From positions 1 through 64,000 of the forward strand of contig FSRV01000002.1 of NCBI GenBank assembly GCA_900142905.1: 64,000 nucleotides of DNA, written 5' to 3'. Positions within the stretch are counted from its first letter, which is position 1. The number at the start of each line of letters is the position of its first letter. A model generated the notes under the pieces. The model did no database searches. It was given only the letters and a program-made list of their open reading frames with translations, and was not told where the DNA came from. The stretch comes from Burkholderia sp. GAS332 (GTDB taxonomy: Bacteria > Pseudomonadota > Gammaproteobacteria > Burkholderiales > Burkholderiaceae). A program made the position numbers and the translations under genes. Shown here piece by piece: positions 1 to 64,000 of the stretch.

Positions 1-127
1 CTCGGGACCGCCATGCTGATGAAAGCGAATAACGCGTGTCATGGGGTTTCAACTCAAAAGTGAATGGATTGAATGAACTATGACAGTGCGGCCTTGGTAG
101 ATAAATGGCACTATAACTAGAACAGTC

Positions 128-142
128 GAAACCAAAGGTTTC
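128..142. promoter_or_regulatory. Perfect inverted repeat just before the first LysR gene
   Basis: GAAACC (128-133) and GGTTTC (137-142) are perfect arms around AAA, ending 4 bases before the ATG at 147. A dyad here could be an autoregulatory site or a small hairpin over the ribosome binding region. No good Shine-Dalgarno sequence is seen. Bases 1-127 hold no gene that I can support. Confidence 0.35.
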
Positions 143-146
143 TAAT

Positions 147-1058
147 ATGGATCGTCTTACGAGCATGGCCGTATTCGTCAAAGCCGTCGATCTGGGCTCG
201 TTCGCGGCTGCAGCGGATGCACTCGGTTTATCCGGACCGATGGTCGGCAAGCATGTCCGGTTTCTGGAGGAACGGCTGGGCGTGCGGCTCATCACGCGAA
301 CGACACGCCGCCAGAGCCTCACGGAGTTCGGGCGCGCGTACTACGAACGCTGCCGGGGCATACTCGCTGAAGCGGACGCGGCGGATGCACTCGCTGCGGA
401 TCAACTTTCCGAACCGCGTGGAAAGCTGCGCGTCACGATGCCGGTGCACTTCGGACGGCGCTGTGTTGCCCCCGTTCTGCTTGAGTTCGCGCGGCGCTAT
501 CCGATGCTGGAACTGGATCTGTCGTTCAATGACCGCTTCGTTGATCTTGCGGAGGACGACTACGATCTCGCGATCCGGACCGGCGGGCTGGAGGACAAGG
601 CCGGCGTGATAGCGCGTCGCATTGCGCGTCAGCGCATGATCGTCTGTGCATCACCAGACTATCTGGCGATGCACGGCGAACCATTGCACATAGAAGATCT
701 CGGCGGGCATCAGGCCATTATCTACAGGCGCTCGGGGCGTATTCGCCCGTGGCTGTTTCCTCGTACCGACATGTCGCCGATAGAAGTCACACCGCCAAAC
801 AGGTTACGTCTCGACGACCTCGATGCGATCGCCGACGCGGCGGTGATCGGGATGGGACTGGCCTGGCTTCCATACTGGCTAGTTCGCGACCGCATTCAGG
901 CGGGCGGCCTCGTGCAGTTGCTGCCGGATCAGCCGGAATATCTCTACGACGCCTATGCGCTCTGGTTGCAGACACCTCACTTGCCGTTGAAGGTTCGTCT
1001 TGCTGTCGATGCGTTGGTGGAGGCGTTGCCGGGGTTCATGCAGTACACCGCGCCGTGA
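147..1058 (+). CDS. LysR family transcriptional regulator
   Basis: A 303-aa protein of normal LysR length. An N-terminal winged helix-turn-helix (about residues 1-60, beginning MDRLTSMAVFVKAVDLGSFA) is followed by a LysR-substrate effector domain (about 90-295). This subtype, with VRFLEERLGVRLITRTTRR in the wing, is the kind often found beside oxidoreductase genes in Burkholderiaceae. The start at 147 keeps the canonical N-terminus. It ends 11 bases before the convergent stop of the next LysR gene, so they are tail to tail. Its target cannot be told from the window; it may control a gene left of position 1. Confidence 0.9.
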   Translation: MDRLTSMAVFVKAVDLGSFAAAADALGLSGPMVGKHVRFLEERLGVRLITRTTRRQSLTEFGRAYYERCRGILAEADAADALAADQLSEPRGKLRVTMPVHFGRRCVAPVLLEFARRYPMLELDLSFNDRFVDLAEDDYDLAIRTGGLEDKAGVIARRIARQRMIVCASPDYLAMHGEPLHIEDLGGHQAIIYRRSGRIRPWLFPRTDMSPIEVTPPNRLRLDDLDAIADAAVIGMGLAWLPYWLVRDRIQAGGLVQLLPDQPEYLYDAYALWLQTPHLPLKVRLAVDALVEALPGFMQYTAP

Positions 1059-1069
1059 CGCGTACCTGG

Positions 1070-1999
1070 TCACGTTGGCGTATCGGCCTCCGGATGAACA
1101 CTTGAATCGTCAGCGGCAAGAATAAAGTCAACGAATGCCCGGAGCGGAGCCGGCATATGCGTTCGGCTCGGGTAGTACAGAAACGGTCCAGTGAAGGATT
1201 GCCACCACCCCTCGAGCACCGGTACGAGCGCGCCTTGCTCGATGGCCGGCCGCAGAAATTCATCGAACGAGTAGACGATCCCGAGTCCTTCAATGGCCGC
1301 GCCTCGTTGCAGTTCGATCACGGAGGCGATCATCGGTCCGTTTGGCTCGATTCGCACGATGTCGTCGCCCCGTTTAAATTCCCACGTCGCGAGCACGCCG
1401 CTGTCGAAGCGGTGTCCGATACACGCGTGGTTCAGCAACTCGCCTGGATGTTGCGGCACGCCACGGGCCGAGAGGTAGGACGACGAGGCCGCCGCGACGA
1501 AGTGTTGAACGCGCGGGCCGATCGGCACCGCGATCATGTCGCGCTCGAGGCGTTCGTCGTAGCGGATGCCCGCATCGAAGCCGGCCGCGAGGATATCGAT
1601 GAACGTGTCGTTGGTGCCGACGTCCACCGTGATGCCAGGGTGAGTGGCGAGGAAGCGGGACAGGAGAGCGGGCAGAATTTCTCTTGCCGCGATCGACGGA
1701 ACGTTTAATCTCAGCGTTCCAGTGGGACTCTCACGAAAAAGATTCACCGCATCCAGCGCGATGGTGATTTCCCCGAAGGCCGGCGCGAGCCGTTCGAAAA
1801 GACGCTGCCCGGCTTCTGTTGGCGTCACGCTACGTGTCGTGCGGTTGAGCAGCCGGACGCCGAGCTGCTGTTCGAGCCGTCGAACCGCTTCGCTAAGCGA
1901 TGAGGCTGACACGCCGGCCGTCAATGCGGCATGGCGGAACCCGCGTGCCTGTGTGACGGCGACGAATGCTTTCAAATCGGACAGGTCGGGTTCCTGCAT
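1070..1999 (-). CDS. LysR family transcriptional regulator, divergent from aldo/keto reductase
   Basis: A 309-aa LysR protein. The HTH is at about residues 5-65 (beginning DLSDLKAFVAVTQARGFRHA), and the effector-binding fold covers the rest. It is transcribed away from the aldo/keto reductase gene that starts at 2112, with about 110 bases between the two starts. That head-to-head arrangement is the usual sign that the regulator controls the neighbour and itself. The effector is unknown. Confidence 0.9.
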   Translation of the reverse strand: MQEPDLSDLKAFVAVTQARGFRHAALTAGVSASSLSEAVRRLEQQLGVRLLNRTTRSVTPTEAGQRLFERLAPAFGEITIALDAVNLFRESPTGTLRLNVPSIAAREILPALLSRFLATHPGITVDVGTNDTFIDILAAGFDAGIRYDERLERDMIAVPIGPRVQHFVAAASSSYLSARGVPQHPGELLNHACIGHRFDSGVLATWEFKRGDDIVRIEPNGPMIASVIELQRGAAIEGLGIVYSFDEFLRPAIEQGALVPVLEGWWQSFTGPFLYYPSRTHMPAPLRAFVDFILAADDSSVHPEADTPT

Positions 2000-2111
2000 T
2001 GTTCGTTATTCCGCACAGGTCATCCAGATTGAGAGGGATTATCGCACGCTGAAAATCGGCTGATACTTCAGCTCAAGCGCCTTTCTTGCGGCGCACCTAC
2101 CGAGGAACATC

Positions 2112-3134
2112 ATGAAACAGCTTCAACTGGGTAAGACGGGTCCGCAAAGCTCCGCCATCGGTCTTGGCTGCATGGGGATGTCGGGCATGTATGGTCCCTC
2201 TGACCGCGCCGAAAGCATCGCGACGATCCACGCCGCGCTCGAAGCCGGCATCACGCTGCTCGATACCGGCGATTTCTACGGCTCCGGCCACAACGAAATC
2301 CTGATCGGCGAGGCCCTGAAAAGCGCGCCGCCGTCACGCCGCGACGCGGCGATCATCAGCGTGAAATTTGGCGCCATGCGCGACCCCGCAGGCGGCTGGT
2401 CGCTCTACGATGCGCGTCCCGCGGCGGTCAAAAACTTTCTTGCCTACTCGCTGCAGCGGCTGGGCGTCGATCATATCGACATCTACCGCCCTGCGCGGCT
2501 CGATCCCAACGTGCCTGTCGAAGACACGGTCGGGGCGATCGCCGACATGATCAAAGCCGGCTATGTGCGGTACGTCGGCTTGTCCGAAGTGGGTGCGACG
2601 ACCCTCCGTCGCGCCGCAGCGGTGCACCCGGTGAGCGATCTGCAGATCGAGTACTCGCTGATTTCACGTGGCATTGAAGACGAGATCTTGCCGACGTGCC
2701 GCGAGCTCGGGATTGGTGTGACGGCGTACGGCGTGTTATCCCGCGGTTTGATCAGCGGCCACTGGAGCAAGGATGCCGCGGGGAAAGGCGATTTTCGCGC
2801 CATGAGTCCGCGCTTTCAGGGGGACAACGTCGATCACAATCTCGCGCTGGTGGATGCGTTGCGCAAGGTGGCCGATGCAAAGGGCGTCTCGGTTGCGCAG
2901 ATCGCGATTGCCTGGGTTGCGGCCCAAGGCAGCGATATCGTGCCGCTCGTTGGCGCGCGCCGGCGCGATCGTCTTGCCGAAGCACTCGGTGCGGTTGATG
3001 TGACGCTCAGCGCGGAGGATCTGGCCGCGATCGCGCAGGCCGTGCCGCACGGGGCCGCCGCAGGGGAGCGTTACGCAGCGGCGCAGATGGCGCATCTCGA
3101 CAGCGAACAGGGAGGTCACGGCCACGCTGCCTGA
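2112..3134 (+). CDS. Aldo/keto reductase
   Basis: A 340-aa NADPH-dependent oxidoreductase of the AKR superfamily (Tas/YghZ-like, TIM barrel). The N-terminus has [12 protein letters not shown]. The catalytic Asp and Tyr lie in LLDTGDFYG and the Lys in ISVKFG. In the usual strand containing the catalytic His (YxQHRxD), this protein reads IYRPARLD, so Ala stands where His is expected. A GAGGA ribosome site lies just before the ATG. Likely role: reduction of an aldehyde or ketone in the cytosol, probably under the divergent LysR regulator. Substrate unknown. Confidence 0.88.
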
Positions 3135-3283
3135 TGCGTTGACGGGTCGTGCAAGCTGGGGGAGCCACGGTTTTTTATGCTTGGTGGCGTGGCTCTGCCC
3201 TATTGTCAGCGCGTCAGAAATGGTGGCTAGCTCGCTTGCCGATCTGCTCCCGTCACAAAGACGTACCAAAACATCAGCCCTTT

Positions 3284-4600
3284 TCAGTTTTTATCGATGA
3301 GCGGAAACGCAGCGTCCCGGAGTGCGTGTTCCGATGACGTCGTCTGCTTCAGCTTCACGACGAATGGTGCATCCGGTTTCATGATGAACGTCATCAGTAC
3401 GCCGCAGGCCATCACACCGATGGACAGTAGGAAGGTGACATTCCAGTTCCCCAGGCGGTCCATCAGATAACCGGCCACAACCGGACTCACGATCGCAGCG
3501 GTAAAGCCGGTGCCGCTCATGATGCCGCTCGCTGTGCCCGAGCGGTCATAAGCAACGTCCATCGGAATCGCCCACATAGGTCCGATATTCATTTCGTTGA
3601 AGAACATCGCCGCGGCGAGGAAGGCCAGCGAATACATCGGATCGTGTATCAGCACCACCGGGATCAGTGACAGCCCGGTCATGGTCATGCAGAACGCCAC
3701 CAGGTAGCTGCGCGCGAGCTTCAGATTGCCGGTGCGGCGAAGCAGTCGATCACTGATCAGGCCGCCGGCCAGATCGCCGAACACCCCGGCGACGAACACC
3801 CCTGACGTGAAAATGACCGCCTTCTTGATGTTCAGATGGAAGCTATGCATGAAGTAAAGCGGCATCCAGTCCAGCATCAACCAGAGGATCCAGTTGTAGC
3901 AGAAGTACACGCCGGAGACCGGCAGCAAGCGGCGATAAAGACGCGCCCATGTCCCCGGCATTTCCACCGGACGTACCGTCGGCGGCGGCAGGCTGCTGAT
4001 CTCTTCAGGCGTGATGCGCGGATGATCCGCCGGCTTCTCGGTGTATGTCACGTACCACAGCACCAGCCAGCCGAAACTCAGCGCGCCGAGCAGGTAAAAC
4101 GAGAATCGCCAGTTGAACGCCGTCATCAGCGCCAACACCAGCATTGGCGCCACAGCGTTGCCGAGCCGCGACGAGGAATGCGTAATGCCCTGGGCCATGC
4201 CGCGTTTATCCTTTCTCACCCACGACGCCATCGCGCTTGTGGAGGCGGGGAAGGTGGCGCCTTCGCCCAAACCCAGCAGCAGTCGCGCCGCGACAAGCGT
4301 CGCGAAGCCGCCTGCGAGACCCGTCAGCGTGGTCGCCACCGCCCAGATAAGGGCACAGAAAATCAGCGTGCGCTTGGCCCCGAAGCGGTCGCTGACCCAG
4401 CCGCCGATGAACTGGAACAGCACATACGGATACGCGAAAGCTGAGAAGACGAAGCCGAGTTGCGTGTTGCTGAGTCCGAGCTCGGACTTGAATTGCCCTG
4501 CGGCGGTGCTGATGTTGACGCGGTCGACGTACGTGATGAAGTACATCAGGCACAACATCAGCAGGACTAGCGTGGTCGCCTTAGGCGTCAATCGTTTCAT
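3284..4600 (-). CDS. MFS transporter, ACS (anion:cation symporter) type
   Basis: A 438-aa inner-membrane protein with about 12 hydrophobic segments. The N-terminal YFITYVDRVNISTAA is characteristic of the ACS family (phthalate, hexuronate and related organic anions). A GGAGTGAG ribosome site supports the start at 4600. It follows the enoyl-CoA hydratase gene by 23 bases on the same strand, so it is probably the uptake system of the CoA-transferase/hydratase pathway. The likely substrate is a carboxylic acid that is then activated to its CoA ester. Specific substrate not inferable. Confidence 0.9.
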   Translation of the reverse strand: MKRLTPKATTLVLLMLCLMYFITYVDRVNISTAAGQFKSELGLSNTQLGFVFSAFAYPYVLFQFIGGWVSDRFGAKRTLIFCALIWAVATTLTGLAGGFATLVAARLLLGLGEGATFPASTSAMASWVRKDKRGMAQGITHSSSRLGNAVAPMLVLALMTAFNWRFSFYLLGALSFGWLVLWYVTYTEKPADHPRITPEEISSLPPPTVRPVEMPGTWARLYRRLLPVSGVYFCYNWILWLMLDWMPLYFMHSFHLNIKKAVIFTSGVFVAGVFGDLAGGLISDRLLRRTGNLKLARSYLVAFCMTMTGLSLIPVVLIHDPMYSLAFLAAAMFFNEMNIGPMWAIPMDVAYDRSGTASGIMSGTGFTAAIVSPVVAGYLMDRLGNWNVTFLLSIGVMACGVLMTFIMKPDAPFVVKLKQTTSSEHALRDAAFPLIDKN

Positions 4601-4623
4601 GTCTCACTCCACGGTGTTCAGTG

Positions 4624-5388
4624 TTATTTTTTCGACGCGCCCGAGGTAAAGGCGGCCACGGCGTTCTTGAAGTGGTCGCTGCCGTACACCGCTTCGATCA
4701 GATCTTCGTCATCGAGCCGCTGTTCAACGACCATGCGGCGCAGGCTTTCCTTCACGGCCTGCTGCGTGACCGGCGAAAGCGCGATGAGCCGTTGCGCGAG
4801 CGAGTGCGCGGCTTCTTCCAACGCGCTCTGCGAGCACACCTCAACCACATAGCCGCACGCCAGCGCTTCTTGCGCCGTGACGTACTCGGCGAGCAGCAAC
4901 ATCCTCTTGACTCGTGGCACGCCGAGCGCGGCTTGCAAGCGCGCGAGGTTGCGCGACGACAGCGTATTGGAGAGCGTCTTCGCGATCGGCGCGCCAAAGC
5001 GCGAGCCGTCGCTGCAGACACGGAAATCGCAGGCTGTCGCCAGTGCCAGGCCGCCGCCCACCGCCCAGCCGCCGATCACCGCGACCGTGGGGACCGCAAT
5101 GCGTTCGATCGTGTCGATGACGCGCTCGACGAAGGCCTCGTAGGTGACGCCATCGCGGCCATCGCGGAAGTCTTTGAAGTACGCGATATCGGTGCCGGAA
5201 ATGAAAGACTTGCCGCCCGCGCCTCTAAAAAGAATGCAGCGCACGCTGGTGTTCTGTTCACACTCAGCGACGAGTGCAAGCAGCGACTCATACATGCTCA
5301 GCGTCATCGCGTTATGCCGCTCGGGGCGGTCGATCACGATCTCCGCTGCGCCCGACGGATGGACCGTGAGTCTGACGAGATCGCTCAT
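4624..5388 (-). CDS. Enoyl-CoA hydratase/isomerase family protein
   Basis: A 254-aa crotonase-fold protein of standard length. The CoA-binding and oxyanion region reads FRGAGGKSFISGTDIAYF, and a second loop is AVIGGWAVGGGLALATACD. Start and stop overlap the CoA-transferase gene by four bases (ATGA, 5385-5388), which indicates translational coupling. It probably hydrates or isomerises the CoA thioester made by the partner. Crotonase members also include hydrolases and decarboxylases, so the exact reaction is open. Confidence 0.88.
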   Translation of the reverse strand: MSDLVRLTVHPSGAAEIVIDRPERHNAMTLSMYESLLALVAECEQNTSVRCILFRGAGGKSFISGTDIAYFKDFRDGRDGVTYEAFVERVIDTIERIAVPTVAVIGGWAVGGGLALATACDFRVCSDGSRFGAPIAKTLSNTLSSRNLARLQAALGVPRVKRMLLLAEYVTAQEALACGYVVEVCSQSALEEAAHSLAQRLIALSPVTQQAVKESLRRMVVEQRLDDEDLIEAVYGSDHFKNAVAAFTSGASKK

Positions 5389-6551
5389 GGCGCCGTCCCG
5401 TTGATCTCGGCAAAGATCTCTTCGTTATGCTCGCCCAGCAGCGGCGGATGACGACGCACCGTCTGCGGCGTGCCCAGCATCTTCACGGGGAAACCGATGT
5501 TCTTGACCTTGCCTTCGTTCGGGTGGTCGATCTCCATGCACATGCGGCGATGCGTGGCATGCTCGCTTTCGAACGCTTCGGGATAGGACAGGATCGGGCC
5601 GGCCGGAATGCCGGCGGCGAGCATTGCGTCGACCCAGGCGTCGCTATCGCGCTTGGCGAACTCTTGCTCCAGGGCTTCGATCAGTGCTTCGCGATTCTTC
5701 AGGCGCAGCGATACGCTCGCGTAGTCGGCGTGAGCGACAAGGTCCGGGCGTTCCAGCAGTTCGCACAGTTTCGTCCATAGTTTCTGGTTGGTCGCACCCA
5801 TCACAAAGTAGCCGTCGCGCGCTTTCACGGCCTGGTAGGGCGCACTCATCTTGTTGCTGGTGCCGAGCGGCGTCGGCGGCACGCCTGTGCCCCAGTATTC
5901 CGACATGTCCCAGATCGAAAAGGCCATCACCGAATCGAATAGCGATGCGTCGATGTGTTGACCCTCGCCGGTCTTCTGCGCGCCGATGTAGGCCGACAGC
6001 AGTCCGTAAACCGCGAACAGCGCGCAGCCGATATCCGCCACCGGTACGCCGGCCTTGACGGGCTTTCCCCCCTTGTAGCCGGTCACGCTCATCACGCCGG
6101 ACATGGCTTGTGCCATGAGGTCGAAGCCTGGGCGCGACGCCCATGGTCCGCTTTGTCCGAAGCCGGAGATACTGACGTAGACGATCTTCGGATTGATTGC
6201 CCTGATCGACTCATAGTCGATGGAGAGACGCTGAACCACGCCCGGACGGTAGTTTTCGACGATCACGTCGGCGGTCTTGGCGAGCTCGTAGAAGAACGCA
6301 CGACCTTCCTCGCTCTTGAGGTCCAGTGTCAGCGAGCGCTTGTTGCGGTTCATGTTCAGGAAGCCCATGCTGTCGGGCCCCTTCATCTTGAAGCCCATCG
6401 CACCACGGGTCTGATCGCCTTCGGGCGGTTCGACCTTGATCACGTCGGCGCCCATGTCCGCCATCAGCATGCAGGCGAATGGGCCGGCCATGACCTGGCT
6501 GACGTCCAGCACACGGATGCCTTGCAGCGGCAGATGCTTCGATTCCGTCAT
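5385..6551 (-). CDS. CaiB/BaiF (class III) CoA-transferase
   Basis: A 388-aa protein matching the formyl-CoA/carnitine CoA-transferase family. It has an N-terminal GIRVLDVSQVMAGPFACML, then DVIKVEPPEGD and VENYRPGV. The Asp in RPGFDLMAQAMSG is the expected acyl-enzyme residue. I place the start at 6551 (MTESKHLPLQG) because AGAGGA lies 8 bases upstream; an upstream ATG at 6605 has no such site. It is the first gene of a coupled operon (transferase, hydratase, MFS carrier), pointing to uptake and activation of an organic acid. Confidence 0.9.
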   Translation of the reverse strand: MTESKHLPLQGIRVLDVSQVMAGPFACMLMADMGADVIKVEPPEGDQTRGAMGFKMKGPDSMGFLNMNRNKRSLTLDLKSEEGRAFFYELAKTADVIVENYRPGVVQRLSIDYESIRAINPKIVYVSISGFGQSGPWASRPGFDLMAQAMSGVMSVTGYKGGKPVKAGVPVADIGCALFAVYGLLSAYIGAQKTGEGQHIDASLFDSVMAFSIWDMSEYWGTGVPPTPLGTSNKMSAPYQAVKARDGYFVMGATNQKLWTKLCELLERPDLVAHADYASVSLRLKNREALIEALEQEFAKRDSDAWVDAMLAAGIPAGPILSYPEAFESEHATHRRMCMEIDHPNEGKVKNIGFPVKMLGTPQTVRRHPPLLGEHNEEIFAEINGTAP

Positions 6552-6718
6552 CTCGAGTGTCCTCTGTAGAAGGGGTGAGTCGAACCGCTCAGCCATGTCA
6601 TGCATGGCCGGCAGGTTTCTGTCCTCACTGTCCGCTACAGACCAGGCCGCCGCAAGAATGCCTGGAGCATGTCTGGTTTCGCGCGTTGCGAAACCGGGCC
6701 GCGCCTACCGGCCAGACA

Positions 6719-7609
6719 CTAGGCCGATCCGCCGAGAAGCTCGGCCACCACGTTGCGCAGGGTTTGCTCCTGGGCGTGCCCTTCGACGCAGGAGAGAACG
6801 TAGCTGCGCTGATGCCAGTCGCCAATGAGAGCTGCCGACGCCAGCGATGCCTCAGGATGAAAACTGCGCAGAACCTCGGGCGGCATCAGGCCCACGCCGA
6901 GGCCATGACGCACCATCGCCAGCATGGTGTCGAAGCCGCTGACGGTGAAATTGTTGGCGAATTGCCGCCCGCGGCTGCGGTACGCGCGTTGTACGGCCGA
7001 CAGGACCGCGGAGCCCTTGCCGAGGCTCACGATGGGGAGATCGAGAATATCGTCGATGCCGACCGGGCCGTCCGGAAACTGGAAATGCGGGCGGCTATAC
7101 ACCAGCACCAGTTCGTCCTCCTTGTACGGAGACTTGGCGAGGTCGAGAAAGCCGCTTTTCTTTTCATAGATGCCCACGTCGATCACTTTGTCGCGCAGCA
7201 GTTGCTGCACGATTTTGCTGTTCTCCTCCACGATCTTCAGGGCGATCCTGGGATACTTGCGCTGAATGGCGGCAATCTCGCGCGCCAGGAACTGGATGAC
7301 GACGGCCTTGGGCGCGCCGATGATAATGCGGCCATCAAGCCCCTGGTTGAGTGCCTGCGCGTCGCCTTCGAGGCGGCCGATGAGGTTGTCGATCTGCCGG
7401 ACGTATTCCAGCAGCTTGGCGCCCGATTCGGTGATCTCGACGCCGTGCGGTACGCGCTGGAACAGTTTGGCGCCGAGTTGCGCTTCGAGGTCCGACACGC
7501 GCCGTGACGCGGCCGCCACCGCCAGGCTGAGTTTGTCGGCGGCTCGGGAGATGCTGCCTTCTTCAGCGATGGTGAGGATCAGACGAACGGTGGTTGTGTC
7601 GAACTTCAC
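6719..7609 (-). CDS. LysR family transcriptional regulator of the CoA-transferase operon
   Basis: A 296-aa LysR regulator with HTH at about residues 1-60 (VRLILTIAEEGSISRAADKL) and an effector domain. The start is GTG at 7609, preceded by GGAG at a spacing of 6. It lies directly upstream of the CoA-transferase operon on the same strand, so it is the probable regulator of that pathway. The 170 bases between it and the transferase gene should hold the operon promoter. Confidence 0.88.
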   Translation of the reverse strand: MKFDTTTVRLILTIAEEGSISRAADKLSLAVAAASRRVSDLEAQLGAKLFQRVPHGVEITESGAKLLEYVRQIDNLIGRLEGDAQALNQGLDGRIIIGAPKAVVIQFLAREIAAIQRKYPRIALKIVEENSKIVQQLLRDKVIDVGIYEKKSGFLDLAKSPYKEDELVLVYSRPHFQFPDGPVGIDDILDLPIVSLGKGSAVLSAVQRAYRSRGRQFANNFTVSGFDTMLAMVRHGLGVGLMPPEVLRSFHPEASLASAALIGDWHQRSYVLSCVEGHAQEQTLRNVVAELLGGSA

Positions 7610-7826
7610 GCGGGTCTCCAGGCTTTATCGATCTGATTGGCGGCGCGGGACAGTGCGCTGGACGGGGAGGGTCGTCTGGCGCTGCCGCGATTTCGCTCAT
7701 GATAAAGGCTGCGATGCAATGCCTTGCGTGTAGCGTGCGCGCCAATCCTCCATATTCGACAACAATCCTCTCCAAGGGCACCCCTTATTCTCAAGCGGCC
7801 ACCTACTTAGACTGTGCTCACTGATT

Positions 7827-7846
7827 TACGAACAGGGCTGTTCGTA
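7827..7846. promoter_or_regulatory. 20-bp palindrome upstream of the DUF4148 gene
   Basis: TACGAACAG (7827-7835) and CTGTTCGTA (7838-7846) are perfect 9-bp arms separated by GG. The dyad ends 32 bases before the start codon at 7879, the right place for an operator or a transcribed hairpin. The bound protein is unknown. Confidence 0.45.
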
Positions 7847-7878
7847 GCAGGACAAAGCAAAGTCTGGAGGTCGTTCTC

Positions 7879-8187
7879 ATGAAGTCGCTTATTCAAGCCG
7901 TTGTCGTTGCCGCTGCGCTTGCAGCGCCGGTTGCCGTGTTCGCCCAATCGAACCAACCTGTCACGCGTGCGCAAGTGCGTGCTGAACTGATCGAACTCGA
8001 AATGGCGGGCTATAACCCCGCCCGTGGCGCGGATCCGCACTACCCGGACGACATCCAGGCCGCTGAAGCCAAGGTGGCTGCACAACATGGTGCGACCGGC
8101 TTCGGTGGTGTGGCGAATGGCTCATCGGACGCGGGAGGTCCGGCCGTATCGAAGCCGGACTGGAATGCGATGTACAACCATCCGTAA
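7879..8187 (+). CDS. DUF4148 domain-containing exported protein
   Basis: A 102-aa protein with a clear Sec signal peptide (MKSLIQAVVVAAALAAPVAV, cleavage near FAQS). It carries the DUF4148 motif VTRAQVRAELIELEMAGYNP, then DPHYPDDIQAAEAKVAA. These small periplasmic proteins are abundant in Burkholderia relatives, and no biochemical role is established. TGGAGG sits before the ATG. Monocistronic, preceded by a palindrome. A second, frame-broken member lies at 41084-41319. Confidence 0.88.
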   Translation: MKSLIQAVVVAAALAAPVAVFAQSNQPVTRAQVRAELIELEMAGYNPARGADPHYPDDIQAAEAKVAAQHGATGFGGVANGSSDAGGPAVSKPDWNAMYNHP

Positions 8188-8234
8188 ACCGGGATGAGCG
8201 AAGCTCGAGTCGTCACGCTAAAACGGCCGCAAGC

Positions 8235-8696
8235 CTACTCGACTTTAATCCACACCAATACAGCCGAGCTTTCCTTGCCGGTCACGGGGTTCTTCGCGGG
8301 CAGCGTCTTGATGTACAAGGCGTTGCCGTCGATTCTGAACTGACGCACTTGAGTCGTCCCCGTCCACGACTGATTCCACGATGTATCAATATGGTGGCTA
8401 ACTTTGTCGCCCTCGATACTGTAGGTCCCCGCGTATGCGATAAGTCCGCTGTAGAGATCGACGCGCTCCGCGTCGGTTGGAACGAGCGTGTCAGGCGGCT
8501 TTCGCCCCTCCTTAACCAGAATGGCGCTCATCCGGCCGTCAGGCCCATAGCTGAGATAGCCGCTTGGATGCGCGCCGAACAAATCGGTCTTCTGGCCGGT
8601 CGCCAGGTCTTCATCCGTGAAGGACTGTAGCTTCCAGGTTCCGAGTTGCGGGCCGGTACGGCTCTGCCACTGTTGTTCGGCAGATGGGCGTTTCAT
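8235..8696 (-). CDS. Lipocalin-like domain protein
   Basis: A 153-aa protein with the lipocalin-like (Lipocalin_5 type) pattern: LGTWKLQSFTDED near the start, GYLSYGPDGRMSAILV in the middle, and a C-terminal beta-rich part. No signal peptide is seen, so it is probably cytosolic. The family is thought to form a small beta-barrel that may bind hydrophobic ligands. It lies between the DUF4148 gene (convergent) and a sedolisin fragment, with no obvious operon partner. Confidence 0.75.
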   Translation of the reverse strand: MKRPSAEQQWQSRTGPQLGTWKLQSFTDEDLATGQKTDLFGAHPSGYLSYGPDGRMSAILVKEGRKPPDTLVPTDAERVDLYSGLIAYAGTYSIEGDKVSHHIDTSWNQSWTGTTQVRQFRIDGNALYIKTLPAKNPVTGKESSAVLVWIKVE

Positions 8697-8717
8697 CGAA
8701 TTTCTCCTCTCGGAGAC

Positions 8718-8915
8718 TTAAAAATACCCCAGCAGGTTGCCGACATTAGGTGCGCCAAGCCCTGTCACATCGTTGTACCCTGGCGCGGCGGAACAGAGAA
8801 TGCACGGTTTTCCGCTAGTGTCGTCCGAAGCCACCGTCACGTCAAAGAAGCTGCTCTTTGCCCCAGGCGCGAACGGACGCAGCCGCGAGTTGACGCTCGC
8901 GACGCGGTTCCACAC
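8718..8915 (-). pseudogene. C-terminal fragment of an S53 (sedolisin) family peptidase
   Basis: The last 65 codons match the C-terminal end of sedolisin serine-carboxyl peptidases: SSFFDVTVASDD, then GYNDVTGLGAPNV, the region of the family's calcium site. A full enzyme has 500 or more residues with catalytic Glu, Asp and Ser; none of these precede the fragment. The apparent start codon has no ribosome site. I read it as the remnant of a deleted secreted protease. Confidence 0.6.
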
Positions 8916-9317
8916 GGACGCGCAAACACTGCGGCCATATGGCGCTAATCAAGGGTGCACGGAGAGGGTAACTACGGCGCGCACCGTCTGCCTGAAGGCA
9001 AGACGGCGGCTGGGTGACGAGAGCGCGGACGTCCTGCCGGTCAGGCAGCGAAACTGTTCGAAGGTCGGCTACTGCAGGTGTCCAAGGCTTCAGCCCCGTT
9101 TGTGAAGACTCGCGAATTTTAGGCGGCGCTCGAATCCGAAGTCAACATCATTCGTTAAGCAGAGCCAATACAATTTTCCCACCACAATTTCTTTCAAAAC
9201 AGACAGGAAAGATCGGCCGTCGCGGACCGGGAATGACATTGGAATAAGAAACAGAATCATTTGGCGCGGAATTCTGGTCAGGAGATTCGGACTGCGATGT
9301 CTTTACGGATTTTTTAC

Positions 9318-9347
9318 TTGCAGTTTTTATCGCGAGCCGAATACAAT
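9318..9347 (+). promoter_or_regulatory. Candidate sigma70 promoter of a structured leader
   Basis: TTGCAG (9318-9323) and TACAAT (9342-9347) are separated by 18 bases, close to the sigma70 consensus. The spacer and flanks are AT-rich in an otherwise GC-rich genome. Transcription would begin near 9354 and run through the upstream ORF and hairpins at 9376-9615. Bases 8916-9317 hold no gene I can support. Confidence 0.5.
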
Positions 9348-9375
9348 CCGCCCGTCTCATCAAAAGGAGTCCCTC

Positions 9376-9441
9376 GTGGACACATGCTCTAGTAGTGGAA
9401 GTCCGATGCCGGCCTATGCCGGCGAAGTCACCGCGAGATAG
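9376..9441 (+). CDS. Possible 21-aa leader peptide (upstream ORF)
   Basis: A GTG start at 9376 is preceded by AAGGAG at a spacing of 6, a strong translation signal, and the frame closes at TAG 9439-9441 after 21 residues (starts MDTCSSSGSPMPAYAG). It begins about 22 bases after the predicted transcription start. Its end overlaps the first hairpin (GCCGGC arms at 9408-9423). This layout resembles leader peptides of attenuators. No family recognised. Confidence 0.4.
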   Translation: MDTCSSSGSPMPAYAGEVTAR

Positions 9442-9615
9442 CCGCCGCAGGAACACTCCTTCGCCGCTAACTCGCTCTGGTCGGGTTAGCGCGCTTCATC
9501 ACCGACTGGCTTTCTGCCAGTCTGTCAGCTGCACGCTCCCTTTGTTTGGCCGCTGGTCGCAAGTCCGCTTGCGAGACGCAGTCACGTCGTCACACGTCGC
9601 CCGGCTTGGCCGGGC
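9408..9615 (+). ncRNA. Candidate structured 5' leader RNA with serial hairpins
   Basis: Five compact perfect inverted repeats follow one another on the + strand. They are GCCGGC/GCCGGC (9408-9423, loop CTAT), GCTAAC/GTTAGC (9466-9490), GACTGGC/GCCAGTC (9504-9522, loop TTTCT), TCGCAAG/CTTGCGA (9557-9574, loop TCCG) and GCCCGGC/GCCGGGC (9599-9615, loop TTG). They lie downstream of a good promoter and a 21-codon ORF and upstream of the porin start at 9846. After them, one frame (to 9754) encodes a hydrophobic stretch (AIVAVTVAAFALVAMLC) without a convincing start. I do not recognise a known riboswitch class. Confidence 0.4.
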
Positions 9616-9845
9616 AGGACGGGGGTGCGCTTATGTTCTGTACGCGATTGTCGCCGTCACGGTAGCCGCTTTCGCGCTGGTCGCGATGTTGTGCACGTCC
9701 TCGGTCAGCAACGAGCTGGGTCGCTCGTTGCGGCTGAGTTGGTGGTTCTCCTGAACAATCGCCGGTCACGGTTCCGCCACACATCACGTGTCATATCCAT
9801 AAAACGACCGGATTTATCCGCCTGATAATCTCGCCTCCACTTGCC

Positions 9846-11327
9846 ATGAAGAAAAACCTCAAGACCACCTTGCTGATGTGCCGTGCCCCCATCAGCCTGA
9901 CCTGCCTGCTGTCTCTGGGCGTTGTACAGCCCGCGCTCGCCCAGGCCAGCGGGGAAGCCGCGCCCGCCGCCACGCCGTCAACGCCCGCACCGGACGCAGC
10001 GAAGACGGACCAGGCGCCGCCTGCGCCGACCGGTTTCTGGGACCGTGCGACACTTTTCGGGGACATGGGCGGGTTGCGGCCCTGGCTCGGCGACCACGGT
10101 GTGACGCTCAGCCTGCAGGAAACCAGTGAATATCTGAACAACCTGTCCGGTGGGACCCACCGCAGTGGCGCCTACGACGGGCTTACGCAACTCGGTGTCG
10201 TGGTGGACACGCAAAAAGCATTCGGACTGCCAGGCGGGACCTTCAATGTGTCGGCGTTGCAGATTCACGGCACCAACCTGACCCAGCGCAACCTGCAGAC
10301 CCTGCAAACGGCGACCGGCATCGAAGCGGATGCCACGACGAGACTGTGGGAACTCTGGTATCAGCAGTCCCTGCTCGCGGGCAAGGTCGATGTGAAGATC
10401 GGGCAGCAGAGTCTCGACCAGGAATTCATGACGAGCCAGTATGCGGCCACGTTCATGAACGCCACGTTTGGCTGGCCGGTGCTGCCGTCCACCGATATGC
10501 CGGCGGGCGGGCCTGCCTATCCGCTGTCGTCACTCGGGGTACGCGTGCGAGCCACCCCGGTGGATTCGTGGACGGTGCTGGCTGGCGTGTTCGACGGCAA
10601 TCCGGCGGGCAATGGCATCGGCGATCCGCAGAAGCTGAACGCGCACGGCACCAATTTCAACCTGCATGACAGCGCCCTGTTCATCGGCGAAGTGCAGTAC
10701 GCGATCAACCAGCCGCCGGCTAACCCGTCGGACGCGAAACCCACCGGTTTGCCAGGCACTTACAAACTGGGCTTCTGGTACAACACGGGGAATTTTGCCG
10801 ACCAGCAGTTCGACAACACCGGTTTGTCGCTCGCGAACCCGGCCAGCACGGGTGTCCCGCAAAGTCACCGGGGCGATTACAGTTTCTACGCCGTTGCCGA
10901 CCAGATGGTCTGGCGCCCGAGCGCGGACAGTCCGCAATCGGTCGGTGTGTTCGCCAGAATCATGGGCGCGCCGGGCGATCGCAATCTGGTCGACCTGGGG
11001 GTGAACGCCGGCGTGACACTGAAGGCGCCGTTCAAGGGGCGCGACAATGACGTCGCCGGGATTGCGGTCGGCTACGCGAAGATTGGCTCGCACGCGCAGA
11101 ACCTCGCGAGCGACACGGCTTCGCTCACGACGCCGGGGTATCCATCGCGCAGCGCGGAGACCATCATCGAAGCGACCTATCTGTACCAGGTCACGCCGTG
11201 GTGGCAGTTGCAGGCGGACTTTCAGTACGCATTCCGTCCGGCCGGCGGCATTCCGAATCCGGAGAACCCGTCGCAGCGTCTCGGCAATGAAGCCGTTGTG
11301 GGCCTGAGGACCAACCTCGTGTTCTGA
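9846..11327 (+). CDS. OprB-type carbohydrate porin
   Basis: A 493-aa outer-membrane protein. A signal peptide (to about residue 33, cleavage after QPALA) precedes an Ala/Pro linker and then the OprB family barrel. Features are FWDRATLFGDMGGLRPWLGD near the start, many alternating aromatic beta-strands (YKLGFWYNTGNFADQQFDN), and a C-terminal Phe (TNLVF) typical of Bam-recognised barrels. It probably lets sugars or other small polar solutes diffuse across the outer membrane. No Shine-Dalgarno sequence is obvious before the ATG at 9846. The long structured leader upstream may control it. Confidence 0.9.
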   Translation: MKKNLKTTLLMCRAPISLTCLLSLGVVQPALAQASGEAAPAATPSTPAPDAAKTDQAPPAPTGFWDRATLFGDMGGLRPWLGDHGVTLSLQETSEYLNNLSGGTHRSGAYDGLTQLGVVVDTQKAFGLPGGTFNVSALQIHGTNLTQRNLQTLQTATGIEADATTRLWELWYQQSLLAGKVDVKIGQQSLDQEFMTSQYAATFMNATFGWPVLPSTDMPAGGPAYPLSSLGVRVRATPVDSWTVLAGVFDGNPAGNGIGDPQKLNAHGTNFNLHDSALFIGEVQYAINQPPANPSDAKPTGLPGTYKLGFWYNTGNFADQQFDNTGLSLANPASTGVPQSHRGDYSFYAVADQMVWRPSADSPQSVGVFARIMGAPGDRNLVDLGVNAGVTLKAPFKGRDNDVAGIAVGYAKIGSHAQNLASDTASLTTPGYPSRSAETIIEATYLYQVTPWWQLQADFQYAFRPAGGIPNPENPSQRLGNEAVVGLRTNLVF

Positions 11328-11352
11328 CGCTGCTGTGCCAATACATCTTCGC

Positions 11353-11394
11353 GCATGCATGTCGTCGCCGCGACGACGTCGACGACATGCATGC
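11353..11394. terminator. Strong 15-bp inverted repeat between convergent genes
   Basis: The arms at 11353-11367 and 11380-11394 (GCATGCATGTCGTCG and its complement) are perfect 15-mers around a 12-base loop. The site lies 26 bases after the porin stop and faces the end of the broken NHL gene. It would fold into a very stable stem on either strand, but there is no T-run, so it is not a textbook intrinsic terminator. It may act as a 3' end stabiliser. Confidence 0.55.
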
Positions 11395-11472
11395 GGGCGA
11401 TTGATATACAGCGTGCAAAGAGTCTGCGCCAGACAGGAGAAGCGAATAGCAAAGCTTCGGCAGGATCTCGTA

Positions 11473-12477
11473 TTAGCGCCCCGCGTCGTCGACGTGAAGA
11501 TGCCAATCGGTGATGTTAGGCACATTGTCATCGACGGCCGCAAAGTGCACGAAATCATCGCGGATCTGCGAAAACGCGAGCCCGAACGCACCACCTTAAG
11601 CAGGGTCCACCGAAAGCTGTGCGACGAAGCGGCCTTGCGGTGTAAATTCCACGATCTCGCTCGGCTGATTCGGGTCGGAATTGATCGCATCGCCGTTGGC
11701 CGTGAACAGATCGCCGTTCGGTCCGAGCGCCAGTCCGAGCGGGCCGTGCAGATGCGCGTTGTCCGCGTAGATCACGACACCTTTACCACCATCGTGGTTG
11801 GTGGTTCCAGCGCCAAATACGGCGAAAACCGCGTTGTCGACGGTGGAGGCAACGTAAAGCACGTCTCGCTGTGGATCGTAGGCGAGCCCGGTCGGACCTA
11901 CGACGAGCGCCGCCGGGTCGCCGCGAAACGGGAAGCCGGACGCGATCTGGGTCGCGCCTTTCAGATTCACACCGTTCTCGCTTATGCCAACGTCGAGCCG
12001 GACGACTGTGCCGTTGAGCACGTTCGATACGAACACCTTCGCCGTGTTGCCCTGATCGAAGATAGTCAGGTCCCATGGGCCGTCAATCTTTGCCAACGCA
12101 GGCGTCCACTGCGCGGCGATGTTACCGGTCCGGTTCAGGATCAGCAGCGATCCCGCCTTGATCGTCGCGAACGTACCGTCGGTGGTGGGAACACTGCCGA
12201 CCAGTACGAAGCCCGCCTGGAGCACGCCCAACGCAGTGCTCAGGCCAAGGCCGGGGCCACCCTGGAAGAACACAACGGGCTTGCTGCTGGGCACGATCCT
12301 GACAATAGTCGATCCGGTGCCTTGCAGGTTGGCCTGATTGTTGAAGTTTGATACCAGCAGGTCGCCGGGACCGATTGTTCCGAAACGAGGAAGCAGGTTC
12401 ACTCTCACGGCGTACGCGGATGCCTCAACTGCCGCATTGGACCTTCGCCCGAAGGTCGGCCGGACGTGCTCGCGCAA
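11473..12477 (-). pseudogene. NHL/beta-propeller protein, interrupted by a stop codon
   Basis: The reading frame from 12477 (TTG) encodes a beta-propeller type protein with repeated blades (PGDLLVSNFNNQANLQGTG, VVGPTGLAYDPQRDVLYVAS, LHGPLGLALGPNGDLFTANG). A TAA at 11596-11598 ends it after SVDPA. The same frame then continues for 40 more residues with family-like sequence (GGAFGLAFSQ ... HFAAVDDN ... DWHLHVDDAGR) to a second TAA at 11473-11475. So one nonsense codon splits the C-terminus. The N-terminus also lacks the signal peptide expected for such exported proteins. It is probably a decaying gene, though stop-codon readthrough cannot be excluded. Confidence 0.7.
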
Positions 12478-12813
12478 ATCGGTCAGCGTCGGTAGCGGCA
12501 GGCGATTATTTCAGCCTGGTTCAGGTCGTGCGCGGGGACAGTCGGACGTCGCGGAAGGTGCGCAAAGCGTCGGGAGAGCGTGTGGATTAAACGTGTGGGA
12601 GGACGATATATTCCTCGAGGGCAGTCAAAATTTGTGTGGCCCGTCGCGCCTGTCGGGTAATCACACCACCCAGAAAATCATGCCGTATTTTGAATACGGA
12701 GAGCATTGCCCGGTCAGGGCTTCAAGACTTTCCCTGACGTTGTCTATCTGGGCATCCGAGATGCACAAAACCTCGATGGATTGCGCGGCGTTGCTCCCAG
12801 ATCGCGCACGTCA
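12478..12813. other. Gene-free stretch
   Basis: These 336 bases lie between the damaged NHL gene and the stop of the DUF1571 gene. I see no ORF with family character and no RNA gene; the start of the region may contain the lost N-terminal end of the NHL gene. Confidence 0.5.
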
Positions 12814-13818
12814 TCAGTGGAAACCGTATTCGGGGTTACGCCGATCGAAGGTCGATTCGCTCCAGTGGTGAGGCACGACGTCTTCGAAACGGATCAGCTC
12901 CAATAGCTCGCCGCGTTCGTCCCACGCGGCTTCGCCACGTGGCCAGGGATGCCGAAGATCGAACAACAGTCTCACGCGCGGCGCGTAGTGCGCTGGCGGC
13001 CCTGACGGAGCACTCCACGTCCAGGCAAGCAACCGCGTGCCCTGCAAGTTCATGAGTTCAATGCGGGTCGGCTTGCCAGTCAGGCCCTCCTCACGAAAGC
13101 TGCGGGCATCGTGCTCGATGGTGCGTGCGATGAACTGCAGGCCGAGATCGCGGACACTATGGTGGGACTGGGCGCGCGCGAACGGGCCGTCGATGGCGAC
13201 CTTGCCTGACACGATGCGCAGCGGGCCCCCCACATGGCCGACGATGCTATCCGGGTCCGTCGTTTCGTCGTAAAGGATCTCCTGGCCCGCGTGGGCGCCA
13301 TCAGGTAGCCATTTTGCGTAGACTCTTCGAGGGGTGTCCTGATACCGGATAACCATGTGATCGGGCCGGTCGGACCATCTTCCGGATAGTCGCTCCTGCC
13401 GGAACATCCTATATTCGTAGGCGTCGTCGGGAACCATGTCGGACCTCGCGTACTCGACGAAGGCTTCAGGCTTCATCGCGTCCATCAGGGAAAGGATCTG
13501 CTCGTCGGTCAGGGACAGAAGCGAGCGGTTTTCGATCCGCGTTCGCAACGACGTCGCCTGTTCGTCAGCCGTGAGACACCGGAACTGATCGACGTCCGCG
13601 CTCACGGTGTCCGACGTGGCAGCGTCGGCGCATCCTGCGGATGGACCGGACGAAGCCGGCGCAATCGGGCTGGTCGATTGGGCGAGAGCGCCCATTGAGA
13701 CGACCAGGCATGTCAACGCGAGCGCACCCAGCAACGTCCGCGCGGCGGCCTGCCATCCCGCAGCGGGCAGCGTGCTCCGGCTTGCTGGATGAACAGCAAT
13801 GCGAAATCCGTAATGCAT
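12814..13818 (-). CDS. DUF1571 family exported protein
   Basis: A 334-aa protein counted from the ATG at 13818. A signal peptide or anchor (LLGALALTCLVVSMGALAQS, about residues 29-48) precedes a low-complexity linker and a DUF1571-like domain with YRMFRQERLSGRWSDRPDHM and YAKWLPDGAHAGQEILYDE. The end is TFDRRNPEYGF. The family is periplasmic and of unknown function. I choose 13818 rather than an in-frame start at 13935 because the ATG overlaps the stop of the anti-sigma gene by one base (TGATG, 13816-13820), which indicates translational coupling. Confidence 0.75.
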   Translation of the reverse strand: MHYGFRIAVHPASRSTLPAAGWQAAARTLLGALALTCLVVSMGALAQSTSPIAPASSGPSAGCADAATSDTVSADVDQFRCLTADEQATSLRTRIENRSLLSLTDEQILSLMDAMKPEAFVEYARSDMVPDDAYEYRMFRQERLSGRWSDRPDHMVIRYQDTPRRVYAKWLPDGAHAGQEILYDETTDPDSIVGHVGGPLRIVSGKVAIDGPFARAQSHHSVRDLGLQFIARTIEHDARSFREEGLTGKPTRIELMNLQGTRLLAWTWSAPSGPPAHYAPRVRLLFDLRHPWPRGEAAWDERGELLELIRFEDVVPHHWSESTFDRRNPEYGFH

Positions 13819-14633
13819 CACGGGTTCAAACCAGCGCCGGGTGCCAGGCTTCTGGATGGCCCCGACTGTGCGCTGCATGTGTCGATCGCCATGGATCGCA
13901 ATTGCGCCTCGGAGACCTGGCCGGTCAGCGCGCATCCCATCCCCAGACTCCCCCAGTAGAACGTGCTGCGGTTGCCGTCACGAAACAGGCGGAATGCCGT
14001 CGCGCCCTTTGGAACCGCTGCGACGTACATCGTGAGCCGGGCGCCGGCCGCGTTCTGATACATGAATTGTGCGGCAGGGCCGGACTCCCCGGGCAGCAGA
14101 CGACCGCCAATCAGCGAATACCCATATTCCCGAAGCGAAGGCACCGACAACCGCTGACCGAGGCGCCGTGACAACCAGTTGACCAGTTGATCGCGTTGCG
14201 GCGCCGCTACCTCTACGGGATGGCGTTGCTCAGGCGCGTACACTGCGTAAGCGATGTCGGCGCGCTTCGCGAACACGGCTGGATCGGCCGCGAAATTCGC
14301 CGACATCCAACCGGGCGACGAGCCAAGCGCGACGCCCATCGCCATGCACGTTGCCGCCACACCGGCCTGCCGCCACCGCGGCGTCCGGTGTCGCACGACG
14401 ATACATCCCGCATCGTCTCGCGGATTTCCGAACAGTACAGTCAGCGCAGCTTTTTGCGCGCGGTAACCGGCCACGCGGTCGGCCGCCCCGCGGTCAATCG
14501 TCATCCGGACGAGCGTGGCTGAGCGCTCCGTGGCGGACAGCTCATTGTCGGCAAACGCCGATAGCGGCCGCAGATCCAGCGCGTTCGGGCCGTGTCTCCC
14601 CCAGTCACTTTGGTCGTTCATGGCGCGTTTCAC
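13818..14633 (-). CDS. Membrane anti-sigma-factor-like protein
   Basis: A 271-aa protein. The N-terminus LRPLSAFADNELSATERSATL resembles the sigma-binding helix region of anti-sigma factors, without the zinc HxxxCxxC. One membrane segment lies at about residues 90-108 (AGVAATCMAMGVALGS). The periplasmic part (PVEVAAPQRDQLVNWLSRRL, YSLIGGRLLPGESGPAAQFM) fits the RsiW/ChrR-like anti-sigma group. The start is GTG 14633 or ATG 14621. Normally an ECF sigma gene lies just upstream, but none is present. It is coupled to the DUF1571 gene downstream. Confidence 0.7.
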   Translation of the reverse strand: MKRAMNDQSDWGRHGPNALDLRPLSAFADNELSATERSATLVRMTIDRGAADRVAGYRAQKAALTVLFGNPRDDAGCIVVRHRTPRWRQAGVAATCMAMGVALGSSPGWMSANFAADPAVFAKRADIAYAVYAPEQRHPVEVAAPQRDQLVNWLSRRLGQRLSVPSLREYGYSLIGGRLLPGESGPAAQFMYQNAAGARLTMYVAAVPKGATAFRLFRDGNRSTFYWGSLGMGCALTGQVSEAQLRSMAIDTCSAQSGPSRSLAPGAGLNP

Positions 14634-14634
14634 A

Positions 14635-14846
14635 CTACCCCGGTTCGGTGCCTCGTAAAAACGGAATGTCGCGTATGGGCCAACGGCAGGGCCCGGCGTT
14701 GCCCGACGGGCAGGCGATGGTGCCTGCGATGCACGTCGCGCAGGACCAGCCTGTCGCGCTCGCCCGGCCTACCTGTCCGGCGGGCATTCCGCCACGGCAG
14801 CCGATAAAACCATAAGGAATGCTACCAATGGTCGAGTCGCTTTCAT
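14635..14846 (-). pseudogene. Possible frameshifted small exported protein or lipoprotein
   Basis: ATG at 14846 has a strong AGAGGAG site 6 bases upstream and begins a signal peptide (MKATRPLVAFLMVLSAAVAE), but the frame stops after 25 residues at 14769. A neighbouring frame over the same DNA gives GFIGCRGGMPAGQ, lipobox-like, then a Cys-rich tail (WSCATCIAGTIACPSG) to TAG 14635-14637. One frameshift near 14805 would join them into a lipoprotein of about 70 residues just upstream of the anti-sigma gene. Whether this is a real frameshift, a sequencing error or chance is not known. Confidence 0.3.
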
Positions 14847-15273
14847 TATCATCTCCTCTGAGCGCGGTTTCGCCAGGTGCCGCATGTCCTGCGAACCGTT
14901 AACATTCCTGGAACCAGATTCCTGGTCCATTGCAAACCCAGACAAGCGGTTCCCTTTGTATGTCAGATGGCCCTGTCTTTTCCATACACGAGCGCCGACG
15001 GTCAGTTCCCGGCGCAGCCGCGGCCCGTACGCACCTTGCTCAGGAACGACACATGCCGGTACGGAGTGGGCTCGAAGCATCGCACGCCACTGCCGTTAAT
15101 AAACGTGTGTGGGGGCCGCTCTATTCCGCCAGGGTGAGGAAAAGGTTTGCTGTGACGGAGCCGGGATTGTTTTGGCATGAAGGCCCCGCTTCGCTCGGGT
15201 ACGCCCATTCTTCAACGCCTGTGCAACAGTAACGTTTGCGCCAGAGATGGAATAAACCGCGGCGCCGAATCGT
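14847..15273. other. Gene-poor stretch
   Basis: These 427 bases lie between the start of the small broken gene (14846, minus strand) and the glycine-zipper gene. I find no ORF with family character. The promoter of the anti-sigma/DUF1571 unit should lie in its left part. Confidence 0.4.
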
Positions 15274-15840
15274 TTAGACGACATATCCGAACCAGTGGCA
15301 GACTTCAATGAACCTTCGACAACAGCACGTCATTCGATCTGTCGGCGGACTGCTGCTGGTGGCATCCGTTGCGTTGTTCGTTGCCTGTGGTGGAGGTGGT
15401 GGCGGTGGTGGCAAGCCTTGGGGCGGCGGTACATAGGGCCGGACCCCGGGCGCAACCATCATGTGCCCGCGGACCGGGATGCGATCACCGGCGGCATACA
15501 TGCACTGGAGATACGAGTAGTCGTAGCGGCGCTGCACGTCGTAGGCCGAGCCTTGTGCGGCGCCCACGCCGAACGCGCTGCCGACGAGCAGGCCGGCACC
15601 CGCGCCCACGGCCGCACCGGCGCCTCCATTGAACGCTGCGCCTGCCGCCGCGCCGAGTGCTGTTCCAATGGCGGCGCTACCCACCGCGCTCGCGGTTGCC
15701 GCCTGGTTGGCCGACACTCCGCCCACCTGGCTGAACGCATATTGCCGGCACGAGTCGTCGTCTGCGCGGAACTGGTCGAACGTCTTTCCGGTGCCGGGCA
15801 ACGCCATCACGCTCGGAGCGGTCCCTTTGGACGATCCCAT
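15274..15840 (-). CDS. Glycine-zipper protein, probably truncated at both ends
   Basis: The 188-aa frame carries the YMGG/Gly-zipper family core: PSVMALPGTGKTFDQFRADD, then CRQYAFSQVGG, the zipper (AIGTALGAAAGAAFNGGAG, about residues 60-95), and DYSYLQCMYAAGDRIP. Homologues start with a lipoprotein signal peptide; here the frame begins with MGSSKGTAP, without signal or ribosome site, 37 bases after the previous gene. After PPQGLPPPPPPPP the C-terminus turns into unrelated sequence that is the antisense of a lipoprotein-like ORF (15308-15436). Probably non-functional. Confidence 0.55.
   Translation of the reverse strand: MGSSKGTAPSVMALPGTGKTFDQFRADDDSCRQYAFSQVGGVSANQAATASAVGSAAIGTALGAAAGAAFNGGAGAAVGAGAGLLVGSAFGVGAAQGSAYDVQRRYDYSYLQCMYAAGDRIPVRGHMMVAPGVRPYVPPPQGLPPPPPPPPQATNNATDATSSSPPTDRMTCCCRRFIEVCHWFGYVV
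15308..15436 (+). CDS. Lipoprotein-signal-like 42-aa ORF, antisense to the glycine-zipper tail
   Basis: ATG at 15308 opens a frame with a typical lipoprotein signal peptide (SVGGLLLVASVALFVAC, Cys 27) followed by eight glycines, KPWGGGT and a stop. Burkholderia lipoproteins often begin this way (AC then poly-Gly). It overlaps the poly-Pro end of the minus-strand glycine-zipper gene, whose complement supplies the poly-Gly codons. It may be the 5' remnant of a lipoprotein gene joined to the other gene at the GGT/ACC tract. No clear ribosome site. Confidence 0.3.
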   Translation: MNLRQQHVIRSVGGLLLVASVALFVACGGGGGGGGKPWGGGT

Positions 15841-15877
15841 ATGAAAGGTGCGAGAGGCGCGCGCAGGGAAAGTTGGC

Positions 15878-16372
15878 CTAGTGCCGTCGCATTCCGCCGG
15901 ACCCGTGCATTCCACCAAACTCGTGCATACCGCCGAAGCCACGCATACCACCGCCGGGGAAGGGGCCGCGGTGAAAGCCCGCTCCGACGAACGTGACGTG
16001 ATCGTGACCCATCTGATGAAAGTGATCAAAGTGGTGAAAGTGATGGAAATGGTCCACAAAGATAAAGCTCACGCCTGCGCCAATGAATATCGGCCGCCCC
16101 CACCACCAGGGGTCGGGATAGGGATAGGCGGCGACGGGGTACCACAGCACGCTTCCATCCGGGCTTTGCACGATCTGCCAGGTCCCGTCACTTTGCAGGC
16201 ATGCACGTCCGACGATCTGCTGCATCGTGCCGTCGATATCTGTCTGCCCGACAACTGCGCGGCAATTCGTGCTGTCGGACGGCACCGGTTGCTCGTCATA
16301 GGTTTGCGCGAGTGCAGGCGCAGCGAAGCCGAGACAGACGAGCAATGTCCCGAAACGAAGCAGTTTGTCCAT
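15878..16372 (-). CDS. Exported His/Gly-rich protein with a surface-antigen-like motif
   Basis: A 164-aa protein counted from MDKLLRFGTLLVCLGF at 16372. A signal peptide ends at AAPALAQ. The middle (VVGQTDIDGTMQQIVGRACL, then QSDGTWQIVQ) resembles the C-terminal motif of RT0821/Lpp0805-type surface proteins. The end is rich in His and Gly (DHFHHFHHFDHF, then GGGMRGFGGM repeats) and could bind metal. I prefer the internal Met because the in-frame start at 16456 would put a basic stretch before the signal. Function unknown. Confidence 0.55.
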   Translation of the reverse strand: MDKLLRFGTLLVCLGFAAPALAQTYDEQPVPSDSTNCRAVVGQTDIDGTMQQIVGRACLQSDGTWQIVQSPDGSVLWYPVAAYPYPDPWWWGRPIFIGAGVSFIFVDHFHHFHHFDHFHQMGHDHVTFVGAGFHRGPFPGGGMRGFGGMHEFGGMHGSGGMRRH

Positions 16373-16838
16373 GATGTATGGCCACATGAATCCCCGACGT
16401 TTTCGACGTCGTGTCATCGGCGTCATCCAGCACATCGGTGTGCTGCGCAAATTCACGCCGCGCGCTTAGCTGCGGTAATGGCTTGCCGCTCGGGACGTGA
16501 TTGCCTGATGGGTAAACGATGGAGCACGCCGGCTTATTCCAGCATCGTGCGTGTCACACGGACCTCTACCAAGGAGAGGGTAATGGGGTAAACAACGGAC
16601 CGGACACCGGTCTGACACATGAGGCCTTCCTGGGTCAACGTTCTTTGATCGACCAAGTTGCCGTTAGCCACGATGGCGGTTTTTTGATTTACAGGCACGG
16701 GCGGCCAGCTTTCTCCAACTGAACGCCAACGCGCCGGACGAATCATGCTGGCATTGTCGGTCACGACAGCATGATTCGCGGTTCAGCGCTCGCGCAGAAA
16801 AGTCGCCGGAACACCGGCAATGCAAAGAACGTATGCCT
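16373..16838. other. Intergenic region downstream of kdpC, with hairpins
   Basis: No gene supported. It holds a perfect small hairpin GACCGG/CCGGTC (16598-16612) and a larger one with AATCATGC/GCATGATT (16741-16748, 16769-16776) plus inner TGTCG/CGACA. The latter lies 60 bases beyond the kdpC stop and may end the kdp transcript, although no T-run follows. A ribosome-site-like AAGGAGAGGG at 16571 is followed by ATG GGG TAA, which codes for nothing useful. Confidence 0.4.
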
Positions 16839-17855
16839 TCACGCGGGCGCCCCATATCGCCTGCGCAGTTCAAGGTTGACTGCGAGCACATTCACCAGCG
16901 GTTCACCGACCAGACCGCCGAACGGCGCATGCTCCTGCTGGTTCAGAATCGCCCCGATCTCGCCGCGCACCATCGCCGGGTCACGCTTCGTATCCTTGGC
17001 CCACGCGGCTGCTACGCGATCGAGCTGGTAAGTCGCGTTGGCCAGCGTGATATCCGGGTCGAGTCCCGATCCCGACGTCGTGACGAAGTCGCCGGGCACC
17101 TCCTGCAAGGCCACATCCGGATGATCCTGGCGCCACGTGTCGAAGAAGATCGACTGAACGTCCGCGCCATCCTTCACAGGTTCAATCGCTGTAACGCTCT
17201 TGCCGTCGCTTCCGGTGTGCGTCACGCTCGACGGAAACAGTCCGGGATGCTCGGCCGAAAACGTTTCGAAGAACACCATGGCCAGATCCGCCGCCTTTGG
17301 GCTCGGCGTAGCGGGATTCGCGGCGATCCATTGCTTGACCACGGCGGGATGTTGCTTCGCCCAGGCGTCGACGTACGCTCCGTGCGAGGGATCCGCGCTG
17401 ACCCAGGCTTGCGCGAGACTGTTATGCGCGTCGGCCCATTGCGCGACGATATGCGGCTGGCCACCGGCATGATCCGCCTGGAACCAGCTTTCCACATCGG
17501 GCGCAACGAGTTGTCCTGCTTTCGGTCCACTGGCATAGCGCGCGATCGGCCCGAGCAGCCGGGCGACGCGGTCGCGCAACGCGTAGTTCGACGCGCTGAG
17601 CGTGGACGAACCGGAAGCCGATGCGTCATATGACACCGCCGACGGACGCGACTGGAAATACTCGTCCTTCGTAAACGGTTGCGCGATCAGCAGCGAGCCG
17701 ACCGGCTTGCCGTCAGGACCGTCGACGATGCTGCCGTTCGCCTGGAATGGGAAGGCAGTCTGACCGATGATCCACAGCACCGCGGGGTAAACGCCGCAGA
17801 CAAGCACGGTAATAAATCCCAGCAGCCACAGACTTTTTGACAGAGAGCGCAGCAT
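16839..17855 (-). CDS. kdpC: K+-transporting ATPase subunit C, enlarged form
   Basis: A 338-aa KdpC against about 190 aa in the usual family. The N-terminal membrane helix and core (LRSLSKSLWLLGFITVLVCG, then FQSRPSAVSYDASASGSSTL) and the C-terminal core (TTSGSGLDPDITLANATYQL, then HAPFGGLVGEPLVNVLAVN) are normal. Between them, residues about 107-253 form an insertion with repeated W/F-x-x-x-H-P type units (WAKQHPAVVKQWIAANP, WRQDHPDVAL). KdpC stabilises the KdpFABC complex in the inner membrane. It is the last gene of the operon, 24 bases after kdpB. The expected kdpDE sensor genes do not follow. Confidence 0.92.
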   Translation of the reverse strand: MLRSLSKSLWLLGFITVLVCGVYPAVLWIIGQTAFPFQANGSIVDGPDGKPVGSLLIAQPFTKDEYFQSRPSAVSYDASASGSSTLSASNYALRDRVARLLGPIARYASGPKAGQLVAPDVESWFQADHAGGQPHIVAQWADAHNSLAQAWVSADPSHGAYVDAWAKQHPAVVKQWIAANPATPSPKAADLAMVFFETFSAEHPGLFPSSVTHTGSDGKSVTAIEPVKDGADVQSIFFDTWRQDHPDVALQEVPGDFVTTSGSGLDPDITLANATYQLDRVAAAWAKDTKRDPAMVRGEIGAILNQQEHAPFGGLVGEPLVNVLAVNLELRRRYGAPA

Positions 17856-17879
17856 GGCTTTCTCCTTCTTGCGCGACTG

Positions 17880-20036
17880 TTATGCGACCAGATGCAGGCC
17901 GACCATGACCACGTCGATCAGCTTGATGCCGACGAACGGCACGATCACGCCGCCCAGCCCCCAGACCAGCAGATTCCGCCGCAACAACGCGTCGGCGCCG
18001 AGCGCGCGGTACTTCACCCCTTTGAGCGCAATCGGAATCAGCAGCGGAATGATCAGCGCGTTGAAGATCACCGCCGACAGGATTGCCGAAGTCGGCGAAT
18101 GCAGATGCATCACATCCATCGCGCCGAGCCACGGCAGCGTACCGGCAAAGAGCGCGGGCACGATGGCGAAGTACTTCGCCACGTCGTTCGCAATCGAGAA
18201 GGTCGTGAGCGCGCCGCGCGTCATCAGCAGTTGTTTGCCGATTTCGATCACCTCGATCAGCTTGGTCGGATCGCTATCGAGATCGACCATGTTGCCGGCT
18301 TCCTTCGCGGCCTGGGTACCCGAGTTCATCGCCAGTCCGACATCGGCTTGCGCTAAGGCCGGCGCGTCGTTGGTGCCGTCGCCCATCATCGCAACGAGCT
18401 TGCCTTCGGCCTGCTCCTTACGCAGATACGCGAGCTTCGCTTCCGGCGTCGCCTCGGCGATGAAGTGGTCGACACCCGCGAGCCGCGCAAGCGTCGCGGC
18501 AGTCAACGCATTGTCGCCGGTAACCATCACCGTATAGAGGCCCATCTTGCGCAAATGCTGGATACGTTCGCGGATGCCCGGCTTCAGAATGTCTTCGAGA
18601 ACCACGACACCCGCGATCTCGTTGCCGTTCGCCACCACGAGCGGTGTAGCGCCCTGGGCGCCCGCATGCTTGAGAATCGCCTCGAGTCCATACGGCACCT
18701 CGCCGCCGAGCTGCCGCACGTAGGCCATCAGCGCATCGGGTGCGCCTTTGCGGATCATGCGTCCATCCGGCATGTCGATGCCGCTCATGCGGCTCTGCGC
18801 GCTGAACGGGATGACCTTGGCGTCGTGCGGTACGCCGAGCGCCGCATACGGCACCAGCGACGACACGACCGTCACGATGCTCTTGCCTTCGGGCGTCTGG
18901 TCGCCGGATGAGGCCAACGCCGCGAGGCGCTTCAGTTCGCCCTCGTCGTAAGCGCCGACCGGCATGAATCCGGTGGCGCGGCGATTACCTATCGTGATGG
19001 TGCCGGTCTTGTCGAGCACGACGGTGTCGATATCGCCCGCGACCTCGACGGCTTTGCCGCTCTTCGCGATGATGTTGGCGCGCAGTGCCCGGTCCATCCC
19101 CGCGATGCCGATCGCGGCAAGCAGCGCGCCGATCGTCGTCGGAATCAGGCAGACGAGCAGGGCAACGAGCGTGGGGATATCGGTGCCGAGACTATGAAGC
19201 GGCTCTGACAGGCCGAGATAGCTCGTCATGTATTGCTCGGCGTTCAACGCCATCGGCCACAACGGCACGACGACAATCAGAAAGATCAACGTGAACGCAG
19301 ACAGCACGAGCGTCAGGGCGATCTCATTCGGCGTGCGCTGGCGCACCGCGCCTTCGACGAGCGCGATCATCCGGTCGAGGAACGTCTCACCCGCTTGCGC
19401 CGAGACCCGCACGGTGATCTCATCGGAGAGCACGGTGGTGCCGCCGGTCACGCCGGAGCGGTCGCCGCCCGCGTCGCGAATCACGGGCGCGGACTCGCCG
19501 GTAATCGCCGATTCGTCGACCGACGCCGTGCCTTTAATGATTTCGCCATCGCTCGGAATGACTTCGCCCGAGCGCACGACCACGAGATCGCCGCGTTGCA
19601 GTTTGATCGATGAGACGGTCTCGCGCGAACCGTCAGGACGCAGACGGTAAGCGACCGTATCGCGCCGTGCGCGCCGCAATGCATCGGCTTGCGCCTTGCC
19701 TCGCTCCTCGGCGATGGCAGTCGCGAAGTTCGCGAACACGACCGTCAGGAAGAGCCATACGTCCAGCGCAATGAAGTAAGTGAGCGGCGCCTGGCTATGC
19801 GCCGCGCCCATCGCCATCTGGATGATGAAGACGAGTGTCAGCACGGCGCCGATCTCGACCACGAACATCACCGGATTCTTCCATTGGATGTCGGGCCGCA
19901 ATGAGACCAATGATTGTCGCAGCGCCGCGCGCACCAGTGGCGAGGTGAACAGTCCGCCGGTCGCCGATTTGCGCGGCGGACGGGGACCGGCCGTCATCCC
20001 GGCTGCCGGTCCTTGCGCGACTTTTGCTGTTTCCAT
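17880..20036 (-). CDS. kdpB: K+-transporting P-type ATPase subunit B
   Basis: A 718-aa P-type ATPase that energises high-affinity K+ uptake. The phosphorylation motif DKTGTIT has Asp342, TGES is at about 179-182, and [18 protein letters not shown] is the hinge. I start at [10 protein letters not shown] (20036), preceded by GAGGAG, rather than an in-frame start at 20150 that would run into kdpA. The N-terminus is somewhat longer than in E. coli. It lies between kdpA and kdpC in the usual order. Confidence 0.95.
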
Positions 20037-20094
20037 GATGGATGCTCCTCGATCCAGTAACGCAGCCAGTTCAATCGTGATAGAGGCGTGCCGG

Positions 20095-21897
20095 CTATCC
20101 GCCGAATGGAATCGGTCCAAGGTGGTCCGCAAGCGGTCCGAGCGCGGCAATTGGCAGGAACAGCAGCGCGCCGACGATCAGGATCGTGCCCAGTAGCAGG
20201 AAGCCGAAGGTCGCGGTGTTATCGCGCATCGTGCCGAGTGTCGCGGGCGCGGCCTTCTTGCGGCCGAGATACGCCGCCATCGCGATCGGCGCGACGATTG
20301 GCAGATAACGCGAGAACAGCATCACAAGGCCGGTTGCGGTGTCCCATTGCACGGCGGTGGGCGCCGGAGTCGGGTTGCTGTTCAGGCCGTAAGTGGTGGC
20401 GAGCCCGTCGAACGCCGACCCGTTGTTCGCCGACGCCGACGAGAACTGATACGTGATCTCGCTGAAGCCATGCGCACCCGGGTTGGCTTCTGCCTTGGTG
20501 CCCCAGTCGGTAGCGGAGAACAAGCCGCTCGGGCCGAGGATCAGGATCGGATGCACGAGCAACGCGATCATCGCGAGCTTCATCTCACGCGCGCCGACTT
20601 TGCGCCCGAGATACTCAGGCGTGCGGCCTACCATCTGCCCGGCAATGAACACGCCGATGATCAGGAACAGCAACAGATTGATCATCCCGACGCCTTTGCC
20701 GCCGAATACGCAATTGATCCACATGCCGATCAGCGGCGACAGGCCAGCCAGCGGATTCAGGCTGTCGTGCTCGGCGTTCACGGCGCCGCAGGTCACATCG
20801 GTGGTGATCGCGGCGAAGGTCGCGCCCGCCGACGTGCCGAAACGCAGCTCCTTACCTTCCAGGTTGCCCAGATGCTGCTCGACCGGCAAGCCGGGGAGCG
20901 GCGCGATCGTCAGCGTACGATGCGCGCCCGGTAACGGATAGCTACGCGCCACCGGATGCGCGGTGAAGGCCGGGTTCGGTTTGAGCGTGTCCCAGTAGAC
21001 CGCCCAGGCGATCAGCCCGATCATCATCGACAGCATGACGCAGTAGATCACCACCGCGTGCCGCAGACGGCCCAGCATGCGCCCATACATCAGCACGAGC
21101 GAGAACGGGAAGATCATCATCGCGAGGGTGGTGACGAAGTTCGAGCCGGCACTCGGGTTTTCATAGGGATGCGCCGAATTCATGCCGTAAAAACCGCCGC
21201 CGTTCGTGCCGAGCATTTTGATCGGAATCACGGCCGCAACCGGGCCGACGATCAGCATCTGCTGCTTGGGTTGGCCGTTGTCGCCGGTACCCATGGCGGC
21301 CGGTTCGAGCGTCGTGACCTGCTGGTCACTCGCATACGTCATCGGCATGCCTTGTTGAATAAAGATCACGCCGACGATCAGCGCGATCGGCACGAACATG
21401 TAGACCACCACGCGCCACATGTCGACGAAGAAGTTGCCGACCTGGTGTTCACCGCGCAACGCGCGGATGATGGCCGTCAGCGCGCAAAGACCCACCGCCG
21501 CAGATAGAAACATGTTCGGCAGGATGAAGAAGATCTGGCTGAAATTGGAAAAATGCTGATCGCCCGAATAGTGCTGCAAATTCGTATTGGTCATGAACGA
21601 GATGACCGTGTTGAAGATCGTCGACGGCGCCAGCATGCCGCGGCCCAGCGGATTGAGCGGCATCAGCGGTTGCAGCGACAGCACGACGAAGCCGAACACG
21701 AACAGCGCCGCGTTGAAAACGAGGAGCGCAATGGTGTACTGCTTCCAGTCCTGCGGGCCGCTGTCGAGCTTCGACTCGAACCAGCGCAACGGACGCGGCG
21801 CATGGAATCGGCCATCAAGGATCCACGCCATGTACCGGCTAAGCGGCATCGAAATGGCGATCGCCACCACCAGAATGAGGATCGGTAAAGTCCACAT
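20095..21897 (-). CDS. kdpA: K+-transporting ATPase subunit A (channel-like)
   Basis: A 600-aa inner-membrane protein with about 10 membrane segments, homologous to SKT-type K+ channels; it forms the selectivity filter of KdpFABC. Characteristic loops are [38 protein letters not shown] and [27 protein letters not shown] lies before the ATG at 21897. It is 48 bases downstream of kdpF. Confidence 0.95.
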
Positions 21898-21945
21898 GAG
21901 CTTCCCCTTCCATGCAGAAGGACAGCAGATTGCGTCGCGTGCCGT

Positions 21946-22026
21946 TCAGAACCATTCAGGCCGAACGAGTGCGACGAACAGATAAATGAAAGTCAACGCA
22001 GAGACTGCAGCAGCGAGCCAGGCCAT
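21946..22026 (-). CDS. kdpF: KdpF small membrane subunit
   Basis: A 26-aa hydrophobic peptide, MAWLAAAVSALTFIYLFVAL then VRPEWF. The pattern of one membrane helix ending in an LxRPExF-type motif is the KdpF signature. The ribosome site AAGGAG overlaps the stop codon of the preceding 31-aa ORF, so the two are translated in series. KdpF is a lipid-like stabiliser of the Kdp complex. Confidence 0.85.
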   Translation of the reverse strand: MAWLAAAVSALTFIYLFVALVRPEWF

Positions 22027-22036
22027 GACGGTCTCC

Positions 22037-22132
22037 TTAGATCCTTTCGCACGCGTCGACGAACGCGAGACACAGCGCCAGACTGCCCAGTCCAAGCACG
22101 AACAGGAGCGGTAGCCAGATCAATAGATTCAT
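22037..22132 (-). CDS. 31-aa membrane protein, first gene of the kdp operon
   Basis: ATG at 22132 with GAGGGGA upstream. It encodes one membrane helix (NLLIWLPLLFVLGLGSLALC) followed by a short polar end, AFVDACERI, and TAA at 22037-22039. Only 10 bases separate it from kdpF. I recall similar short helices ending in an xxCERL/CDRL-like motif in front of kdpF in other proteobacteria, but cannot name the family. It may be a further small subunit or assembly factor of KdpFABC. Position and translation signals make it likely real. Confidence 0.7.
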   Translation of the reverse strand: MNLLIWLPLLFVLGLGSLALCLAFVDACERI

Positions 22133-22194
22133 GACGATCCCCTCGATTCCGATGGGCGACAGGGTGCCACGCCGCGGCGATGGCCGCGGTGCCT

Positions 22195-22214
22195 AAACCT
22201 GTTTTGTCAGGTTT
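22195..22214. promoter_or_regulatory. Dyad in the kdp promoter region
   Basis: AAACCTG (22195-22201) and CAGGTTT (22208-22214) form a perfect 7-bp inverted repeat with a 6-base spacer, 63 bases upstream of the first small kdp ORF. A GC-rich dyad (CCGCGG arms, about 22172-22189) lies between it and the start. The region 22133-22379 must contain the kdp promoter. Which regulator binds is unknown, since kdpDE are not adjacent. Confidence 0.4.
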
Positions 22215-22379
22215 GCTAAAGGTATAGGGCGTGGGGAATAAAAATGCTGTAAATCCGGATGTGTCGAAGATGAGCGACCCGGATAGGGCGGATGACGCTA
22301 TGACGCCGCGGGAGAGAGCGGACGGGATCGGACTGCCGCAGCGGCTGAGGTATGCCGCAGAGTCTGCCCAGCTTGCGCG

Positions 22380-23165
22380 TCAGCGCTTGCTGTTCACGAC
22401 AAAGCCGAGTTGTCGGGAAATGCCTTCGCAAGACTCGCGTAGTGCGGTGGCGACGCTCCCGTTCCACTTGGAATCGAACGAAGCCGCCGGCCCCATCACG
22501 GTAATCGCCAGCACGATATTGCCAGCCGCATCGAATACCGGCGCGCTGAACGCATTGATGCCGGGAATCGGCGCGCCGATGGTGCGCGCGATGCCGCGCT
22601 GGCGATTCTCGATCAGCTCCGCGTCGAAATCGTCCTGCGAGCGTTTTTTGTCTTCGTGCAACGCGAGCCGTGCCGCGTCGCTGGCGAGAAAATTTTCGAC
22701 CACTTTCGGCGGCAGGTAGCTGGCAAACAGCCGGCCGGTTGCCGTATTGCGAACCGACATCACGGCGCCCACCCGTAGGTTGACATGCATCGGCACGGGT
22801 TCGACCAGTTGCACGATGGTCGGTCCAAGGTTGCCCCATACGGCCACCGCGACGCTCTGCTCGGTCGAGGCCGCGAGCGCGGAAATGACCGGCGCGGCCT
22901 CGCGCACCGGATCGAGCTGGTACAGCTTCGCGAGACCGATCTGCAGCGCGAGCGGACCGAGCGCATAGAGTCCGGTGGCCGGTTCCTGTGTGACGAACCC
23001 GACTTTCACAAAACTGACGAGATACGGGTGCGCCTTGCCGACCGACATGCCGGCTTCGCGGGCGAGATCCCGCAAGGGCAAAGGCTTGAGATGGGCCGCC
23101 AGCGCGATCAGCAGCTTGCTGCCGATCTCGATCGACTGGATGCCACGACGAGGTTTAGCGTCCAC
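22380..23165 (-). CDS. IclR family transcriptional regulator
   Basis: A 261-aa protein from the GTG at 23165 (VDAKPRRGIQSIEIGSKLL), the usual IclR length. An N-terminal winged HTH (PLPLRDLAREAGMSVGKAHP) is followed by the IclR effector domain (IGAPIPGINAFSAPVFDAAG). The reading frame is open much further upstream to 23609, but that part has no family character, so I trimmed it. It is divergent from the FAD dehydrogenase/MFS pair that starts at 23413 and is the probable regulator of that pair. Confidence 0.85.
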   Translation of the reverse strand: MDAKPRRGIQSIEIGSKLLIALAAHLKPLPLRDLAREAGMSVGKAHPYLVSFVKVGFVTQEPATGLYALGPLALQIGLAKLYQLDPVREAAPVISALAASTEQSVAVAVWGNLGPTIVQLVEPVPMHVNLRVGAVMSVRNTATGRLFASYLPPKVVENFLASDAARLALHEDKKRSQDDFDAELIENRQRGIARTIGAPIPGINAFSAPVFDAAGNIVLAITVMGPAASFDSKWNGSVATALRESCEGISRQLGFVVNSKR

Positions 23166-23412
23166 AGGCAGGGGGAAAGGGAAGTCGAGGTCGGGGCGGA
23201 TTGTAGCACCCGGCGCGGCGCGGTCCGGCCCCGATGGCGACGCTCGCGCATCGTGGTTTTCGATAATAGCGAATGCGTTGACTATTATCAGATGCCAATC
23301 TAGACTGATTTCCATCGGCGCGAACGTGCTGTGAAACCGCGGATGAAGCCGCAAATAAAAAATTCGAAGTGCTGCCTGGCGCCCGCTGGAGACAGTCAGA
23401 TAAGGAGACGCG

Positions 23413-25173
23413 ATGGCCACTGAAACCCGTACGTGTGACGTCCTCGTGATCGGCACCGGTGCGTCGGGGATGGCTGCCGCGATCACCGCCGCGTCGCGTG
23501 GGCTGGACGTGCTGATGCTCGAAAAGGAAGCGCGGATTGGCGGCACCACCGCGCGTTCGGGTGGCTGGCTATGGATTCCTGGCACTTCGCTGGCAACGGC
23601 GCAGGGCATCCGCGAACCGGCGGGCGCCGCGGCCGCTTATCTGCAACACGAAGCCGGTACGCACTACGACGCAGCGCGTATCGAGGCCTTTCTCACGGTT
23701 GGCCCGCAGGCGGTCGACTTCTTCACGAGCCGCACCGCCGTGCAGTTCGACATGCCGCCCGTGTTTCCCGACTACCACGCGGAAGCGCAAGGAGGCCAGC
23801 CTGGCGGACGTTCGATGGTGACGCGTCCGTTCGACGGTCGTGAGCTCGGCGAACACATCGCCGAACTCGCCCCGCCGCTCCCGGAGTTGACCGTGTTCGG
23901 GATGATGCTCGGCTCCGGCAAGGAAATCTGGCACTTCATGCGCATGTTCCGCTCGCTGACGTCCTTCGCTTACGTCACGCGAAGGATGGCGCGTTACGGG
24001 CTCGACGTGCTGCGTCACGGCCGCGGGATGACGCTGACTAACGGCAACGCGCTAGCCGGGCGACTGTATCGTTCGGTACTCGATCTGAAGATTCCGGTAT
24101 GGCGTTCGACGGTGGCGCGGGGGCTGATCGTCGAAGAAGGGCGCGTGCAGGGCGCATTTGTCGAACGCACTGGCGAGCACCCAGGCGTGCGCATTGAGGT
24201 TCGCGCTCGCCGCGGCGTCGTGCTGGCGTGCGGCGGCTTTCCCCACGACATCGAACGGCGCACGCACCTGTTTCCGCATGATCCCGATGGCCATGGGCAC
24301 TTCAGCCCGTCACCAGCGGGCAATACTGGCGACGGGCTGCGCCTCGCCGAAACAGTGGGCGGCTGGGTTGATCCGACGATCCCGCATGCCGCCGCATGGG
24401 TGCCGGCTTCCGTGACGCAACGGCCCGATGGCACGAATGGCGTGATGCCGCATTTCATCGATCGGGCCAAACCCGGTGTGATCGCCGTGACGCAGCACGG
24501 CCAGCGTTTCACGAACGAAAGCGACTCGTATCACGACTTCGTTCAGGCGATGGTCAAAGCCTGCAAGGACGATGGCGACGGCCAGGTCACCGCGTGGCTG
24601 CTGTGCGACCACAAGACCCTGCGCACTTACGGCCTCGGCTGCGTGCCGCCTGCTCCGATGCCGCTGGGCCGTCATCTGCGCAGCGGTTATCTGAAACGTG
24701 CCGCTACAGTCGAGGCGCTGGCGAAGACGCTTGGCATCGAGCCGCGTGTGCTGGCGGAGACGGTGGCCAGCTTCAACCACGCTGCACGCAAGGGCGAGGA
24801 CCCGCAGTTCGGCAAGGGCAGCAAGGCTTATAACCGCTACCAGGGCGATGCGATGCACGACGGCCCGAACCCGTGTCTCGCGCCACTCGAACACGGCCCG
24901 TACTACGCCATCCGCTTGGTGGTCGGCGATATCGGCACGTTCGCCGGGCTTTCGACTAACTCTGCCGCGCAAGTGCTGGACCGGCAACGCGTGCCGATCG
25001 CGGGGCTGTACGCGGTCGGCAACGACATGGCCAGCATCATGGGTGGCAACTATCCAGGTGCCGGCATTACGTTGGGACCCGCGCTGACGTTCGGCTACAT
25101 CGCCGGCATGCAGTTGGCGGGTGATTGCATAACTAAAAAGGAAAAGGACGCCGTACAGAGCGTTCCTGTTTAA
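23413..25173 (+). CDS. FAD-dependent dehydrogenase, 3-ketosteroid dehydrogenase/fumarate reductase-like
   Basis: A 586-aa flavoprotein. The dinucleotide fold is VLVIGTGASGMAAAITAAS with LMLEKEARIGGTTARSGG. The C-terminal GNDMASIMGGNYPGAGITLG closes the FAD site. The family includes KstD (3-ketosteroid delta1-dehydrogenase) and related enzymes that desaturate ring ketones or act on fumarate-like acids. AAGGAGA precedes the ATG. An MFS carrier follows 57 bases later, and an IclR gene is divergent, so this is a small catabolic unit; the substrate is not known. Confidence 0.85.
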   Translation: MATETRTCDVLVIGTGASGMAAAITAASRGLDVLMLEKEARIGGTTARSGGWLWIPGTSLATAQGIREPAGAAAAYLQHEAGTHYDAARIEAFLTVGPQAVDFFTSRTAVQFDMPPVFPDYHAEAQGGQPGGRSMVTRPFDGRELGEHIAELAPPLPELTVFGMMLGSGKEIWHFMRMFRSLTSFAYVTRRMARYGLDVLRHGRGMTLTNGNALAGRLYRSVLDLKIPVWRSTVARGLIVEEGRVQGAFVERTGEHPGVRIEVRARRGVVLACGGFPHDIERRTHLFPHDPDGHGHFSPSPAGNTGDGLRLAETVGGWVDPTIPHAAAWVPASVTQRPDGTNGVMPHFIDRAKPGVIAVTQHGQRFTNESDSYHDFVQAMVKACKDDGDGQVTAWLLCDHKTLRTYGLGCVPPAPMPLGRHLRSGYLKRAATVEALAKTLGIEPRVLAETVASFNHAARKGEDPQFGKGSKAYNRYQGDAMHDGPNPCLAPLEHGPYYAIRLVVGDIGTFAGLSTNSAAQVLDRQRVPIAGLYAVGNDMASIMGGNYPGAGITLGPALTFGYIAGMQLAGDCITKKEKDAVQSVPV

Positions 25174-25229
25174 ACCATAGCGCGACCCTTCGCAACCTAC
25201 GCGGTGGGCGCCACTGAGGAGACAAACCG

Positions 25230-26579
25230 ATGTCCGCACCCATTCCGACGCCAGCCCTCGTTCCGGACGAGACGCTTGCCGTCGACCACGCGCAGCGAGA
25301 TTCGCTGTACCGGCGAATCTCGCTGCGCATCATTCCATTCCTGTTCATCTGCTACATCGTATCGATCCTCGACCGCAGCAATATCGGTTTCGCGCAGTTG
25401 CAGATGAGGCAGGATCTCGGCATCACCGACGCGATGTATAGCCTCGGCGCAGTGCTGTTCTTCGTCGGCTACGTGTTGTTCGAAGTGCCAAGCAACCTGT
25501 TACTGCGCAAGTTCGGCGCGCGCCGCACGTTCGCGCGGATCATGCTGCTGTGGGGCGCGACGTCGGTCGCGATGATCACCGTCGCGAGCGCCGAGCACTT
25601 CTACGTGCTGCGCTTTCTGCTGGGTGTGTTCGAAGCGGGATTCTTTCCTGGCGTCGTGCTGTATCTGACCTTCTGGTTTCCGGCGAAACGCCGCGCGGCC
25701 GTGCTGTCGATCTTCTATGCGGGCGTCGCCGTTGCCGGCATGGTCGGCGGGATGCTGTCCGGCTGGATCATGCGCGGGATGGCTGGCGTACTCAACCTGC
25801 ATGGCTGGCAATGGATGTTCGCGATCGAGGGCGCGCCCGCCATCCTGCTTGGCGTGATTGCGTGGTTCTGGCTCAGCGATCGTCCCGACCAGGCTGCCTG
25901 GTTGTCGACGGCGGACAAGCAGCGCCTCGCTGACGATCTCACCGCTGAACGCAGTCGTGCACCGGTACACACGGCGCATTCTCTCGGTGCCGCGTTGCGC
26001 AATCCGCACACGTACCTGTTTTCGTTCATCTACTTTTCGCTGACGTCGGCGCTGTTGATGCTGCTGTTCTGGATGCCGTTGATGATCCGCGAGTTCGGCA
26101 TTCAGGACGTCGTGCATATCAGCCTGCTGTCGATCATTCCGAATGCCATCGGCGCGGTGGGCGTGATCGTGATTGCCCGCCACTCGGATCGTAAGGCGGA
26201 GCGGCGCTGGCATTTCGCCGCGTGCGTCGGCGGCGGCGCGATTGCGTTGCTGTTGATGACGCTGCACTTCAATAGCCTCGCGATCATGCTCGGTTTGCTG
26301 TCGCTCGCCGCCCTGCTCATTTTCTCCGCGCACCCGATATTCTGGGCCGTGCCGTCGACGTATTTCTCGGGTACCGGCGCGGCGGGTGCAATTGCGTTGA
26401 TCAGCAGTATCGGTGTATCGAGTGGAATGATCAGCCCGTGGGTGATCGGCCAGATCCGCACGCATACCGGCAGCATGGACGGCGCGATGGTCATGCTCGC
26501 GGCGCTGCTTGTGGCCTGCGGTATTGCGATGCTGATCGGCGTCAAGGCAACAAGCGCGCGATCGATCGCCGCGCAGTAA
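25230..26579 (+). CDS. MFS transporter, ACS (anion:cation symporter) type
   Basis: A 449-aa, roughly 12-segment carrier. FLFICYIVSILDRSNIGFAQ in the first helix and YVLFEVPSNLLLRKFGARRT are ACS-family signatures (phthalate/tartrate type). GAGGAGA lies before the ATG. It is in tandem with the FAD dehydrogenase and probably imports its substrate, an organic anion. Confidence 0.9.
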   Translation: MSAPIPTPALVPDETLAVDHAQRDSLYRRISLRIIPFLFICYIVSILDRSNIGFAQLQMRQDLGITDAMYSLGAVLFFVGYVLFEVPSNLLLRKFGARRTFARIMLLWGATSVAMITVASAEHFYVLRFLLGVFEAGFFPGVVLYLTFWFPAKRRAAVLSIFYAGVAVAGMVGGMLSGWIMRGMAGVLNLHGWQWMFAIEGAPAILLGVIAWFWLSDRPDQAAWLSTADKQRLADDLTAERSRAPVHTAHSLGAALRNPHTYLFSFIYFSLTSALLMLLFWMPLMIREFGIQDVVHISLLSIIPNAIGAVGVIVIARHSDRKAERRWHFAACVGGGAIALLLMTLHFNSLAIMLGLLSLAALLIFSAHPIFWAVPSTYFSGTGAAGAIALISSIGVSSGMISPWVIGQIRTHTGSMDGAMVMLAALLVACGIAMLIGVKATSARSIAAQ

Positions 26580-26748
26580 CGATTCCGGTTCTCATTTTTA
26601 ACGTGGCATGAGCAATACACTATGCTGGACTAGTGGTAGCCAACATGCGCGCGTCGACGCTTGAGCAGCAGGCCATATCAGACGGAATAGGATGCTTGAG
26701 CAACGCCCCGCACCTCAATCGCGGGGCGTAACCGGTCAAGGAGGCGAT

Positions 26749-27225
26749 ATGCAAGGAGACCCTAAGGTTCTCGAATATCTGAACGCGCAGTTGAAGAACG
26801 AACTGTCCGCGATCAATCAGTATTTCCTGCATGCCAGAATGTACGGGCACTGGGGCCTGAAAAGCCTTGAGAAGCACGAGTATGACGAATCGATCGGCGA
26901 GATGAAGCATGCCGATCTGTTGATCGAACGCATCTTCGTGCTGGACGGCCTACCCAACCTGCAAGACCTGCATAAGCTGCTGATTGGCGAGGAAACGAAA
27001 GAAATTCTCGAGTGCGATCTCAAGCTCGAGCAAGTTTCACAGGCGACTTGTAAGGAAGCGATTGCTTACTGCGAGACGGTGCGCGACTTTGTCTCGCGCG
27101 ACATCCTCACCCATATTCTCGACGATACGGAAGAGCATATCGACTGGCTCGAGACGAATCTGGAGTTGATCGATAAGGTTGGGATTCAGAATTATCAGCA
27201 ATCGGGAATGGATTCGCCGAGCTGA
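26749..27225 (+). CDS. bfr: Bacterioferritin
   Basis: A 158-aa protein, the standard length. It starts [20 protein letters not shown] at 26749 with GGAGG 6 bases upstream; a start at 26692 is too early. Ferroxidase ligands lie in [20 protein letters not shown] (Glu18), [12 protein letters not shown] and [13 protein letters not shown]. The haem Met is expected at HADLLIERI minus a few residues; QYFLHARM supplies a Met, but I did not verify haem binding. It stores iron in a 24-mer in the cytosol, consistent with the iron genes that follow. Confidence 0.93.
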
Positions 27226-27267
27226 GTTCGTCTATATAGGGTCTGGTCTGCGCGTCCACCTGATTGA

Positions 27268-27311
27268 TGCGAAGCAGCACGCCGCTTCGCACCCCGCTTC
27301 GCACCCCGCTT
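27268..27311. repeat. Inverted and short tandem repeat between bfr and the ferredoxin gene
   Basis: TGCGAAGC (27268-27275) pairs with GCTTCGCA (27284-27291), a possible bidirectional terminator between convergent genes. A 12-base unit, CCGCTTCGCACC, then occurs twice in tandem (27282-27305) with a third partial copy to 27311. Confidence 0.5.
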
Positions 27312-27612
27312 ATGGCGCCCCGAACCTGGCTAACGTAATCGCACGTTCGGGGCATGCCGTCACGCACAAGCCGCATGCCCGGCACGCATCGGCGTTTGGC
27401 GTGTACGCGACTTTCATTCCGTGCACGCGCAGCTTGAATTTATTCAGCGCACCCAACTGCTGATAGTCAGCTGTGTCGATCCGGCGGATGTCGAAAACGT
27501 CTTCGGGACAGACTACCGCGCAATCGCCCTTGCCTTCGCACCGCCTAAGGTTGACCACGGGAGCAATCACGCCTGCGGGCTGCTTGCAAGTGGATGTCGA
27601 AGTGTTGCTCAT
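27310..27612 (-). CDS. 4Fe-4S ferredoxin
   Basis: A 100-aa protein with two Cys motifs: CEGKGDCAVVCPEDVF and CRACGLCVTACPE. Both have the CP ending of bacterial 4Fe-4S ferredoxins. It should carry electrons in the cytosol. Its ATG overlaps the stop of the 104-aa membrane protein gene (ATGA, 27609-27612), so it belongs to the ECF sigma operon. The first motif is slightly unusual (C-x5-C-x3-CP), so one cluster may be 3Fe-4S. Confidence 0.85.
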   Translation of the reverse strand: MSNTSTSTCKQPAGVIAPVVNLRRCEGKGDCAVVCPEDVFDIRRIDTADYQQLGALNKFKLRVHGMKVAYTPNADACRACGLCVTACPERAITLARFGAP

Positions 27613-27923
27613 GCTTGATCCTCGCGGCGCTTGCCATCAACGGACGATAGGTTCTTCTGAAAAGTTTCGCGTTCTTCCGGCGTCATCTGTTGCCACCGGC
27701 GCCAATGCCGGCGTCCGTGGCAACCGCCATGCCCGCGAAATCCGCCAAACAGAATCCGGCTCAGGATCAACAGGCCCATCGCGTGGAGATAATCGATCGA
27801 ACGGCCGCCAATGAATAGCGCTGGGATCACCCAATTCCACAGTGTCATCACCATCCATCCCAGCACGGCAATGCCCACCAGAATCAACAGTGCTTTGGCT
27901 AAGAATCTCAGTTTGAATCTCAT
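27609..27923 (-). CDS. 104-aa membrane protein in the ECF sigma operon
   Basis: Two membrane segments (ALLILVGIAVLGWMVMTLWN and YLHAMGLLILSRILFGG) are followed by a short polar end with His/Cys/Arg (GHGGCHGRRHWRRW) and QQMTPEERETFQKNL. It sits 12 bases after the sigma gene and overlaps the ferredoxin gene. Position suggests that it controls the sigma factor (anti-sigma-like) or responds to metal through the His/Cys patch, but it shows no known anti-sigma domain. No family name recognised. Confidence 0.6.
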   Translation of the reverse strand: MRFKLRFLAKALLILVGIAVLGWMVMTLWNWVIPALFIGGRSIDYLHAMGLLILSRILFGGFRGHGGCHGRRHWRRWQQMTPEERETFQKNLSSVDGKRREDQA

Positions 27924-27935
27924 CGACCTGCTCCT

Positions 27936-28511
27936 TTAGATATCCAGTTCGTCATACACGGCTTGCAAGCGAACGCGCAGATGCAATACGGCGTAACGCT
28001 TGCGTGCCAACAGCGTGTTCACGCCCACCCCGCTTTCGGATGCCAGCTCCTTGAAGCTGCGCCCCTCCAGCTCATGAGCGACGAAGACGTCGCGCTGATC
28101 CGTTGGCAATTCGTTGAGCGCGTCTTGCAGCGCTTCCAGCAGCACTGACCTTGCGTAGACGGCTTCCGGGCCGGCGTCGGTTGCCGGCAGGGCGAGATCC
28201 AGTCGATACTCGGCGTCGTCGGGGTCGTCGACCGTGTCAGTCAGCGGTTGCTCGCGGCGCTTGCGAAAGCGGTCAATGATGCGGTTTCGCGCCACCCGAA
28301 ACAGCCACGCGCTAACCTGTTCAATCGGCGCGGGGAGCCGGTAGGCTTGCACGAACTCGTGAAAGACATCCTGCAAGATGTCTTCGGCTTCACTCTGATC
28401 GTGCACGCGACGCCGGATGAAATTGCCGAGCTTCGTGCGCTCACGCAACACAGTTGCAGTGATGTCGTTGTCTCGTTCGATCATCGGGTTCGGGGGGCGC
28501 GGCGGTTCCAT
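27936..28511 (-). CDS. ECF-type RNA polymerase sigma factor
   Basis: A 191-aa sigma70-family protein with region 2 (DQSEAEDILQDVFHEFVQAY, then AWLFRVARNRIIDRFRKRRE) and region 4 (LNELPTDQRDVFVAHELEGR, then FKELASESGVGVNTLLARKR). It follows the TonB siderophore receptor gene on the same strand (195-base gap) and heads a three-gene unit with a membrane protein and ferredoxin. It may direct transcription of iron or metal genes. The usual FecR-type partner is absent. Confidence 0.9.
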   Translation of the reverse strand: MEPPRPPNPMIERDNDITATVLRERTKLGNFIRRRVHDQSEAEDILQDVFHEFVQAYRLPAPIEQVSAWLFRVARNRIIDRFRKRREQPLTDTVDDPDDAEYRLDLALPATDAGPEAVYARSVLLEALQDALNELPTDQRDVFVAHELEGRSFKELASESGVGVNTLLARKRYAVLHLRVRLQAVYDELDI

Positions 28512-28525
28512 ACGTCTGTAGACGT
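28512..28525. promoter_or_regulatory. 14-bp palindrome at the sigma factor start
   Basis: ACGTCT (28512-28517) and AGACGT (28520-28525) are perfect arms around GT, touching the proposed start codon of the sigma gene. A related CCGTAGACGG lies nearby at about 28574. The gap 28526-28706 has no other supported feature; the sigma promoter should be there. Confidence 0.35.
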
Positions 28526-28706
28526 TTCACGTTCAGAAATATTGTGGGGGCCGAAAAAAAAGGCGCCTCAGTCCGTAGACGGGCGCCCAGTATCGGTGAG
28601 TTTGACCGAGTCTCTCTGCTTTCAACAGCGAACCGCTGTTTGCAGCGATTAACCGGGCTGAGGGAACCTTACCCGGAATCGCTTTGCTTTGCGTATGCCG
28701 CCGCGC

Positions 28707-30899
28707 TCAGAAGTCCGAACGCACAGTCAGCATGACGTTACGCCGGGCGCCGAACTCGCTATAGAAGTTGCCGGGCGGACGGATGTAGTAGCCACGGTTG
28801 AAGATGTTGTTCAACTGCAGTGACGCTGCGACATGGCGGTTGAACCGGTATCCCGCCGACGCATTGAAGATCGCATAGCCACCCTGCTCGACGCCACGCG
28901 TGATCTGGGTCTGCGCCAGCATGCCCCCACCCACCGTTACGCCGTTCAACATACCTTGCGAGAATTTATAGTTGGTCCATAGCTTGAACAGATGCTTGGG
29001 ATCCGTGCCGTCGGTCAGGTCCGGCGCATCGTTCTCATAGCTGACGTTCAGGTACGTGTAACCCGCGTACACGTTCCAGTTCGGCAACGGCTCCCCCGTC
29101 ACCTCCAGTTCGAAACCCTGTTCACGCGATTTGCCGGCGGCAATGGAATAGTACGGATGGTCAGGATCGCCGACCGCACGATTCTTGTCGTTGATGCGGA
29201 ACACCGCCGCCGTCGCGTTCAGCCGGTTATTGAGGAAACTGCCCTTCAGACCGGCTTCGTATTGCTCGCCGGTGCGCGGCGGCAGACCCGCACCGGCGAA
29301 GGTGCTCACCGGTTGCGCCGTGAGGAACTTCGAATAGTTCGCGTACGCCGTCAACCACGGCACGATGTCGTACACGAGTCCCGCGGACGGCAGAAAACGG
29401 TGGTTCAGTTGCGCCTGCGTCGACCAGTCGCTTACGCTGGGGAGGATTGTCTGCGAGGTCTGCTGAAAGAACGCCTCGCGACCGCCGAGCACCAGCGTGA
29501 GCGGCCGCGCGAGACGGATTCGCGCCTGCCCATAGACCCCGTACTGCTCGATGCGGTTGTTCGCGCCATAGGTGAAGGGTGTAGCCACCTTGGTCACCGC
29601 GTTGGGGTCATACAGGCTGAACGTTCCATCCGCGAACGGGCCATTGAGCGCGACGAAACCGGACTGCTGCGTGTACGACAGCAGCGAGTAGTTCGCACCG
29701 ATCGTCAGCGTGTGCGTCTGGCCGAACGCCTGGATCGGTCCGGACACGTTCGTGTCGGCGCCAAACCAGTCGTAGCTATTCCGTTGCCGCTGCTCGCCAT
29801 ACGACGACAGGCCGTCCGCCGTGGCGCCCGGACCGGAATACGCGTAGTCCCCCTTGGTCAGTTCGTGCCGGTAGAACAGGGTGGTCTGCGCCTTCCAGCC
29901 GTTCTCAAAGCGATGCACGAGGTTCGCGTTGGTTTCCTCCAGCGACGTATACGCGTAGTTCCAGCTCGGGCTGAAGTTCTGCGACCAGGAGCTCGGCACC
30001 CGGCCGATCAGTGCCGTCTGGGTGCTGTTCGTGACGCCGCTCGCGCCGTAGTCGAGCCCCGAGATGGGATTGATCTGATAACCCGCCGACAGCGACAAGG
30101 TGGTGCGCGGGTCGATGTCGTAGTCGAGCGCGCCGTAGGCCATCACCTCTTTTTCGCGCGTGCCGTTGACCGATTTCAACGCGTCGCTGCCCACCAGCAC
30201 CGCACGGCCGCGCAACGAGCCGTCCTTGTTTAGCGGTCCGGTCACGTCGATCACCTGCCGCGCACTGCCGAACGAACCGATCCGCGTTTCCGTCGCCACG
30301 TGGAAGGTGTCCAGTGGACGCCTGCGCACCAGGTTCACCGTGCCTCCCGGGTCTCCGGCGCCGTCCATCACGCCCGACGGGCCGCGGAATATCTCGATGC
30401 GGTCGTACATGGCTAGGTCGAATTGCTGCTGGTACTGCAGGCCGCTCACCATCGACACGCCGTCGAACTCGATGCCGAGCATATTGCCGCGCGCCTTGAA
30501 GTAGGCGGTGCCGTCGCCATAATCGACCGACTGAACGCCCGTTACGTAGCGCAGGGCCTCCTGGATCGTCGTCATGTTCTGGTCGTCCATTCGCTGACGC
30601 GTTAGTACGGAGACCGAATTAGGGATCTCCTTGATCGACTGCTCCGTCTTGCCCGCGATCGTGGCGGTCTTCGATGTGTACGAGCCGGTGCCCTCGGTCG
30701 TCGCATCGGGCGTTGCGGTCGCCGAGACCGTCACGGCCGGCATGGTGTTCCCGGTCTGTGCAGGCGCGGCCTGCGCGCGCACATGGAGCGGCCATGCACT
30801 CAGCAGCGCCAGGGCAAGCGGTGTCAAACCCGGCGCAAGTGCGCGCCATCCCGTGAATTGCGCGCGACGCGCGACTGGTCTGTTCATCGTTGTTTTCAT
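28707..30899 (-). CDS. TonB-dependent siderophore receptor
   Basis: A 730-aa outer-membrane receptor of the FpvA/FhuE/FoxA group (TIGR01783-like). The signal peptide ends near LHVRAQA. The plug domain has KEIPNSVSVLTRQRMDDQNM and EIFRGPSGVMDGAGDPGGTV, and the barrel closes with the C-terminal aromatic pattern NVMLTVRSDF. It imports a ferric siderophore using TonB energy. Divergent from an AraC regulator, with a Fur-box-like sequence between, and followed by an ECF sigma unit. Siderophore identity cannot be told. Confidence 0.92.
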   Translation of the reverse strand: MKTTMNRPVARRAQFTGWRALAPGLTPLALALLSAWPLHVRAQAAPAQTGNTMPAVTVSATATPDATTEGTGSYTSKTATIAGKTEQSIKEIPNSVSVLTRQRMDDQNMTTIQEALRYVTGVQSVDYGDGTAYFKARGNMLGIEFDGVSMVSGLQYQQQFDLAMYDRIEIFRGPSGVMDGAGDPGGTVNLVRRRPLDTFHVATETRIGSFGSARQVIDVTGPLNKDGSLRGRAVLVGSDALKSVNGTREKEVMAYGALDYDIDPRTTLSLSAGYQINPISGLDYGASGVTNSTQTALIGRVPSSWSQNFSPSWNYAYTSLEETNANLVHRFENGWKAQTTLFYRHELTKGDYAYSGPGATADGLSSYGEQRQRNSYDWFGADTNVSGPIQAFGQTHTLTIGANYSLLSYTQQSGFVALNGPFADGTFSLYDPNAVTKVATPFTYGANNRIEQYGVYGQARIRLARPLTLVLGGREAFFQQTSQTILPSVSDWSTQAQLNHRFLPSAGLVYDIVPWLTAYANYSKFLTAQPVSTFAGAGLPPRTGEQYEAGLKGSFLNNRLNATAAVFRINDKNRAVGDPDHPYYSIAAGKSREQGFELEVTGEPLPNWNVYAGYTYLNVSYENDAPDLTDGTDPKHLFKLWTNYKFSQGMLNGVTVGGGMLAQTQITRGVEQGGYAIFNASAGYRFNRHVAASLQLNNIFNRGYYIRPPGNFYSEFGARRNVMLTVRSDF

Positions 30900-31092
30900 T
30901 GGTGTTCAACCCACTGTTGTAAAAAGCCGAGCGTTGTCCTTCCGGCAACGGGCGGACGGTTAAGAAAAACGGGTGGGGAACGATGTTGTTATGTCGGGGC
31001 GGGTCGTCCGCTCGCGGGTGCGGCCGTACGCGTCACGTGCGCGTCAGCGCGTGGACGGGCATGGATGGTCGTGGGTAGATCGCGTCGGGATG

Positions 31093-31111
31093 GCAAATGA
31101 GAAGCATTATT
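31093..31111. promoter_or_regulatory. Candidate Fur box
   Basis: The 19 bases at 31093-31111 (GCAAATGAGAAGCATTATT) match the classic Fur consensus at 14 of 19 positions. They lie in the 377-base divergent region between the siderophore receptor (start 30899) and the AraC gene, which is the expected place for iron repression of both. The rest of that region shows no gene. Confidence 0.5.
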
Positions 31112-31276
31112 AAATGAGGCGGTAGGTTGGCATAACTCGCTGACAGGTAAGGAGAATAACTGTTCACAGAGCCGATAGGCTGACAATCGATATCGAATTT
31201 TGGACAAGAAAGCGTAATTTCGCGATATAGTCCGATGCCAGCTGAATGGCGAATGTTTCTCATTCCATATGCAGCC

Positions 31277-32062
31277 ATGAAGGAATTCCTGCTCAAGCGC
31301 TACCCCATCACGACGCGGCCGTTGGCGCGTGAGGTGCTTGCCGCGGTCACGCGCTACCGGCATGGCGAGCGTGTGACGTGGCATCAGCATCGGCACGGCC
31401 AGCTTGTTTTCGCAGTGCGTGGAGTCGTGCGGGTTCTCACGCCCGCGCGCACGTGGACGTTGCCGCAGTCCCGCGCGGTGTGGTTGCCGTCGGACGTGGA
31501 TCACGAGCTGCACGCTGTGGGTGAAACCGATCTGTGCAGCGTCTACATCGAGCCCGATGTGTTCCCCTGGCCATGGCGCGAGCCGGCCGTGATCGTCGCT
31601 TCGCCGCTGCTGCGCGAACTGGCTGTGACGTTAAGCGGGGACGGCGAAGAGTACGCGCCAGGAAGCCGCGCGGCGCTGTCCGCGCCGCTGCTGCTGAAGG
31701 TGCTCGCCGATACGCCTTCGGTACCTGAAAGCGGTGTGCCGCTGCCGCGTGACGCGCGGTTGCTGAAAATCTGCGAGCACATGATGAACGATCCGGCGAG
31801 CGATTATTCGCTCGACTTTTGGGGCGAACAGTTCGGTGCGAGCGGCCGCACGCTTGCGCGCTGCTTCAAACTGGAAACCGGACTGACGTTCGGCGCGTGG
31901 CGCCAGCAGATGCGGGTGGCCGAAGCCATCACACGTCTGGCGCTGGGCCAGCCGGTGACGCGGGTATCGATGGAGCTCGGCTATAGCAGTGCGAGCGCTT
32001 TTATCGCGATGTTCCGGCAGGTCACCGGCGATTCGCCGCAGCGCTATCTCGCGTCGACATGA
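31277..32062 (+). CDS. AraC family transcriptional regulator
   Basis: A 261-aa protein from ATG 31277 (275 aa if started at 31235; neither start has a good ribosome site). An N-terminal cupin-like ligand domain (WHQHRHGQLVFAVRGVVRV) precedes a C-terminal pair of HTH motifs (WGEQFGASGRTLARCFKLET, then VSMELGYSSASAFIAMFRQV). It is divergent from the siderophore receptor, so it is a plausible activator of that gene in response to siderophore. Confidence 0.88.
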   Translation: MKEFLLKRYPITTRPLAREVLAAVTRYRHGERVTWHQHRHGQLVFAVRGVVRVLTPARTWTLPQSRAVWLPSDVDHELHAVGETDLCSVYIEPDVFPWPWREPAVIVASPLLRELAVTLSGDGEEYAPGSRAALSAPLLLKVLADTPSVPESGVPLPRDARLLKICEHMMNDPASDYSLDFWGEQFGASGRTLARCFKLETGLTFGAWRQQMRVAEAITRLALGQPVTRVSMELGYSSASAFIAMFRQVTGDSPQRYLAST

Positions 32063-32418
32063 TGTTCTTTCGGAGGGCTCTTCAACCGCCGCTTGCGCCT
32101 TCGGAGCGGACATGCCGCGTCGAGCGCGGTCGGTGCGTGGTCGGACCCAGTAGGTTTCACACAGAGCCGTAAGCCGGCTGGTGAAGAAGCGTCTGGTGCG
32201 ATATGCGTGGAAGCGCGCAGAGTCATTCGGATAGGGGCCATACTTTGTCCGATGCAGCAGACACGGCTCCAGCAGACTTCCAATAGCAGTATTTCTGTCA
32301 GTCCTTCACAAGCCCCAGCTCCACGAGCAGTTGGGGAATGATCGCTCACAACACCAGGTCGACATCGGGGAGCTGCCCTGCCCCGCGGAAAGCAGCTTTA
32401 CACAATCAGGTGCCACCG
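32063..32418. other. Intergenic region before the FecR-type gene
   Basis: These 356 bases carry no ORF I can support and no clear RNA. The promoter of the FecR/OmpA/CHASE2 operon must lie here, but no site was convincing enough to mark. Confidence 0.4.
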
Positions 32419-32886
32419 ATGCGTCTTCGAGCCATCCAATATGCCTTGATTCTTGCCTGCGGATGCATGGCTTTCGCCGATGCACTTGCCGCCGATGCTG
32501 CAGGCGTCGTCAAAACCCTTAAGGGCACGGTGCAGATCGAGCGGGCTGGAGGAAGTTCGGGTGCGGCCATCGGCAGCGAGGTTTACGGCAGCGATCGCAT
32601 CGTGACCGGCCCTGAATCGTCCGTCGGTATCACGCTGCGCGACACCACCCAACTCTCGGCCGGCGCCAATACCATCCTCGAGCTCAACAAATTCGCGTTC
32701 AATAGCACGACCCATGAGGGGGGGCTCGACGCCTCCGTCAAACGCGGTTCCCTGGCCGTGATTTCCGGAAAATTGGCGAAGGCGAATCCGGACGCCGTCC
32801 GCTTCAGCACGCCGACCACCACGCTGGGCGTGCGCGGCACTGAATTCATCATCGAAGTCGGCGATAAAGGGGAGGGTGCACGTTGA
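32419..32886 (+). CDS. FecR domain-containing periplasmic protein
   Basis: A 155-aa protein from MRLRAIQYALILACGC (32419), with AGGTG upstream. A signal peptide ends at ALAADAAG. A FecR domain follows: GVVKTLKGTVQIERAG, the DRIVTGPESSVGITLRDTTQ core, and TPTTTLGVRGTEFIIEV. Such stand-alone periplasmic FecR proteins occur with OmpA and CHASE2 proteins. The stop overlaps the next start (TTGA, 32883-32886), so translation is coupled. Confidence 0.85.
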   Translation: MRLRAIQYALILACGCMAFADALAADAAGVVKTLKGTVQIERAGGSSGAAIGSEVYGSDRIVTGPESSVGITLRDTTQLSAGANTILELNKFAFNSTTHEGGLDASVKRGSLAVISGKLAKANPDAVRFSTPTTTLGVRGTEFIIEVGDKGEGAR

Positions 32887-33497
32887 AGGCCGCAATCCGA
32901 CGTCGCGGGCTGGCATCAGCAGCGGCATTCGTCATGCTGGCTGTCCTGGCCGGGTGCAGCACGCCGGACAAAATTATTCTATTGCCGGATCCTGATGGCA
33001 AAGTCGGCGCGGTCATTGTCCACAGCGCCACCGGAGAGCAGACCTTGGACAAGGCTTACGCCGGGGTCGGCGTCACCAAGGGCGGTGACATCGAAAAAAC
33101 GATGGATAGCCAATCCAGTGTGCAGGCACGATATGGCGAGCTACTCGCGGCCCGGCCGCCCCGGCCCATGACATTTACGATTTTTTTTCTCTTTGATTCC
33201 GCCACCGAGTTGGCTCCGGAGTCATCCGCCACGGTTAAAAAGCTAAAGGCCGTCCTGGCGACCTGGCCCGCGCCTGAGGTCGTGGTGGTCGGTCACACCG
33301 ATATGGCGGGCTCTCAGGAGCACGACGACAGACTGTCGATGCGGCGGGCGGAAACGGTTGCAGCGTTTCTGGTCAAGGAAGGCATTCCTGCCAAACAGAT
33401 AGAGACCGCTGCGCGAGGCAAGCGAGAGCCACTGGTGCCCACGGCAGATGGCGTTCCCAATCGCATGAACCGGCGCGCAGTCATCACAATCCAATGA
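32883..33497 (+). CDS. OmpA-family lipoprotein
   Basis: A 204-aa protein started by TTG at 32883, with GGGAGG about 6 bases upstream. The lipobox LAGCS follows a signal peptide. The C-terminal OmpA domain has TIFFLFDSATELAPESSATV and VVGHTDMAGSQEHDDRLSMR and the NRRAVITIQ end, so it should bind peptidoglycan from the outer membrane. Coupled to the FecR gene and 23 bases before the CHASE2 gene. Confidence 0.88.
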   Translation: MKAAIRRRGLASAAAFVMLAVLAGCSTPDKIILLPDPDGKVGAVIVHSATGEQTLDKAYAGVGVTKGGDIEKTMDSQSSVQARYGELLAARPPRPMTFTIFFLFDSATELAPESSATVKKLKAVLATWPAPEVVVVGHTDMAGSQEHDDRLSMRRAETVAAFLVKEGIPAKQIETAARGKREPLVPTADGVPNRMNRRAVITIQ

Positions 33498-33520
33498 TCC
33501 GCGCCCGTCATCGGCGCTGA

Positions 33521-35020
33521 ATGGCCTTCCCGTCGATGAAACGCTATTTCGACCCATGGCGTGCCCGGATCAGGAATCTGCTGAAGGCGGTACAGGGGCG
33601 TCCGGTGGCACTGGCGGTGTTGTTCGGCCTGAGCCTGCTCAACCTGTGCAGCGAATGGCCGACCGACATAGCACGTCCGGCTTTCGTGGACACGCTCGAT
33701 GAGGCGCTTCCCGACTCTTTTAAAACAGCCCGGCAAATTCTGTTCGATCAGTATCAACGTCACTTCCCACGGGTTCCGACGGCTCAGCCCGTGACCATTG
33801 TGGAGATCGATGAGGAAACGCTTGCAACCGTCGGTCAATGGCCCTGGCCGCGAAATCGACTCGCGAGCCTGATCGATGCCATTGCGGCACTGAAACCGCT
33901 GGCTATCGGTCTCGACATTTACATGCCGGAGCCGGATCAGACCTCTCCCGACAAGGTGGCGGGCAATCTGCCGAAATCGGCTGCGGCTCTCGCCGCCGGC
34001 TTGCGGGCCCTTCCCAGTCACGAAGCCATTCTCGCCAGATCGTTGCGCGCAGCGCCGACCATCCTGGGTGCTGCAGCGCTCGATCATGCCGCCTTCGCCA
34101 CCAGCACCGATCTGCGAAGCGCTCCGATCCTCGTTCATGGCACCGACCCGCTCGACCATGTGCAACGATTCGACTATGTGCTCGCCAGCCTGCCGGAATT
34201 GCAGGCGGCGGCCCACGGCCAGGCGATGCTGAGCGTGGCGCTCGAACAAGGCGTGGTCCGGCATATTCCCCTCATCAACGGTTTGAGGGAGAAACTGGTC
34301 CCCAGTCTACCGATGGAAATGCTCCGCGTCGCCACGGGTTCATCGGCGATCGACGTCTTTGCCGACACATCGGGCGTGCAAGCGGTGGGTGTCGCGGATG
34401 TGCTGGTGCCTACGCAGCCCGGGGGGGACATCTGGTTGCATTTCGCTTCCATTCGGTCGACGCTGAGCCGCTACGTATCGGCACGCGACATCCTGCAGGG
34501 AACAGTCGATCCGGAACGGATCCGGGACAAATTGGTGCTGGTCGGACTGACCGGTAGCGGCGTGACTGACATGCGCACGACGGCGTTGGGGGAACTGGTG
34601 CCGGGTATCGAAATTCAGGCGCAGGTCATTGAGACGATCTTCGAAGGACGTTTCCTGCGCCGCCCGACCTGGCTGAAATGGGCAGAATGCGCCGTCATCA
34701 TGACGTTCGGGTTGCTGATCATCTGGTATGTGCCTCGCCCCCATTCGCGGTTCGCAGTATTCATAAGAACCCTCCCCAGGGGTGTCACCGCTCTGGGGAT
34801 ATGCCTGCATCTGCTGAATCTCCTATGCTGCTTCTTTATTTTCATGCGCTTCGGACTGCTGGTCGATGCAGCCTCGATTTTCATTATCCTGTCCGCGGTC
34901 ATGGGCTGCTTCCTTTCACCTGCGTTGCTCCGCGCCGACGAACGAGCCAGAACGGAGGTCACGCCCGCGCCGCGGCGTGAAGACGACAACGACCGCACTG
35001 GCAAAGCGCCAGGTTCCTGA
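33521..35020 (+). CDS. CHASE2 sensor protein lacking an output domain
   Basis: A 499-aa protein. After an N-terminal membrane segment (LAVLFGLSLLNLCSEW), the extracytoplasmic CHASE2 domain covers about residues 40-375 (IVEIDEETLATVGQWPWPR, IGLDIYMPEPD, LVGLTGSGVTDMRTTALGEL). Then come about three membrane helices, and the protein ends with a 30-residue polar tail. CHASE2 proteins usually continue into an adenylate cyclase, GGDEF, kinase or phosphatase domain; here none follows. With FecR and OmpA it may form an envelope-sensing complex that signals through another protein. Confidence 0.85.
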   Translation: MAFPSMKRYFDPWRARIRNLLKAVQGRPVALAVLFGLSLLNLCSEWPTDIARPAFVDTLDEALPDSFKTARQILFDQYQRHFPRVPTAQPVTIVEIDEETLATVGQWPWPRNRLASLIDAIAALKPLAIGLDIYMPEPDQTSPDKVAGNLPKSAAALAAGLRALPSHEAILARSLRAAPTILGAAALDHAAFATSTDLRSAPILVHGTDPLDHVQRFDYVLASLPELQAAAHGQAMLSVALEQGVVRHIPLINGLREKLVPSLPMEMLRVATGSSAIDVFADTSGVQAVGVADVLVPTQPGGDIWLHFASIRSTLSRYVSARDILQGTVDPERIRDKLVLVGLTGSGVTDMRTTALGELVPGIEIQAQVIETIFEGRFLRRPTWLKWAECAVIMTFGLLIIWYVPRPHSRFAVFIRTLPRGVTALGICLHLLNLLCCFFIFMRFGLLVDAASIFIILSAVMGCFLSPALLRADERARTEVTPAPRREDDNDRTGKAPGS

Positions 35021-35175
35021 GGTAGCGCTTGTGCGGTGGGCCTGCAAGGTGAAAGCGGCCGTTGGCTTCACGTTGCATCGAAGGGCGCTCAGACGGAACG
35101 GGGCATTCATGCGGGACGATCGACGCGGGTGAATGAACGGCTCGACCATGAGTTTCCGGCGACACTGCTCGCGGA

Positions 35176-35217
35176 TCAATTCGATACGGTCGAGTGAAGG
35201 GTAGTGTTGAGGTTCAT
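35176..35217 (-). pseudogene. Remnant start of a small gene
   Basis: ATG at 35217, with AGGAG 8 bases upstream, encodes MNLNTTLHSTVSN then stop. Shifting frame near the end continues as SLDRIELIREQCRRKLM, which looks like the beginning of a real protein, but the sequence beyond has no family character. I read it as a frameshifted 5' fragment. The gap 35021-35237 otherwise holds nothing I can support. Confidence 0.25.
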
Positions 35218-35237
35218 ATCCAGTCTCCTACAAGGAT

Positions 35238-36716
35238 TTAACAGCGCAAAGAAACGGGGCGTTCCGCGGCCGCCGTCGCGAGAGCTACGCATTGCTGCGC
35301 AAGGACATCGGTTGGATCGACGAGACTGACGCGTGCGCCGGTCGTCCCCACGAAACTTGTCTGTGGCAATAAAAGCGGCAGCTCGGTACATCCCAGGACG
35401 ATGACCTCAACGCCTTCCGCTATGAGCCCATCAATGGCCGCGGAGATATCGTCAAGACATCGTCCGTTGGTAAATCCCGCTTTCACCCCTTCCTTGCCAT
35501 AGATCGCTTCCATCACTCGGGCCTGCAATTCCGCTCCAGGCACGATTTGCCGCAGCCCTTCTGATTCCAGCGCTTTCTCGTAGACACCGCTTGCGATCGT
35601 GCCGGAGGTGGCCAGCACACCAACGGAGCGCAGCAGAGGAAACGTTTCGCGCAGATGGCGGACCGTCACTGTCAGCATATTGACGATCGGTATGCCCAGA
35701 TATGGCTGAATCCGTTCAACAAATGCGTGAGCGGTGTTACACGGAATAGCGATGAGGTCCGCGTCGCCCGACTCAAGCTTCTTGCAGGTCGCGTAAAGCG
35801 AAATAGTTGGGTCGGGCCCGCCACCGATCAGGTTTTCTGTGCGGTCGGGAATCTGCGGATTCTGTTCAATTAGAAGCCTGATATGGTCCTGATCTCGATT
35901 CGCTGGCGTATTGCGTACGATCTTCTGCATGAAGTCCACCGTAGCCGCGGGCCCAACGCCACCGACCACACCCACTTTGAATATGGATTCGGGCAAACCG
36001 TATTCGCCCGCAATCACGTACTGCGCATACGCAAGATTCGAATCGATCAGTGGCACTCGAAATGAGCCCATTTCCTCCGCCACGAGCGCAATCTCCGTCA
36101 GACCCGGTACGATGATTTGTGCACCTTGCGCGATGAGGTCCTCGCACGCCTCGCGCAGAAGCGCGACGGGCCGTCCAGACAGGTTTCCGCTCTTGATACC
36201 GTTCGCGCCGTAGACGGCTTCAGTAATGAGATCGATACCGTCGCGTGGGCGGGGATGAACGACTTCAAATTCCGGCTCAGCGAAATACTTTTCAAATAGC
36301 CCCTTTCGACGGGTGTAGTCCGAGCTCAGCACGCCGATTCGCCGTGCAGCCGGAAATTTTCTTCGCACATGACTGCGGACGGCTTCCACCATATCGACAA
36401 TCTGCAAGGGCGAGTTAGCCTTTAGCTCGTCGATAAACGTGTGGCTGAGAAAGCAGGGGAGTACGACGGTCGTCACACCTCTTTTCTCGAAGCCGCTAAT
36501 CATGTCGAAGATGTACAGCTTCCGTTGAGTCGTTGCCTCACTCCCTATGGCAGGGCTTCGGAAGGGATGCTGCTCGAAAATGACATCCACGTGTTCGGCA
36601 TCGCTCGAGGCGGGCGTCGATTTGACGAGCTTGAAAAAGACGTCCGCGCTCGCCAGTGGACCCAGGCCGCCCACCACGCCGAACTTCTTCCCGCTCAGCA
36701 CGTTTGCGCTGATCAT
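35238..36716 (-). CDS. Tandem-domain aspartate/glutamate racemase family protein
   Basis: A 492-aa protein from ATG 36716, twice the usual about 240 aa. Two homologous domains start at FGVVGGLGPLASADVFFKLV (about residue 12) and VGVVGGVGPAATVDFMQKIV (about 248). Domain 2 has both catalytic Cys: IPCNTAH (C326) and LGCTEL (C443). Domain 1 has Cys88 (LPCFLSH), but Leu206 in VPGLTE where the second Cys is expected. So probably only domain 2 racemises. The start overlaps the stop of the symporter gene (ATGA, 36713-36716), suggesting that the imported amino acid is its substrate. Confidence 0.85.
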   Translation of the reverse strand: MISANVLSGKKFGVVGGLGPLASADVFFKLVKSTPASSDAEHVDVIFEQHPFRSPAIGSEATTQRKLYIFDMISGFEKRGVTTVVLPCFLSHTFIDELKANSPLQIVDMVEAVRSHVRRKFPAARRIGVLSSDYTRRKGLFEKYFAEPEFEVVHPRPRDGIDLITEAVYGANGIKSGNLSGRPVALLREACEDLIAQGAQIIVPGLTEIALVAEEMGSFRVPLIDSNLAYAQYVIAGEYGLPESIFKVGVVGGVGPAATVDFMQKIVRNTPANRDQDHIRLLIEQNPQIPDRTENLIGGGPDPTISLYATCKKLESGDADLIAIPCNTAHAFVERIQPYLGIPIVNMLTVTVRHLRETFPLLRSVGVLATSGTIASGVYEKALESEGLRQIVPGAELQARVMEAIYGKEGVKAGFTNGRCLDDISAAIDGLIAEGVEVIVLGCTELPLLLPQTSFVGTTGARVSLVDPTDVLAQQCVALATAAAERPVSLRC

Positions 36717-38008
36717 TTTGTTTCGCCTTGCAGCTGGCCGAGGACAACGCGGTTCTCTCCGTCGGTCTGCTTGGCGACCCGCTTGGCCTCCCACTTCGCG
36801 ATAACGGCTGTCGCGATGCTGTTACCGATCACGTTCGTGGCGGTTCGCCCCATATCGAGAATCTGATCGATGGCGAGGATCAACACCACGCCGGACGGAG
36901 GCAAATGAAACATCGGGGCAACGGCCGCAACCACCACTACGGAACCTCTTGCGACGCCGGCCATCCCCTTGCTGCTCAACATAAGCACCAGCAACATCAT
37001 GATTTGCGTGCCTATCGGCATATCGATGCCGAAGGCCTGCGCAATAAAAATCGCGGCAAACGCCTGATACATCATCGAGCCGTCGAGGTTGAACGCGTAG
37101 CCGAGCGGCAACGTGAAGCCGACGACCTTCTTGTCGATACCGAACGCTTCAAGCTTCTCGGTCAGACGCGGATAAGCGGCCTCACTGCTCGCGGTCGAAA
37201 AAGCGAGCATCGCGGGTTCCCGGACCGCTCTTAGCAACTTCCAGATCGATTTACCCAGAAAGACGTGACCGACGAGGATGAGGGCAATCCACAGCAGGAC
37301 GAGACCGAGGTAGAAGCTGCCGACGAGCTTGCCGTACGTGGTTAGTACATCCAGGCCGTTCACCGTAATCGCGGAGGCAAGGGCGCCGAAGACACCGATG
37401 GGTGCGAGCCGCATCACATAGTCGGTCAGCTTCAGCATTGCGGGGACGAGCGCATCGATGCCGGCGATCAGCGGTGTGACACGCGGGTCCTTTTTGATGG
37501 CACTCAGCACCACGCCAAACAGCACAGAAAAGACGAGGATTTGAAGAATGTCATTCCGAGCCATCGCATCGATGATGCTGGAAGGGAACGCATGCGTGAC
37601 GAAGTCCTTGAAGTTCAGACCCGCGGTGTTGAGACCAGTGGCCACATCGGAACTGGTCTGCGTCATATGCAAGCCGGCGCCGGGCTGCAGCGCATTCGCA
37701 AGGACGAGGCCAAGCGCGAGCGAGAAGAGCGAGGCGCACACGAACCATCCCACCGACCTGAAGCCGATTCTGCGCACGTCGCTCGTCCCTTCCATTCCGC
37801 CGAGCCCGGACACCAGCGTGGCGAAGACGAGTGGCGCGATAATCATCTTCACAAGCCGCAAGAAGATGTCGGTAATGATCGAGAAGTAGCTGGCGATGGT
37901 CTTCGCTTCTGCGGCATCGGCTACGGTGCGATGGCACGCGTAACCGACAATCACGCCGAGCACCATGCCGACCACAATATAGAACGTTAGGCGGTTTTTC
38001 ATTTCCAT
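36713..38008 (-). CDS. Dicarboxylate/amino acid:cation symporter (DAACS family)
   Basis: About 431 aa, from MEMKNRLTFYIVVGMVLGVI (start 38008 or 38002; an earlier start at 38029 is less likely). It is homologous to GltP/DctA: MIIAPLVFATLVSGLGG, AFSTASSEAAYPRLTEKLEA (the SSS-type hairpin) and GYAFNLDGSMMYQAFAAIFI. It imports acidic amino acids or C4-dicarboxylates with H+ or Na+. Coupled by ATGA to the racemase gene, so glutamate or aspartate is the likely cargo. Confidence 0.92.
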   Translation of the reverse strand: MEMKNRLTFYIVVGMVLGVIVGYACHRTVADAAEAKTIASYFSIITDIFLRLVKMIIAPLVFATLVSGLGGMEGTSDVRRIGFRSVGWFVCASLFSLALGLVLANALQPGAGLHMTQTSSDVATGLNTAGLNFKDFVTHAFPSSIIDAMARNDILQILVFSVLFGVVLSAIKKDPRVTPLIAGIDALVPAMLKLTDYVMRLAPIGVFGALASAITVNGLDVLTTYGKLVGSFYLGLVLLWIALILVGHVFLGKSIWKLLRAVREPAMLAFSTASSEAAYPRLTEKLEAFGIDKKVVGFTLPLGYAFNLDGSMMYQAFAAIFIAQAFGIDMPIGTQIMMLLVLMLSSKGMAGVARGSVVVVAAVAPMFHLPPSGVVLILAIDQILDMGRTATNVIGNSIATAVIAKWEAKRVAKQTDGENRVVLGQLQGETK

Positions 38009-38183
38009 CAGTCCGAGGAAAGCGCACAAAGGTCTGACGTGACCACCGTACGCTGGCAGGAGGCAAAAACGCCGCTAGCGGGGCGACGTTTCTGTGTATG
38101 GACGGATGATAGAGATGAACGAAAAAGACTCAATGCGGGTCTGGCATGGGGATATGCGAGACTCGCATAACGCGGGATAACCC

Positions 38184-39098
38184 TTAATCTACGGTCTGCG
38201 ATGCGGCGCGCAGGTGGCGCCACAGCGTGTCCAGAAACTCACTGCGATTCGAGGCATCCCGGTAGACGCGAAGCTCAACCTCGAGATGCCACGCATCCCG
38301 GCCGGCGGGGACCAGTTCGCCTGCGTCGAGCTCGGCGACGATCGAGCTTTTGGGAAGCCAGGCCACGCCTTCGCCTTCGAGGACCAGTTTCTTGAGGACC
38401 TCGGCCATGTCGGACTCGTAGTGAGGCCTTAAAGCCGGGGTTGCATCGACTCGACTCAGGAGGAGTGCGAGGCAGCGGCCGAAATAGCTGGTTTCTGTGT
38501 ACGAAATCAACGGCAATGGACGCGCCGCCGTTCCAGGCAAACGGAACATGGGCGTACCACGCGGGTTTGGCCGGCAGACAGGCATCAGCACATCGACGCC
38601 TACGGTGAGATGCTCGTACCTGATCGGATCGAGGTGGAGAGGCAGCTCCGGGTGATGATAGGCAAACATCAGTTCGCAGTTGCCGTTCACGAGCATCAGA
38701 ATGGAGTCGTGGACATTGGTCGGTATCACGCGGGCGCGTACCTCCCCGAAACGGGCAGTGAGCGCCTTTAGCCAGGCAGGCAGGAAACTTAGCGCGATGG
38801 TATGGCCCGCTGCAATCTGCAAGCCTTTGCCCGCCATGCGCTGGTCGATACGAATGATGGCTCGCGTATCGAATAGCTTCCCAAGAATGTCTACCGCTGC
38901 TTCTCGAAACAGTTGTCCGGCAGGCGTCAGCGTGGGAGGGAAGCTGCTTCGGTCAATGAGGTCCGCACCCACCCACTGCTCGAGCGACTGAATGCGCCTG
39001 CTGAACCCCGACTGGGTAACGTTCCGAAACTCCGCCGCTCGCGAGAAGCTCTGATACTGGGAGAGCGCGATGAAGTCCTCAATCCACTTGATTTCCAT
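38184..39098 (-). CDS. LysR family transcriptional regulator
   Basis: A 304-aa LysR protein (HTH: IKWIEDFIALSQYQSFSRAA, residues 3-60; effector domain thereafter, with IAAGHTIALSFLPAWLKAL). It lies upstream of the symporter/racemase operon on the same strand, with 175 bases between, and probably controls it. Confidence 0.9.
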   Translation of the reverse strand: MEIKWIEDFIALSQYQSFSRAAEFRNVTQSGFSRRIQSLEQWVGADLIDRSSFPPTLTPAGQLFREAAVDILGKLFDTRAIIRIDQRMAGKGLQIAAGHTIALSFLPAWLKALTARFGEVRARVIPTNVHDSILMLVNGNCELMFAYHHPELPLHLDPIRYEHLTVGVDVLMPVCRPNPRGTPMFRLPGTAARPLPLISYTETSYFGRCLALLLSRVDATPALRPHYESDMAEVLKKLVLEGEGVAWLPKSSIVAELDAGELVPAGRDAWHLEVELRVYRDASNRSEFLDTLWRHLRAASQTVD

Positions 39099-39160
39099 GT
39101 CGGATCCAATGTGTGCTGCGATGGCGCGTGCTGCCGGTGTGCCTAATCATTGATCTCGCG

Positions 39161-40384
39161 TCACAGCATGCGCGTGCGGTTCGTTTCTATCTTGCCTGCA
39201 ATCAGGCTTACCGTTGCGCGCCGAATGGGAAAGCTCCGCGCGTGATCCCGAAAGCGGCCGGCCACCCCAACCGTGCGTTCAATGACCGTCTCCGCTGCAC
39301 GAGCCGGTATACCCGTCAGGCTGGCAAGCTGCAATAGATGCCTGCGCGCCGGCGCGCGACTTTCGCCGCACACGTCCATTTGATGCTCACCGCCCGGCCC
39401 TTCGTTGAAGGTCAAGTCGTAAGCCGGTGAGAATTGCCACTGCCCTTGCGCCGACAGTCGGAAGGAGAAATTTTTCGTGTGGTCGTCCCGATTGTTGAAC
39501 ACGACATTGAACACACAGCGTTCAAAGGCCCGCAACACTTCACGCTCGTCCCGCGTGATGAAGCGAGTCAATTTCAGAAGCGAACCGTAGTCGATCGATG
39601 GACAGCGGAAGTTGGCGTTCAGCGCGCCGGCGGCGGTGTGCATCGGTACGCGCTGAGCGCCAGACCGGTCGAAACGCTCGATGCCGAATGCTGAAAGACG
39701 GGACCCGAGGTCAAAGTACCGTGTTGCCGGCACCGGAATCTCACACGCCTGCGCAAGCACGGCATACAGCGCCTCGACTGCGCACACTTCCTTGTGGTCG
39801 TACTGGTCGGGAAACTTGACCAGCCAGGGCGCGCCGGCACTCTGCTCCGAGTTCGACATGCGGCCACTGTGCGGGTCGAAGTTGACCAGCACTTTAGGCC
39901 GGGCGCCGTGTGGCGAGCCACCCATCAGGACGAGTTCGCGCAGCAACTCGGTACTGCCGTCCGTCATCACTTCGCGGACCTCCCGGGCAAGCTCGACAAG
40001 TTGCACATCCGAAGGTTGAAGATCGTCGCCCTGAGCCGGTTCAAAAACAAGCGCACCCATTGCCTTTTCGCCAATGAACGCAAGACGGTCGAGCGGGGAC
40101 ATCCGCGCAGGCTCCAAACCGCGCTGCCGAAAGAGACGGTCCATGAGTAGCATGCCCCAGCCGTCGGGCAGGGCATCAGAAATGAGCCCTGGCAAGCGAA
40201 ACTGGTGGTCCGGGAAGCTATCGTAGGCCTGCTGACGCAAGGCCAGATGCAAGGGCGAAAGCTCGAGACCGCGTTGCTGGGCTTCGGAGGAGTACTCAAA
40301 TATCAGGTTTGTCCCGTCGTCTCCGAGCTTGCCCAGTTCGAAACGCTCGCTCCAGCCGGCGTAGACGACGCTCAGTTTTTTCAT
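39161..40384 (-). CDS. hipA: HipA-type serine/threonine kinase toxin
   Basis: A 407-aa kinase from ATG 40384, with GGAGG 5 bases upstream (a GTG at 40390 would leave no spacing). The N-terminal subdomain (LSVVYAGWSERFELGKLGDD) is followed by the Gly-rich loop GGSPHGARPKVLVNF, the nucleotide strand PWLVKFPDQYDHKEVC, the catalytic FNVVFNNRDDHTKNFSFRLS and the metal-binding FSPAYDLTFNEG. HipA toxins phosphorylate an aminoacyl-tRNA synthetase or similar target and cause growth arrest; the target here is unknown. Two bases follow the hipB stop. Confidence 0.9.
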   Translation of the reverse strand: MKKLSVVYAGWSERFELGKLGDDGTNLIFEYSSEAQQRGLELSPLHLALRQQAYDSFPDHQFRLPGLISDALPDGWGMLLMDRLFRQRGLEPARMSPLDRLAFIGEKAMGALVFEPAQGDDLQPSDVQLVELAREVREVMTDGSTELLRELVLMGGSPHGARPKVLVNFDPHSGRMSNSEQSAGAPWLVKFPDQYDHKEVCAVEALYAVLAQACEIPVPATRYFDLGSRLSAFGIERFDRSGAQRVPMHTAAGALNANFRCPSIDYGSLLKLTRFITRDEREVLRAFERCVFNVVFNNRDDHTKNFSFRLSAQGQWQFSPAYDLTFNEGPGGEHQMDVCGESRAPARRHLLQLASLTGIPARAAETVIERTVGVAGRFRDHARSFPIRRATVSLIAGKIETNRTRML

Positions 40385-40386
40385 CG

Positions 40387-40686
40387 TCACCTCCGGGAAG
40401 CCCGTTCACGCGTGGCGCTCGCCTTCTCCATCGCGCGAATGGAGCTCGGTTTGTATTCGAACAGAGGCGACAGCGAGCCGGTCAGCCCAAGCGCCATGGC
40501 TATCCGGAGAAGACTCTCAAGCGTTGCCTTCCCGGTACGCTCGAGGTTGCGTACCGCGCGCTCGGACACCCCTGCGCGGGCGGCCAGTTCGCTCTGCTGC
40601 AGATTCTGAGCGAGGCGTTGTGCGCGTAGCCGGTGACCCAGTTCAAGCGAAATTTCGTCCGCAGTAGCGAGATCAAAGAGCAACAT
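40387..40686 (-). CDS. hipB: HipB-type HTH antitoxin
   Basis: A 99-aa XRE-family protein with HTH LGHRLRAQRLAQNLQQSELA, then ARAGVSERAVRNLERTGKAT. It is the expected repressor and antitoxin of the HipA kinase. The gene starts at 40686 and lies directly next to a set of repeated operator-like boxes, as expected for autoregulation. The C-terminus is Arg-rich and may be disordered. Confidence 0.88.
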   Translation of the reverse strand: MLLFDLATADEISLELGHRLRAQRLAQNLQQSELAARAGVSERAVRNLERTGKATLESLLRIAMALGLTGSLSPLFEYKPSSIRAMEKASATRERASRR

Positions 40687-40689
40687 TTT

Positions 40690-40816
40690 GCCGGTTATCC
40701 ATCAAATTTGCCGATAAACATTAATATTTTACCGGTTAACTCCAATGTGATCAAGGTTGTCAATCGTTAACAGGCAAATATGTGCCGCTTAGATTGAGTT
40801 TTTCAAGTTAACCGGC
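40690..40816. promoter_or_regulatory. Array of five operator-like boxes upstream of hipBA
   Basis: A 10-base box with consensus GCCGGTTAAC occurs five times: GCCGGTTATC (40690-40699), GCCGATAAAC (40710-40719) and ACCGGTTAAC (40731-40740) in one orientation, then GTTAACAGGC (40766-40775) and GTTAACCGGC (40807-40816) in the opposite one. Spacings are 20, 21, 35 and 41 bases, nearly multiples of the helical turn within each orientation. This is a probable HipB binding array. It lies in an AT-rich island. Confidence 0.6.
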
Positions 40817-40843
40817 CAAAAAACGATGATTACTTGAAGCCGC

Positions 40844-41020
40844 TCACGATGGCGCAGCTGCACTGCCTGCCTGCATGGCCGACGACTGCAGCCGCTCCGC
40901 ATCCTGCGCCAGCGGCTTCCCGAATAGCCGGCTGTACTGCCGGCTGAATTGCGAGCCACTGAACGCGATACGCCCACGCCGAGCGTGCTCGGTGTGGGCG
41001 TAGTGGAATTCGCGAAGGAT
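40844..41020 (-). pseudogene. C-terminal fragment of an AraC-like regulator
   Basis: The frame ending at TGA 40844-40846 reads ...FHYAHTEHARRGRIAFSGSQ, then FSRQYSRLFGKPLAQDAERL, and stops. The second part resembles the last HTH of AraC family proteins (shared FSRQYRRLFG-like motif). No N-terminal part is found. It lies between hipBA and the broken DUF4148 gene. Confidence 0.4.
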
Positions 41021-41083
41021 CTTTAACCAAGAGGATTGCTTACCGTATTGGAAACAGAATTCAATCCGGCGGTGTTCGGATAA

Positions 41084-41319
41084 TCAGCTGCCGCGATACA
41101 AACTGCTGAGACGGGCAAGCTGGCCATCCTGCTCGGCTTGCACCAGCTCGTGGCGGACTTCTGCGCGCGTCTTCTGCATTGCGCCGATTGGCTCGGGTTC
41201 CATTGCTGCACTTGCGCGGCGTTCGATTGGCCACCGGCTGTTGCAGGCGCTTCAGAGGCGTGAGCGAAGCCAGCCGTAGCGAATGCTGCGAATGCCAAAG
41301 CGATCATTGAGGTTTTCAT
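41084..41319 (-). pseudogene. DUF4148 protein with a frameshift
   Basis: From ATG 41319 a signal peptide is encoded (MKTSMIALAFAAFATAGFAH, cleavage near HASE). The frame then leaves the family pattern after QVQQWNP and runs on to 41023. In another frame the expected DUF4148 motif KTRAEVRHELVQAEQDGQLA appears, ending at TGA 41084-41086. One frameshift at about 41195-41210 explains both. It may be a pseudogene or a sequencing error. Confidence 0.6.
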
Positions 41320-41450
41320 GTCGTACTCCGTGTACCAGTGAATTAAAAGGAAGGCGCCGCGATGTCAGGATCAAGGGCAGCAATTCGGTCAGTCATCTGC
41401 GATGTTGCTTGCGTCTTGCATCCGGCGTTGATGCATTAAAACGTGCCGAC

Positions 41451-41526
41451 GTATCTGGCTTGTGTCGAGAAACCGGGTCAATTGCAATGTTCTGTATCAC
41501 CTCGACGCCCAGATACATTGCGATAC
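41451..41526 (+). repeat. 76-bp promoter element, copy 1
   Basis: GTATCTGGCTTGTGTC (41451-41466), a middle block with TTGCAATGTTCTGTATC, and AGATACATTGCGATAC (41511-41526). Outer arms GTATCTGG and CCAGATAC (41509-41516) are perfect complements. It lies between the thioredoxin-like gene stop and the start of the broken DUF4148 gene, i.e. in that gene's promoter region. Confidence 0.7.
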
Positions 41527-41529
41527 GAA

Positions 41530-42111
41530 TCACGGGTTTTCCGCCAGCAAGGCTTTGATCTTCGCCTCGGTCTGGTCGTAGTCACCTTCGCCGAAGTGCG
41601 TGTAGGCCACGTGCCCTTTCTTGTCGACCAGATAAAACGCAGGCCAATACTGGTTGTCGTAGGCGCGCCACGTTGCGTAGTTGTTGTCCTGCGCGACCGG
41701 GAACGTAATGTCGAAGCGCTTGATCGCCGTCTTGACGTTGTCCGTGTTGCGCTCGAACGGATACTCGGGCGTGTGGACGCCGACCACCACCAGGCCCTGG
41801 TCCTTGTATTTCTGATTCCAGGTCTTTACGTAGGGCAGCACGTGGATGCAGTTAATGCAGGTGTAGGTCCAGAAATCGACCAGTACAACCTTGCCCCGCA
41901 ATTGCTGCATGGTCAGGGGATCGCTATTGAGCCATTTGTCGATGCCGGTGAATTCCGGCGCGGTCGTGCCGTTGTTGACCTGGTTTGCGGTGGGATTTGC
42001 GGCAGCGCTGGCCGCAGGACTTGCAACGAGCGTTGCGAGTGCGGTAGCGCCGGCTGCCACGGTTGCGGCGAACAGGGCGACGGTAGCAGTGGTTTTGAGT
42101 CGGGAGAGCAT
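41530..42111 (-). CDS. Exported TlpA/DipZ-like thioredoxin protein
   Basis: A 193-aa protein with a signal peptide or anchor (VALFAATVAAGATALATLVA) and a thioredoxin fold. FWTYTCINCIHVLPYVKTWN carries the active-site C85-x-x-C88 (CINC), a form typical of the C-terminal domain of DipZ. YWPAFYLVDKKGHVAYTHFG contains the cis-Pro. It is likely a periplasmic thiol-disulfide protein. It is divergent from the GFA gene, with copy 2 of the 76-bp element between them. Confidence 0.85.
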   Translation of the reverse strand: MLSRLKTTATVALFAATVAAGATALATLVASPAASAAANPTANQVNNGTTAPEFTGIDKWLNSDPLTMQQLRGKVVLVDFWTYTCINCIHVLPYVKTWNQKYKDQGLVVVGVHTPEYPFERNTDNVKTAIKRFDITFPVAQDNNYATWRAYDNQYWPAFYLVDKKGHVAYTHFGEGDYDQTEAKIKALLAENP

Positions 42112-42208
42112 GTCAGTGTCCTTTCAGGGAGGGGAAGACCCGGGACTGGAACCAGACGTCGCGTCGGGTATTCCAGTGGTGAACATGGCTGCATTGGAAC
42201 GCCCGTTC

Positions 42209-42284
42209 GTATCTGGCGTGTGTCGCCGGGGGGGCCCGGGTGCAATGTTTTGTGTCAGCGGAACGTCCAGATACATTGCGATAC
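42209..42284 (+). repeat. 76-bp promoter element, copy 2
   Basis: GTATCTGGCGTGTGTC (42209-42224), TGCAATGTTTTGTGTC (42241-42256) and AGATACATTGCGATAC (42269-42284) align with copy 1 at the same spacing and total length. Outer arms GTATCTGG/CCAGATAC are again perfect. It lies in the divergent promoter between the thioredoxin-like gene and the GFA/two-component operon. Confidence 0.7.
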
Positions 42285-42338
42285 AAAGCGTCGCGCGTAC
42301 TGGGCTATAAAGCAGCCATGCCTACTGCGGAGCGACAC

Positions 42339-42710
42339 ATGAGTACCGAATTGCTGCAAGGGGCCTGTCATTGCGGGACCGTGAAATTTGAAGTTCGTAC
42401 TGCCGTCGTTCCTGCCGCGCGTTGCAATTGCAGCCTGTGCCGGCGCAAGGGCGCGCTGATGACGCCGCCGTTCGCCGCGGGCGAACTGAAGATCCTGCAA
42501 GGTGAGGAAGCGCTGACGCTCTACCAGTTCAATACGCGCACGGCGAAGCACTACTTCTGCAAGCATTGCGGCATTTATCCGTTTCACCAGACGCGTAGAG
42601 ATCCGCATTTGTGGCGGGCCAACATCGGTTGCCTGAAGGGCGTCGACCCGTATACGCTGGAGGCCAGTGTGGCCAATGGCGCCAGCCTGTCCGTCGTGGA
42701 GGATGCATGA
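42339..42710 (+). CDS. GFA (glutathione-dependent formaldehyde-activating) family protein
   Basis: A 123-aa zinc-binding protein from MSTELLQGACHCGTVKFEV (42339), with GGAG 8 bases upstream; an ATG at 42318 is also possible. Cys clusters CHCG, CNCSLCRRKG and CKHCGIYPFH define the GFA fold. True formaldehyde-GSH activity is known for only a few members, so the function is open. Its stop overlaps the next small gene (ATGA), making it the first gene of the two-component operon. Confidence 0.88.
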   Translation: MSTELLQGACHCGTVKFEVRTAVVPAARCNCSLCRRKGALMTPPFAAGELKILQGEEALTLYQFNTRTAKHYFCKHCGIYPFHQTRRDPHLWRANIGCLKGVDPYTLEASVANGASLSVVEDA

Positions 42711-42829
42711 GACGGCTCATGGCGATTCTCGCCTTCCTGGCGGGCGGATTGGCCGCGGAACTGGCGCACCCCGTGCACTGTTCGCTGGTCAACGTGAACC
42801 GGGTGCGAGTCAATCGTCGAAAGGATTGA
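42707..42829 (+). CDS. 40-aa small protein between the GFA and response regulator genes
   Basis: ATG 42707 overlaps the GFA stop (ATGA, 42707-42710). It encodes a hydrophobic start (MRRLMAILAFLAGGLAAELA), then HPVHCSLVNVNRVRVNRRKD. It could be a small periplasmic or membrane peptide with one Cys. It ends 7 bases before the response regulator start. The coupling argues that it is translated; no family recognised. Confidence 0.5.
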   Translation: MRRLMAILAFLAGGLAAELAHPVHCSLVNVNRVRVNRRKD

Positions 42830-42836
42830 TCCATTG

Positions 42837-43577
42837 ATGGAAAACACCGATCACGTGCTGATCGTCGACGACGATCGCGGCATCCGCGAATTGCTCGCCA
42901 CCTATCTCGAGAAGAACGGCATGCGCGTTTCGCTCGCCGCTAACGGCCGGCAGATGCGCACCGTCCTCGAGCAAGGCGCGCCCGATCTGATCGTGCTAGA
43001 CCTGATGCTGCCTGGCGAAGACGGTCTCGTGCTGTGCCGGGAATTGCGTGCCGGCAAGTTTCGCGCGGTGCCGGTCTTGATGCTGACCGCTCGCAGCGAG
43101 GAGACAGATCGCATTGTCGGGCTGGAAATGGGCGCGGACGATTACCTTGCCAAGCCGTTTGCGGTGCGCGAACTGCTGGCGCGGATCCGCTCCGTGCTGC
43201 GCCGCGCGCGGATGCTGCCGCCCGGCATGCAGGTGACGGAAACGGCGCCGATGATCGGCTTTGGCGACTGGCGGCTCGACACTACCGCGCGCCATCTGCT
43301 CGACGCCGAGGGCACCATGGTGGCCTTAAGCGGCGCGGAGTATCGCTTGCTGCGCGTGTTCCTCGATCATCCACAGCGCGTGCTCACGCGGGATCAATTG
43401 CTCAATCTGACCCAGGGCCGCCAGGCCGATGCGTTCGACCGCTCGATCGATCTGCTGGTCAGCCGTTTGCGGCAACGCCTGCAGGACACTGCGCGCGAGC
43501 CCCGTTACATCAAGACGCTGCGCAGCGAGGGTTACGTATTTTCGGCGGCCGTGACCATGATCGAAGGCAGTCCATGA
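42837..43577 (+). CDS. OmpR-family response regulator
   Basis: A 246-aa protein from ATG 42837. The receiver domain has the acidic pocket VDDDRG, phospho-acceptor Asp55 in VLDLMLPGEDG, and Lys in YLAKPF. The C-terminal winged helix (HLLDAEGTMVALSGAEYRLL, then YIKTLRSEGYVFS) binds direct-repeat sites. It is coupled to the kinase gene (ATGA, 43574-43577). Most likely it binds the 76-bp elements found at the edges of this block. Confidence 0.93.
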   Translation: MENTDHVLIVDDDRGIRELLATYLEKNGMRVSLAANGRQMRTVLEQGAPDLIVLDLMLPGEDGLVLCRELRAGKFRAVPVLMLTARSEETDRIVGLEMGADDYLAKPFAVRELLARIRSVLRRARMLPPGMQVTETAPMIGFGDWRLDTTARHLLDAEGTMVALSGAEYRLLRVFLDHPQRVLTRDQLLNLTQGRQADAFDRSIDLLVSRLRQRLQDTAREPRYIKTLRSEGYVFSAAVTMIEGSP

Positions 43578-44908
43578 AGCTGAGTACATTGCTGCGCTGG
43601 CCGCGCACGCTGTTCGCACGGCTTGCCCTGATTCTCTTTGTCAGCCTTGCGCTGGTGCAAACGCTATCCGTCTGGCTCACCATGACGGAACGGGACCAGA
43701 CCATGACGAACGTGATGATGGGTTACATCGAACGCGAGGTCACCAGCTCCGTCGCGCTGCTCGATCATTTGCCGGCTAACGAGCGCGCTGAATGGCTGCC
43801 AAGGTTGGCGCGGCGTACCTATACCTTCAATCTGGGACCTGGGGTCGCCGGCGCGCCTCCGGATGCGAAGCTCTCAGCGAGGGTGGCGCAATCCATTGCG
43901 GATGGCATCGGCAAACGCTATCCGCTCACGGCCAACGCTGTCCCCGGTGACCCGGACCGCCTGCAGATCCATCTGCAGTTGAGTGACGGCACACCGCTGA
44001 CGATCGACTATCACCCGATGCCAGGCGCGCCGCTGTCGCCGTGGTTGTCGTGGGTGCTGGTGCTGCAACTGGTGGTGCTGGCCGCCTGCTGCTGGCTGGC
44101 GGTACGGCTGGCGACGCGCCCACTGAGCCATTTGGCGCGAGTGGCCGATACCTTGGGCCCCGACCTGAAGGTGGAGCGCCTGCCCGAAGACGGACCGGAC
44201 GAAGTGGCGCGCGCGGCGCGAGCGTTCAACGCCATGCAGGACCGCATCAAGCTATACATGACCGAGCGCTTGCAGATCCTCGCGGCGATTTCGCACGACC
44301 TGCAAACGCCGATTACCCGCATGCGTTTGCGCGTCGACGTGATGGACGACGACGCGCAAGGGGCCAAGCTGCAGCAGGACTTGCAGGAAATGGAAACCAT
44401 GGTCAAGGAAGGCGTCACATACGCGCGCACCATGCACGGCGCCAGTGAGGCGCCCCTGCGTATCGATCCGGACGCGCTGTTCGACAGCCTCGTGTTCGAC
44501 TATGTCGATGCCGGCAAGGACGTTTCGCTGCACGGGCGAATCGACACTGCACTGGTGACGCGTCCTCAGGCGTTGCGCCGGATCGTGGGCAATCTCGTCG
44601 ATAACGCGCTGAAGTTCGGTGGGTCGGCCGAGATCAGAGTCGCCTCGCAGGACGGGCACGTGATGGTCTCCGTGCTCGATCGCGGACCGGGTATTCCGGC
44701 GGAGTCGCTGGAAGCGGTGTTTGAACCGTTCTACCGGCTGGAAGGATCGCGCAATCGCGGAACCGGCGGTACCGGGCTGGGCCTCGCGATTGCGCGGCAA
44801 CTCGCTTTGGCGATGGACGCTGCGCTGTCCTTGCATAACCGGCCCGACGGCGGCCTGGAAGCCAGGCTTGTGTTGAAAGGCGTCAGCCAGATTCCGATAG
44901 CGCATTGA
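43574..44908 (+). CDS. Sensor histidine kinase, partner of the OmpR-type regulator
   Basis: A 444-aa membrane kinase from ATG 43574 (MKLSTLLRWPRTLFARLALI). Membrane helices at about 15-35 and 157-178 enclose a periplasmic sensor of about 120 residues. Then come HAMP (about 179-232), HisKA with His241 in AAISHDLQTPITRMRLRVDV, and HATPase (NLVDNALKFGG, DRGPGIP, GTGLGLAIARQLAL). It resembles EnvZ/RisS-type sensors. Signal unknown. Confidence 0.93.
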   Translation: MKLSTLLRWPRTLFARLALILFVSLALVQTLSVWLTMTERDQTMTNVMMGYIEREVTSSVALLDHLPANERAEWLPRLARRTYTFNLGPGVAGAPPDAKLSARVAQSIADGIGKRYPLTANAVPGDPDRLQIHLQLSDGTPLTIDYHPMPGAPLSPWLSWVLVLQLVVLAACCWLAVRLATRPLSHLARVADTLGPDLKVERLPEDGPDEVARAARAFNAMQDRIKLYMTERLQILAAISHDLQTPITRMRLRVDVMDDDAQGAKLQQDLQEMETMVKEGVTYARTMHGASEAPLRIDPDALFDSLVFDYVDAGKDVSLHGRIDTALVTRPQALRRIVGNLVDNALKFGGSAEIRVASQDGHVMVSVLDRGPGIPAESLEAVFEPFYRLEGSRNRGTGGTGLGLAIARQLALAMDAALSLHNRPDGGLEARLVLKGVSQIPIAH

Positions 44909-45001
44909 GTGCGCGGTATGCGGCAGCTTTTCGTCGTCGAGCATCATTGTCAGGATGCCGCGCCTTTTCGTCGATGAGCGCCAACTCTCCCCGCCGCCTC
45001 T

Positions 45002-45076
45002 GTATCTCAATGTATCTGCGCCGTCGTTAATTACATAACGTTGCACTGGCGCTCCTCACGGACACAAGCCAGATAC
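45002..45076 (-). repeat. 75-bp promoter element, copy 3 (inverted)
   Basis: Read on the minus strand it aligns with copies 1 and 2: GACACAAGCCAGATAC (45061-45076, complement of the left block), a middle ACGTTGCA (45038-45045) and GTATCTCAATGTATCT (45002-45017), a direct repeat of GTATCT 10 bases apart. It lies upstream of the alpha/beta hydrolase gene. Confidence 0.65.
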
Positions 45077-45100
45077 GTCCAGGGGTTTTAATACTTTCAG

Positions 45101-45128
45101 GCCAGATTTTCTGGCTTCGCAAGCCAGA
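45101..45128. promoter_or_regulatory. Alternative hairpins before the hydrolase gene
   Basis: GCCAGA (45101-45106), TCTGGCTT (45110-45117) and AAGCCAGA (45121-45128) can pair in two mutually exclusive ways. The second gives an 8-bp stem with a 3-base loop. It lies 100 bases before the hydrolase start and could be a terminator of the kinase transcript or an antitermination switch. Confidence 0.35.
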
Positions 45129-45227
45129 CGTGCTTTATGCCAAGCCGCGAGCCTGATCGACATTCATCAAGGGCATCGGCAAATCTGGCGCTGCGTTGAT
45201 AGGGCTAACCTTTGAGGAGAATCAGCG

Positions 45228-46271
45228 ATGCCGGACCAGATCAATACTCGACGTCGTCGTCTGCTTGGGACGACCGTTGCGGGTATCAGTTTGATGGAGT
45301 TGGGGTTGAGCGGGCTCGCCAAGGCGCAGTCGAACGGCACGCCATCCAGTACGAAAACCGCAACGCGTGTTGCTTCGTTCGACAACATCCGCCAGGTCAA
45401 CGCCGGGACGCTCAGCATCGGTTATGCCGAAGCGGGGCCGCAGAATGGACCGGTGGTCATCCTGCTGCACGGCTGGCCCTACGATATCTACAGCTTCGCC
45501 GAAGTCACGCCATTGCTTGCATCTGCGGGCTATCGGGTCATCGTGCCGTATCTGCGAGGCTATGGCTCGACACGGTTCCTGTCCGCGGATACGCCTCGCA
45601 ACGGTCAGCAAGCGGTGGTTGCCGTCGACATCATTGCATTGATGGACGCATTGAAGATCGACAAAGCGATCTTTGGCGGCTTCGATTGGGGCGCACGCAC
45701 GGTGAATATCATTGCGGCGCTGTGGCCGCAGCGATGCAAGGCGATGGTGTCGGTCAGCGGTTATCTGATCGGCAGTCAGGAAGCCAACAAGGCGCCGCTG
45801 CCGCCGAAGGCTGAGTTGGCCTGGTGGTATCAGTTCTATTTCGCCACGGAGCGCGGCCAGGCGGGGTATGAAGCGAACCGCCACGACTTCAACAAGCTGA
45901 TCTGGCGTCTCGCGTCGCCGAAATGGAATTTCGACGATGCAACGTTCGACCGCTCGGCGGAGTCGTTCAACAATCCTGATCACGTTGCGGTGGTGATTCA
46001 CAACTACCGCTGGCGGCTGGGGCTCGTTAACGGCGAACCGCAATACGACGAACTCGAGAAGCGCCTGGCGACGGCGCCGACCATTGCTGTTCCGACCATC
46101 ACCATGGAGGGCGACGCGAACGGCGCTCCGCATCCCGAGCCGGCAGCCTACGCGAAGAAGTTTACCGGCAAGTATCACCATCGGAACATTGGCGGCGGCA
46201 TCGGACATAACCTGCCACAGGAAGCGCCGAAGGCATTTGCCGATGCCATCGTCGATGTCACCCGCCTTTAG
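45228..46271 (+). CDS. Tat-exported alpha/beta hydrolase, epoxide hydrolase-like
   Basis: A 347-aa protein. The N-terminus RRRRLLGTTVAGISLMELG is a twin-arginine signal. The hydrolase core has LLHGWPYDIYSF (oxyanion hole) and the nucleophile elbow GGFDWGARTVN with Asp153 instead of Ser, as in epoxide hydrolases and haloalkane dehalogenases. The C-terminal His is likely in GGGIGHNLPQEAPKAF. GAGGAGA precedes the ATG. It follows the kinase gene and carries the repeated element upstream, so it may be part of the regulon. Confidence 0.85.
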   Translation: MPDQINTRRRRLLGTTVAGISLMELGLSGLAKAQSNGTPSSTKTATRVASFDNIRQVNAGTLSIGYAEAGPQNGPVVILLHGWPYDIYSFAEVTPLLASAGYRVIVPYLRGYGSTRFLSADTPRNGQQAVVAVDIIALMDALKIDKAIFGGFDWGARTVNIIAALWPQRCKAMVSVSGYLIGSQEANKAPLPPKAELAWWYQFYFATERGQAGYEANRHDFNKLIWRLASPKWNFDDATFDRSAESFNNPDHVAVVIHNYRWRLGLVNGEPQYDELEKRLATAPTIAVPTITMEGDANGAPHPEPAAYAKKFTGKYHHRNIGGGIGHNLPQEAPKAFADAIVDVTRL

Positions 46272-46449
46272 CCGAATGGAGGCAATCCGGCGAACCCGGG
46301 TTGGCGATGGTCCCCGAGCGGGCCACAAGGGGGGGTGTGCCGGGCCTGACGTCGTTAAGCTGTGATGCCCGTCAGGTCCGGCCGGTTGCTTTCTGTTGCA
46401 CCCAGGAGGTTGCGCGAATGGTGCCCTTGCGGGCACCACGCGTTGCGGA

Positions 46450-48090
46450 CTAGTGCTTGGGTGGTGTGCTGCCACCGCCGAGTCCACCTGTGAGGCCACC
46501 TAGCAGGTTCGTCAACGGCGCGAGCGGAGACGAGCCGCCGCTTGTGCCGGTGAGTGCGCTGGTGAGTGTGCCGACCAGGTTGGTTAGTGGTGCAGCCGGG
46601 TTGGTCGCGGAGCTTGTCGACGATCCGTGCGAGGTGCCGCCGCCCAGGCCGCCGGTCAGTCCGCCGAGCAAGGTGGTAAGCGGTGCGACAGGGCTGCTGC
46701 CTTGCGAGGTGCCGCCGCCCAAGCCGCCGGTCAGTCCGCCGAGCAAAGTGGTAAGCGGTGCGACAGGGCTGCTACTACCTTGCGAGCCGCCGCTCACCGA
46801 GCCTAGTGACAGGCCGCCGAGCAGAGCGGTCACAGGTGCCAGCAGGCCACCGGTGGCATGTCCGCTCGATCCGCCTGTAACGCCTGTCGTGCCTTTTGAA
46901 CCACCGATTGTGCCGTTGCCCACGCCGTTACCGTTCCCGCTACCGCTGTTGTTGCCCAGGGTGATCGGCACGATAGGCACGCTGATCGCGCCGACGCTGA
47001 CGACCAGGTTCACGATCGGGTCAAGGAGGCCGCTGGTGGTCTGGTTGCCGCTACCGGCACCGACTCCAGTGGAGCCGCCGGAGCCGCTGTGACCACCGTT
47101 GCCAGGGCCACCGCCGTATCCGCCGCCTGAGCCGCCTGAGCCACCTGAGCCACCTGAGCCACCTGAGCCACCTGAGCCGCCGTGGCCGCCGTTTCCGGAG
47201 CCGCCGCCGTTTCCAGAACCGCCACCGTTTCCAGAACCGCCACCGTTTCCAGAACCGCCGCCGTACCCACCGCCCGAGCCGCCTGAACCGCCCGAGCCAC
47301 CGGAACCACCCGAGCCACCGGAACCACCCGAGCCACCGTTTCCAGAACCGCCGCCGTTTCCAGAACCGCCACCATTTCCAGAGCCGCCGCCGTTCCCACC
47401 ACCCGAACCGCCGGAGCCGCCTGAACCGCCTGAACCTCCCGAGCCACCTGAACCACCCGAGCCGCCGTTTCCAGAACCGCCACCGTTCCCACCACCCGAA
47501 CCACCGGAGCCACCCGAACCGCCGGAGCCACCAGAACCACCGGATCCACCCGAGCCGCCGGAGCCACCATGGCCACCGTCTCCGGAACCGCCGCCGTTCC
47601 CACCGCCCCAGCCGCCATGGCCTCCATCACCAGAGCCCCCCGAACCGCCTGAACCACCAGAGCCCCCTGAACCACCGGAGCCACCCGAACCACCTGAGCC
47701 ACCATTTCCAGAACCGCCGCCGTTCCCACTACCCGAACCACCCGAGCCAGTGGAACCACCGGAGCCACCATAACCGCCATAACCACCACCGCCAGCAAAC
47801 CCGCCACCGTACCCCGAGCCGGAAACCGTCACGCCGCCCCAGGTCGTGCTGCCGCCAAAACCGGAGCCACTACTCACACCCGAACCACTACCGGTCCACC
47901 CGCTGGGCGTGCCGCTGCCGCCTGTCCCTGAGAATCCCGATCCCGGTTGCCCGGTGCCCGTCCATCCGCCGCCTTGCGTGATTGAACTCGGCGGTGTGGA
48001 CGTGACATCTCCAGCCTGACACGAAGTGGCGAGCGACCACCATAGGAGTGCGCTTGCCGATGCAACAAGAGTGTGCTTGAAGGGAGCCAT
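46450..48090 (-). CDS. Exported Gly/Ser-repeat protein with C-terminal 25-aa repeats
   Basis: A 546-aa protein from MAPFKHTLVASASALLWWSL (48090), with AAAGGA upstream; the frame further up is not coding-like. A signal peptide (cleavage near CQAGDV) precedes a very long (Gly-Gly-Ser/Asn)n region, about residues 75-335, interrupted by WGG, YGG and HGG units. The end carries copies of SPVAPLTTLLGGLTGGLG-like repeats (DNA period 75 bp at about 46646-46800) and APLTNLLGG. Probably a cell-surface or matrix protein with an extended, elastic shape. The antisense Pro-Glu frames are by-products. Confidence 0.7.
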   Translation of the reverse strand: MAPFKHTLVASASALLWWSLATSCQAGDVTSTPPSSITQGGGWTGTGQPGSGFSGTGGSGTPSGWTGSGSGVSSGSGFGGSTTWGGVTVSGSGYGGGFAGGGGYGGYGGSGGSTGSGGSGSGNGGGSGNGGSGGSGGSGGSGGSGGSGGSGGSGDGGHGGWGGGNGGGSGDGGHGGSGGSGGSGGSGGSGGSGGSGGSGGGNGGGSGNGGSGGSGGSGGSGGSGGSGGSGGGNGGGSGNGGGSGNGGGSGNGGSGGSGGSGGSGGSGGSGGSGGGYGGGSGNGGGSGNGGGSGNGGGSGNGGHGGSGGSGGSGGSGGSGGSGGGYGGGPGNGGHSGSGGSTGVGAGSGNQTTSGLLDPIVNLVVSVGAISVPIVPITLGNNSGSGNGNGVGNGTIGGSKGTTGVTGGSSGHATGGLLAPVTALLGGLSLGSVSGGSQGSSSPVAPLTTLLGGLTGGLGGGTSQGSSPVAPLTTLLGGLTGGLGGGTSHGSSTSSATNPAAPLTNLVGTLTSALTGTSGGSSPLAPLTNLLGGLTGGLGGGSTPPKH

Positions 48091-48610
48091 GATTAGTCCT
48101 TTCGCGATGGAATCGCGTCCTGATTCGTCAAAGGTGTAATCAGTGCCCCCGGAAAACCGCTGATCGGTCTTGCAGAAAAGGGTTACTTTGAGCCCGACAT
48201 CGCGTGTGTGCGCGTCGCCTTCGTTTAGTTCTAGAGCAGGGTGCGGTTGCGCCATGCTCGGATGTGGCTTACTCGGGCAGTTGGTCGCCGCAAGTTCCGA
48301 GCCAACGCGCCGGTGACGACGCGCGGCACGATCCGCGCGTGGGCATTGCCAAAATTGACTGGCGTGCGACGGAGAGCGTCTTGCTGGACGGGGTAGATCG
48401 GGCACGGTGCGGAACACGGCGACGGCATCGTGTGGTGCGTGTTACGTCCCACGTGTTACGTGTTCCCGCCACGTCGAACGTAACCTCGCCGTTACACGTC
48501 GTGCTGGGCAAATAGCTCAGACAAAAGGTGACACCTTCATGATACGGAGTCCGATGTATAAGGCGCATGTTGGAAACGCGCGTTTAGATTTTCACCGGCG
48601 GCGCGTTGAT
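48091..48610. repeat. Region upstream of the Gly/Ser protein with repeated GTTACG boxes
   Basis: No gene supported here. CGTGTTACGT occurs exactly twice (48438-48447 and 48452-48461), with related inverted sites CGAACGTAAC (48475-48484) and GTTACACGTC (48491-48500). These could be operators of the minus-strand gene, although they lie about 350 bases from its start. Confidence 0.35.
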
Positions 48611-48683
48611 CAAGTGCGCGTCAAACCTCGCCCTTCAGGGCGGGGAAGGATAGCGCGGACGGCGCAGCCGTCCATTTTGGCGC

Positions 48684-48830
48684 TCAGTGCGGCGTTCGCT
48701 GCTGCTCGATGTACTGGCGGATCACGGCAATAGGCGCTCCGCCGCGGCTACCGGCGAAACAGAACGGCGCCCCACGCGCGCCGCCCCACAGTTTGCGCCG
48801 GATGCCCGGATAGTTCCTCTTTCTGATCAT
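48684..48830 (-). pseudogene. tnpA: Truncated IS200/IS605 TnpA (Y1 transposase)
   Basis: A 48-codon remnant on the minus strand: RKRNYPGIRRKLWGGARGAP, then GSRGGAPIAVIRQYIEQQRT and stop at 48684-48686. This matches the C-terminal end of IS200-type TnpA, including the GGAPxxxIxxYIExQ motif. The N-terminal two thirds with the HUH motif are missing, as the remnant begins only 60 bases from the tnpB start. The catalytic Tyr helix is therefore absent or incomplete. Confidence 0.75.
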
Positions 48831-48891
48831 GCGGCTGGATACGTCGTTCAGGGCTATTCACCAGAGACGTCCCAAAAACCATAATTGAGTC

Positions 48892-50106
48892 ATGCAACGA
48901 CTCCAGGCCTTCAAATTCGAACTCATGCCCACTGGCGAGCAGGCGCGCAAGATGCGCCAGTTCGCGGGCGCGTGCCGGTTCGTCTATAACAAGGCTCTGG
49001 CGCTCCAGCGAGAGAACCGCGAGGCCGGTGGCAAGTTTATCGGCTACGTCGGGATGGCGAAGCACCTCACCGCATGGCGAAACAGCACAGAAACGCCGTG
49101 GCTGAAGGATGCGCCTGTCCACACCTCGCAATGCGCGCTGAAGGATCTCGATCGTGCGTTCGTCAACTTCTTCGAGAAGCGCACCGCCTTCCCGCGCTTC
49201 AAGCGCAAGGGCATGCGCGATTCGTTCCGCTATCCCGACGCAAAGCAGATCAGGCTCGACCGCGAGAACGGCCGCATTTGTCTGCCGAAGCTCGGCTATA
49301 TCCGCTGCCGCAACAGCCGCACCGTACCCGGCGAGGCCCGCAGCGCGACGGTATCGCTGCGCGCTGGCAAGTGGTACGTCTCAATCCTCACGAAGCGCGA
49401 GGTCGAGCAGCCTGTGCCGCACGGCCCCGCAGTCGGCATTGACGTAGGCGTGGCCCGCTTTGCGACGCTGAGCGACGGCGCGTTCATCGCGCCGCTCGCC
49501 AGTTTCAGGAAACACGAACAGCGCCTGGGGAAGTATCAGCGGCGCATGGCGCGCAAGGTCAAAGGATCGTCGAACTGGAAAAAGGCGAAGGCTCGCGTGC
49601 AGCGCATCCATGCGCGCATCGCGAACGCCCGCAACGACTTCCTGCACAAGGCATCGAACACGATCAGCAAAAACCACGCAATGATCGCCGTCGAGGACCT
49701 GCAGGTGCGCAACATGTCCGGGTCCGCAAAGGGCAGCGCAGAAACACCAGGGCGCAATGTCCGCGCCAAGTCGGGCCTCAACAAGTCGATCCTCGATCAG
49801 GGATGGTTCGAGTTTCGCCGCCAGTTGGAGTACAAAACAGCGTGGCGCGGCGGCTTCTTCGTCGCTGTCCCGCCGCAGAACACGAGCCGCACGTGCCCGT
49901 GCTGCAGCCATATCTCGGCCGACAATCGCCGCACGCAGGCTTTATTCGCGTGCATCAGATGCGGCCACGAAGCAAACGCCGATCACGTCGGCGCGATCAA
50001 TGTGTTAGAGCGCGGACAGCGCTTGTTAGCCTGTGGAGAGCCGGTGCAGTCGGGCCACTCTGTGAAGCGGGAACTCACCGAAGTGACTCAGGCCATCGTG
50101 ACCTAA
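48892..50106 (+). CDS. tnpB: IS200/IS605 TnpB, RNA-guided nuclease
   Basis: A 404-aa TnpB, apparently complete. RuvC-like residues are Asp184 (VGIDVGVARFATLSDG), Glu268 (MIAVEDLQVRNM) and Asp364 (ANADHVGAINVLERG). The zinc finger uses C335, C338, C354 and C357 (TCPCCSH and CIRCGHE). The N-terminal HTH-like part has ARKMRQFAGACRFVYNKALA. TnpB uses a right-end RNA (omegaRNA) to cleave target DNA next to the element's insertion motif, which helps the element persist. All key residues are present, so it may be active. Confidence 0.9.
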   Translation: MQRLQAFKFELMPTGEQARKMRQFAGACRFVYNKALALQRENREAGGKFIGYVGMAKHLTAWRNSTETPWLKDAPVHTSQCALKDLDRAFVNFFEKRTAFPRFKRKGMRDSFRYPDAKQIRLDRENGRICLPKLGYIRCRNSRTVPGEARSATVSLRAGKWYVSILTKREVEQPVPHGPAVGIDVGVARFATLSDGAFIAPLASFRKHEQRLGKYQRRMARKVKGSSNWKKAKARVQRIHARIANARNDFLHKASNTISKNHAMIAVEDLQVRNMSGSAKGSAETPGRNVRAKSGLNKSILDQGWFEFRRQLEYKTAWRGGFFVAVPPQNTSRTCPCCSHISADNRRTQALFACIRCGHEANADHVGAINVLERGQRLLACGEPVQSGHSVKRELTEVTQAIVT

Positions 50107-50149
50107 GCACCGTAGGAATCCCCGTCCCTCAGGGCGGGGAGGATGTCAA
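49990..50149 (+). ncRNA. Probable omegaRNA region and right end
   Basis: In this family the guide RNA is made from the 3' end of tnpB through the right end; its scaffold would include the hairpin at 50120-50139. The guide would start right after TCAA at 50149 (ATGCGTCACATGC...). The left limit is approximate, taken from family knowledge. Confidence 0.4.
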
Positions 50150-50337
50150 ATGCGTCACATGCATGGACTGATTTGTTTTATGAATTTGTAAGAACGAGCA
50201 GATTAAGATCGAATGTCGGGCGCTGCACGCCGGATGTGGCTCCGGCAAGGGGCCCCGGCGTGGCGGCACGCTTACCGCCCGTTGGCGGTTGTTCATTTAC
50301 GCCGCGCATTTCCTAAAAAGAACGACGAAGGAGAAAC

Positions 50338-51120
50338 ATGAAATCCCTGCTTGCTACCCTGACGATTGCGCTGCTCGCCGTGTCGTCCGGCAGCGCCATC
50401 GCGAAGGATTGGTCGACCGTGCGCTTCGGTGTCGACGCGAGCTATCCGCCGTTCGAATCGAAATCCGCCGACGGCAAGCTCGTCGGCTTCGACATCGACC
50501 TGGGCAACGAGATCTGCCGCCGCCTGAACGCCCAATGCGTGTGGGTCGAAAATGCCTTCGACGGGATGATTCCCGCGCTGAAGGGGCGCAAGTTCGACGG
50601 CGTGCTATCGACCATGTCGATGACGCCGGCACGTCAGGCACAGATCGCGTTCTCGTCGAAGGTATTCCGCATCCCGACACGCCTCGTCGCGAAGAAGGGC
50701 GCGACGATTGTGCCGACGCCGGAAGCGCTGAAGGGTAAGCGAATCGGCGTCGAGCAGGGTTCGATTCAGGAAACGTACGCGAAGACGTACTGGGAGCCGG
50801 CCGGCGCGGTGATCGCGTCGTACCAGGATCAGGATCTCGTTTACTCGGACCTGATCGCCGGCCGCATCGACGCATCGCTGCAGAACGCGGTGCAAGCTGA
50901 CGTCGGATTCCTGCGGACGCCGCGAGGCAAGGACTTCGCATTCGCCGGCAATCCGCTTTACGATGCGAAGACGTTGGGAAGCGGTACCGCGATCGGTTTG
51001 CGCAAGGAGGACACCGACCTGAAGGCGAAGATCGACCAGGCGATCGCCGACATGCGTGCGGATGGCACGTACGACAGGATCGCGAAAAAGTATTTCGACT
51101 TCGACGTCTACGGCCAATAA
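50338..51120 (+). CDS. ABC transporter substrate-binding protein, basic amino acid type
   Basis: A 260-aa periplasmic binding protein of the HisJ/ArgT group. Signal peptide MKSLLATLTIALLAVSSGSA, cleavage near SAIAKD. Ligand-site motifs are FGVDASYPPFESK, GFDIDLGNEICRRL, NAFDGMIPALKGRKFD and RIGVEQGSIQETYAK. GAAGGAGA precedes the ATG. It should bind lysine, arginine, ornithine or octopine-like ligands. No permease or ATPase gene is adjacent, so it is an orphan that must work with components elsewhere. Confidence 0.88.
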   Translation: MKSLLATLTIALLAVSSGSAIAKDWSTVRFGVDASYPPFESKSADGKLVGFDIDLGNEICRRLNAQCVWVENAFDGMIPALKGRKFDGVLSTMSMTPARQAQIAFSSKVFRIPTRLVAKKGATIVPTPEALKGKRIGVEQGSIQETYAKTYWEPAGAVIASYQDQDLVYSDLIAGRIDASLQNAVQADVGFLRTPRGKDFAFAGNPLYDAKTLGSGTAIGLRKEDTDLKAKIDQAIADMRADGTYDRIAKKYFDFDVYGQ

Positions 51121-51121
51121 A

Positions 51122-51166
51122 GACAGCCCGGCCGACGCACGCGATTGAGCGGTGAGTCGGGCTGTC
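51122..51166 (+). terminator. Hairpin after the binding-protein gene
   Basis: GACAGCCCG (51122-51130) and CGGGCTGTC (51158-51166) form a perfect 9-bp stem with a 27-base loop, beginning one base after the stop codon. No T-run follows, so termination is probable but not certain. Confidence 0.45.
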
Positions 51167-51237
51167 GTCGCGACCCGCTCAATCGCCTGGCGCGCAGCCG
51201 TCCCACCGGTGATCAGACGCGCCGACCAGCGTCAACG

Positions 51238-52347
51238 TTATCGCCCGGACTTGAGTTGTGTCCACAGCCGGTTTTCAAGGCGCAGGATATCGGCCGGCAA
51301 CGGCAACGACAGGGTGAGCGATTTCATCTTGTCCCCGCGAGGGTAGACCGCTTCGTTATCGAGGATCGCCGGCGTCACATACACACGGGCAGCAGCGTTA
51401 GCGTTGGGATAGAAGACCTGATTGGTGATCGCCGCGCTAACCTTGGGCTGAAGGATGTAATTGATCCATTGCATCGCGGCTTCCGGGTGAGGCGCATCTT
51501 TCGGAACCCCCATCAGATCGAACCACAGCACGCCATCGCCTTTCGGAATGACGTAGCGAATCTCATAGGGACGATGGGCTTCTTCTGCGCGCCGCTTCGC
51601 GATCCCGACGTCGCCTGACCACGCTAGCGCAATGCAGACATCGTTATTAGCCAGGTCGTTGATGTAGCCGGAAGAATTGAACTGGGTGATGTACGGGCGA
51701 ATCGTTTTGAGCAGCTTGTACACCGCCTGATAATCGGCGGGGTTGGTGCTATTGGAATCCTTATGCAGGTAGATCAAGCCAACCGAGAATGCGTCCTCTG
51801 CGGAGTCGAGCACGGAAACGCCGCAGGTTTTCAGTTTGGATACGTACTGCGGATCAAACAGCAGATCCCAGCTATCGTAAGGGGCGTCCTTGCCTAGTAT
51901 TTGTGTCACCTTCGTGACGTTGTAGCCGATACCATCCGTTCCCCATGACCATGGCACGGTGTATTGATTACCCGGATCGGCTGAAGCCAGCATCTTCATG
52001 AGCACGGGATCCAGATTCGCCAGGTTTGGAATCTTGCTCTTGTCGAGTTTCCGATAAACGCCCGCTTCAATTTGCTTGCCGGCATAGCTGGACGACGGCA
52101 CCACGATGTCATAGCCCGATGAACCGCTTAGCAACTTGGCCTGCAAGGTGTCGTCGCCGTCATAGACGTCGTATCGCGTGTGAATCCCGGTTTCCTTTTC
52201 GAACCCCGACACGGTGTCGTCGGCGATATTGTCCGACCAGTTATAGACATTCAGTTCTTCGGCTTTGGCATGGTGTGTCGTTACAGCCAGGATTCCCGCT
52301 GCTGCGAGAAGTCCAGTGACGACGGTGATGAGATGGCGGGATGTCAT
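51238..52347 (-). CDS. Polyamine ABC transporter substrate-binding protein (PotF/SpuD-like)
   Basis: A 369-aa periplasmic protein with a signal peptide (LITVVTGLLAAAGILAVTTH). The family core starts ELNVYNWSDNIADDTVSGFE and continues with YDIVVPSSSYAGKQIEAGVY, AWSGDVGIAKRRAEE and VLWFDLMGVPKDAPHPEAAM. It probably binds putrescine or spermidine. It is 48 bases after the P1 peptidase gene on the same strand, without permease genes nearby. Confidence 0.88.
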   Translation of the reverse strand: MTSRHLITVVTGLLAAAGILAVTTHHAKAEELNVYNWSDNIADDTVSGFEKETGIHTRYDVYDGDDTLQAKLLSGSSGYDIVVPSSSYAGKQIEAGVYRKLDKSKIPNLANLDPVLMKMLASADPGNQYTVPWSWGTDGIGYNVTKVTQILGKDAPYDSWDLLFDPQYVSKLKTCGVSVLDSAEDAFSVGLIYLHKDSNSTNPADYQAVYKLLKTIRPYITQFNSSGYINDLANNDVCIALAWSGDVGIAKRRAEEAHRPYEIRYVIPKGDGVLWFDLMGVPKDAPHPEAAMQWINYILQPKVSAAITNQVFYPNANAAARVYVTPAILDNEAVYPRGDKMKSLTLSLPLPADILRLENRLWTQLKSGR

Positions 52348-52395
52348 AGTGGCCTTTCGGTTTTAATGAAGGAACTCATGCGAGGGGAAGAAGCG

Positions 52396-53523
52396 TCAGT
52401 CAGCGAACGGGCGGTCCGCCCGATCTGCTGCGCGGCGCCAGCCAACTTGCTCCAGGGCTTTCAGCAGCCGGGTGGCACCGAGCGCGGGCACATGAACGCC
52501 TTGGCCTTCCGCATCTTCAGCAGCCACAAGGGCGTTGAGAATGGCCTCTTCGACCGCTTCCGCAGCCGCGACGAATAGCGGAGAAATGAAATCGTGGCTG
52601 ACGCTGCGCACGCTGATGACAGGTTCGATCGCTTTGCCGTAATCCGCCGGCGGTATGCCGCGGTTGCCGACCGAGAAGGCGATGAAGATGTCGCCACTGG
52701 AATATTCGGTGCCGCCTCCCACCCGGGCTAACCCGATGCTTGCGCGTCGTGCGACCTGCTCGCATTGATGCGGAAGCAGCGGCGCGTCAGTCGCAAGCGT
52801 CACCACGATCGACCCCATTCCAGGGACGCCCGTCCGACGCCGGTCGAATGGCGATGGCAGATTTCGCAACACCTCGCCAACCGGATAGCCGGCCACACGC
52901 AGCGCATCACGGCGGCCGTAGTTCGCCTGGACCAGTGCGCCCACGGTCCAGCCGCCGTCCTCGGGTGCGAGCTTGCGTGAGGCGGTTCCGATGCCGCCTT
53001 TGAATTCATGACAAATCATGCCGGTGCCGCCGCCAACCGATCCCTCGGCGACCGGTCCACTGCGGGCCTGCGCCAGCGCATCATGGACATGCGCCGCGGT
53101 GACATGTTGTCCCCAGATGTCGTTCAGCACCCCATCGAAGGTTTCCAGCACCACCGGCATGCACCAGTACTGGCTATCGCCGACCCATGCGCGCTCGGCG
53201 GCGACCAGTGCATCGCGCACCACGCCGACGCTGTGCGTGTTGGTGTAGGCAATCGGCGTGGTCAGCAATCCCGCTTCGCGTATCCATTCGAGACCCGTGG
53301 CATCGCCGTTTCCGTTGAGCACATGACAGCCGGCATAACAGGGGTCGAACCGTGCGATGCCGGCGCGTGGCTCGATGATCGTCACACCGGTTCGAATCGA
53401 AGCTTCTGCGCGATTTTCGACCAGGGTACGATGGCCGACTCTTACGCCTTGCACGTCGGTGATGCTGTTGAAGGGACCGGGCGTGCCGTGGCCGACTCGA
53501 ACACCGATGTCTCTGATACCCAT
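52396..53523 (-). CDS. P1 family (DmpA/BapA-like) aminopeptidase
   Basis: A 375-aa protein of the S58/P1 family, which self-cleaves to alpha and beta chains. The cleavage site is Gly-Ser in PGMGSIVVTLATDAPLLPHQ; the Ser is the new N-terminal nucleophile. Other family parts are GVRVGHRTLVENRAEASIRT at the start and EGSVGGGTGMICHEFKGGIG. DmpA acts on D- or L-Ala peptides, and BapA on beta-peptides. It is divergent from a LuxR-type regulator and followed by a polyamine-binding protein, so it may take part in processing imported amides or peptides. Confidence 0.88.
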   Translation of the reverse strand: MGIRDIGVRVGHGTPGPFNSITDVQGVRVGHRTLVENRAEASIRTGVTIIEPRAGIARFDPCYAGCHVLNGNGDATGLEWIREAGLLTTPIAYTNTHSVGVVRDALVAAERAWVGDSQYWCMPVVLETFDGVLNDIWGQHVTAAHVHDALAQARSGPVAEGSVGGGTGMICHEFKGGIGTASRKLAPEDGGWTVGALVQANYGRRDALRVAGYPVGEVLRNLPSPFDRRRTGVPGMGSIVVTLATDAPLLPHQCEQVARRASIGLARVGGGTEYSSGDIFIAFSVGNRGIPPADYGKAIEPVISVRSVSHDFISPLFVAAAEAVEEAILNALVAAEDAEGQGVHVPALGATRLLKALEQVGWRRAADRADRPFAD

Positions 53524-53646
53524 ACTTTTCTCCTGTGTTGCTTGCCGCGAGCAAGCTTGTCGGCGCGCATGCGTCGGGGTACGGAGATGGTAGGGTGGGG
53601 GACGATGGGTGAAAATCAGGCCGAAGGGCTAGAACGATGGGGCGAC

Positions 53647-53664
53647 CTACCCTCTTAGGGGTAG
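53647..53664. promoter_or_regulatory. 18-bp dyad between the peptidase and luxR-type genes
   Basis: CTACCC (53647-53652) and GGGTAG (53659-53664) are perfect arms around six bases, in the divergent promoter and 15 bases before the regulator start. The size is that of a LuxR-type operator. Sequence similarity to known lux boxes is weak. Confidence 0.4.
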
Positions 53665-53678
53665 TGGGGGAAACTGAC

Positions 53679-54482
53679 ATGCAGCTTGAAGTCGCGGACG
53701 TTGCATTTCATCAGCGGCTTGGACGTCTGGTCGAAAAACTCGATGACAAACAGTTCTGGCACGCGCTGATCGACCTGTTGCGCAAAGTGGTCCACTTTGA
53801 CAACTGGGTGGTGGTGATCTTCTGGCCCAACGGGAAACCCCAGTTGATTGCGGAGATCCAGGCGCGCACGCCGCACGACGAACTGTTCAAGGGGTATTTG
53901 AACAGCGTCTATTTACTGGATCCTTTCTATCAATTCAGCCTGGGCGCGATTAGCCCGGGGGTGTATTGCCTCGACGAAGTGGCGCCCGATCACTTCCGCG
54001 AAACCGAATACTTTCGCCGTTATTTTTCGGTGAACGTGCTGGAAGACGAGGTGCAGTTGTTGGCCCCACTGCCCGCGGGTGGAACGCTGTCTGTGTCGAT
54101 CGGCAGTGAACGCCGCTTTAGCTCGACGGAAATCGGGACCCTCTGTCTTTACGGCGCATGGTTACTTCCGTTGATGTGCCATGCGCTGTCGGCACAGACC
54201 GCTGTGCTGCCTCCGCCGGTGAGTTCTGCCACAGGAAGTGACCGGCGCCTTCACTTCGAACAGGCGTTGCGCAAGCGCTCAAATGCGTCGCTGACTCATC
54301 GTGAAATCGAAGTCGCGCTAATGATTCTTGCCGGTCATTCGACAAAAAATATGGCAAGGCTACTCGGCGTGTCACCTGCGACTGCTAAGGTTCATCGGCG
54401 CAATCTTTACAAGAAGCTGGATATCTCATCCCAGGCGACGCTGTTCCTGCTCATCATGGATGAAGAGCCGGAGGCAAGCTGA
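53679..54482 (+). CDS. LuxR family regulator
   Basis: A 267-aa protein from MQLEVADVAFHQRLGRLVEK (53679), with GGGGGA upstream; an earlier start at 53637 would add 14 residues. The N-terminal sensing domain (FDNWVVVIFWPNGKPQLIAE, then YLLDPFYQFSLGAISPGVY) is GAF/autoinducer-domain-sized but not a clear homoserine-lactone domain. The C-terminal HTH is SLTHREIEVALMILAGHSTK, then LLGVSPATAKVHRRNLYKKL. No luxI is nearby. It is divergent from the P1 peptidase gene. Confidence 0.85.
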   Translation: MQLEVADVAFHQRLGRLVEKLDDKQFWHALIDLLRKVVHFDNWVVVIFWPNGKPQLIAEIQARTPHDELFKGYLNSVYLLDPFYQFSLGAISPGVYCLDEVAPDHFRETEYFRRYFSVNVLEDEVQLLAPLPAGGTLSVSIGSERRFSSTEIGTLCLYGAWLLPLMCHALSAQTAVLPPPVSSATGSDRRLHFEQALRKRSNASLTHREIEVALMILAGHSTKNMARLLGVSPATAKVHRRNLYKKLDISSQATLFLLIMDEEPEAS

Positions 54483-54810
54483 GGCGGATCGTAAGGAGCG
54501 TTTCTTCGGCCTCGTCACGCTCGGCGCGGATTTTGAGGGAAGCGCCATGCACAGCAACCTGCTCGCGGCTTACGACAAGCTTTTTGCTCCGGTAGCCGTG
54601 GTGGCCTGAAGGCGGGAGGACGCGTCGGCTCGCGGGTGGGTTCAAACCGGCTTTGAGACGCGCCCTTTTTTCTGTACGCTGTCACCAACAGGCCGGTCGC
54701 TGATCGGCCCGTTGGCGGAGAACCAGCGTGACCAGACGGGCCGCCCGGCGTTTGCGGGCCGGCGCACCGTCCGCTGGGGCAGGGCACCACCCACTGAGAA
54801 GGAGCCAGTC
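54483..54810. other. Intergenic region before kup
   Basis: It contains a short frame at 54547-54609 (MHSNLLAAYDKLFAPVAVVA, 20 aa) without a convincing ribosome site; I do not call it a gene. The promoter of the kup/DUF2235 unit must be here. The right part is open in one frame from 54712 but unlike the Kup family. Confidence 0.4.
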
Positions 54811-56736
54811 ATGGAATCGTCTTCAGGCCCGCAACCGGGCGCCCCTGCCGGCCACGCCGCGGAAACCAGCCACGGGTCGATGCCCAAGCTGGCGCTGGCC
54901 GCCATTGGTATCGTGTTTGGCGACATCGGCACCAGTCCGCTTTACACCATGAGCACGGTATTCGACTCGGGTCACGGGCTGGTGCTCAACCGCCTCAATG
55001 TGCTGGGCGTGGTGTCGCTCATCATCTGGTCGCTGATCATCGTGGTGACGCTGAAGTACGTGACGCTGATCATGCGTGCCCACAACCACGGCGAGGGCGG
55101 CATCATGGCGCTGCTGGCGCTGGCCTCCAGTTCGGTGATGGACCGGCCCCGCCTGCGCAACGGGCTGCTGCTCGCCGGCGTGTTCGGCGCGGCGCTGTTC
55201 TACGGCGACGGCGTCATCACCCCGGCTATCTCGGTGCTCAGCGCGGTGGAAGGGCTGCAAGTGGCGGAGCCGAAGCTCAAACCCTATGTGGTGTCGATCG
55301 CGCTGGCCGTGCTGATCGGTTTGTTCGTGGTGCAGCGGCGCGGCACGGCGGGCATCGGCGCGGTGTTCGGGCCGGTGATGGTGTTGTGGTTCGGTGTGAT
55401 TGCGGTGATGGGACTGCTCAGCATCGGTCGCGCGCCGGCCATCCTGGCCGCGTTCGACCCGTTCGTGGGCCTCGAATTCCTGATTCGTAACGGCTGGCGG
55501 GCCTTTGTCTCGCTCGGCGCGGTGGTACTGGCGCTGACCGGCGCCGAGGCGCTCTATGCCGACATGGGCCACTTCGGCGCGCCGCCGATCCGCCTGTCGT
55601 GGTTTGCACTCGTGCTCCCCGCGCTGGCGCTCAATTACCTGGGGCAAGGCGCGCTGCTCTTGTCGGACCCCAAGACCGTGGACAACCCCTTCTTCCACCT
55701 CTTCCCGTCGGTGGCGCTGTTCCCGATGGTGGTGCTGGCCACGGTGGCGACCGTGATCGCGTCGCAGGCGGTAATCAGCGGCGCGTTTTCCATGACCAAG
55801 CAGGCCATGCAACTGGGCTTCATGCCACGCATGGGCATCGTTTATACCTCCGAACGCGAGGTCGGCCAGATCTACGTGCCCGCCATCAACTGGCTGCTGC
55901 TGATCGCGGTGGTGGGGGCGGTGCTGGGCTTCGGTTCCTCTACGGCGCTGGGTTCGGCCTACGGTATCGCGGTGACGGGCACCATGATGATCACCACGTT
56001 CCTCACGTTCTACGTGGTGCGCTACGCCTGGCACTACAACGTGTGGCTGTGCTTGCTGGCCACCGGCTTCTTCTTCATCATCGACTTCACGTTCTTCGCG
56101 GCCAACCTGCTGAAGTTTGTAGATGGCGGATGGTTCCCGCTGCTGCTGGGCGCCATCATGTTCATCGTCATGTCCACCTGGCACCGTGGCCGCGCACTGA
56201 TGATTGAACAGGCCAGCGTCCATGCCGGCGAGTTGCCGCTGTCCACGTATCTGGACAGCCTGTTCGCGAAGGAAACGATACGTGTGCCCGGCACCGCCGT
56301 GTTCCTGACCATCGACCCCAACACCGTGCCGCACGCGCTGGTCAACAACCTGGAGCACAACCACGTGCTGCACGACCGTGCGCTGTTCGTGCACGTGACC
56401 AACCAGGATGTGCCCTATGTACCACGCGAGCAGCGCGTGGCAATCACACCGCTGGGCCACAACTGCCACACCATCGTCGTGGCGTACGGCTTCAAGGACG
56501 AGGCCAACCTGCCGCAAGCGCTGCGCGACTGCGGGCCTAAAGGCCTGGTGATCGATCCGGCGCTGGTGTCCTATTTCCTGAGTCATGCCACCGTGGTGGC
56601 AACCGGAGGCAAGGGCATGCCGGTGTGGCGCGAACGGCTGTTCAGCGTGATGGCGCACAATATCGGCAACATTGCGGCTTATTTCAAGCTGACCGCAAAC
56701 CGGGTGATCGAACTGGGCTCGCGCGTCGAAATATGA
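54811..56736 (+). CDS. kup: Kup (KUP/HAK/KT) potassium uptake protein
   Basis: A 641-aa K+:H+ symporter. I start at MESSSGPQPGAPAGHAAETS (54811), with AAGGAG 7 bases upstream. Hallmarks are GIVFGDIGTSPLYTMSTVF, NHGEGGIMALLALASS, FYGDGVITPAISVLSAVEGL and MTKQAMQLGFMPRMGI, with about 12 membrane segments and a soluble C-terminus. It works at lower affinity than Kdp, so this window holds two K+ systems. A DUF2235 gene follows after 16 bases. Confidence 0.95.
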   Translation: MESSSGPQPGAPAGHAAETSHGSMPKLALAAIGIVFGDIGTSPLYTMSTVFDSGHGLVLNRLNVLGVVSLIIWSLIIVVTLKYVTLIMRAHNHGEGGIMALLALASSSVMDRPRLRNGLLLAGVFGAALFYGDGVITPAISVLSAVEGLQVAEPKLKPYVVSIALAVLIGLFVVQRRGTAGIGAVFGPVMVLWFGVIAVMGLLSIGRAPAILAAFDPFVGLEFLIRNGWRAFVSLGAVVLALTGAEALYADMGHFGAPPIRLSWFALVLPALALNYLGQGALLLSDPKTVDNPFFHLFPSVALFPMVVLATVATVIASQAVISGAFSMTKQAMQLGFMPRMGIVYTSEREVGQIYVPAINWLLLIAVVGAVLGFGSSTALGSAYGIAVTGTMMITTFLTFYVVRYAWHYNVWLCLLATGFFFIIDFTFFAANLLKFVDGGWFPLLLGAIMFIVMSTWHRGRALMIEQASVHAGELPLSTYLDSLFAKETIRVPGTAVFLTIDPNTVPHALVNNLEHNHVLHDRALFVHVTNQDVPYVPREQRVAITPLGHNCHTIVVAYGFKDEANLPQALRDCGPKGLVIDPALVSYFLSHATVVATGGKGMPVWRERLFSVMAHNIGNIAAYFKLTANRVIELGSRVEI

Positions 56737-56752
56737 GGTAGAACCCGCAAAC

Positions 56753-58309
56753 ATGAAGCGACTCTTCGTTTGCTGTGACGGCACCTGGAACTCGGATAGC
56801 GACGAGTTTCAAGGGGTGCCTGTTCCAACCAATGTCGTTCGCTTTTTCAACGCGTTGAGTGACCACGGCGACGATGGTGTCGAGCAGCTCCGGTACTACC
56901 ACGTCGGCGTTGGCGCTAATGAAGGCTGGATTCGTCGCATCATAGATGGCGCGCTTGGAATAGGTCTCTCCCGGGACATTCGAACCGCCTACAAGTGGCT
57001 GTCCGACCACTACGAAGAGGATTCCGAAATCTTTGTCATTGGCTTCTCGCGTGGCGCGTTCACGGCGCGAAGCCTGGTAGGCATGCTGCATCATTGTGGC
57101 CTGCCTCACGAGGCAAGCTGGGCGCTGGTCAAACAGGCATGGAACCTGTACCGGCTTGACCCAAAAGTACCGGAAAACCTCAGCCGGCAGGAACGGTTCC
57201 GTATCGAGCATGGCAAACCGCCTCCCGTTCGTTTCCTCGGAGTGTGGGAGACGGTCGGCGCACTCGGCATCCCCGAAATCATGAACTTCTTCGGTTTCCG
57301 GAGAAAGCGCTTCGAGTTTCATGACACCACGCTTTCGCCAGAAGTTGAGCGCGCGGTGCAGGGCCTTGCCATTGATGAGCAGCGGAACAACTTCTTTCCA
57401 ACCTTGTGGACGGATGAGGATGGCTGCGACCCGATACGCGTGACGCAAGCGTGGTTTCCTGGTGTGCACGCTGACGTCGGCGGCGGCTACAAGGAGACTG
57501 GGCTTTCTGACGCCACACTTGAATGGATGATTGCCGAGGCTGCGCAGTGTGGTGCGGTGTTTGAACCAGAGATGTTGAACCAGCTAGCCGATGCTGGTCA
57601 GTTGTCGCCGTCCGCAGTACATGGCGTCCTCCACAACTCACTCACCGGGTTCTACAGGAGAATCGGATTTCGTCCCCGATCCTTTCCGTATCTGGCGAAG
57701 GGCTCGCGAATCTGTTCTGAATCGATATCGGATCTGGCCTTGGCCCGGCAGGCGAGTCCGCCCATCTTTCAGGCACCCTATCGACCGAACATAGACCCTG
57801 TGGTGGCGGTCCAGGTGCGGGTTTTCGCCAGCCCGTTGTGGAACTGGACAGGTATTTTCATGAAGGAAGGGGTGCGCTACCGGTTCAAGGTACCCGAAGG
57901 TCAAACGTGGCTGGACGGGGACCGCGTATTGGGCGCGGCGGGAACGCCAGGTAACGTGATGCAAAGCCTGTTTGCATGGACCAAGCGGGTCAAGGGGGCG
58001 AACTGGTTCGAACTCTGCGGTGCAATCTCTTATCCTGGTTCACTGGACGAGGCCGGCGTGCCCCCTCAACCCTTCTACTTCAGAATTGGTCGAGAGGTGG
58101 AGATCAAGGCGCCCTATTCGGGTTACCTGTATTGCTTTGCCAACGATGCCAGCTGGGCGTATTGGAACAATCAAGGCAGTCTGCGGGTTGAAATTGCTGA
58201 ATCGAGCCGCGTGCCGGCAGGCAAGGGGGCGGCATACCCGCATTCAGACGAAGACCTGACTGCGCCTGCAACAGCACCCGGAGGGTCTGGCGCAAGTGAA
58301 CCGTCATGA
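56753..58309 (+). CDS. DUF2235 protein, T6SS Tle1-like alpha/beta hydrolase
   Basis: A 518-aa protein. It starts MKRLFVCCDGTWNSDSDEFQ. The nucleophile elbow is VIGFSRGAFTARSLVG with Ser99. WETVGALGIPEI and the Asp/Gly loop WFPGVHADVGGGYKETG are typical of DUF2235 and Tle1 phospholipase effectors. The C-terminal part (about 350-500) is beta-rich with aromatic residues and may bind lipid or sugar. No Vgr, PAAR or immunity gene is adjacent; instead it is directly behind kup, so a non-T6SS role is equally possible. Confidence 0.8.
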   Translation: MKRLFVCCDGTWNSDSDEFQGVPVPTNVVRFFNALSDHGDDGVEQLRYYHVGVGANEGWIRRIIDGALGIGLSRDIRTAYKWLSDHYEEDSEIFVIGFSRGAFTARSLVGMLHHCGLPHEASWALVKQAWNLYRLDPKVPENLSRQERFRIEHGKPPPVRFLGVWETVGALGIPEIMNFFGFRRKRFEFHDTTLSPEVERAVQGLAIDEQRNNFFPTLWTDEDGCDPIRVTQAWFPGVHADVGGGYKETGLSDATLEWMIAEAAQCGAVFEPEMLNQLADAGQLSPSAVHGVLHNSLTGFYRRIGFRPRSFPYLAKGSRICSESISDLALARQASPPIFQAPYRPNIDPVVAVQVRVFASPLWNWTGIFMKEGVRYRFKVPEGQTWLDGDRVLGAAGTPGNVMQSLFAWTKRVKGANWFELCGAISYPGSLDEAGVPPQPFYFRIGREVEIKAPYSGYLYCFANDASWAYWNNQGSLRVEIAESSRVPAGKGAAYPHSDEDLTAPATAPGGSGASEPS

Positions 58310-58517
58310 TCTGCTCATCATGAACGAAGAACCGGAGGCGGGGCGTCGCTGCGCCGCCTGCAGATCGTGGAGTCCGTCGTGGAGATGTGCGTAACGGAGC
58401 GGCTAGCGTGATAGCGCGCTCCAGATAAATTTCAGAAAGGGTGGCTTAAGTAGACGCTACCGTACAGACGGTCAGGATCCGATTGAGCCATGCTGATCTC
58501 AGCAACAGGAGGCGGCC
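58310..58517. promoter_or_regulatory. Promoter region with an ACCGTACAGAC box
   Basis: ACCGTACAGAC (58459-58469) lies 49 bases before the start of the 78-aa gene. The same 11-mer occurs again at 62255-62265, before the CheB-CheR gene, and the core CCGTACA is at 59221, before the Crp gene. No gene is supported in this gap. Confidence 0.4.
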
Positions 58518-58754
58518 ATGGTCATCGAACTTTCCCCCCAGGCTGTCCAGACTCTCAAATCGCTCGATCGGATTCCAGATTCCCTGGCAGAGACGCCACG
58601 CTCGATAGCGGAAGAACTATTGAGCTTCGGGCTTGCATATGAATCGCGTGCCTGTGGCGTCATCAACATGACGATGGGTTGCGAACACCTACGTCGAATC
58701 GGTCGGTACCTTGCATATCCGTTCGCGACACTGGGAGACTTAAAATGTCATTAG
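58518..58754 (+). CDS. 78-aa hypothetical protein
   Basis: ATG 58518 with AGGAGG upstream. The sequence MVIELSPQAVQTLKSLDRIP, SIAEELLSFGLAYESRACGV, then LRRIGRYLAYPF, looks soluble and helical. The end overlaps the DUF3309 gene by 10 bases, so they form a unit. No family recognised. Confidence 0.65.
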   Translation: MVIELSPQAVQTLKSLDRIPDSLAETPRSIAEELLSFGLAYESRACGVINMTMGCEHLRRIGRYLAYPFATLGDLKCH

Positions 58755-58903
58755 GATTACTTCTTCTCATCGTTCTGGTTCTGATGCTCGTCGGCGCTTT
58801 TCCGTCATGGCGATACAGCAATGGCTGGGGCTACGGTCCGAGCGGCATTCTCGGGGTTGTGCTGGTCGTGGTGCTCGTGATGTTGTTAATGGGACGATTG
58901 TGA
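58745..58903 (+). CDS. DUF3309 small membrane protein
   Basis: A 52-aa protein, MSLGLLLLIVLVLMLVGAFP, then WGYGPSGILGVVLVVVLVML. Two hydrophobic helices around a W-R-Y-S-N-G-W-G-Y-G-P-S turn define DUF3309. GGGAG lies before the ATG. Function unknown; found in many proteobacteria, often near stress genes. Confidence 0.85.
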   Translation: MSLGLLLLIVLVLMLVGAFPSWRYSNGWGYGPSGILGVVLVVVLVMLLMGRL

Positions 58904-59306
58904 TGCATCTGACCCGATCGGCTCGCGCCGATCTCATCTAGCTCTCTTGAGCGTCGCGTTGCGTCACGTCAAAGTGACGCAACGCGCGTTAGCGGACACC
59001 GCATTTACCGTCCGCGTCCACCATGCCCACCGCCGTAGTAGCCACCCAAGCCGATGCCAATATCCACGGCCGGAGCCGCGCAGAAGCCGGTCGCGCTTAC
59101 TCTTGCGCCTGCCAGCCGGTCCTCGATGCATCGCCGGGCTGGCGCAACCTATAATTTCATTACGGGGTGGGGCTGCTGCTCGCCACCGCGCAGGGTAATG
59201 CAATAAGCCGTTCGGAACGGCCGTACAACTGCGCCGACACCCCGTCTTGTTAGTCGCAATCTTACGAATACGGCGCCGCTTCTTTCGAGTTTTCGGGGAG
59301 TGTCTC
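58904..59306. other. Gap with a remnant of an exported protein and a palindrome
   Basis: On the minus strand, about 59112 to TAA 59005-59007, the frame reads LAGARVSATGFCAAPAVDIG, then IGLGGYYGGGHGGRGR and stop, like the end of a small exported Gly-rich protein whose start is missing. CCGTTC/GAACGG (59208-59220) is a perfect dyad around one base, followed by CCGTACA (59221-59227), 80 bases before the Crp gene. Confidence 0.35.
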
Positions 59307-60026
59307 ATGTCGAGTATCAATCAACCTCGCGACAACCACCTGCTTGCGGTGTTGCCTGAAGCGGAGTGGGCCCGCATCGGACCGCATGTGGTGCAGGTGG
59401 ACATGCCGCTGGGAGAGGTGGTCTATGAATCGGGTGACCGCCTCGACCATGTCTATCTCCCGTCCACCGCGATCGTTTCTCTGCTGTATGTGATGGAAGA
59501 CGGCGCGTCCGGCGAGATTGCAATCGTCGGCAATGAAGGGGTGGTCGGCGTTGCCCTCTTCATGGGCGGCGAAACCACGCCAAGCCGGGCGGTCGTGCAG
59601 AGCGCGGGGAAGGCGTACCGGCTGGAGGCCCGCATTCTCAAGGAGGAGTTTCATCGCGCCGGCCCAATGCAGCGGCTGCTGCTGCGCTACACCCAGGCGT
59701 TGATCACCCAGATGGCGCAGACCGCGGTGTGCAACCGGCATCATTCGATCGACCAGCAGTTGTGCCGCTGGCTGCTGCTGAGCATCGACCGCCTGCCGTC
59801 CAACGAGTTGACGATGACCCAGGAACTGATTGCCAACATGCTTGGGGTGCGGCGGCCCGGCGTGACCGAAGCGGCGATGAAGTTACAGGACGCCGGCATG
59901 ATCCGTTACAGCTACGGCCACATCGAAGTGCTGGATCGACCGGGGCTCGAAAAGCGCGTGTGTGAATGCTACGGGGTGGTGAAACGGGAATTCGACCGCC
60001 TGTTGCCGGACTTGAGAGCGCTATAG
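59307..60026 (+). CDS. Crp/Fnr family transcriptional regulator
   Basis: A 239-aa protein from MSSINQPRDNHLLAVLPEAE (59307), with GGGAG upstream. The cNMP-binding beta-roll (VDMPLGEVVYESGDRLDHVY, then GEIAIVGNEGVVGVALFMGG) and C-terminal HTH (LTMTQELIANMLGVRRPGVT) are complete. No Cys cluster of the Fnr type is seen at the N-terminus, so it is probably not an oxygen sensor. Candidates for its targets are the small envelope genes nearby. Confidence 0.85.
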   Translation: MSSINQPRDNHLLAVLPEAEWARIGPHVVQVDMPLGEVVYESGDRLDHVYLPSTAIVSLLYVMEDGASGEIAIVGNEGVVGVALFMGGETTPSRAVVQSAGKAYRLEARILKEEFHRAGPMQRLLLRYTQALITQMAQTAVCNRHHSIDQQLCRWLLLSIDRLPSNELTMTQELIANMLGVRRPGVTEAAMKLQDAGMIRYSYGHIEVLDRPGLEKRVCECYGVVKREFDRLLPDLRAL

Positions 60027-60179
60027 GTAACCCGTGATGTACGCGGGTGCGCCGCGCGACCTTGTTCAAAACGGGTTGTCAATGCGACGTTGACAGCCCG
60101 GTGCACGCGATGACCTGACGAAGCGTCAATCTTCACCGCAAGCGCCGGATCGATATCCGGCGCGATGAACGCGGCACGC

Positions 60180-60317
60180 CTAGTAATGGTCGTGAGCCTC
60201 GTGATATTCGCCACCGTCGTGGTGGTCGCCGCCGCCGACCGGGACGAGGATGCACGCACTCAGGCTGACAATCAGCGACAGCGCGATCAACATCCATACA
60301 CGTGTTTGGTTCTTCAT
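60180..60317 (-). CDS. 45-aa small lipoprotein
   Basis: From ATG 60317 (MKNQTRVWMLIALSLIVSLS, then AC at residue 22), with GGGGAATGGAG upstream. The lipobox LSAC is followed by ILVPVGGGDHHDGGEYHEAH, rich in His and acidic residues. Possibly a metal-binding or stress lipoprotein; function unknown. The gap 60027-60179 shows nothing else. Confidence 0.6.
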   Translation of the reverse strand: MKNQTRVWMLIALSLIVSLSACILVPVGGGDHHDGGEYHEAHDHY

Positions 60318-60423
60318 CTCCATTCCCCTTTTGGTGCGATTTGTCTTGAACATCCGCAACACCGGTAACGGACGCCGTTTACTTGGCGTCCTCAGTAGTG
60401 TTGTGGATGGCCTGGCCGCCTTT

Positions 60424-60735
60424 CTAGAGCGGCAGGAACAAGCTGATTCCCGGTGCCTCTTGCGGTGCATAGACTAGAGGCGGTGCTCCGTAGCCTCCAT
60501 AGCCATAGTTCGGATCGCCGTAAGCGCGGCCATTGCGCTGATGATCGTCATGCCGATACGCCTGGCGTGGGGCAGCATGGTTCTGGCCATGCTGCTGGCC
60601 GCCGTGGTGAGTCTCTTCCGCTTGCAGAGGCGCTGTTGTGACGAGACAGGCGATCGATAACGCGAGGCCAAGTGCGCTCAAAAATCGTGCCCTCATCGCG
60701 CCCTTGTCAGGCGTGCGGGTGATTGAAGTTTTCAT
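60424..60735 (-). CDS. Small exported His-rich protein
   Basis: A 103-aa protein (start 60735, AAGGA upstream; MRARFLSALGLALSIACLVT from 60696 is an alternative start). A signal peptide, cleavage near PLQAEE, precedes a His/Gln/Tyr-rich part (HHGGQQHGQNHAAPRQAYRH, then YGDPNYGYGGYG). It recalls RcnB-like periplasmic proteins, but no domain is clear. Same strand as the lipoprotein gene downstream. Confidence 0.65.
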   Translation of the reverse strand: MKTSITRTPDKGAMRARFLSALGLALSIACLVTTAPLQAEETHHGGQQHGQNHAAPRQAYRHDDHQRNGRAYGDPNYGYGGYGAPPLVYAPQEAPGISLFLPL

Positions 60736-60818
60736 GGTGTATTCCTTGGTTCGAACCGGCGCTCACGCGGTAGTGCGCGGCGCGGGTTCGGCTGCCGACT
60801 GCGTGGCGCGGCCCCGGA

Positions 60819-61301
60819 TCATCCCCTCTTCGCCGCATGGTGGGTGTCGCTGCGGAAAATCAGATCGGCATTGTGCTTCTGCGTATCCGACATGCTGTTG
60901 TAAAGCGCCTCGAAGGCTGACGTGAGTTTCTTGATACCGTCTGCATGAGCATCGACAACCTGACCATAAGATCGGAGGTCCTCGACCGCGCTCATGTTGT
61001 TGGCGTTAGCCATGCGGGATTGCCTGAGCGAATCCATCGTGCCGGCGTTGTCGCGCATGACCTGCGCAACCGGTTGCCAGAGGGTTTCCTGGTCAGCAGT
61101 GATCTGAAGCCTCGCATGAAGGTTGTTGATGCGGGTATCGACCGGGGTATGGGCCGCCACGGTCATGACATGCGCGCTTGCCTGAGTCTGCCCTGGCGTG
61201 GCGGCGCTTGCCGGAGCGGCGAGCGTTGCGATGGCGAGCAGCAGTACTGCCGCGAGTGCCGGCATGGGCCGGCATTGGAATGGGGTGGTCGTTCGCTTCA
61301 T
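60819..61301 (-). CDS. Spy/CpxP-like periplasmic protein (LTXXQ type)
   Basis: A 160-aa protein from MKRTTTPFQCRPMPALAAVL (61301), with GGGAGAG upstream. A signal peptide, cleavage near ASAATP, precedes an all-helical domain: HARLQITADQETLWQPVAQV and, near the end, MSDTQKHNADLIFRSDTHH, both Spy/CpxP-like. Such proteins act as periplasmic chaperones or envelope-stress sensors. Confidence 0.75.
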   Translation of the reverse strand: MKRTTTPFQCRPMPALAAVLLLAIATLAAPASAATPGQTQASAHVMTVAAHTPVDTRINNLHARLQITADQETLWQPVAQVMRDNAGTMDSLRQSRMANANNMSAVEDLRSYGQVVDAHADGIKKLTSAFEALYNSMSDTQKHNADLIFRSDTHHAAKRG

Positions 61302-61521
61302 GGTTTCTCTCCCGGGGAATTCGGTCAGGGATCGAATTGCCTGCAAGGTACCAATGCAGCGAGCGCACTGCGAGCGAATCCGATTGAACAAACTACTTAT
61401 GCCAACATTCCCCATGGAGGTCTGTCCGATGGCGGACGTTTGCGTGCAAGGTAGCGGGACGCCGTGCGTGGGGTTCTGCAGGAATGGCGGTTAGACGTCG
61501 CGTGGACGTGGGGCGGAGTCT

Positions 61522-61620
61522 GGTACGGGATCGTACCGACCTTTCTCGGCCACTTGCCGACATCGTGCCCGTTTGGGGTCGGTTCCGCACTTGTACGGCA
61601 CCGTACCGACCTCTATCGGC
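61522..61620. repeat. Two 29-bp repeats with palindromic GTAC cores
   Basis: GGTACGGGATCGTACCGACC... (61522-61550) and TGTACGGCACCGTACCGACC... (61592-61620) share 24 or more of 29 bases and lie 70 bases apart. Each contains an inverted repeat (GGTACG/CGTACC; GTACGG/CCGTAC). They lie in the 658-base gap 61302-61959, between the Spy-like gene (start 61301) and the 93-aa gene. The rest of that gap shows no gene. Confidence 0.5.
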
Positions 61621-61959
61621 GTTAAGTGCACCGTGGTTGCAGACGCCTTGAGTCTCTCATCCAAAGGCGCTCGAGATACCCTCGCGCAGTATGATTTTCT
61701 TTGATCGCTCGCCCGGGCCGCCCCCTCCAGCATGGCGTGGCCATCATGCCCACAATCCGGCAACACTATTTCTTTCCGCCACGCTCGTGGCGCAGACAGT
61801 CACTGTGCTGTTCGACACGCTTTCCCGACCTGGCGCACCACGGGATCGAAGACCGGATGGTCGAGAAGCTGCCGGCAAAGAGAGCGCGATCAGTCGAATT
61901 CGCTCAGGAAATCGAGTCCCAACAAACACGCGAGCCCACATTGACCGAAGGAGATCACC

Positions 61960-62241
61960 ATGTTCAAAAAGGTGCTTAATGCCGAGCAGATCCAGCAGGA
62001 AGTCCATAGGCGGGTACTACTGAAGCCGCCGGCGTCCGGCTATCCCTGGGAAGTCTCTTTGCCCTTGCCCAAAGCGCATGCACCGGATGCCGAAGCGCGG
62101 AACTGGGATATTGAAACGGTAGGTCGCGCCGGCTATAGCGCGTATGTACGGCACGTAGTGGATGAGGCGAGGAAAGAATTCCTGCTGTCCGACGCGGCCG
62201 AGCGCGATGAGATCATTGCCGATTCTTTCGCTCATAGTTAG
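61960..62241 (+). CDS. 93-aa hypothetical protein
   Basis: ATG 61960 with GAAGGAGA upstream. MFKKVLNAEQIQQEVHRRVL, then PWEVSLPLPKAHAPDAEARN and YVRHVVDEARKEFLLSDAAE. It looks soluble; I do not recognise a domain. Its strong translation signal and codon pattern make it a real gene. Confidence 0.7.
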   Translation: MFKKVLNAEQIQQEVHRRVLLKPPASGYPWEVSLPLPKAHAPDAEARNWDIETVGRAGYSAYVRHVVDEARKEFLLSDAAERDEIIADSFAHS

Positions 62242-62379
62242 GGCGTTTACCGATACCGTACAGACACATCGCATCCGACGTGCAACCATGAACCTCTGCG
62301 CTGCATGCAGTCACACCAGGAAAAATCGCGTGCCTTGCCTCGATCCCGAATCCGCCGGATTGTCCAGAGCATTCACACC

Positions 62380-64000
62380 ATGTCAGACATTCGCCTCTCT
62401 GAAGCGGGTGGGAGCGCAGACGTGCAGCTTCCTGTGCCGGTTCGCGCGCCCCATCAGGCTGCCGTCAACTTCGCCGTCGTAGGGTTAGGCGCGTCGGCTG
62501 GCGGCCTCGACGCTTGCCGCAAACTTGTCGATGCGCTACCCGCTGCGACTGGGATGGCCTATATCCTGGTCCAGCACCTCGACCCGGATCACGAAAGTCT
62601 GATGGTTGAACTGATTGCGGACCACACGTCGATGACCGTCCTGCAGGCCGTCGATGGGATGCGACTGGAGCACGAACACCTTTACATCATTCCGCCCGGG
62701 ACCTATCTTGCGGTGCGTGGCGGGACCTTGCAGCTTTCGACACCCGAGGCGCCGCACGGCGCGCGTTTGCCGTTCGATTTTCTGCTGCAGTCACTCGCGA
62801 AGGAATACGGTCCGCGCGCCGTCTGCGTGGTCCTTTCCGGCACCGGCGCGGATGGGAGTATCGGCCTGAGGGCCGTGAAACAGGCGGGCGGGTTCGTGAT
62901 CGCGCAGGATCCCGACGAGGCCGGCTATGACGGCATGCCGCGCAATGCCATTGCGACAGGGGCGGTTGATCGGGTGTTGCTTGCGGCCGCGATCCCTGGG
63001 GCATTGATTCAATACGACGAACAGCTATCCGCGCGGTTGCCCGAGCATCTGGAGTTACAGGATATTCAACCGGACGCGGTGAGTCATGGCGATACCGTCA
63101 ACCGGATCGTCAAACTTCTGCGCAGCAAGACTGCCTACGACTTCACGCTCTACAAGCCGGGCACGCTGGAGCGGCGCATCGAGCGGCGCATGGGCATGGA
63201 AGGCGTCGACGCCGGTGACATGGCGCGCTATCTCGACATTCTCGAGAGCGCGCCGCAGGAATGCAACTTGCTCGCCAAGGACCTGTTGATCAATGTGACC
63301 CGATTCTTTCGGGATCCGAAGGTCTACGATTTTCTCAGCGAAGTAATCGTTCCGGATCTGATCTCCGGCCATCCCGTCGACCAGCCGCTGCGCATCTGGA
63401 CGGCCGGTTGCAGCACGGGAGAGGAAACCTATTCGCTGACCATCCTGTTTCTCGAGCAGATTGCGGCAGCCGGGAGCAACCTCAAGCTGCAGGTCTTCGC
63501 TTCGGATGTCGATCCCGACGCGATAGCGGGGGCCCGTGAAGGTCACTACCCGCAAGCGATCGAAGCCGACGTCTCCCAGGCGCGTCTAAGCCGGTTCTTT
63601 TCAAAGGACGAACATGGCTACCGGGTATTGCCGGAGCTGCGGGCAGCGGTCGTATTTACGGTTCAGGATGTCCTTGCCGATCCGCCGTTCTCGCGTCTCG
63701 ATCTCGTCTCCTGTCGTAACCTGCTGATCTATTTGCGCGCCGAAGCTCAGGACAAGGTGATCTCGCTGTTTCACTTCGCCCTTCGGGAAGGGGGCGTTCT
63801 GCTGCTTGGCAACTCGGAGACCCCGGGGCACGTCGACGGCCGGTTCGAGGTCGTCTCGCGCTCGGCACGCGTCTACCGGCACATCGGGCATGGCCGCCCC
63901 GGCGAATTTGGCTTCCTGACGCGTATTGCGGGTGGGACGCGCCGCATGGTTGCGACAGGGGGAAGGGTGGACGTCGAGGGCAAGGCGCTATCGTTTAGCG
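62380..64000 (+). CDS. CheB-CheR methylesterase/methyltransferase fusion, cut by the window end
   Basis: From ATG 62380 (MSDIRLSEAGGSADVQLPVP), open to the end of the window (540 codons). The CheB domain (about 30-220) has VGLGASAGGLDACRKLV (Ser), VQHLDPDHESLM (His) and VLSGTGADGSIGLRA (Asp). CheR follows: LYKPGTLERRIERRMG, WTAGCSTGEETYSLTILFLE (SAM site), FASDVDPDAIAGAREG and SCRNLLIYL. Such fusions continue with coiled-coil, PAS and often histidine kinase domains, so this is likely a signalling protein, not the main chemotaxis pair. No ribosome site is clear. The ACCGTACAGAC box at 62255 lies upstream. Confidence 0.9.
   Translation, partial: MSDIRLSEAGGSADVQLPVPVRAPHQAAVNFAVVGLGASAGGLDACRKLVDALPAATGMAYILVQHLDPDHESLMVELIADHTSMTVLQAVDGMRLEHEHLYIIPPGTYLAVRGGTLQLSTPEAPHGARLPFDFLLQSLAKEYGPRAVCVVLSGTGADGSIGLRAVKQAGGFVIAQDPDEAGYDGMPRNAIATGAVDRVLLAAAIPGALIQYDEQLSARLPEHLELQDIQPDAVSHGDTVNRIVKLLRSKTAYDFTLYKPGTLERRIERRMGMEGVDAGDMARYLDILESAPQECNLLAKDLLINVTRFFRDPKVYDFLSEVIVPDLISGHPVDQPLRIWTAGCSTGEETYSLTILFLEQIAAAGSNLKLQVFASDVDPDAIAGAREGHYPQAIEADVSQARLSRFFSKDEHGYRVLPELRAAVVFTVQDVLADPPFSRLDLVSCRNLLIYLRAEAQDKVISLFHFALREGGVLLLGNSETPGHVDGRFEVVSRSARVYRHIGHGRPGEFGFLTRIAGGTRRMVATGGRVDVEGKALSFS

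Follow-up and report, generated by a model that had tools for sequence, protein, structure and literature searches.

Three copies of a 75-76 bp element lie between the genes around an OmpR-type two-component system in Burkholderia sp. GAS332, and raise the question of whether they are operators through which this system controls its neighbours. The window analysed is a stretch of 64,000 nucleotides (contig FSRV01000002.1, positions 1 to 64,000), in which the following genes surround the element.

41023..41319, minus strand: DUF4148-like small exported-protein ORF, frame-disrupted in the GAS332 genome, with intact-looking counterparts at related loci L047 and L048
41530..42111, minus strand: redoxin/TlpA-like thioredoxin-fold protein, with a CINC motif and a signal-like start, both read from the sequence
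42339..42710, plus strand: GFA-family protein (PF04828), first gene of the operon; start codon inferred from the sequence, picked for an upstream GGAG
42707..42829, plus strand: 40-aa ORF lying between the GFA and regulator genes, with counterparts in L047-L050
42837..43577, plus strand: OmpR-family response regulator (PF00072, PF00486), the proposed binder of the element
43574..44908, plus strand: EnvZ-like histidine kinase; its gene overlaps the stop codon of the regulator gene
45228..46271, plus strand: alpha/beta hydrolase with a Tat-like signal (RRRRLLG start; Tat motif read from the sequence)

The regulator contains a PF00072 receiver (1.1e-31) and a PF00486 OmpR-type winged helix (3e-21), and the kinase encoded in the same operon contains HAMP, HisKA, and HATPase_c domains. 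Together with tandem half-sites 10-11 bp apart in the element, these features agree with the OmpR/PhoB family. The regulator homologues (120 among the matches listed) carry generic response-regulator names only, and no published description of the regulator/element system was found in the open-access literature. The original prediction had named the neighbouring genes, and its redoxin/thioredoxin-like, GFA, and Tat-like hydrolase genes stand. Its DUF4148 gene needs correction: ORF 41023-41319 has the signal peptide in one frame and the DUF4148-like segment in another, and a Pfam scan of this ORF gave no match.

A three-module element present at a single locus

The copies were delineated from sequence blocks, genome searches, and a whole-element profile, and each is divided into left (L), middle (M), and right (R) modules.

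41451..41526, plus strand: putative operator copy 1; L 41451-41466, M 41483-41498, R 41509-41526; promoter on the L side, toward the DUF4148-like ORF
42209..42284, plus strand: putative operator copy 2, bidirectional; L 42209-42224, M 42241-42256, R 42267-42284
45002..45076, minus strand: putative operator copy 3; R 45002-45019, M 45030-45045, L 45061-45076

The common left, middle, and right blocks are thus confirmed, with L-to-R start spacings of 58, 58, and 57 in copies 1, 2, and 3, where the one-base difference of copy 3 sits between L and M. The L module reads GTATC-N6-GTGTC, M carries one strong half-site, and R is inverted and reads GATAC-N5-GATAC. Across 45 aligned elements the tandem half-sites recur with a period of 11 bp in L and 10 bp in R, as do the direct repeats of the window copies. 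M has only one strong half-site in the same alignment, which counts against the operator model proposed below.

Searches of the entire genome (10.4 Mb) with the left block GTATCTGGCNTGTGTC (0-1 mismatch) and, independently, with the right block CCAGATACATTGNGATAC (0-2 mismatches) each returned the three window copies and no other site. The whole-element profile recovered these copies at E = 1.1e-17, 1.3e-17, and 2.3e-15, values that are flattering because all three were among its 42 training sequences. No fourth copy was found by the profile in this genome; the next match (0.154) is copy 1 on the opposite strand, followed by one at 1.1. The genome-wide search proposed earlier therefore ends in one locus, with all copies intergenic, the reverse of the many random positions that would have marked an ordinary dispersed repeat.

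Three candidate explanations were rejected. A dispersed or mobile repeat at promoter-unrelated positions does not fit copies that all lie between the genes of one locus. Chance similarity is countered by the block searches and by the L/R spacing histogram given below, and a known RNA element by the lack of any Rfam match at gathering scores in 38000-48000 and by the location of the modules, on the L side, upstream of the -10.

Promoter geometry and conservation in relatives

Four -10-like hexamers were located in the sequence next to the copies.

41435..41440, minus strand: TTTAAT, 10 nt beyond L in copy 1
42193..42198, minus strand: TCCAAT, 10 nt beyond L in copy 2, for the thioredoxin-like gene
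42306..42311, plus strand: TATAAA, 21 nt beyond R in copy 2, for the GFA-regulator-kinase operon
45087..45092, plus strand: TTTAAT, 10 nt beyond L in copy 3, for the hydrolase gene

Relatives' loci were the best 80 of at least 588 confirmed, and the element search in relatives covered promoters with more than the L block. In the window and the 45 nearest regulator-bearing loci, 44 L/R pairs have a spacing of 57 or 58, and any other spacing from 30 to 89 occurs at most twice. Block conservation, R included, is partly by construction because 45 elements were chosen by block matches; the -10 and a trailing AAA lay outside that search pattern. A further 46 elements were collected with up to 3 mismatches, duplicates dropped, using a pattern that included AAA and excluded the -10. 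An AAT-ending hexamer stands exactly 10 nt beyond L in 71 of these 91 elements, vs. 0-9 at other offsets from 0 to 59, and in 35 of the 52 left after dropping those at least 75% identical; these counts, like the genome counts below, are non-independent owing to kinship. By lineage, the hexamer is present in 71/75 elements outside Rhizobiales and in 0/16 within Rhizobiales, the latter counting against the model developed below. On the other side, TATAAA (at least 5/6 letters) lies 21 nt beyond R in 24/91 elements and at none of the other offsets from 0 to 42.

The profile was built from 42 of the 45 paired elements, window copies included and three weaker ones omitted (two from L054, one from L056). 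At 52 loci outside the profile, 23 match at E<=0.01, several of them partially, and in 20 of the 23 a match lies upstream of the regulator gene at a distance of no more than 300 nt. Regulator orthologues of Burkholderiales, Pseudomonas, Lysobacter, and Rhizobiales have the element next to them, and the element's geometry is kept among beta-, gamma-, and alphaproteobacteria. Genomes G189, G120, and G290 contain elements on contigs other than that of the main regulator match, with the layout kept. Counting against the model, G120 and G189 also each encode a second, weaker regulator match. Genes preceded by copies in relatives include those for DUF4148, DsbD/thioredoxin, TatA, ECF-sigma, and epoxide-hydrolase proteins.

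In the recognition helix, 28 of the 29 regulators from element-bearing loci retain L206 and 28 retain L207; both residues vary in 34 more distant regulators, a group that is not element-free (loci L092, L093, L094, L095, L096, L102, and L103 match at E<=0.01) and from which, as from the first, 17 loci of intermediate kinship were set apart. Fetched DNA of the element-bearing Pseudomonas loci L065 and L070 gave no kinase match, which counts against the model.

The neighbouring regulator as probable binder

Across 299 genomes of the family (regulator cut-off E<=1e-70), 181 encode both regulator and element, 6 the element only, 2 the regulator only, and 110 neither; the element is thus present in 181/183 regulator-bearing vs. 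6/116 regulator-lacking genomes. For 398 Pseudomonadota genomes, at a cut-off of E<=1e-105 chosen after seeing the list, the corresponding numbers are 24, 4, 1, and 369 (24/25 vs. 4/373). At E<=1e-70, 97 of the 398 match the regulator and only 27 of these have the element, which counts against the association; the 70 element-less genomes encode regulator relatives of 50-64% identity, except G668, whose regulator is 73% identical and which has no element at E<=1e-3. G276 was counted as having both although its matches are weak (element 1.1e-4, regulator 2.4e-72). Also counting against the association, the regulator gene of G242 is split into two frames, and G227 (3.7 Mb) and G282 (3.9 Mb) each contain a single element but lack a regulator orthologue. 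Some absences may be misses because both large draws scored only the best few candidates per genome; six genomes were searched again in full.

Since nearly all sampled genomes with a close relative of the regulator have the element, it is very probably the landing site of the protein encoded at 42837-43577. Binding by this regulator, as originally predicted, is strongly favoured by co-occurrence, by conservation beside orthologues, and by the copies on other contigs.

A different regulator, whose operator merely travels with the locus, appears quite improbable. It would accommodate G104, which keeps elements at four places (three at E<1e-13) with no regulator above 50% identity, and G388, where an element directly precedes the gene of a 56%-identical paralogue (its frame holding one TGA), so that sites of this kind may also serve a second regulator. 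However, the element follows the regulator through the family genomes, directly precedes its gene at most of the held-out loci with a match, and has tandem half-sites at a period like that of OmpR-family dimers. Less plausible by far, and already contradicted, is a recent local duplication or mobile repeat with no common regulation. Three similar copies within 3.6 kb invite it, yet each is closer by eye in alignment to its L047 counterpart than to the others, so the copies are not recent; modules are conserved while spacers are free, and the geometry across classes, the -10 position, and the confinement to one locus in this genome all speak against it.

The reading that deserves somewhat more weight than either, while still unlikely, is that the regulator binds the element and represses resting promoters, induction being derepression. 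With L lying across the -35 region, a protein bound there could obstruct RNA polymerase. Nevertheless, all 91 L-side promoters lack a -35 match of at least 4/6 at spacers of 16-19, which makes the need for an activator probable, and the constant 10-nt distance to the -10 resembles class-II activation.

We therefore regard as highly likely a composite operator of an OmpR-family regulator, with L-side activation and autoregulation at copy 2, serving an envelope redox/detoxification regulon. Phosphorylated dimers would occupy L, M, and inverted R, with L replacing the -35 box and placing the regulator beside the -10, where it would work as a class-II activator. This uncharacterised system would activate four window promoters. 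Through L, copies 1, 2, and 3 would drive the DUF4148-like, thioredoxin-like, and hydrolase genes, respectively; R of copy 2, facing TATAAA, would drive the GFA-regulator-kinase operon, giving positive autoregulation. The regulon would constitute an envelope redox-repair and detoxification response, with thiol-oxidising or electrophilic stress at the envelope as the probable signal. The three modules, the fixed -10 distance, the two promoters on the middle copy, and the wider regulon in relatives go beyond the original prediction.

The chances are about even that this rigid operator defines a widespread, so far undescribed regulon for envelope redox and detoxification in Pseudomonadota. A single two-component system would then control Tat-exported hydrolases, DsbD/thioredoxin, OsmC, DUF4148 proteins, an ECF sigma factor, and a TatA paralogue, and the inverted dimer site ~60-70 bp upstream would be retained even on a side that lacks a gene start. 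L, M, R, and the fixed -10 would form a genome-readable code naming likely targets of a widespread, unnamed system and marking genes of cell-envelope repair and detoxification that have received little study. DUF4148 and DUF2790, families of unknown role, would gain a common, testable regulatory context, and the retained inverted module offers a test case for OmpR-family dimer cooperation over about six helical turns.

Comparison with known systems

The system resembles EnvZ/OmpR in its receiver and winged-helix regulator, in having OmpR and EnvZ as best NCBIfam matches, and in tandem half-sites at 10-11 bp with several candidate dimer sites per promoter; ompF likewise takes several OmpR dimers per promoter. 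However, neither window protein reaches the curated equivalog cut-off (OmpR 255.5 vs. 331 bits, EnvZ 176.1 vs. 415 bits), and the window element has GATAC half-sites in three modules at one conserved spacing, the distal one inverted.

DsbRS of Pseudomonas aeruginosa is described as a copper-stress two-component system inducing the disulfide-bond genes dsbDEG (PMC10141476, PMC12802237). Compared by description rather than sequence, it shares the theme of envelope thiol redox, whereas the window set adds hydrolase, GFA, and DUF4148-like genes. Among eight Pseudomonas loci with 54-56%-identical regulators, two (L113, L126) were considered as candidates for DsbR. Eight ORFs near them lent this no support: none gave a Dsb-family match, and two of these ORFs matched nothing.

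The pho box of PhoB stands 10 nt from the -10. It is made up of two direct repeats of 11 nt (PMC4415409), and its spacing relative to core promoter elements is strictly constrained (PMC10294691). The window L module is likewise an 11-bp tandem repeat in the -35 position, but the element differs from the pho box in its sequence, in the added R and M modules, and in half-sites that read GATAC toward the -10.

Element architecture and genomic distribution

Three copies of a 75-76 bp element surround genes for an OmpR-family response regulator and an EnvZ-like histidine kinase. The copies lie at the positions named in the original prediction; features of the region are:

39161-40686, minus strand: 409-aa ORF, HipA-like by eye, behind a 99-aa helix-turn-helix ORF; possibly a hipBA-type pair
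41023-41319, minus strand: DUF4148-like ORF, signal peptide and DUF4148-like segment in different frames; intact-looking versions in two relatives' loci (L047, L048)
41451-41526, plus strand: element copy 1, its promoter well kept despite the frame-disrupted DUF4148-like ORF
41530-42111: thioredoxin-like gene
42209-42284, plus strand: element copy 2
42339-42710: GFA gene
42707-42829, plus strand: 40-aa ORF between the GFA gene, whose stop codon it overlaps, and the regulator; counterparts in relatives' loci L047-L050
42837-43577, plus strand: response regulator
43574-44908, plus strand: histidine kinase
45002-45076, minus strand: element copy 3
45228-46271: alpha/beta hydrolase gene
46450-48417, minus strand: long ORF with many GGS/GGN repeats by eye

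In all three copies, module L (GTATC-N6-GTGTC, single orientation) is followed after 15-16 nt by module M (TGCAAYGTTHTGTRWY) and, 10 nt past M, by module R (NCAGATACATTGNGATAC), which lies opposite in orientation to L and M; L start to R start measures 58, 58 and 57 bp. The original prediction proposed binding by the regulator and named a dispersed repeat at many random genomic positions as the contrary outcome. With up to one mismatch allowed for the L block and up to two for the R block, neither turns up in the complete 10.4-Mb genome outside the three copies, and a profile made from relatives and the three window copies themselves recovered no fourth place, the next matches being copy 1 on the opposite strand (0.154) and then one at 1.1. 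A dispersed repeat is ruled out by this confinement of blocks and profile to three places.

Conservation and co-occurrence with the regulator

A regulator search gave 588 confirmed places, the best 80 of which were kept as loci; these include Burkholderia, Paraburkholderia, Caballeronia, Pseudoduganella, Massilia, Pseudomonas, Lysobacter, Rhizobium, Ensifer and a Microvirga plasmid. Both blocks were sought together, with spacings of 30 to 89 allowed: the window plus the 45 nearest loci yielded 44 L/R pairs at 57/58 and 0-2 at each other spacing, and the 35 farther loci one pair at 53 and one at 57. Across 45 elements, base counts reveal half-sites that are conserved and spacers that vary freely. 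A profile from 42 of these 45 (R1), scanned across all 80 loci, matched at E<=0.01 in 23/52 loci outside its training set, several matches being partial. In 20 of these 23 loci a match falls no more than 300 nt ahead of the regulator gene, so the oldest element site looks to be the promoter of the regulator itself. Rhizobiales locus L060 carries two elements tail to tail (8558-8633 and 8709-8784), as do L071 and L077; in all three the gap is 71-77 nt, the R modules face each other, and the L modules face divergent DsbD/thioredoxin and hydrolase genes.

Among 299 same-family genomes (element E<=0.01, regulator E<=1e-70), the element was found in 187 and the regulator in 183: both in 181, element only in 6, regulator only in 2 and neither in 110 (Fisher p 1e-71, kinship uncorrected). 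The six element-only genomes comprise one with the regulator gene divided between two frames (G242), two of 3.7 and 3.9 Mb (G227, G282), two with borderline element scores of 0.002 and 0.008 (G109, G160), and G104, with four element places and no regulator orthologue above 50% identity. One of the four G104 elements (locus L208, C45:300000-310000) precedes a CcdA/DsbD-TM gene. In G166 and G291, the two with the regulator only, its matches are weak, near 1e-72.

A draw of 398 Pseudomonadota genomes contained 25 with a regulator at E<=1e-105 (at least 66% identity), and 24/25 carry the element; the remaining one is G668, whose regulator is 73% identical. Four genomes have the element without such a regulator: G586 has a 63%-identical one, G356 and G436 have weak scores, and in G388 the element (C1:1601765-1601834) sits immediately before the gene for a 56%-identical regulator, which suggests a paralogous system using the same kind of operator. 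Loosening the cut-off to E<=1e-70 brings the genomes with a regulator match to 97, of which 27 carry the element. The element is tied to the close orthologue group and not to all OmpR-like relatives, because the 70 element-less genomes, G668 excepted, hold only 50-64%-identical relatives.

Recognition-helix residues 206 and 207 are each Leu in 28/29 element-bearing regulators and vary (V/L/N and L/Q) among 34 regulators of more distant kinship, some with weak sites. Of 28 element-bearing loci compared, 25 align with the kinase along almost all of its length, and three, L065, L070 and the short contig L082, lack a match; L065 and L070 are Pseudomonas loci with regulator and element and no kinase match in the fetched DNA. 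By eye, the aligned kinases have no conserved periplasmic cysteine. Cys172 of the window kinase, nearly invariant in 30 aligned kinases, sits in what was judged by eye to be the second membrane segment.

Promoter anatomy

Alignment of 91 distinct elements with their flanks placed an AAT-ending hexamer 10 nt past the terminal GATAC on the L side in 71/91, compared with 0-9 of 91 at other offsets from 0 to 59; it is kept in 35/52 once elements 75% or more identical are removed. The 20 elements lacking it include all 16 from Rhizobiales (71/75 outside, 0/16 within that order). The window hexamers are TTTAAT, TCCAAT and TTTAAT. No element of the 91 has a TTGACA-like box (4 or more matches) at spacers 16-19, with three at spacer 15 and one at 20; L thus takes the -35 box position, as in pho-box promoters.

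Beyond R, 24/91 elements have TATAAA (at least 5 of 6 matching) at offset 21, the only position between offsets 0 and 42 where it occurs. Copy 2 has it, directed toward the GFA-regulator-kinase operon, and so would serve a divergent pair of promoters; for copies 1 and 3 a single promoter each is predicted. The R module of copy 1 is intact though 4 nt from the thioredoxin-like gene's stop codon. The nearest R-side ORF is directed toward the element in 15/45 elements, a set picked for having the R block.

Putative targets, proposed mechanism and known systems

L-side ORFs scanned in relatives encode alpha/beta hydrolases, EHN-type epoxide hydrolases with Tat-like signals, DsbD-TM plus Thioredoxin_10 proteins, redoxin-like proteins, OsmC, DoxX, DUF4148, DUF2790, DUF6130 and an MbnB/TglH/ChrH-family protein. 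ECF sigma factors and TatA paralogues occur in G120 and G189, and an unscanned TatA-like ORF in G290; locus L167 has a DUF3455 gene at the R side. Profile matches number 17 in G189, 13 in G120 and 14 in G290, some overlapping or partial, and several do not share a contig with the main regulator match. In the window genome the putative set comprises local genes only. The putative targets share a theme of envelope thiol redox and detoxification.

Most likely, the kinase would sense envelope stress (the sensed chemical is a guess) and phosphorylate the regulator, whose dimers would occupy L, M and R; regulator bound at L would touch sigma beside the -10 and transcription would start, with the R side of copy 2 contributing autoregulation.

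The kind of system is already known, an OmpR-family two-component regulon, and the regulator and kinase fall short of the curated OmpR and EnvZ scores. The open-access literature searched, which leaves out most subscription journals, turned up neither a name for the system nor a study of it. DsbRS, with copper and dsb genes (PMC10141476, PMC12802237), offers the nearest theme.
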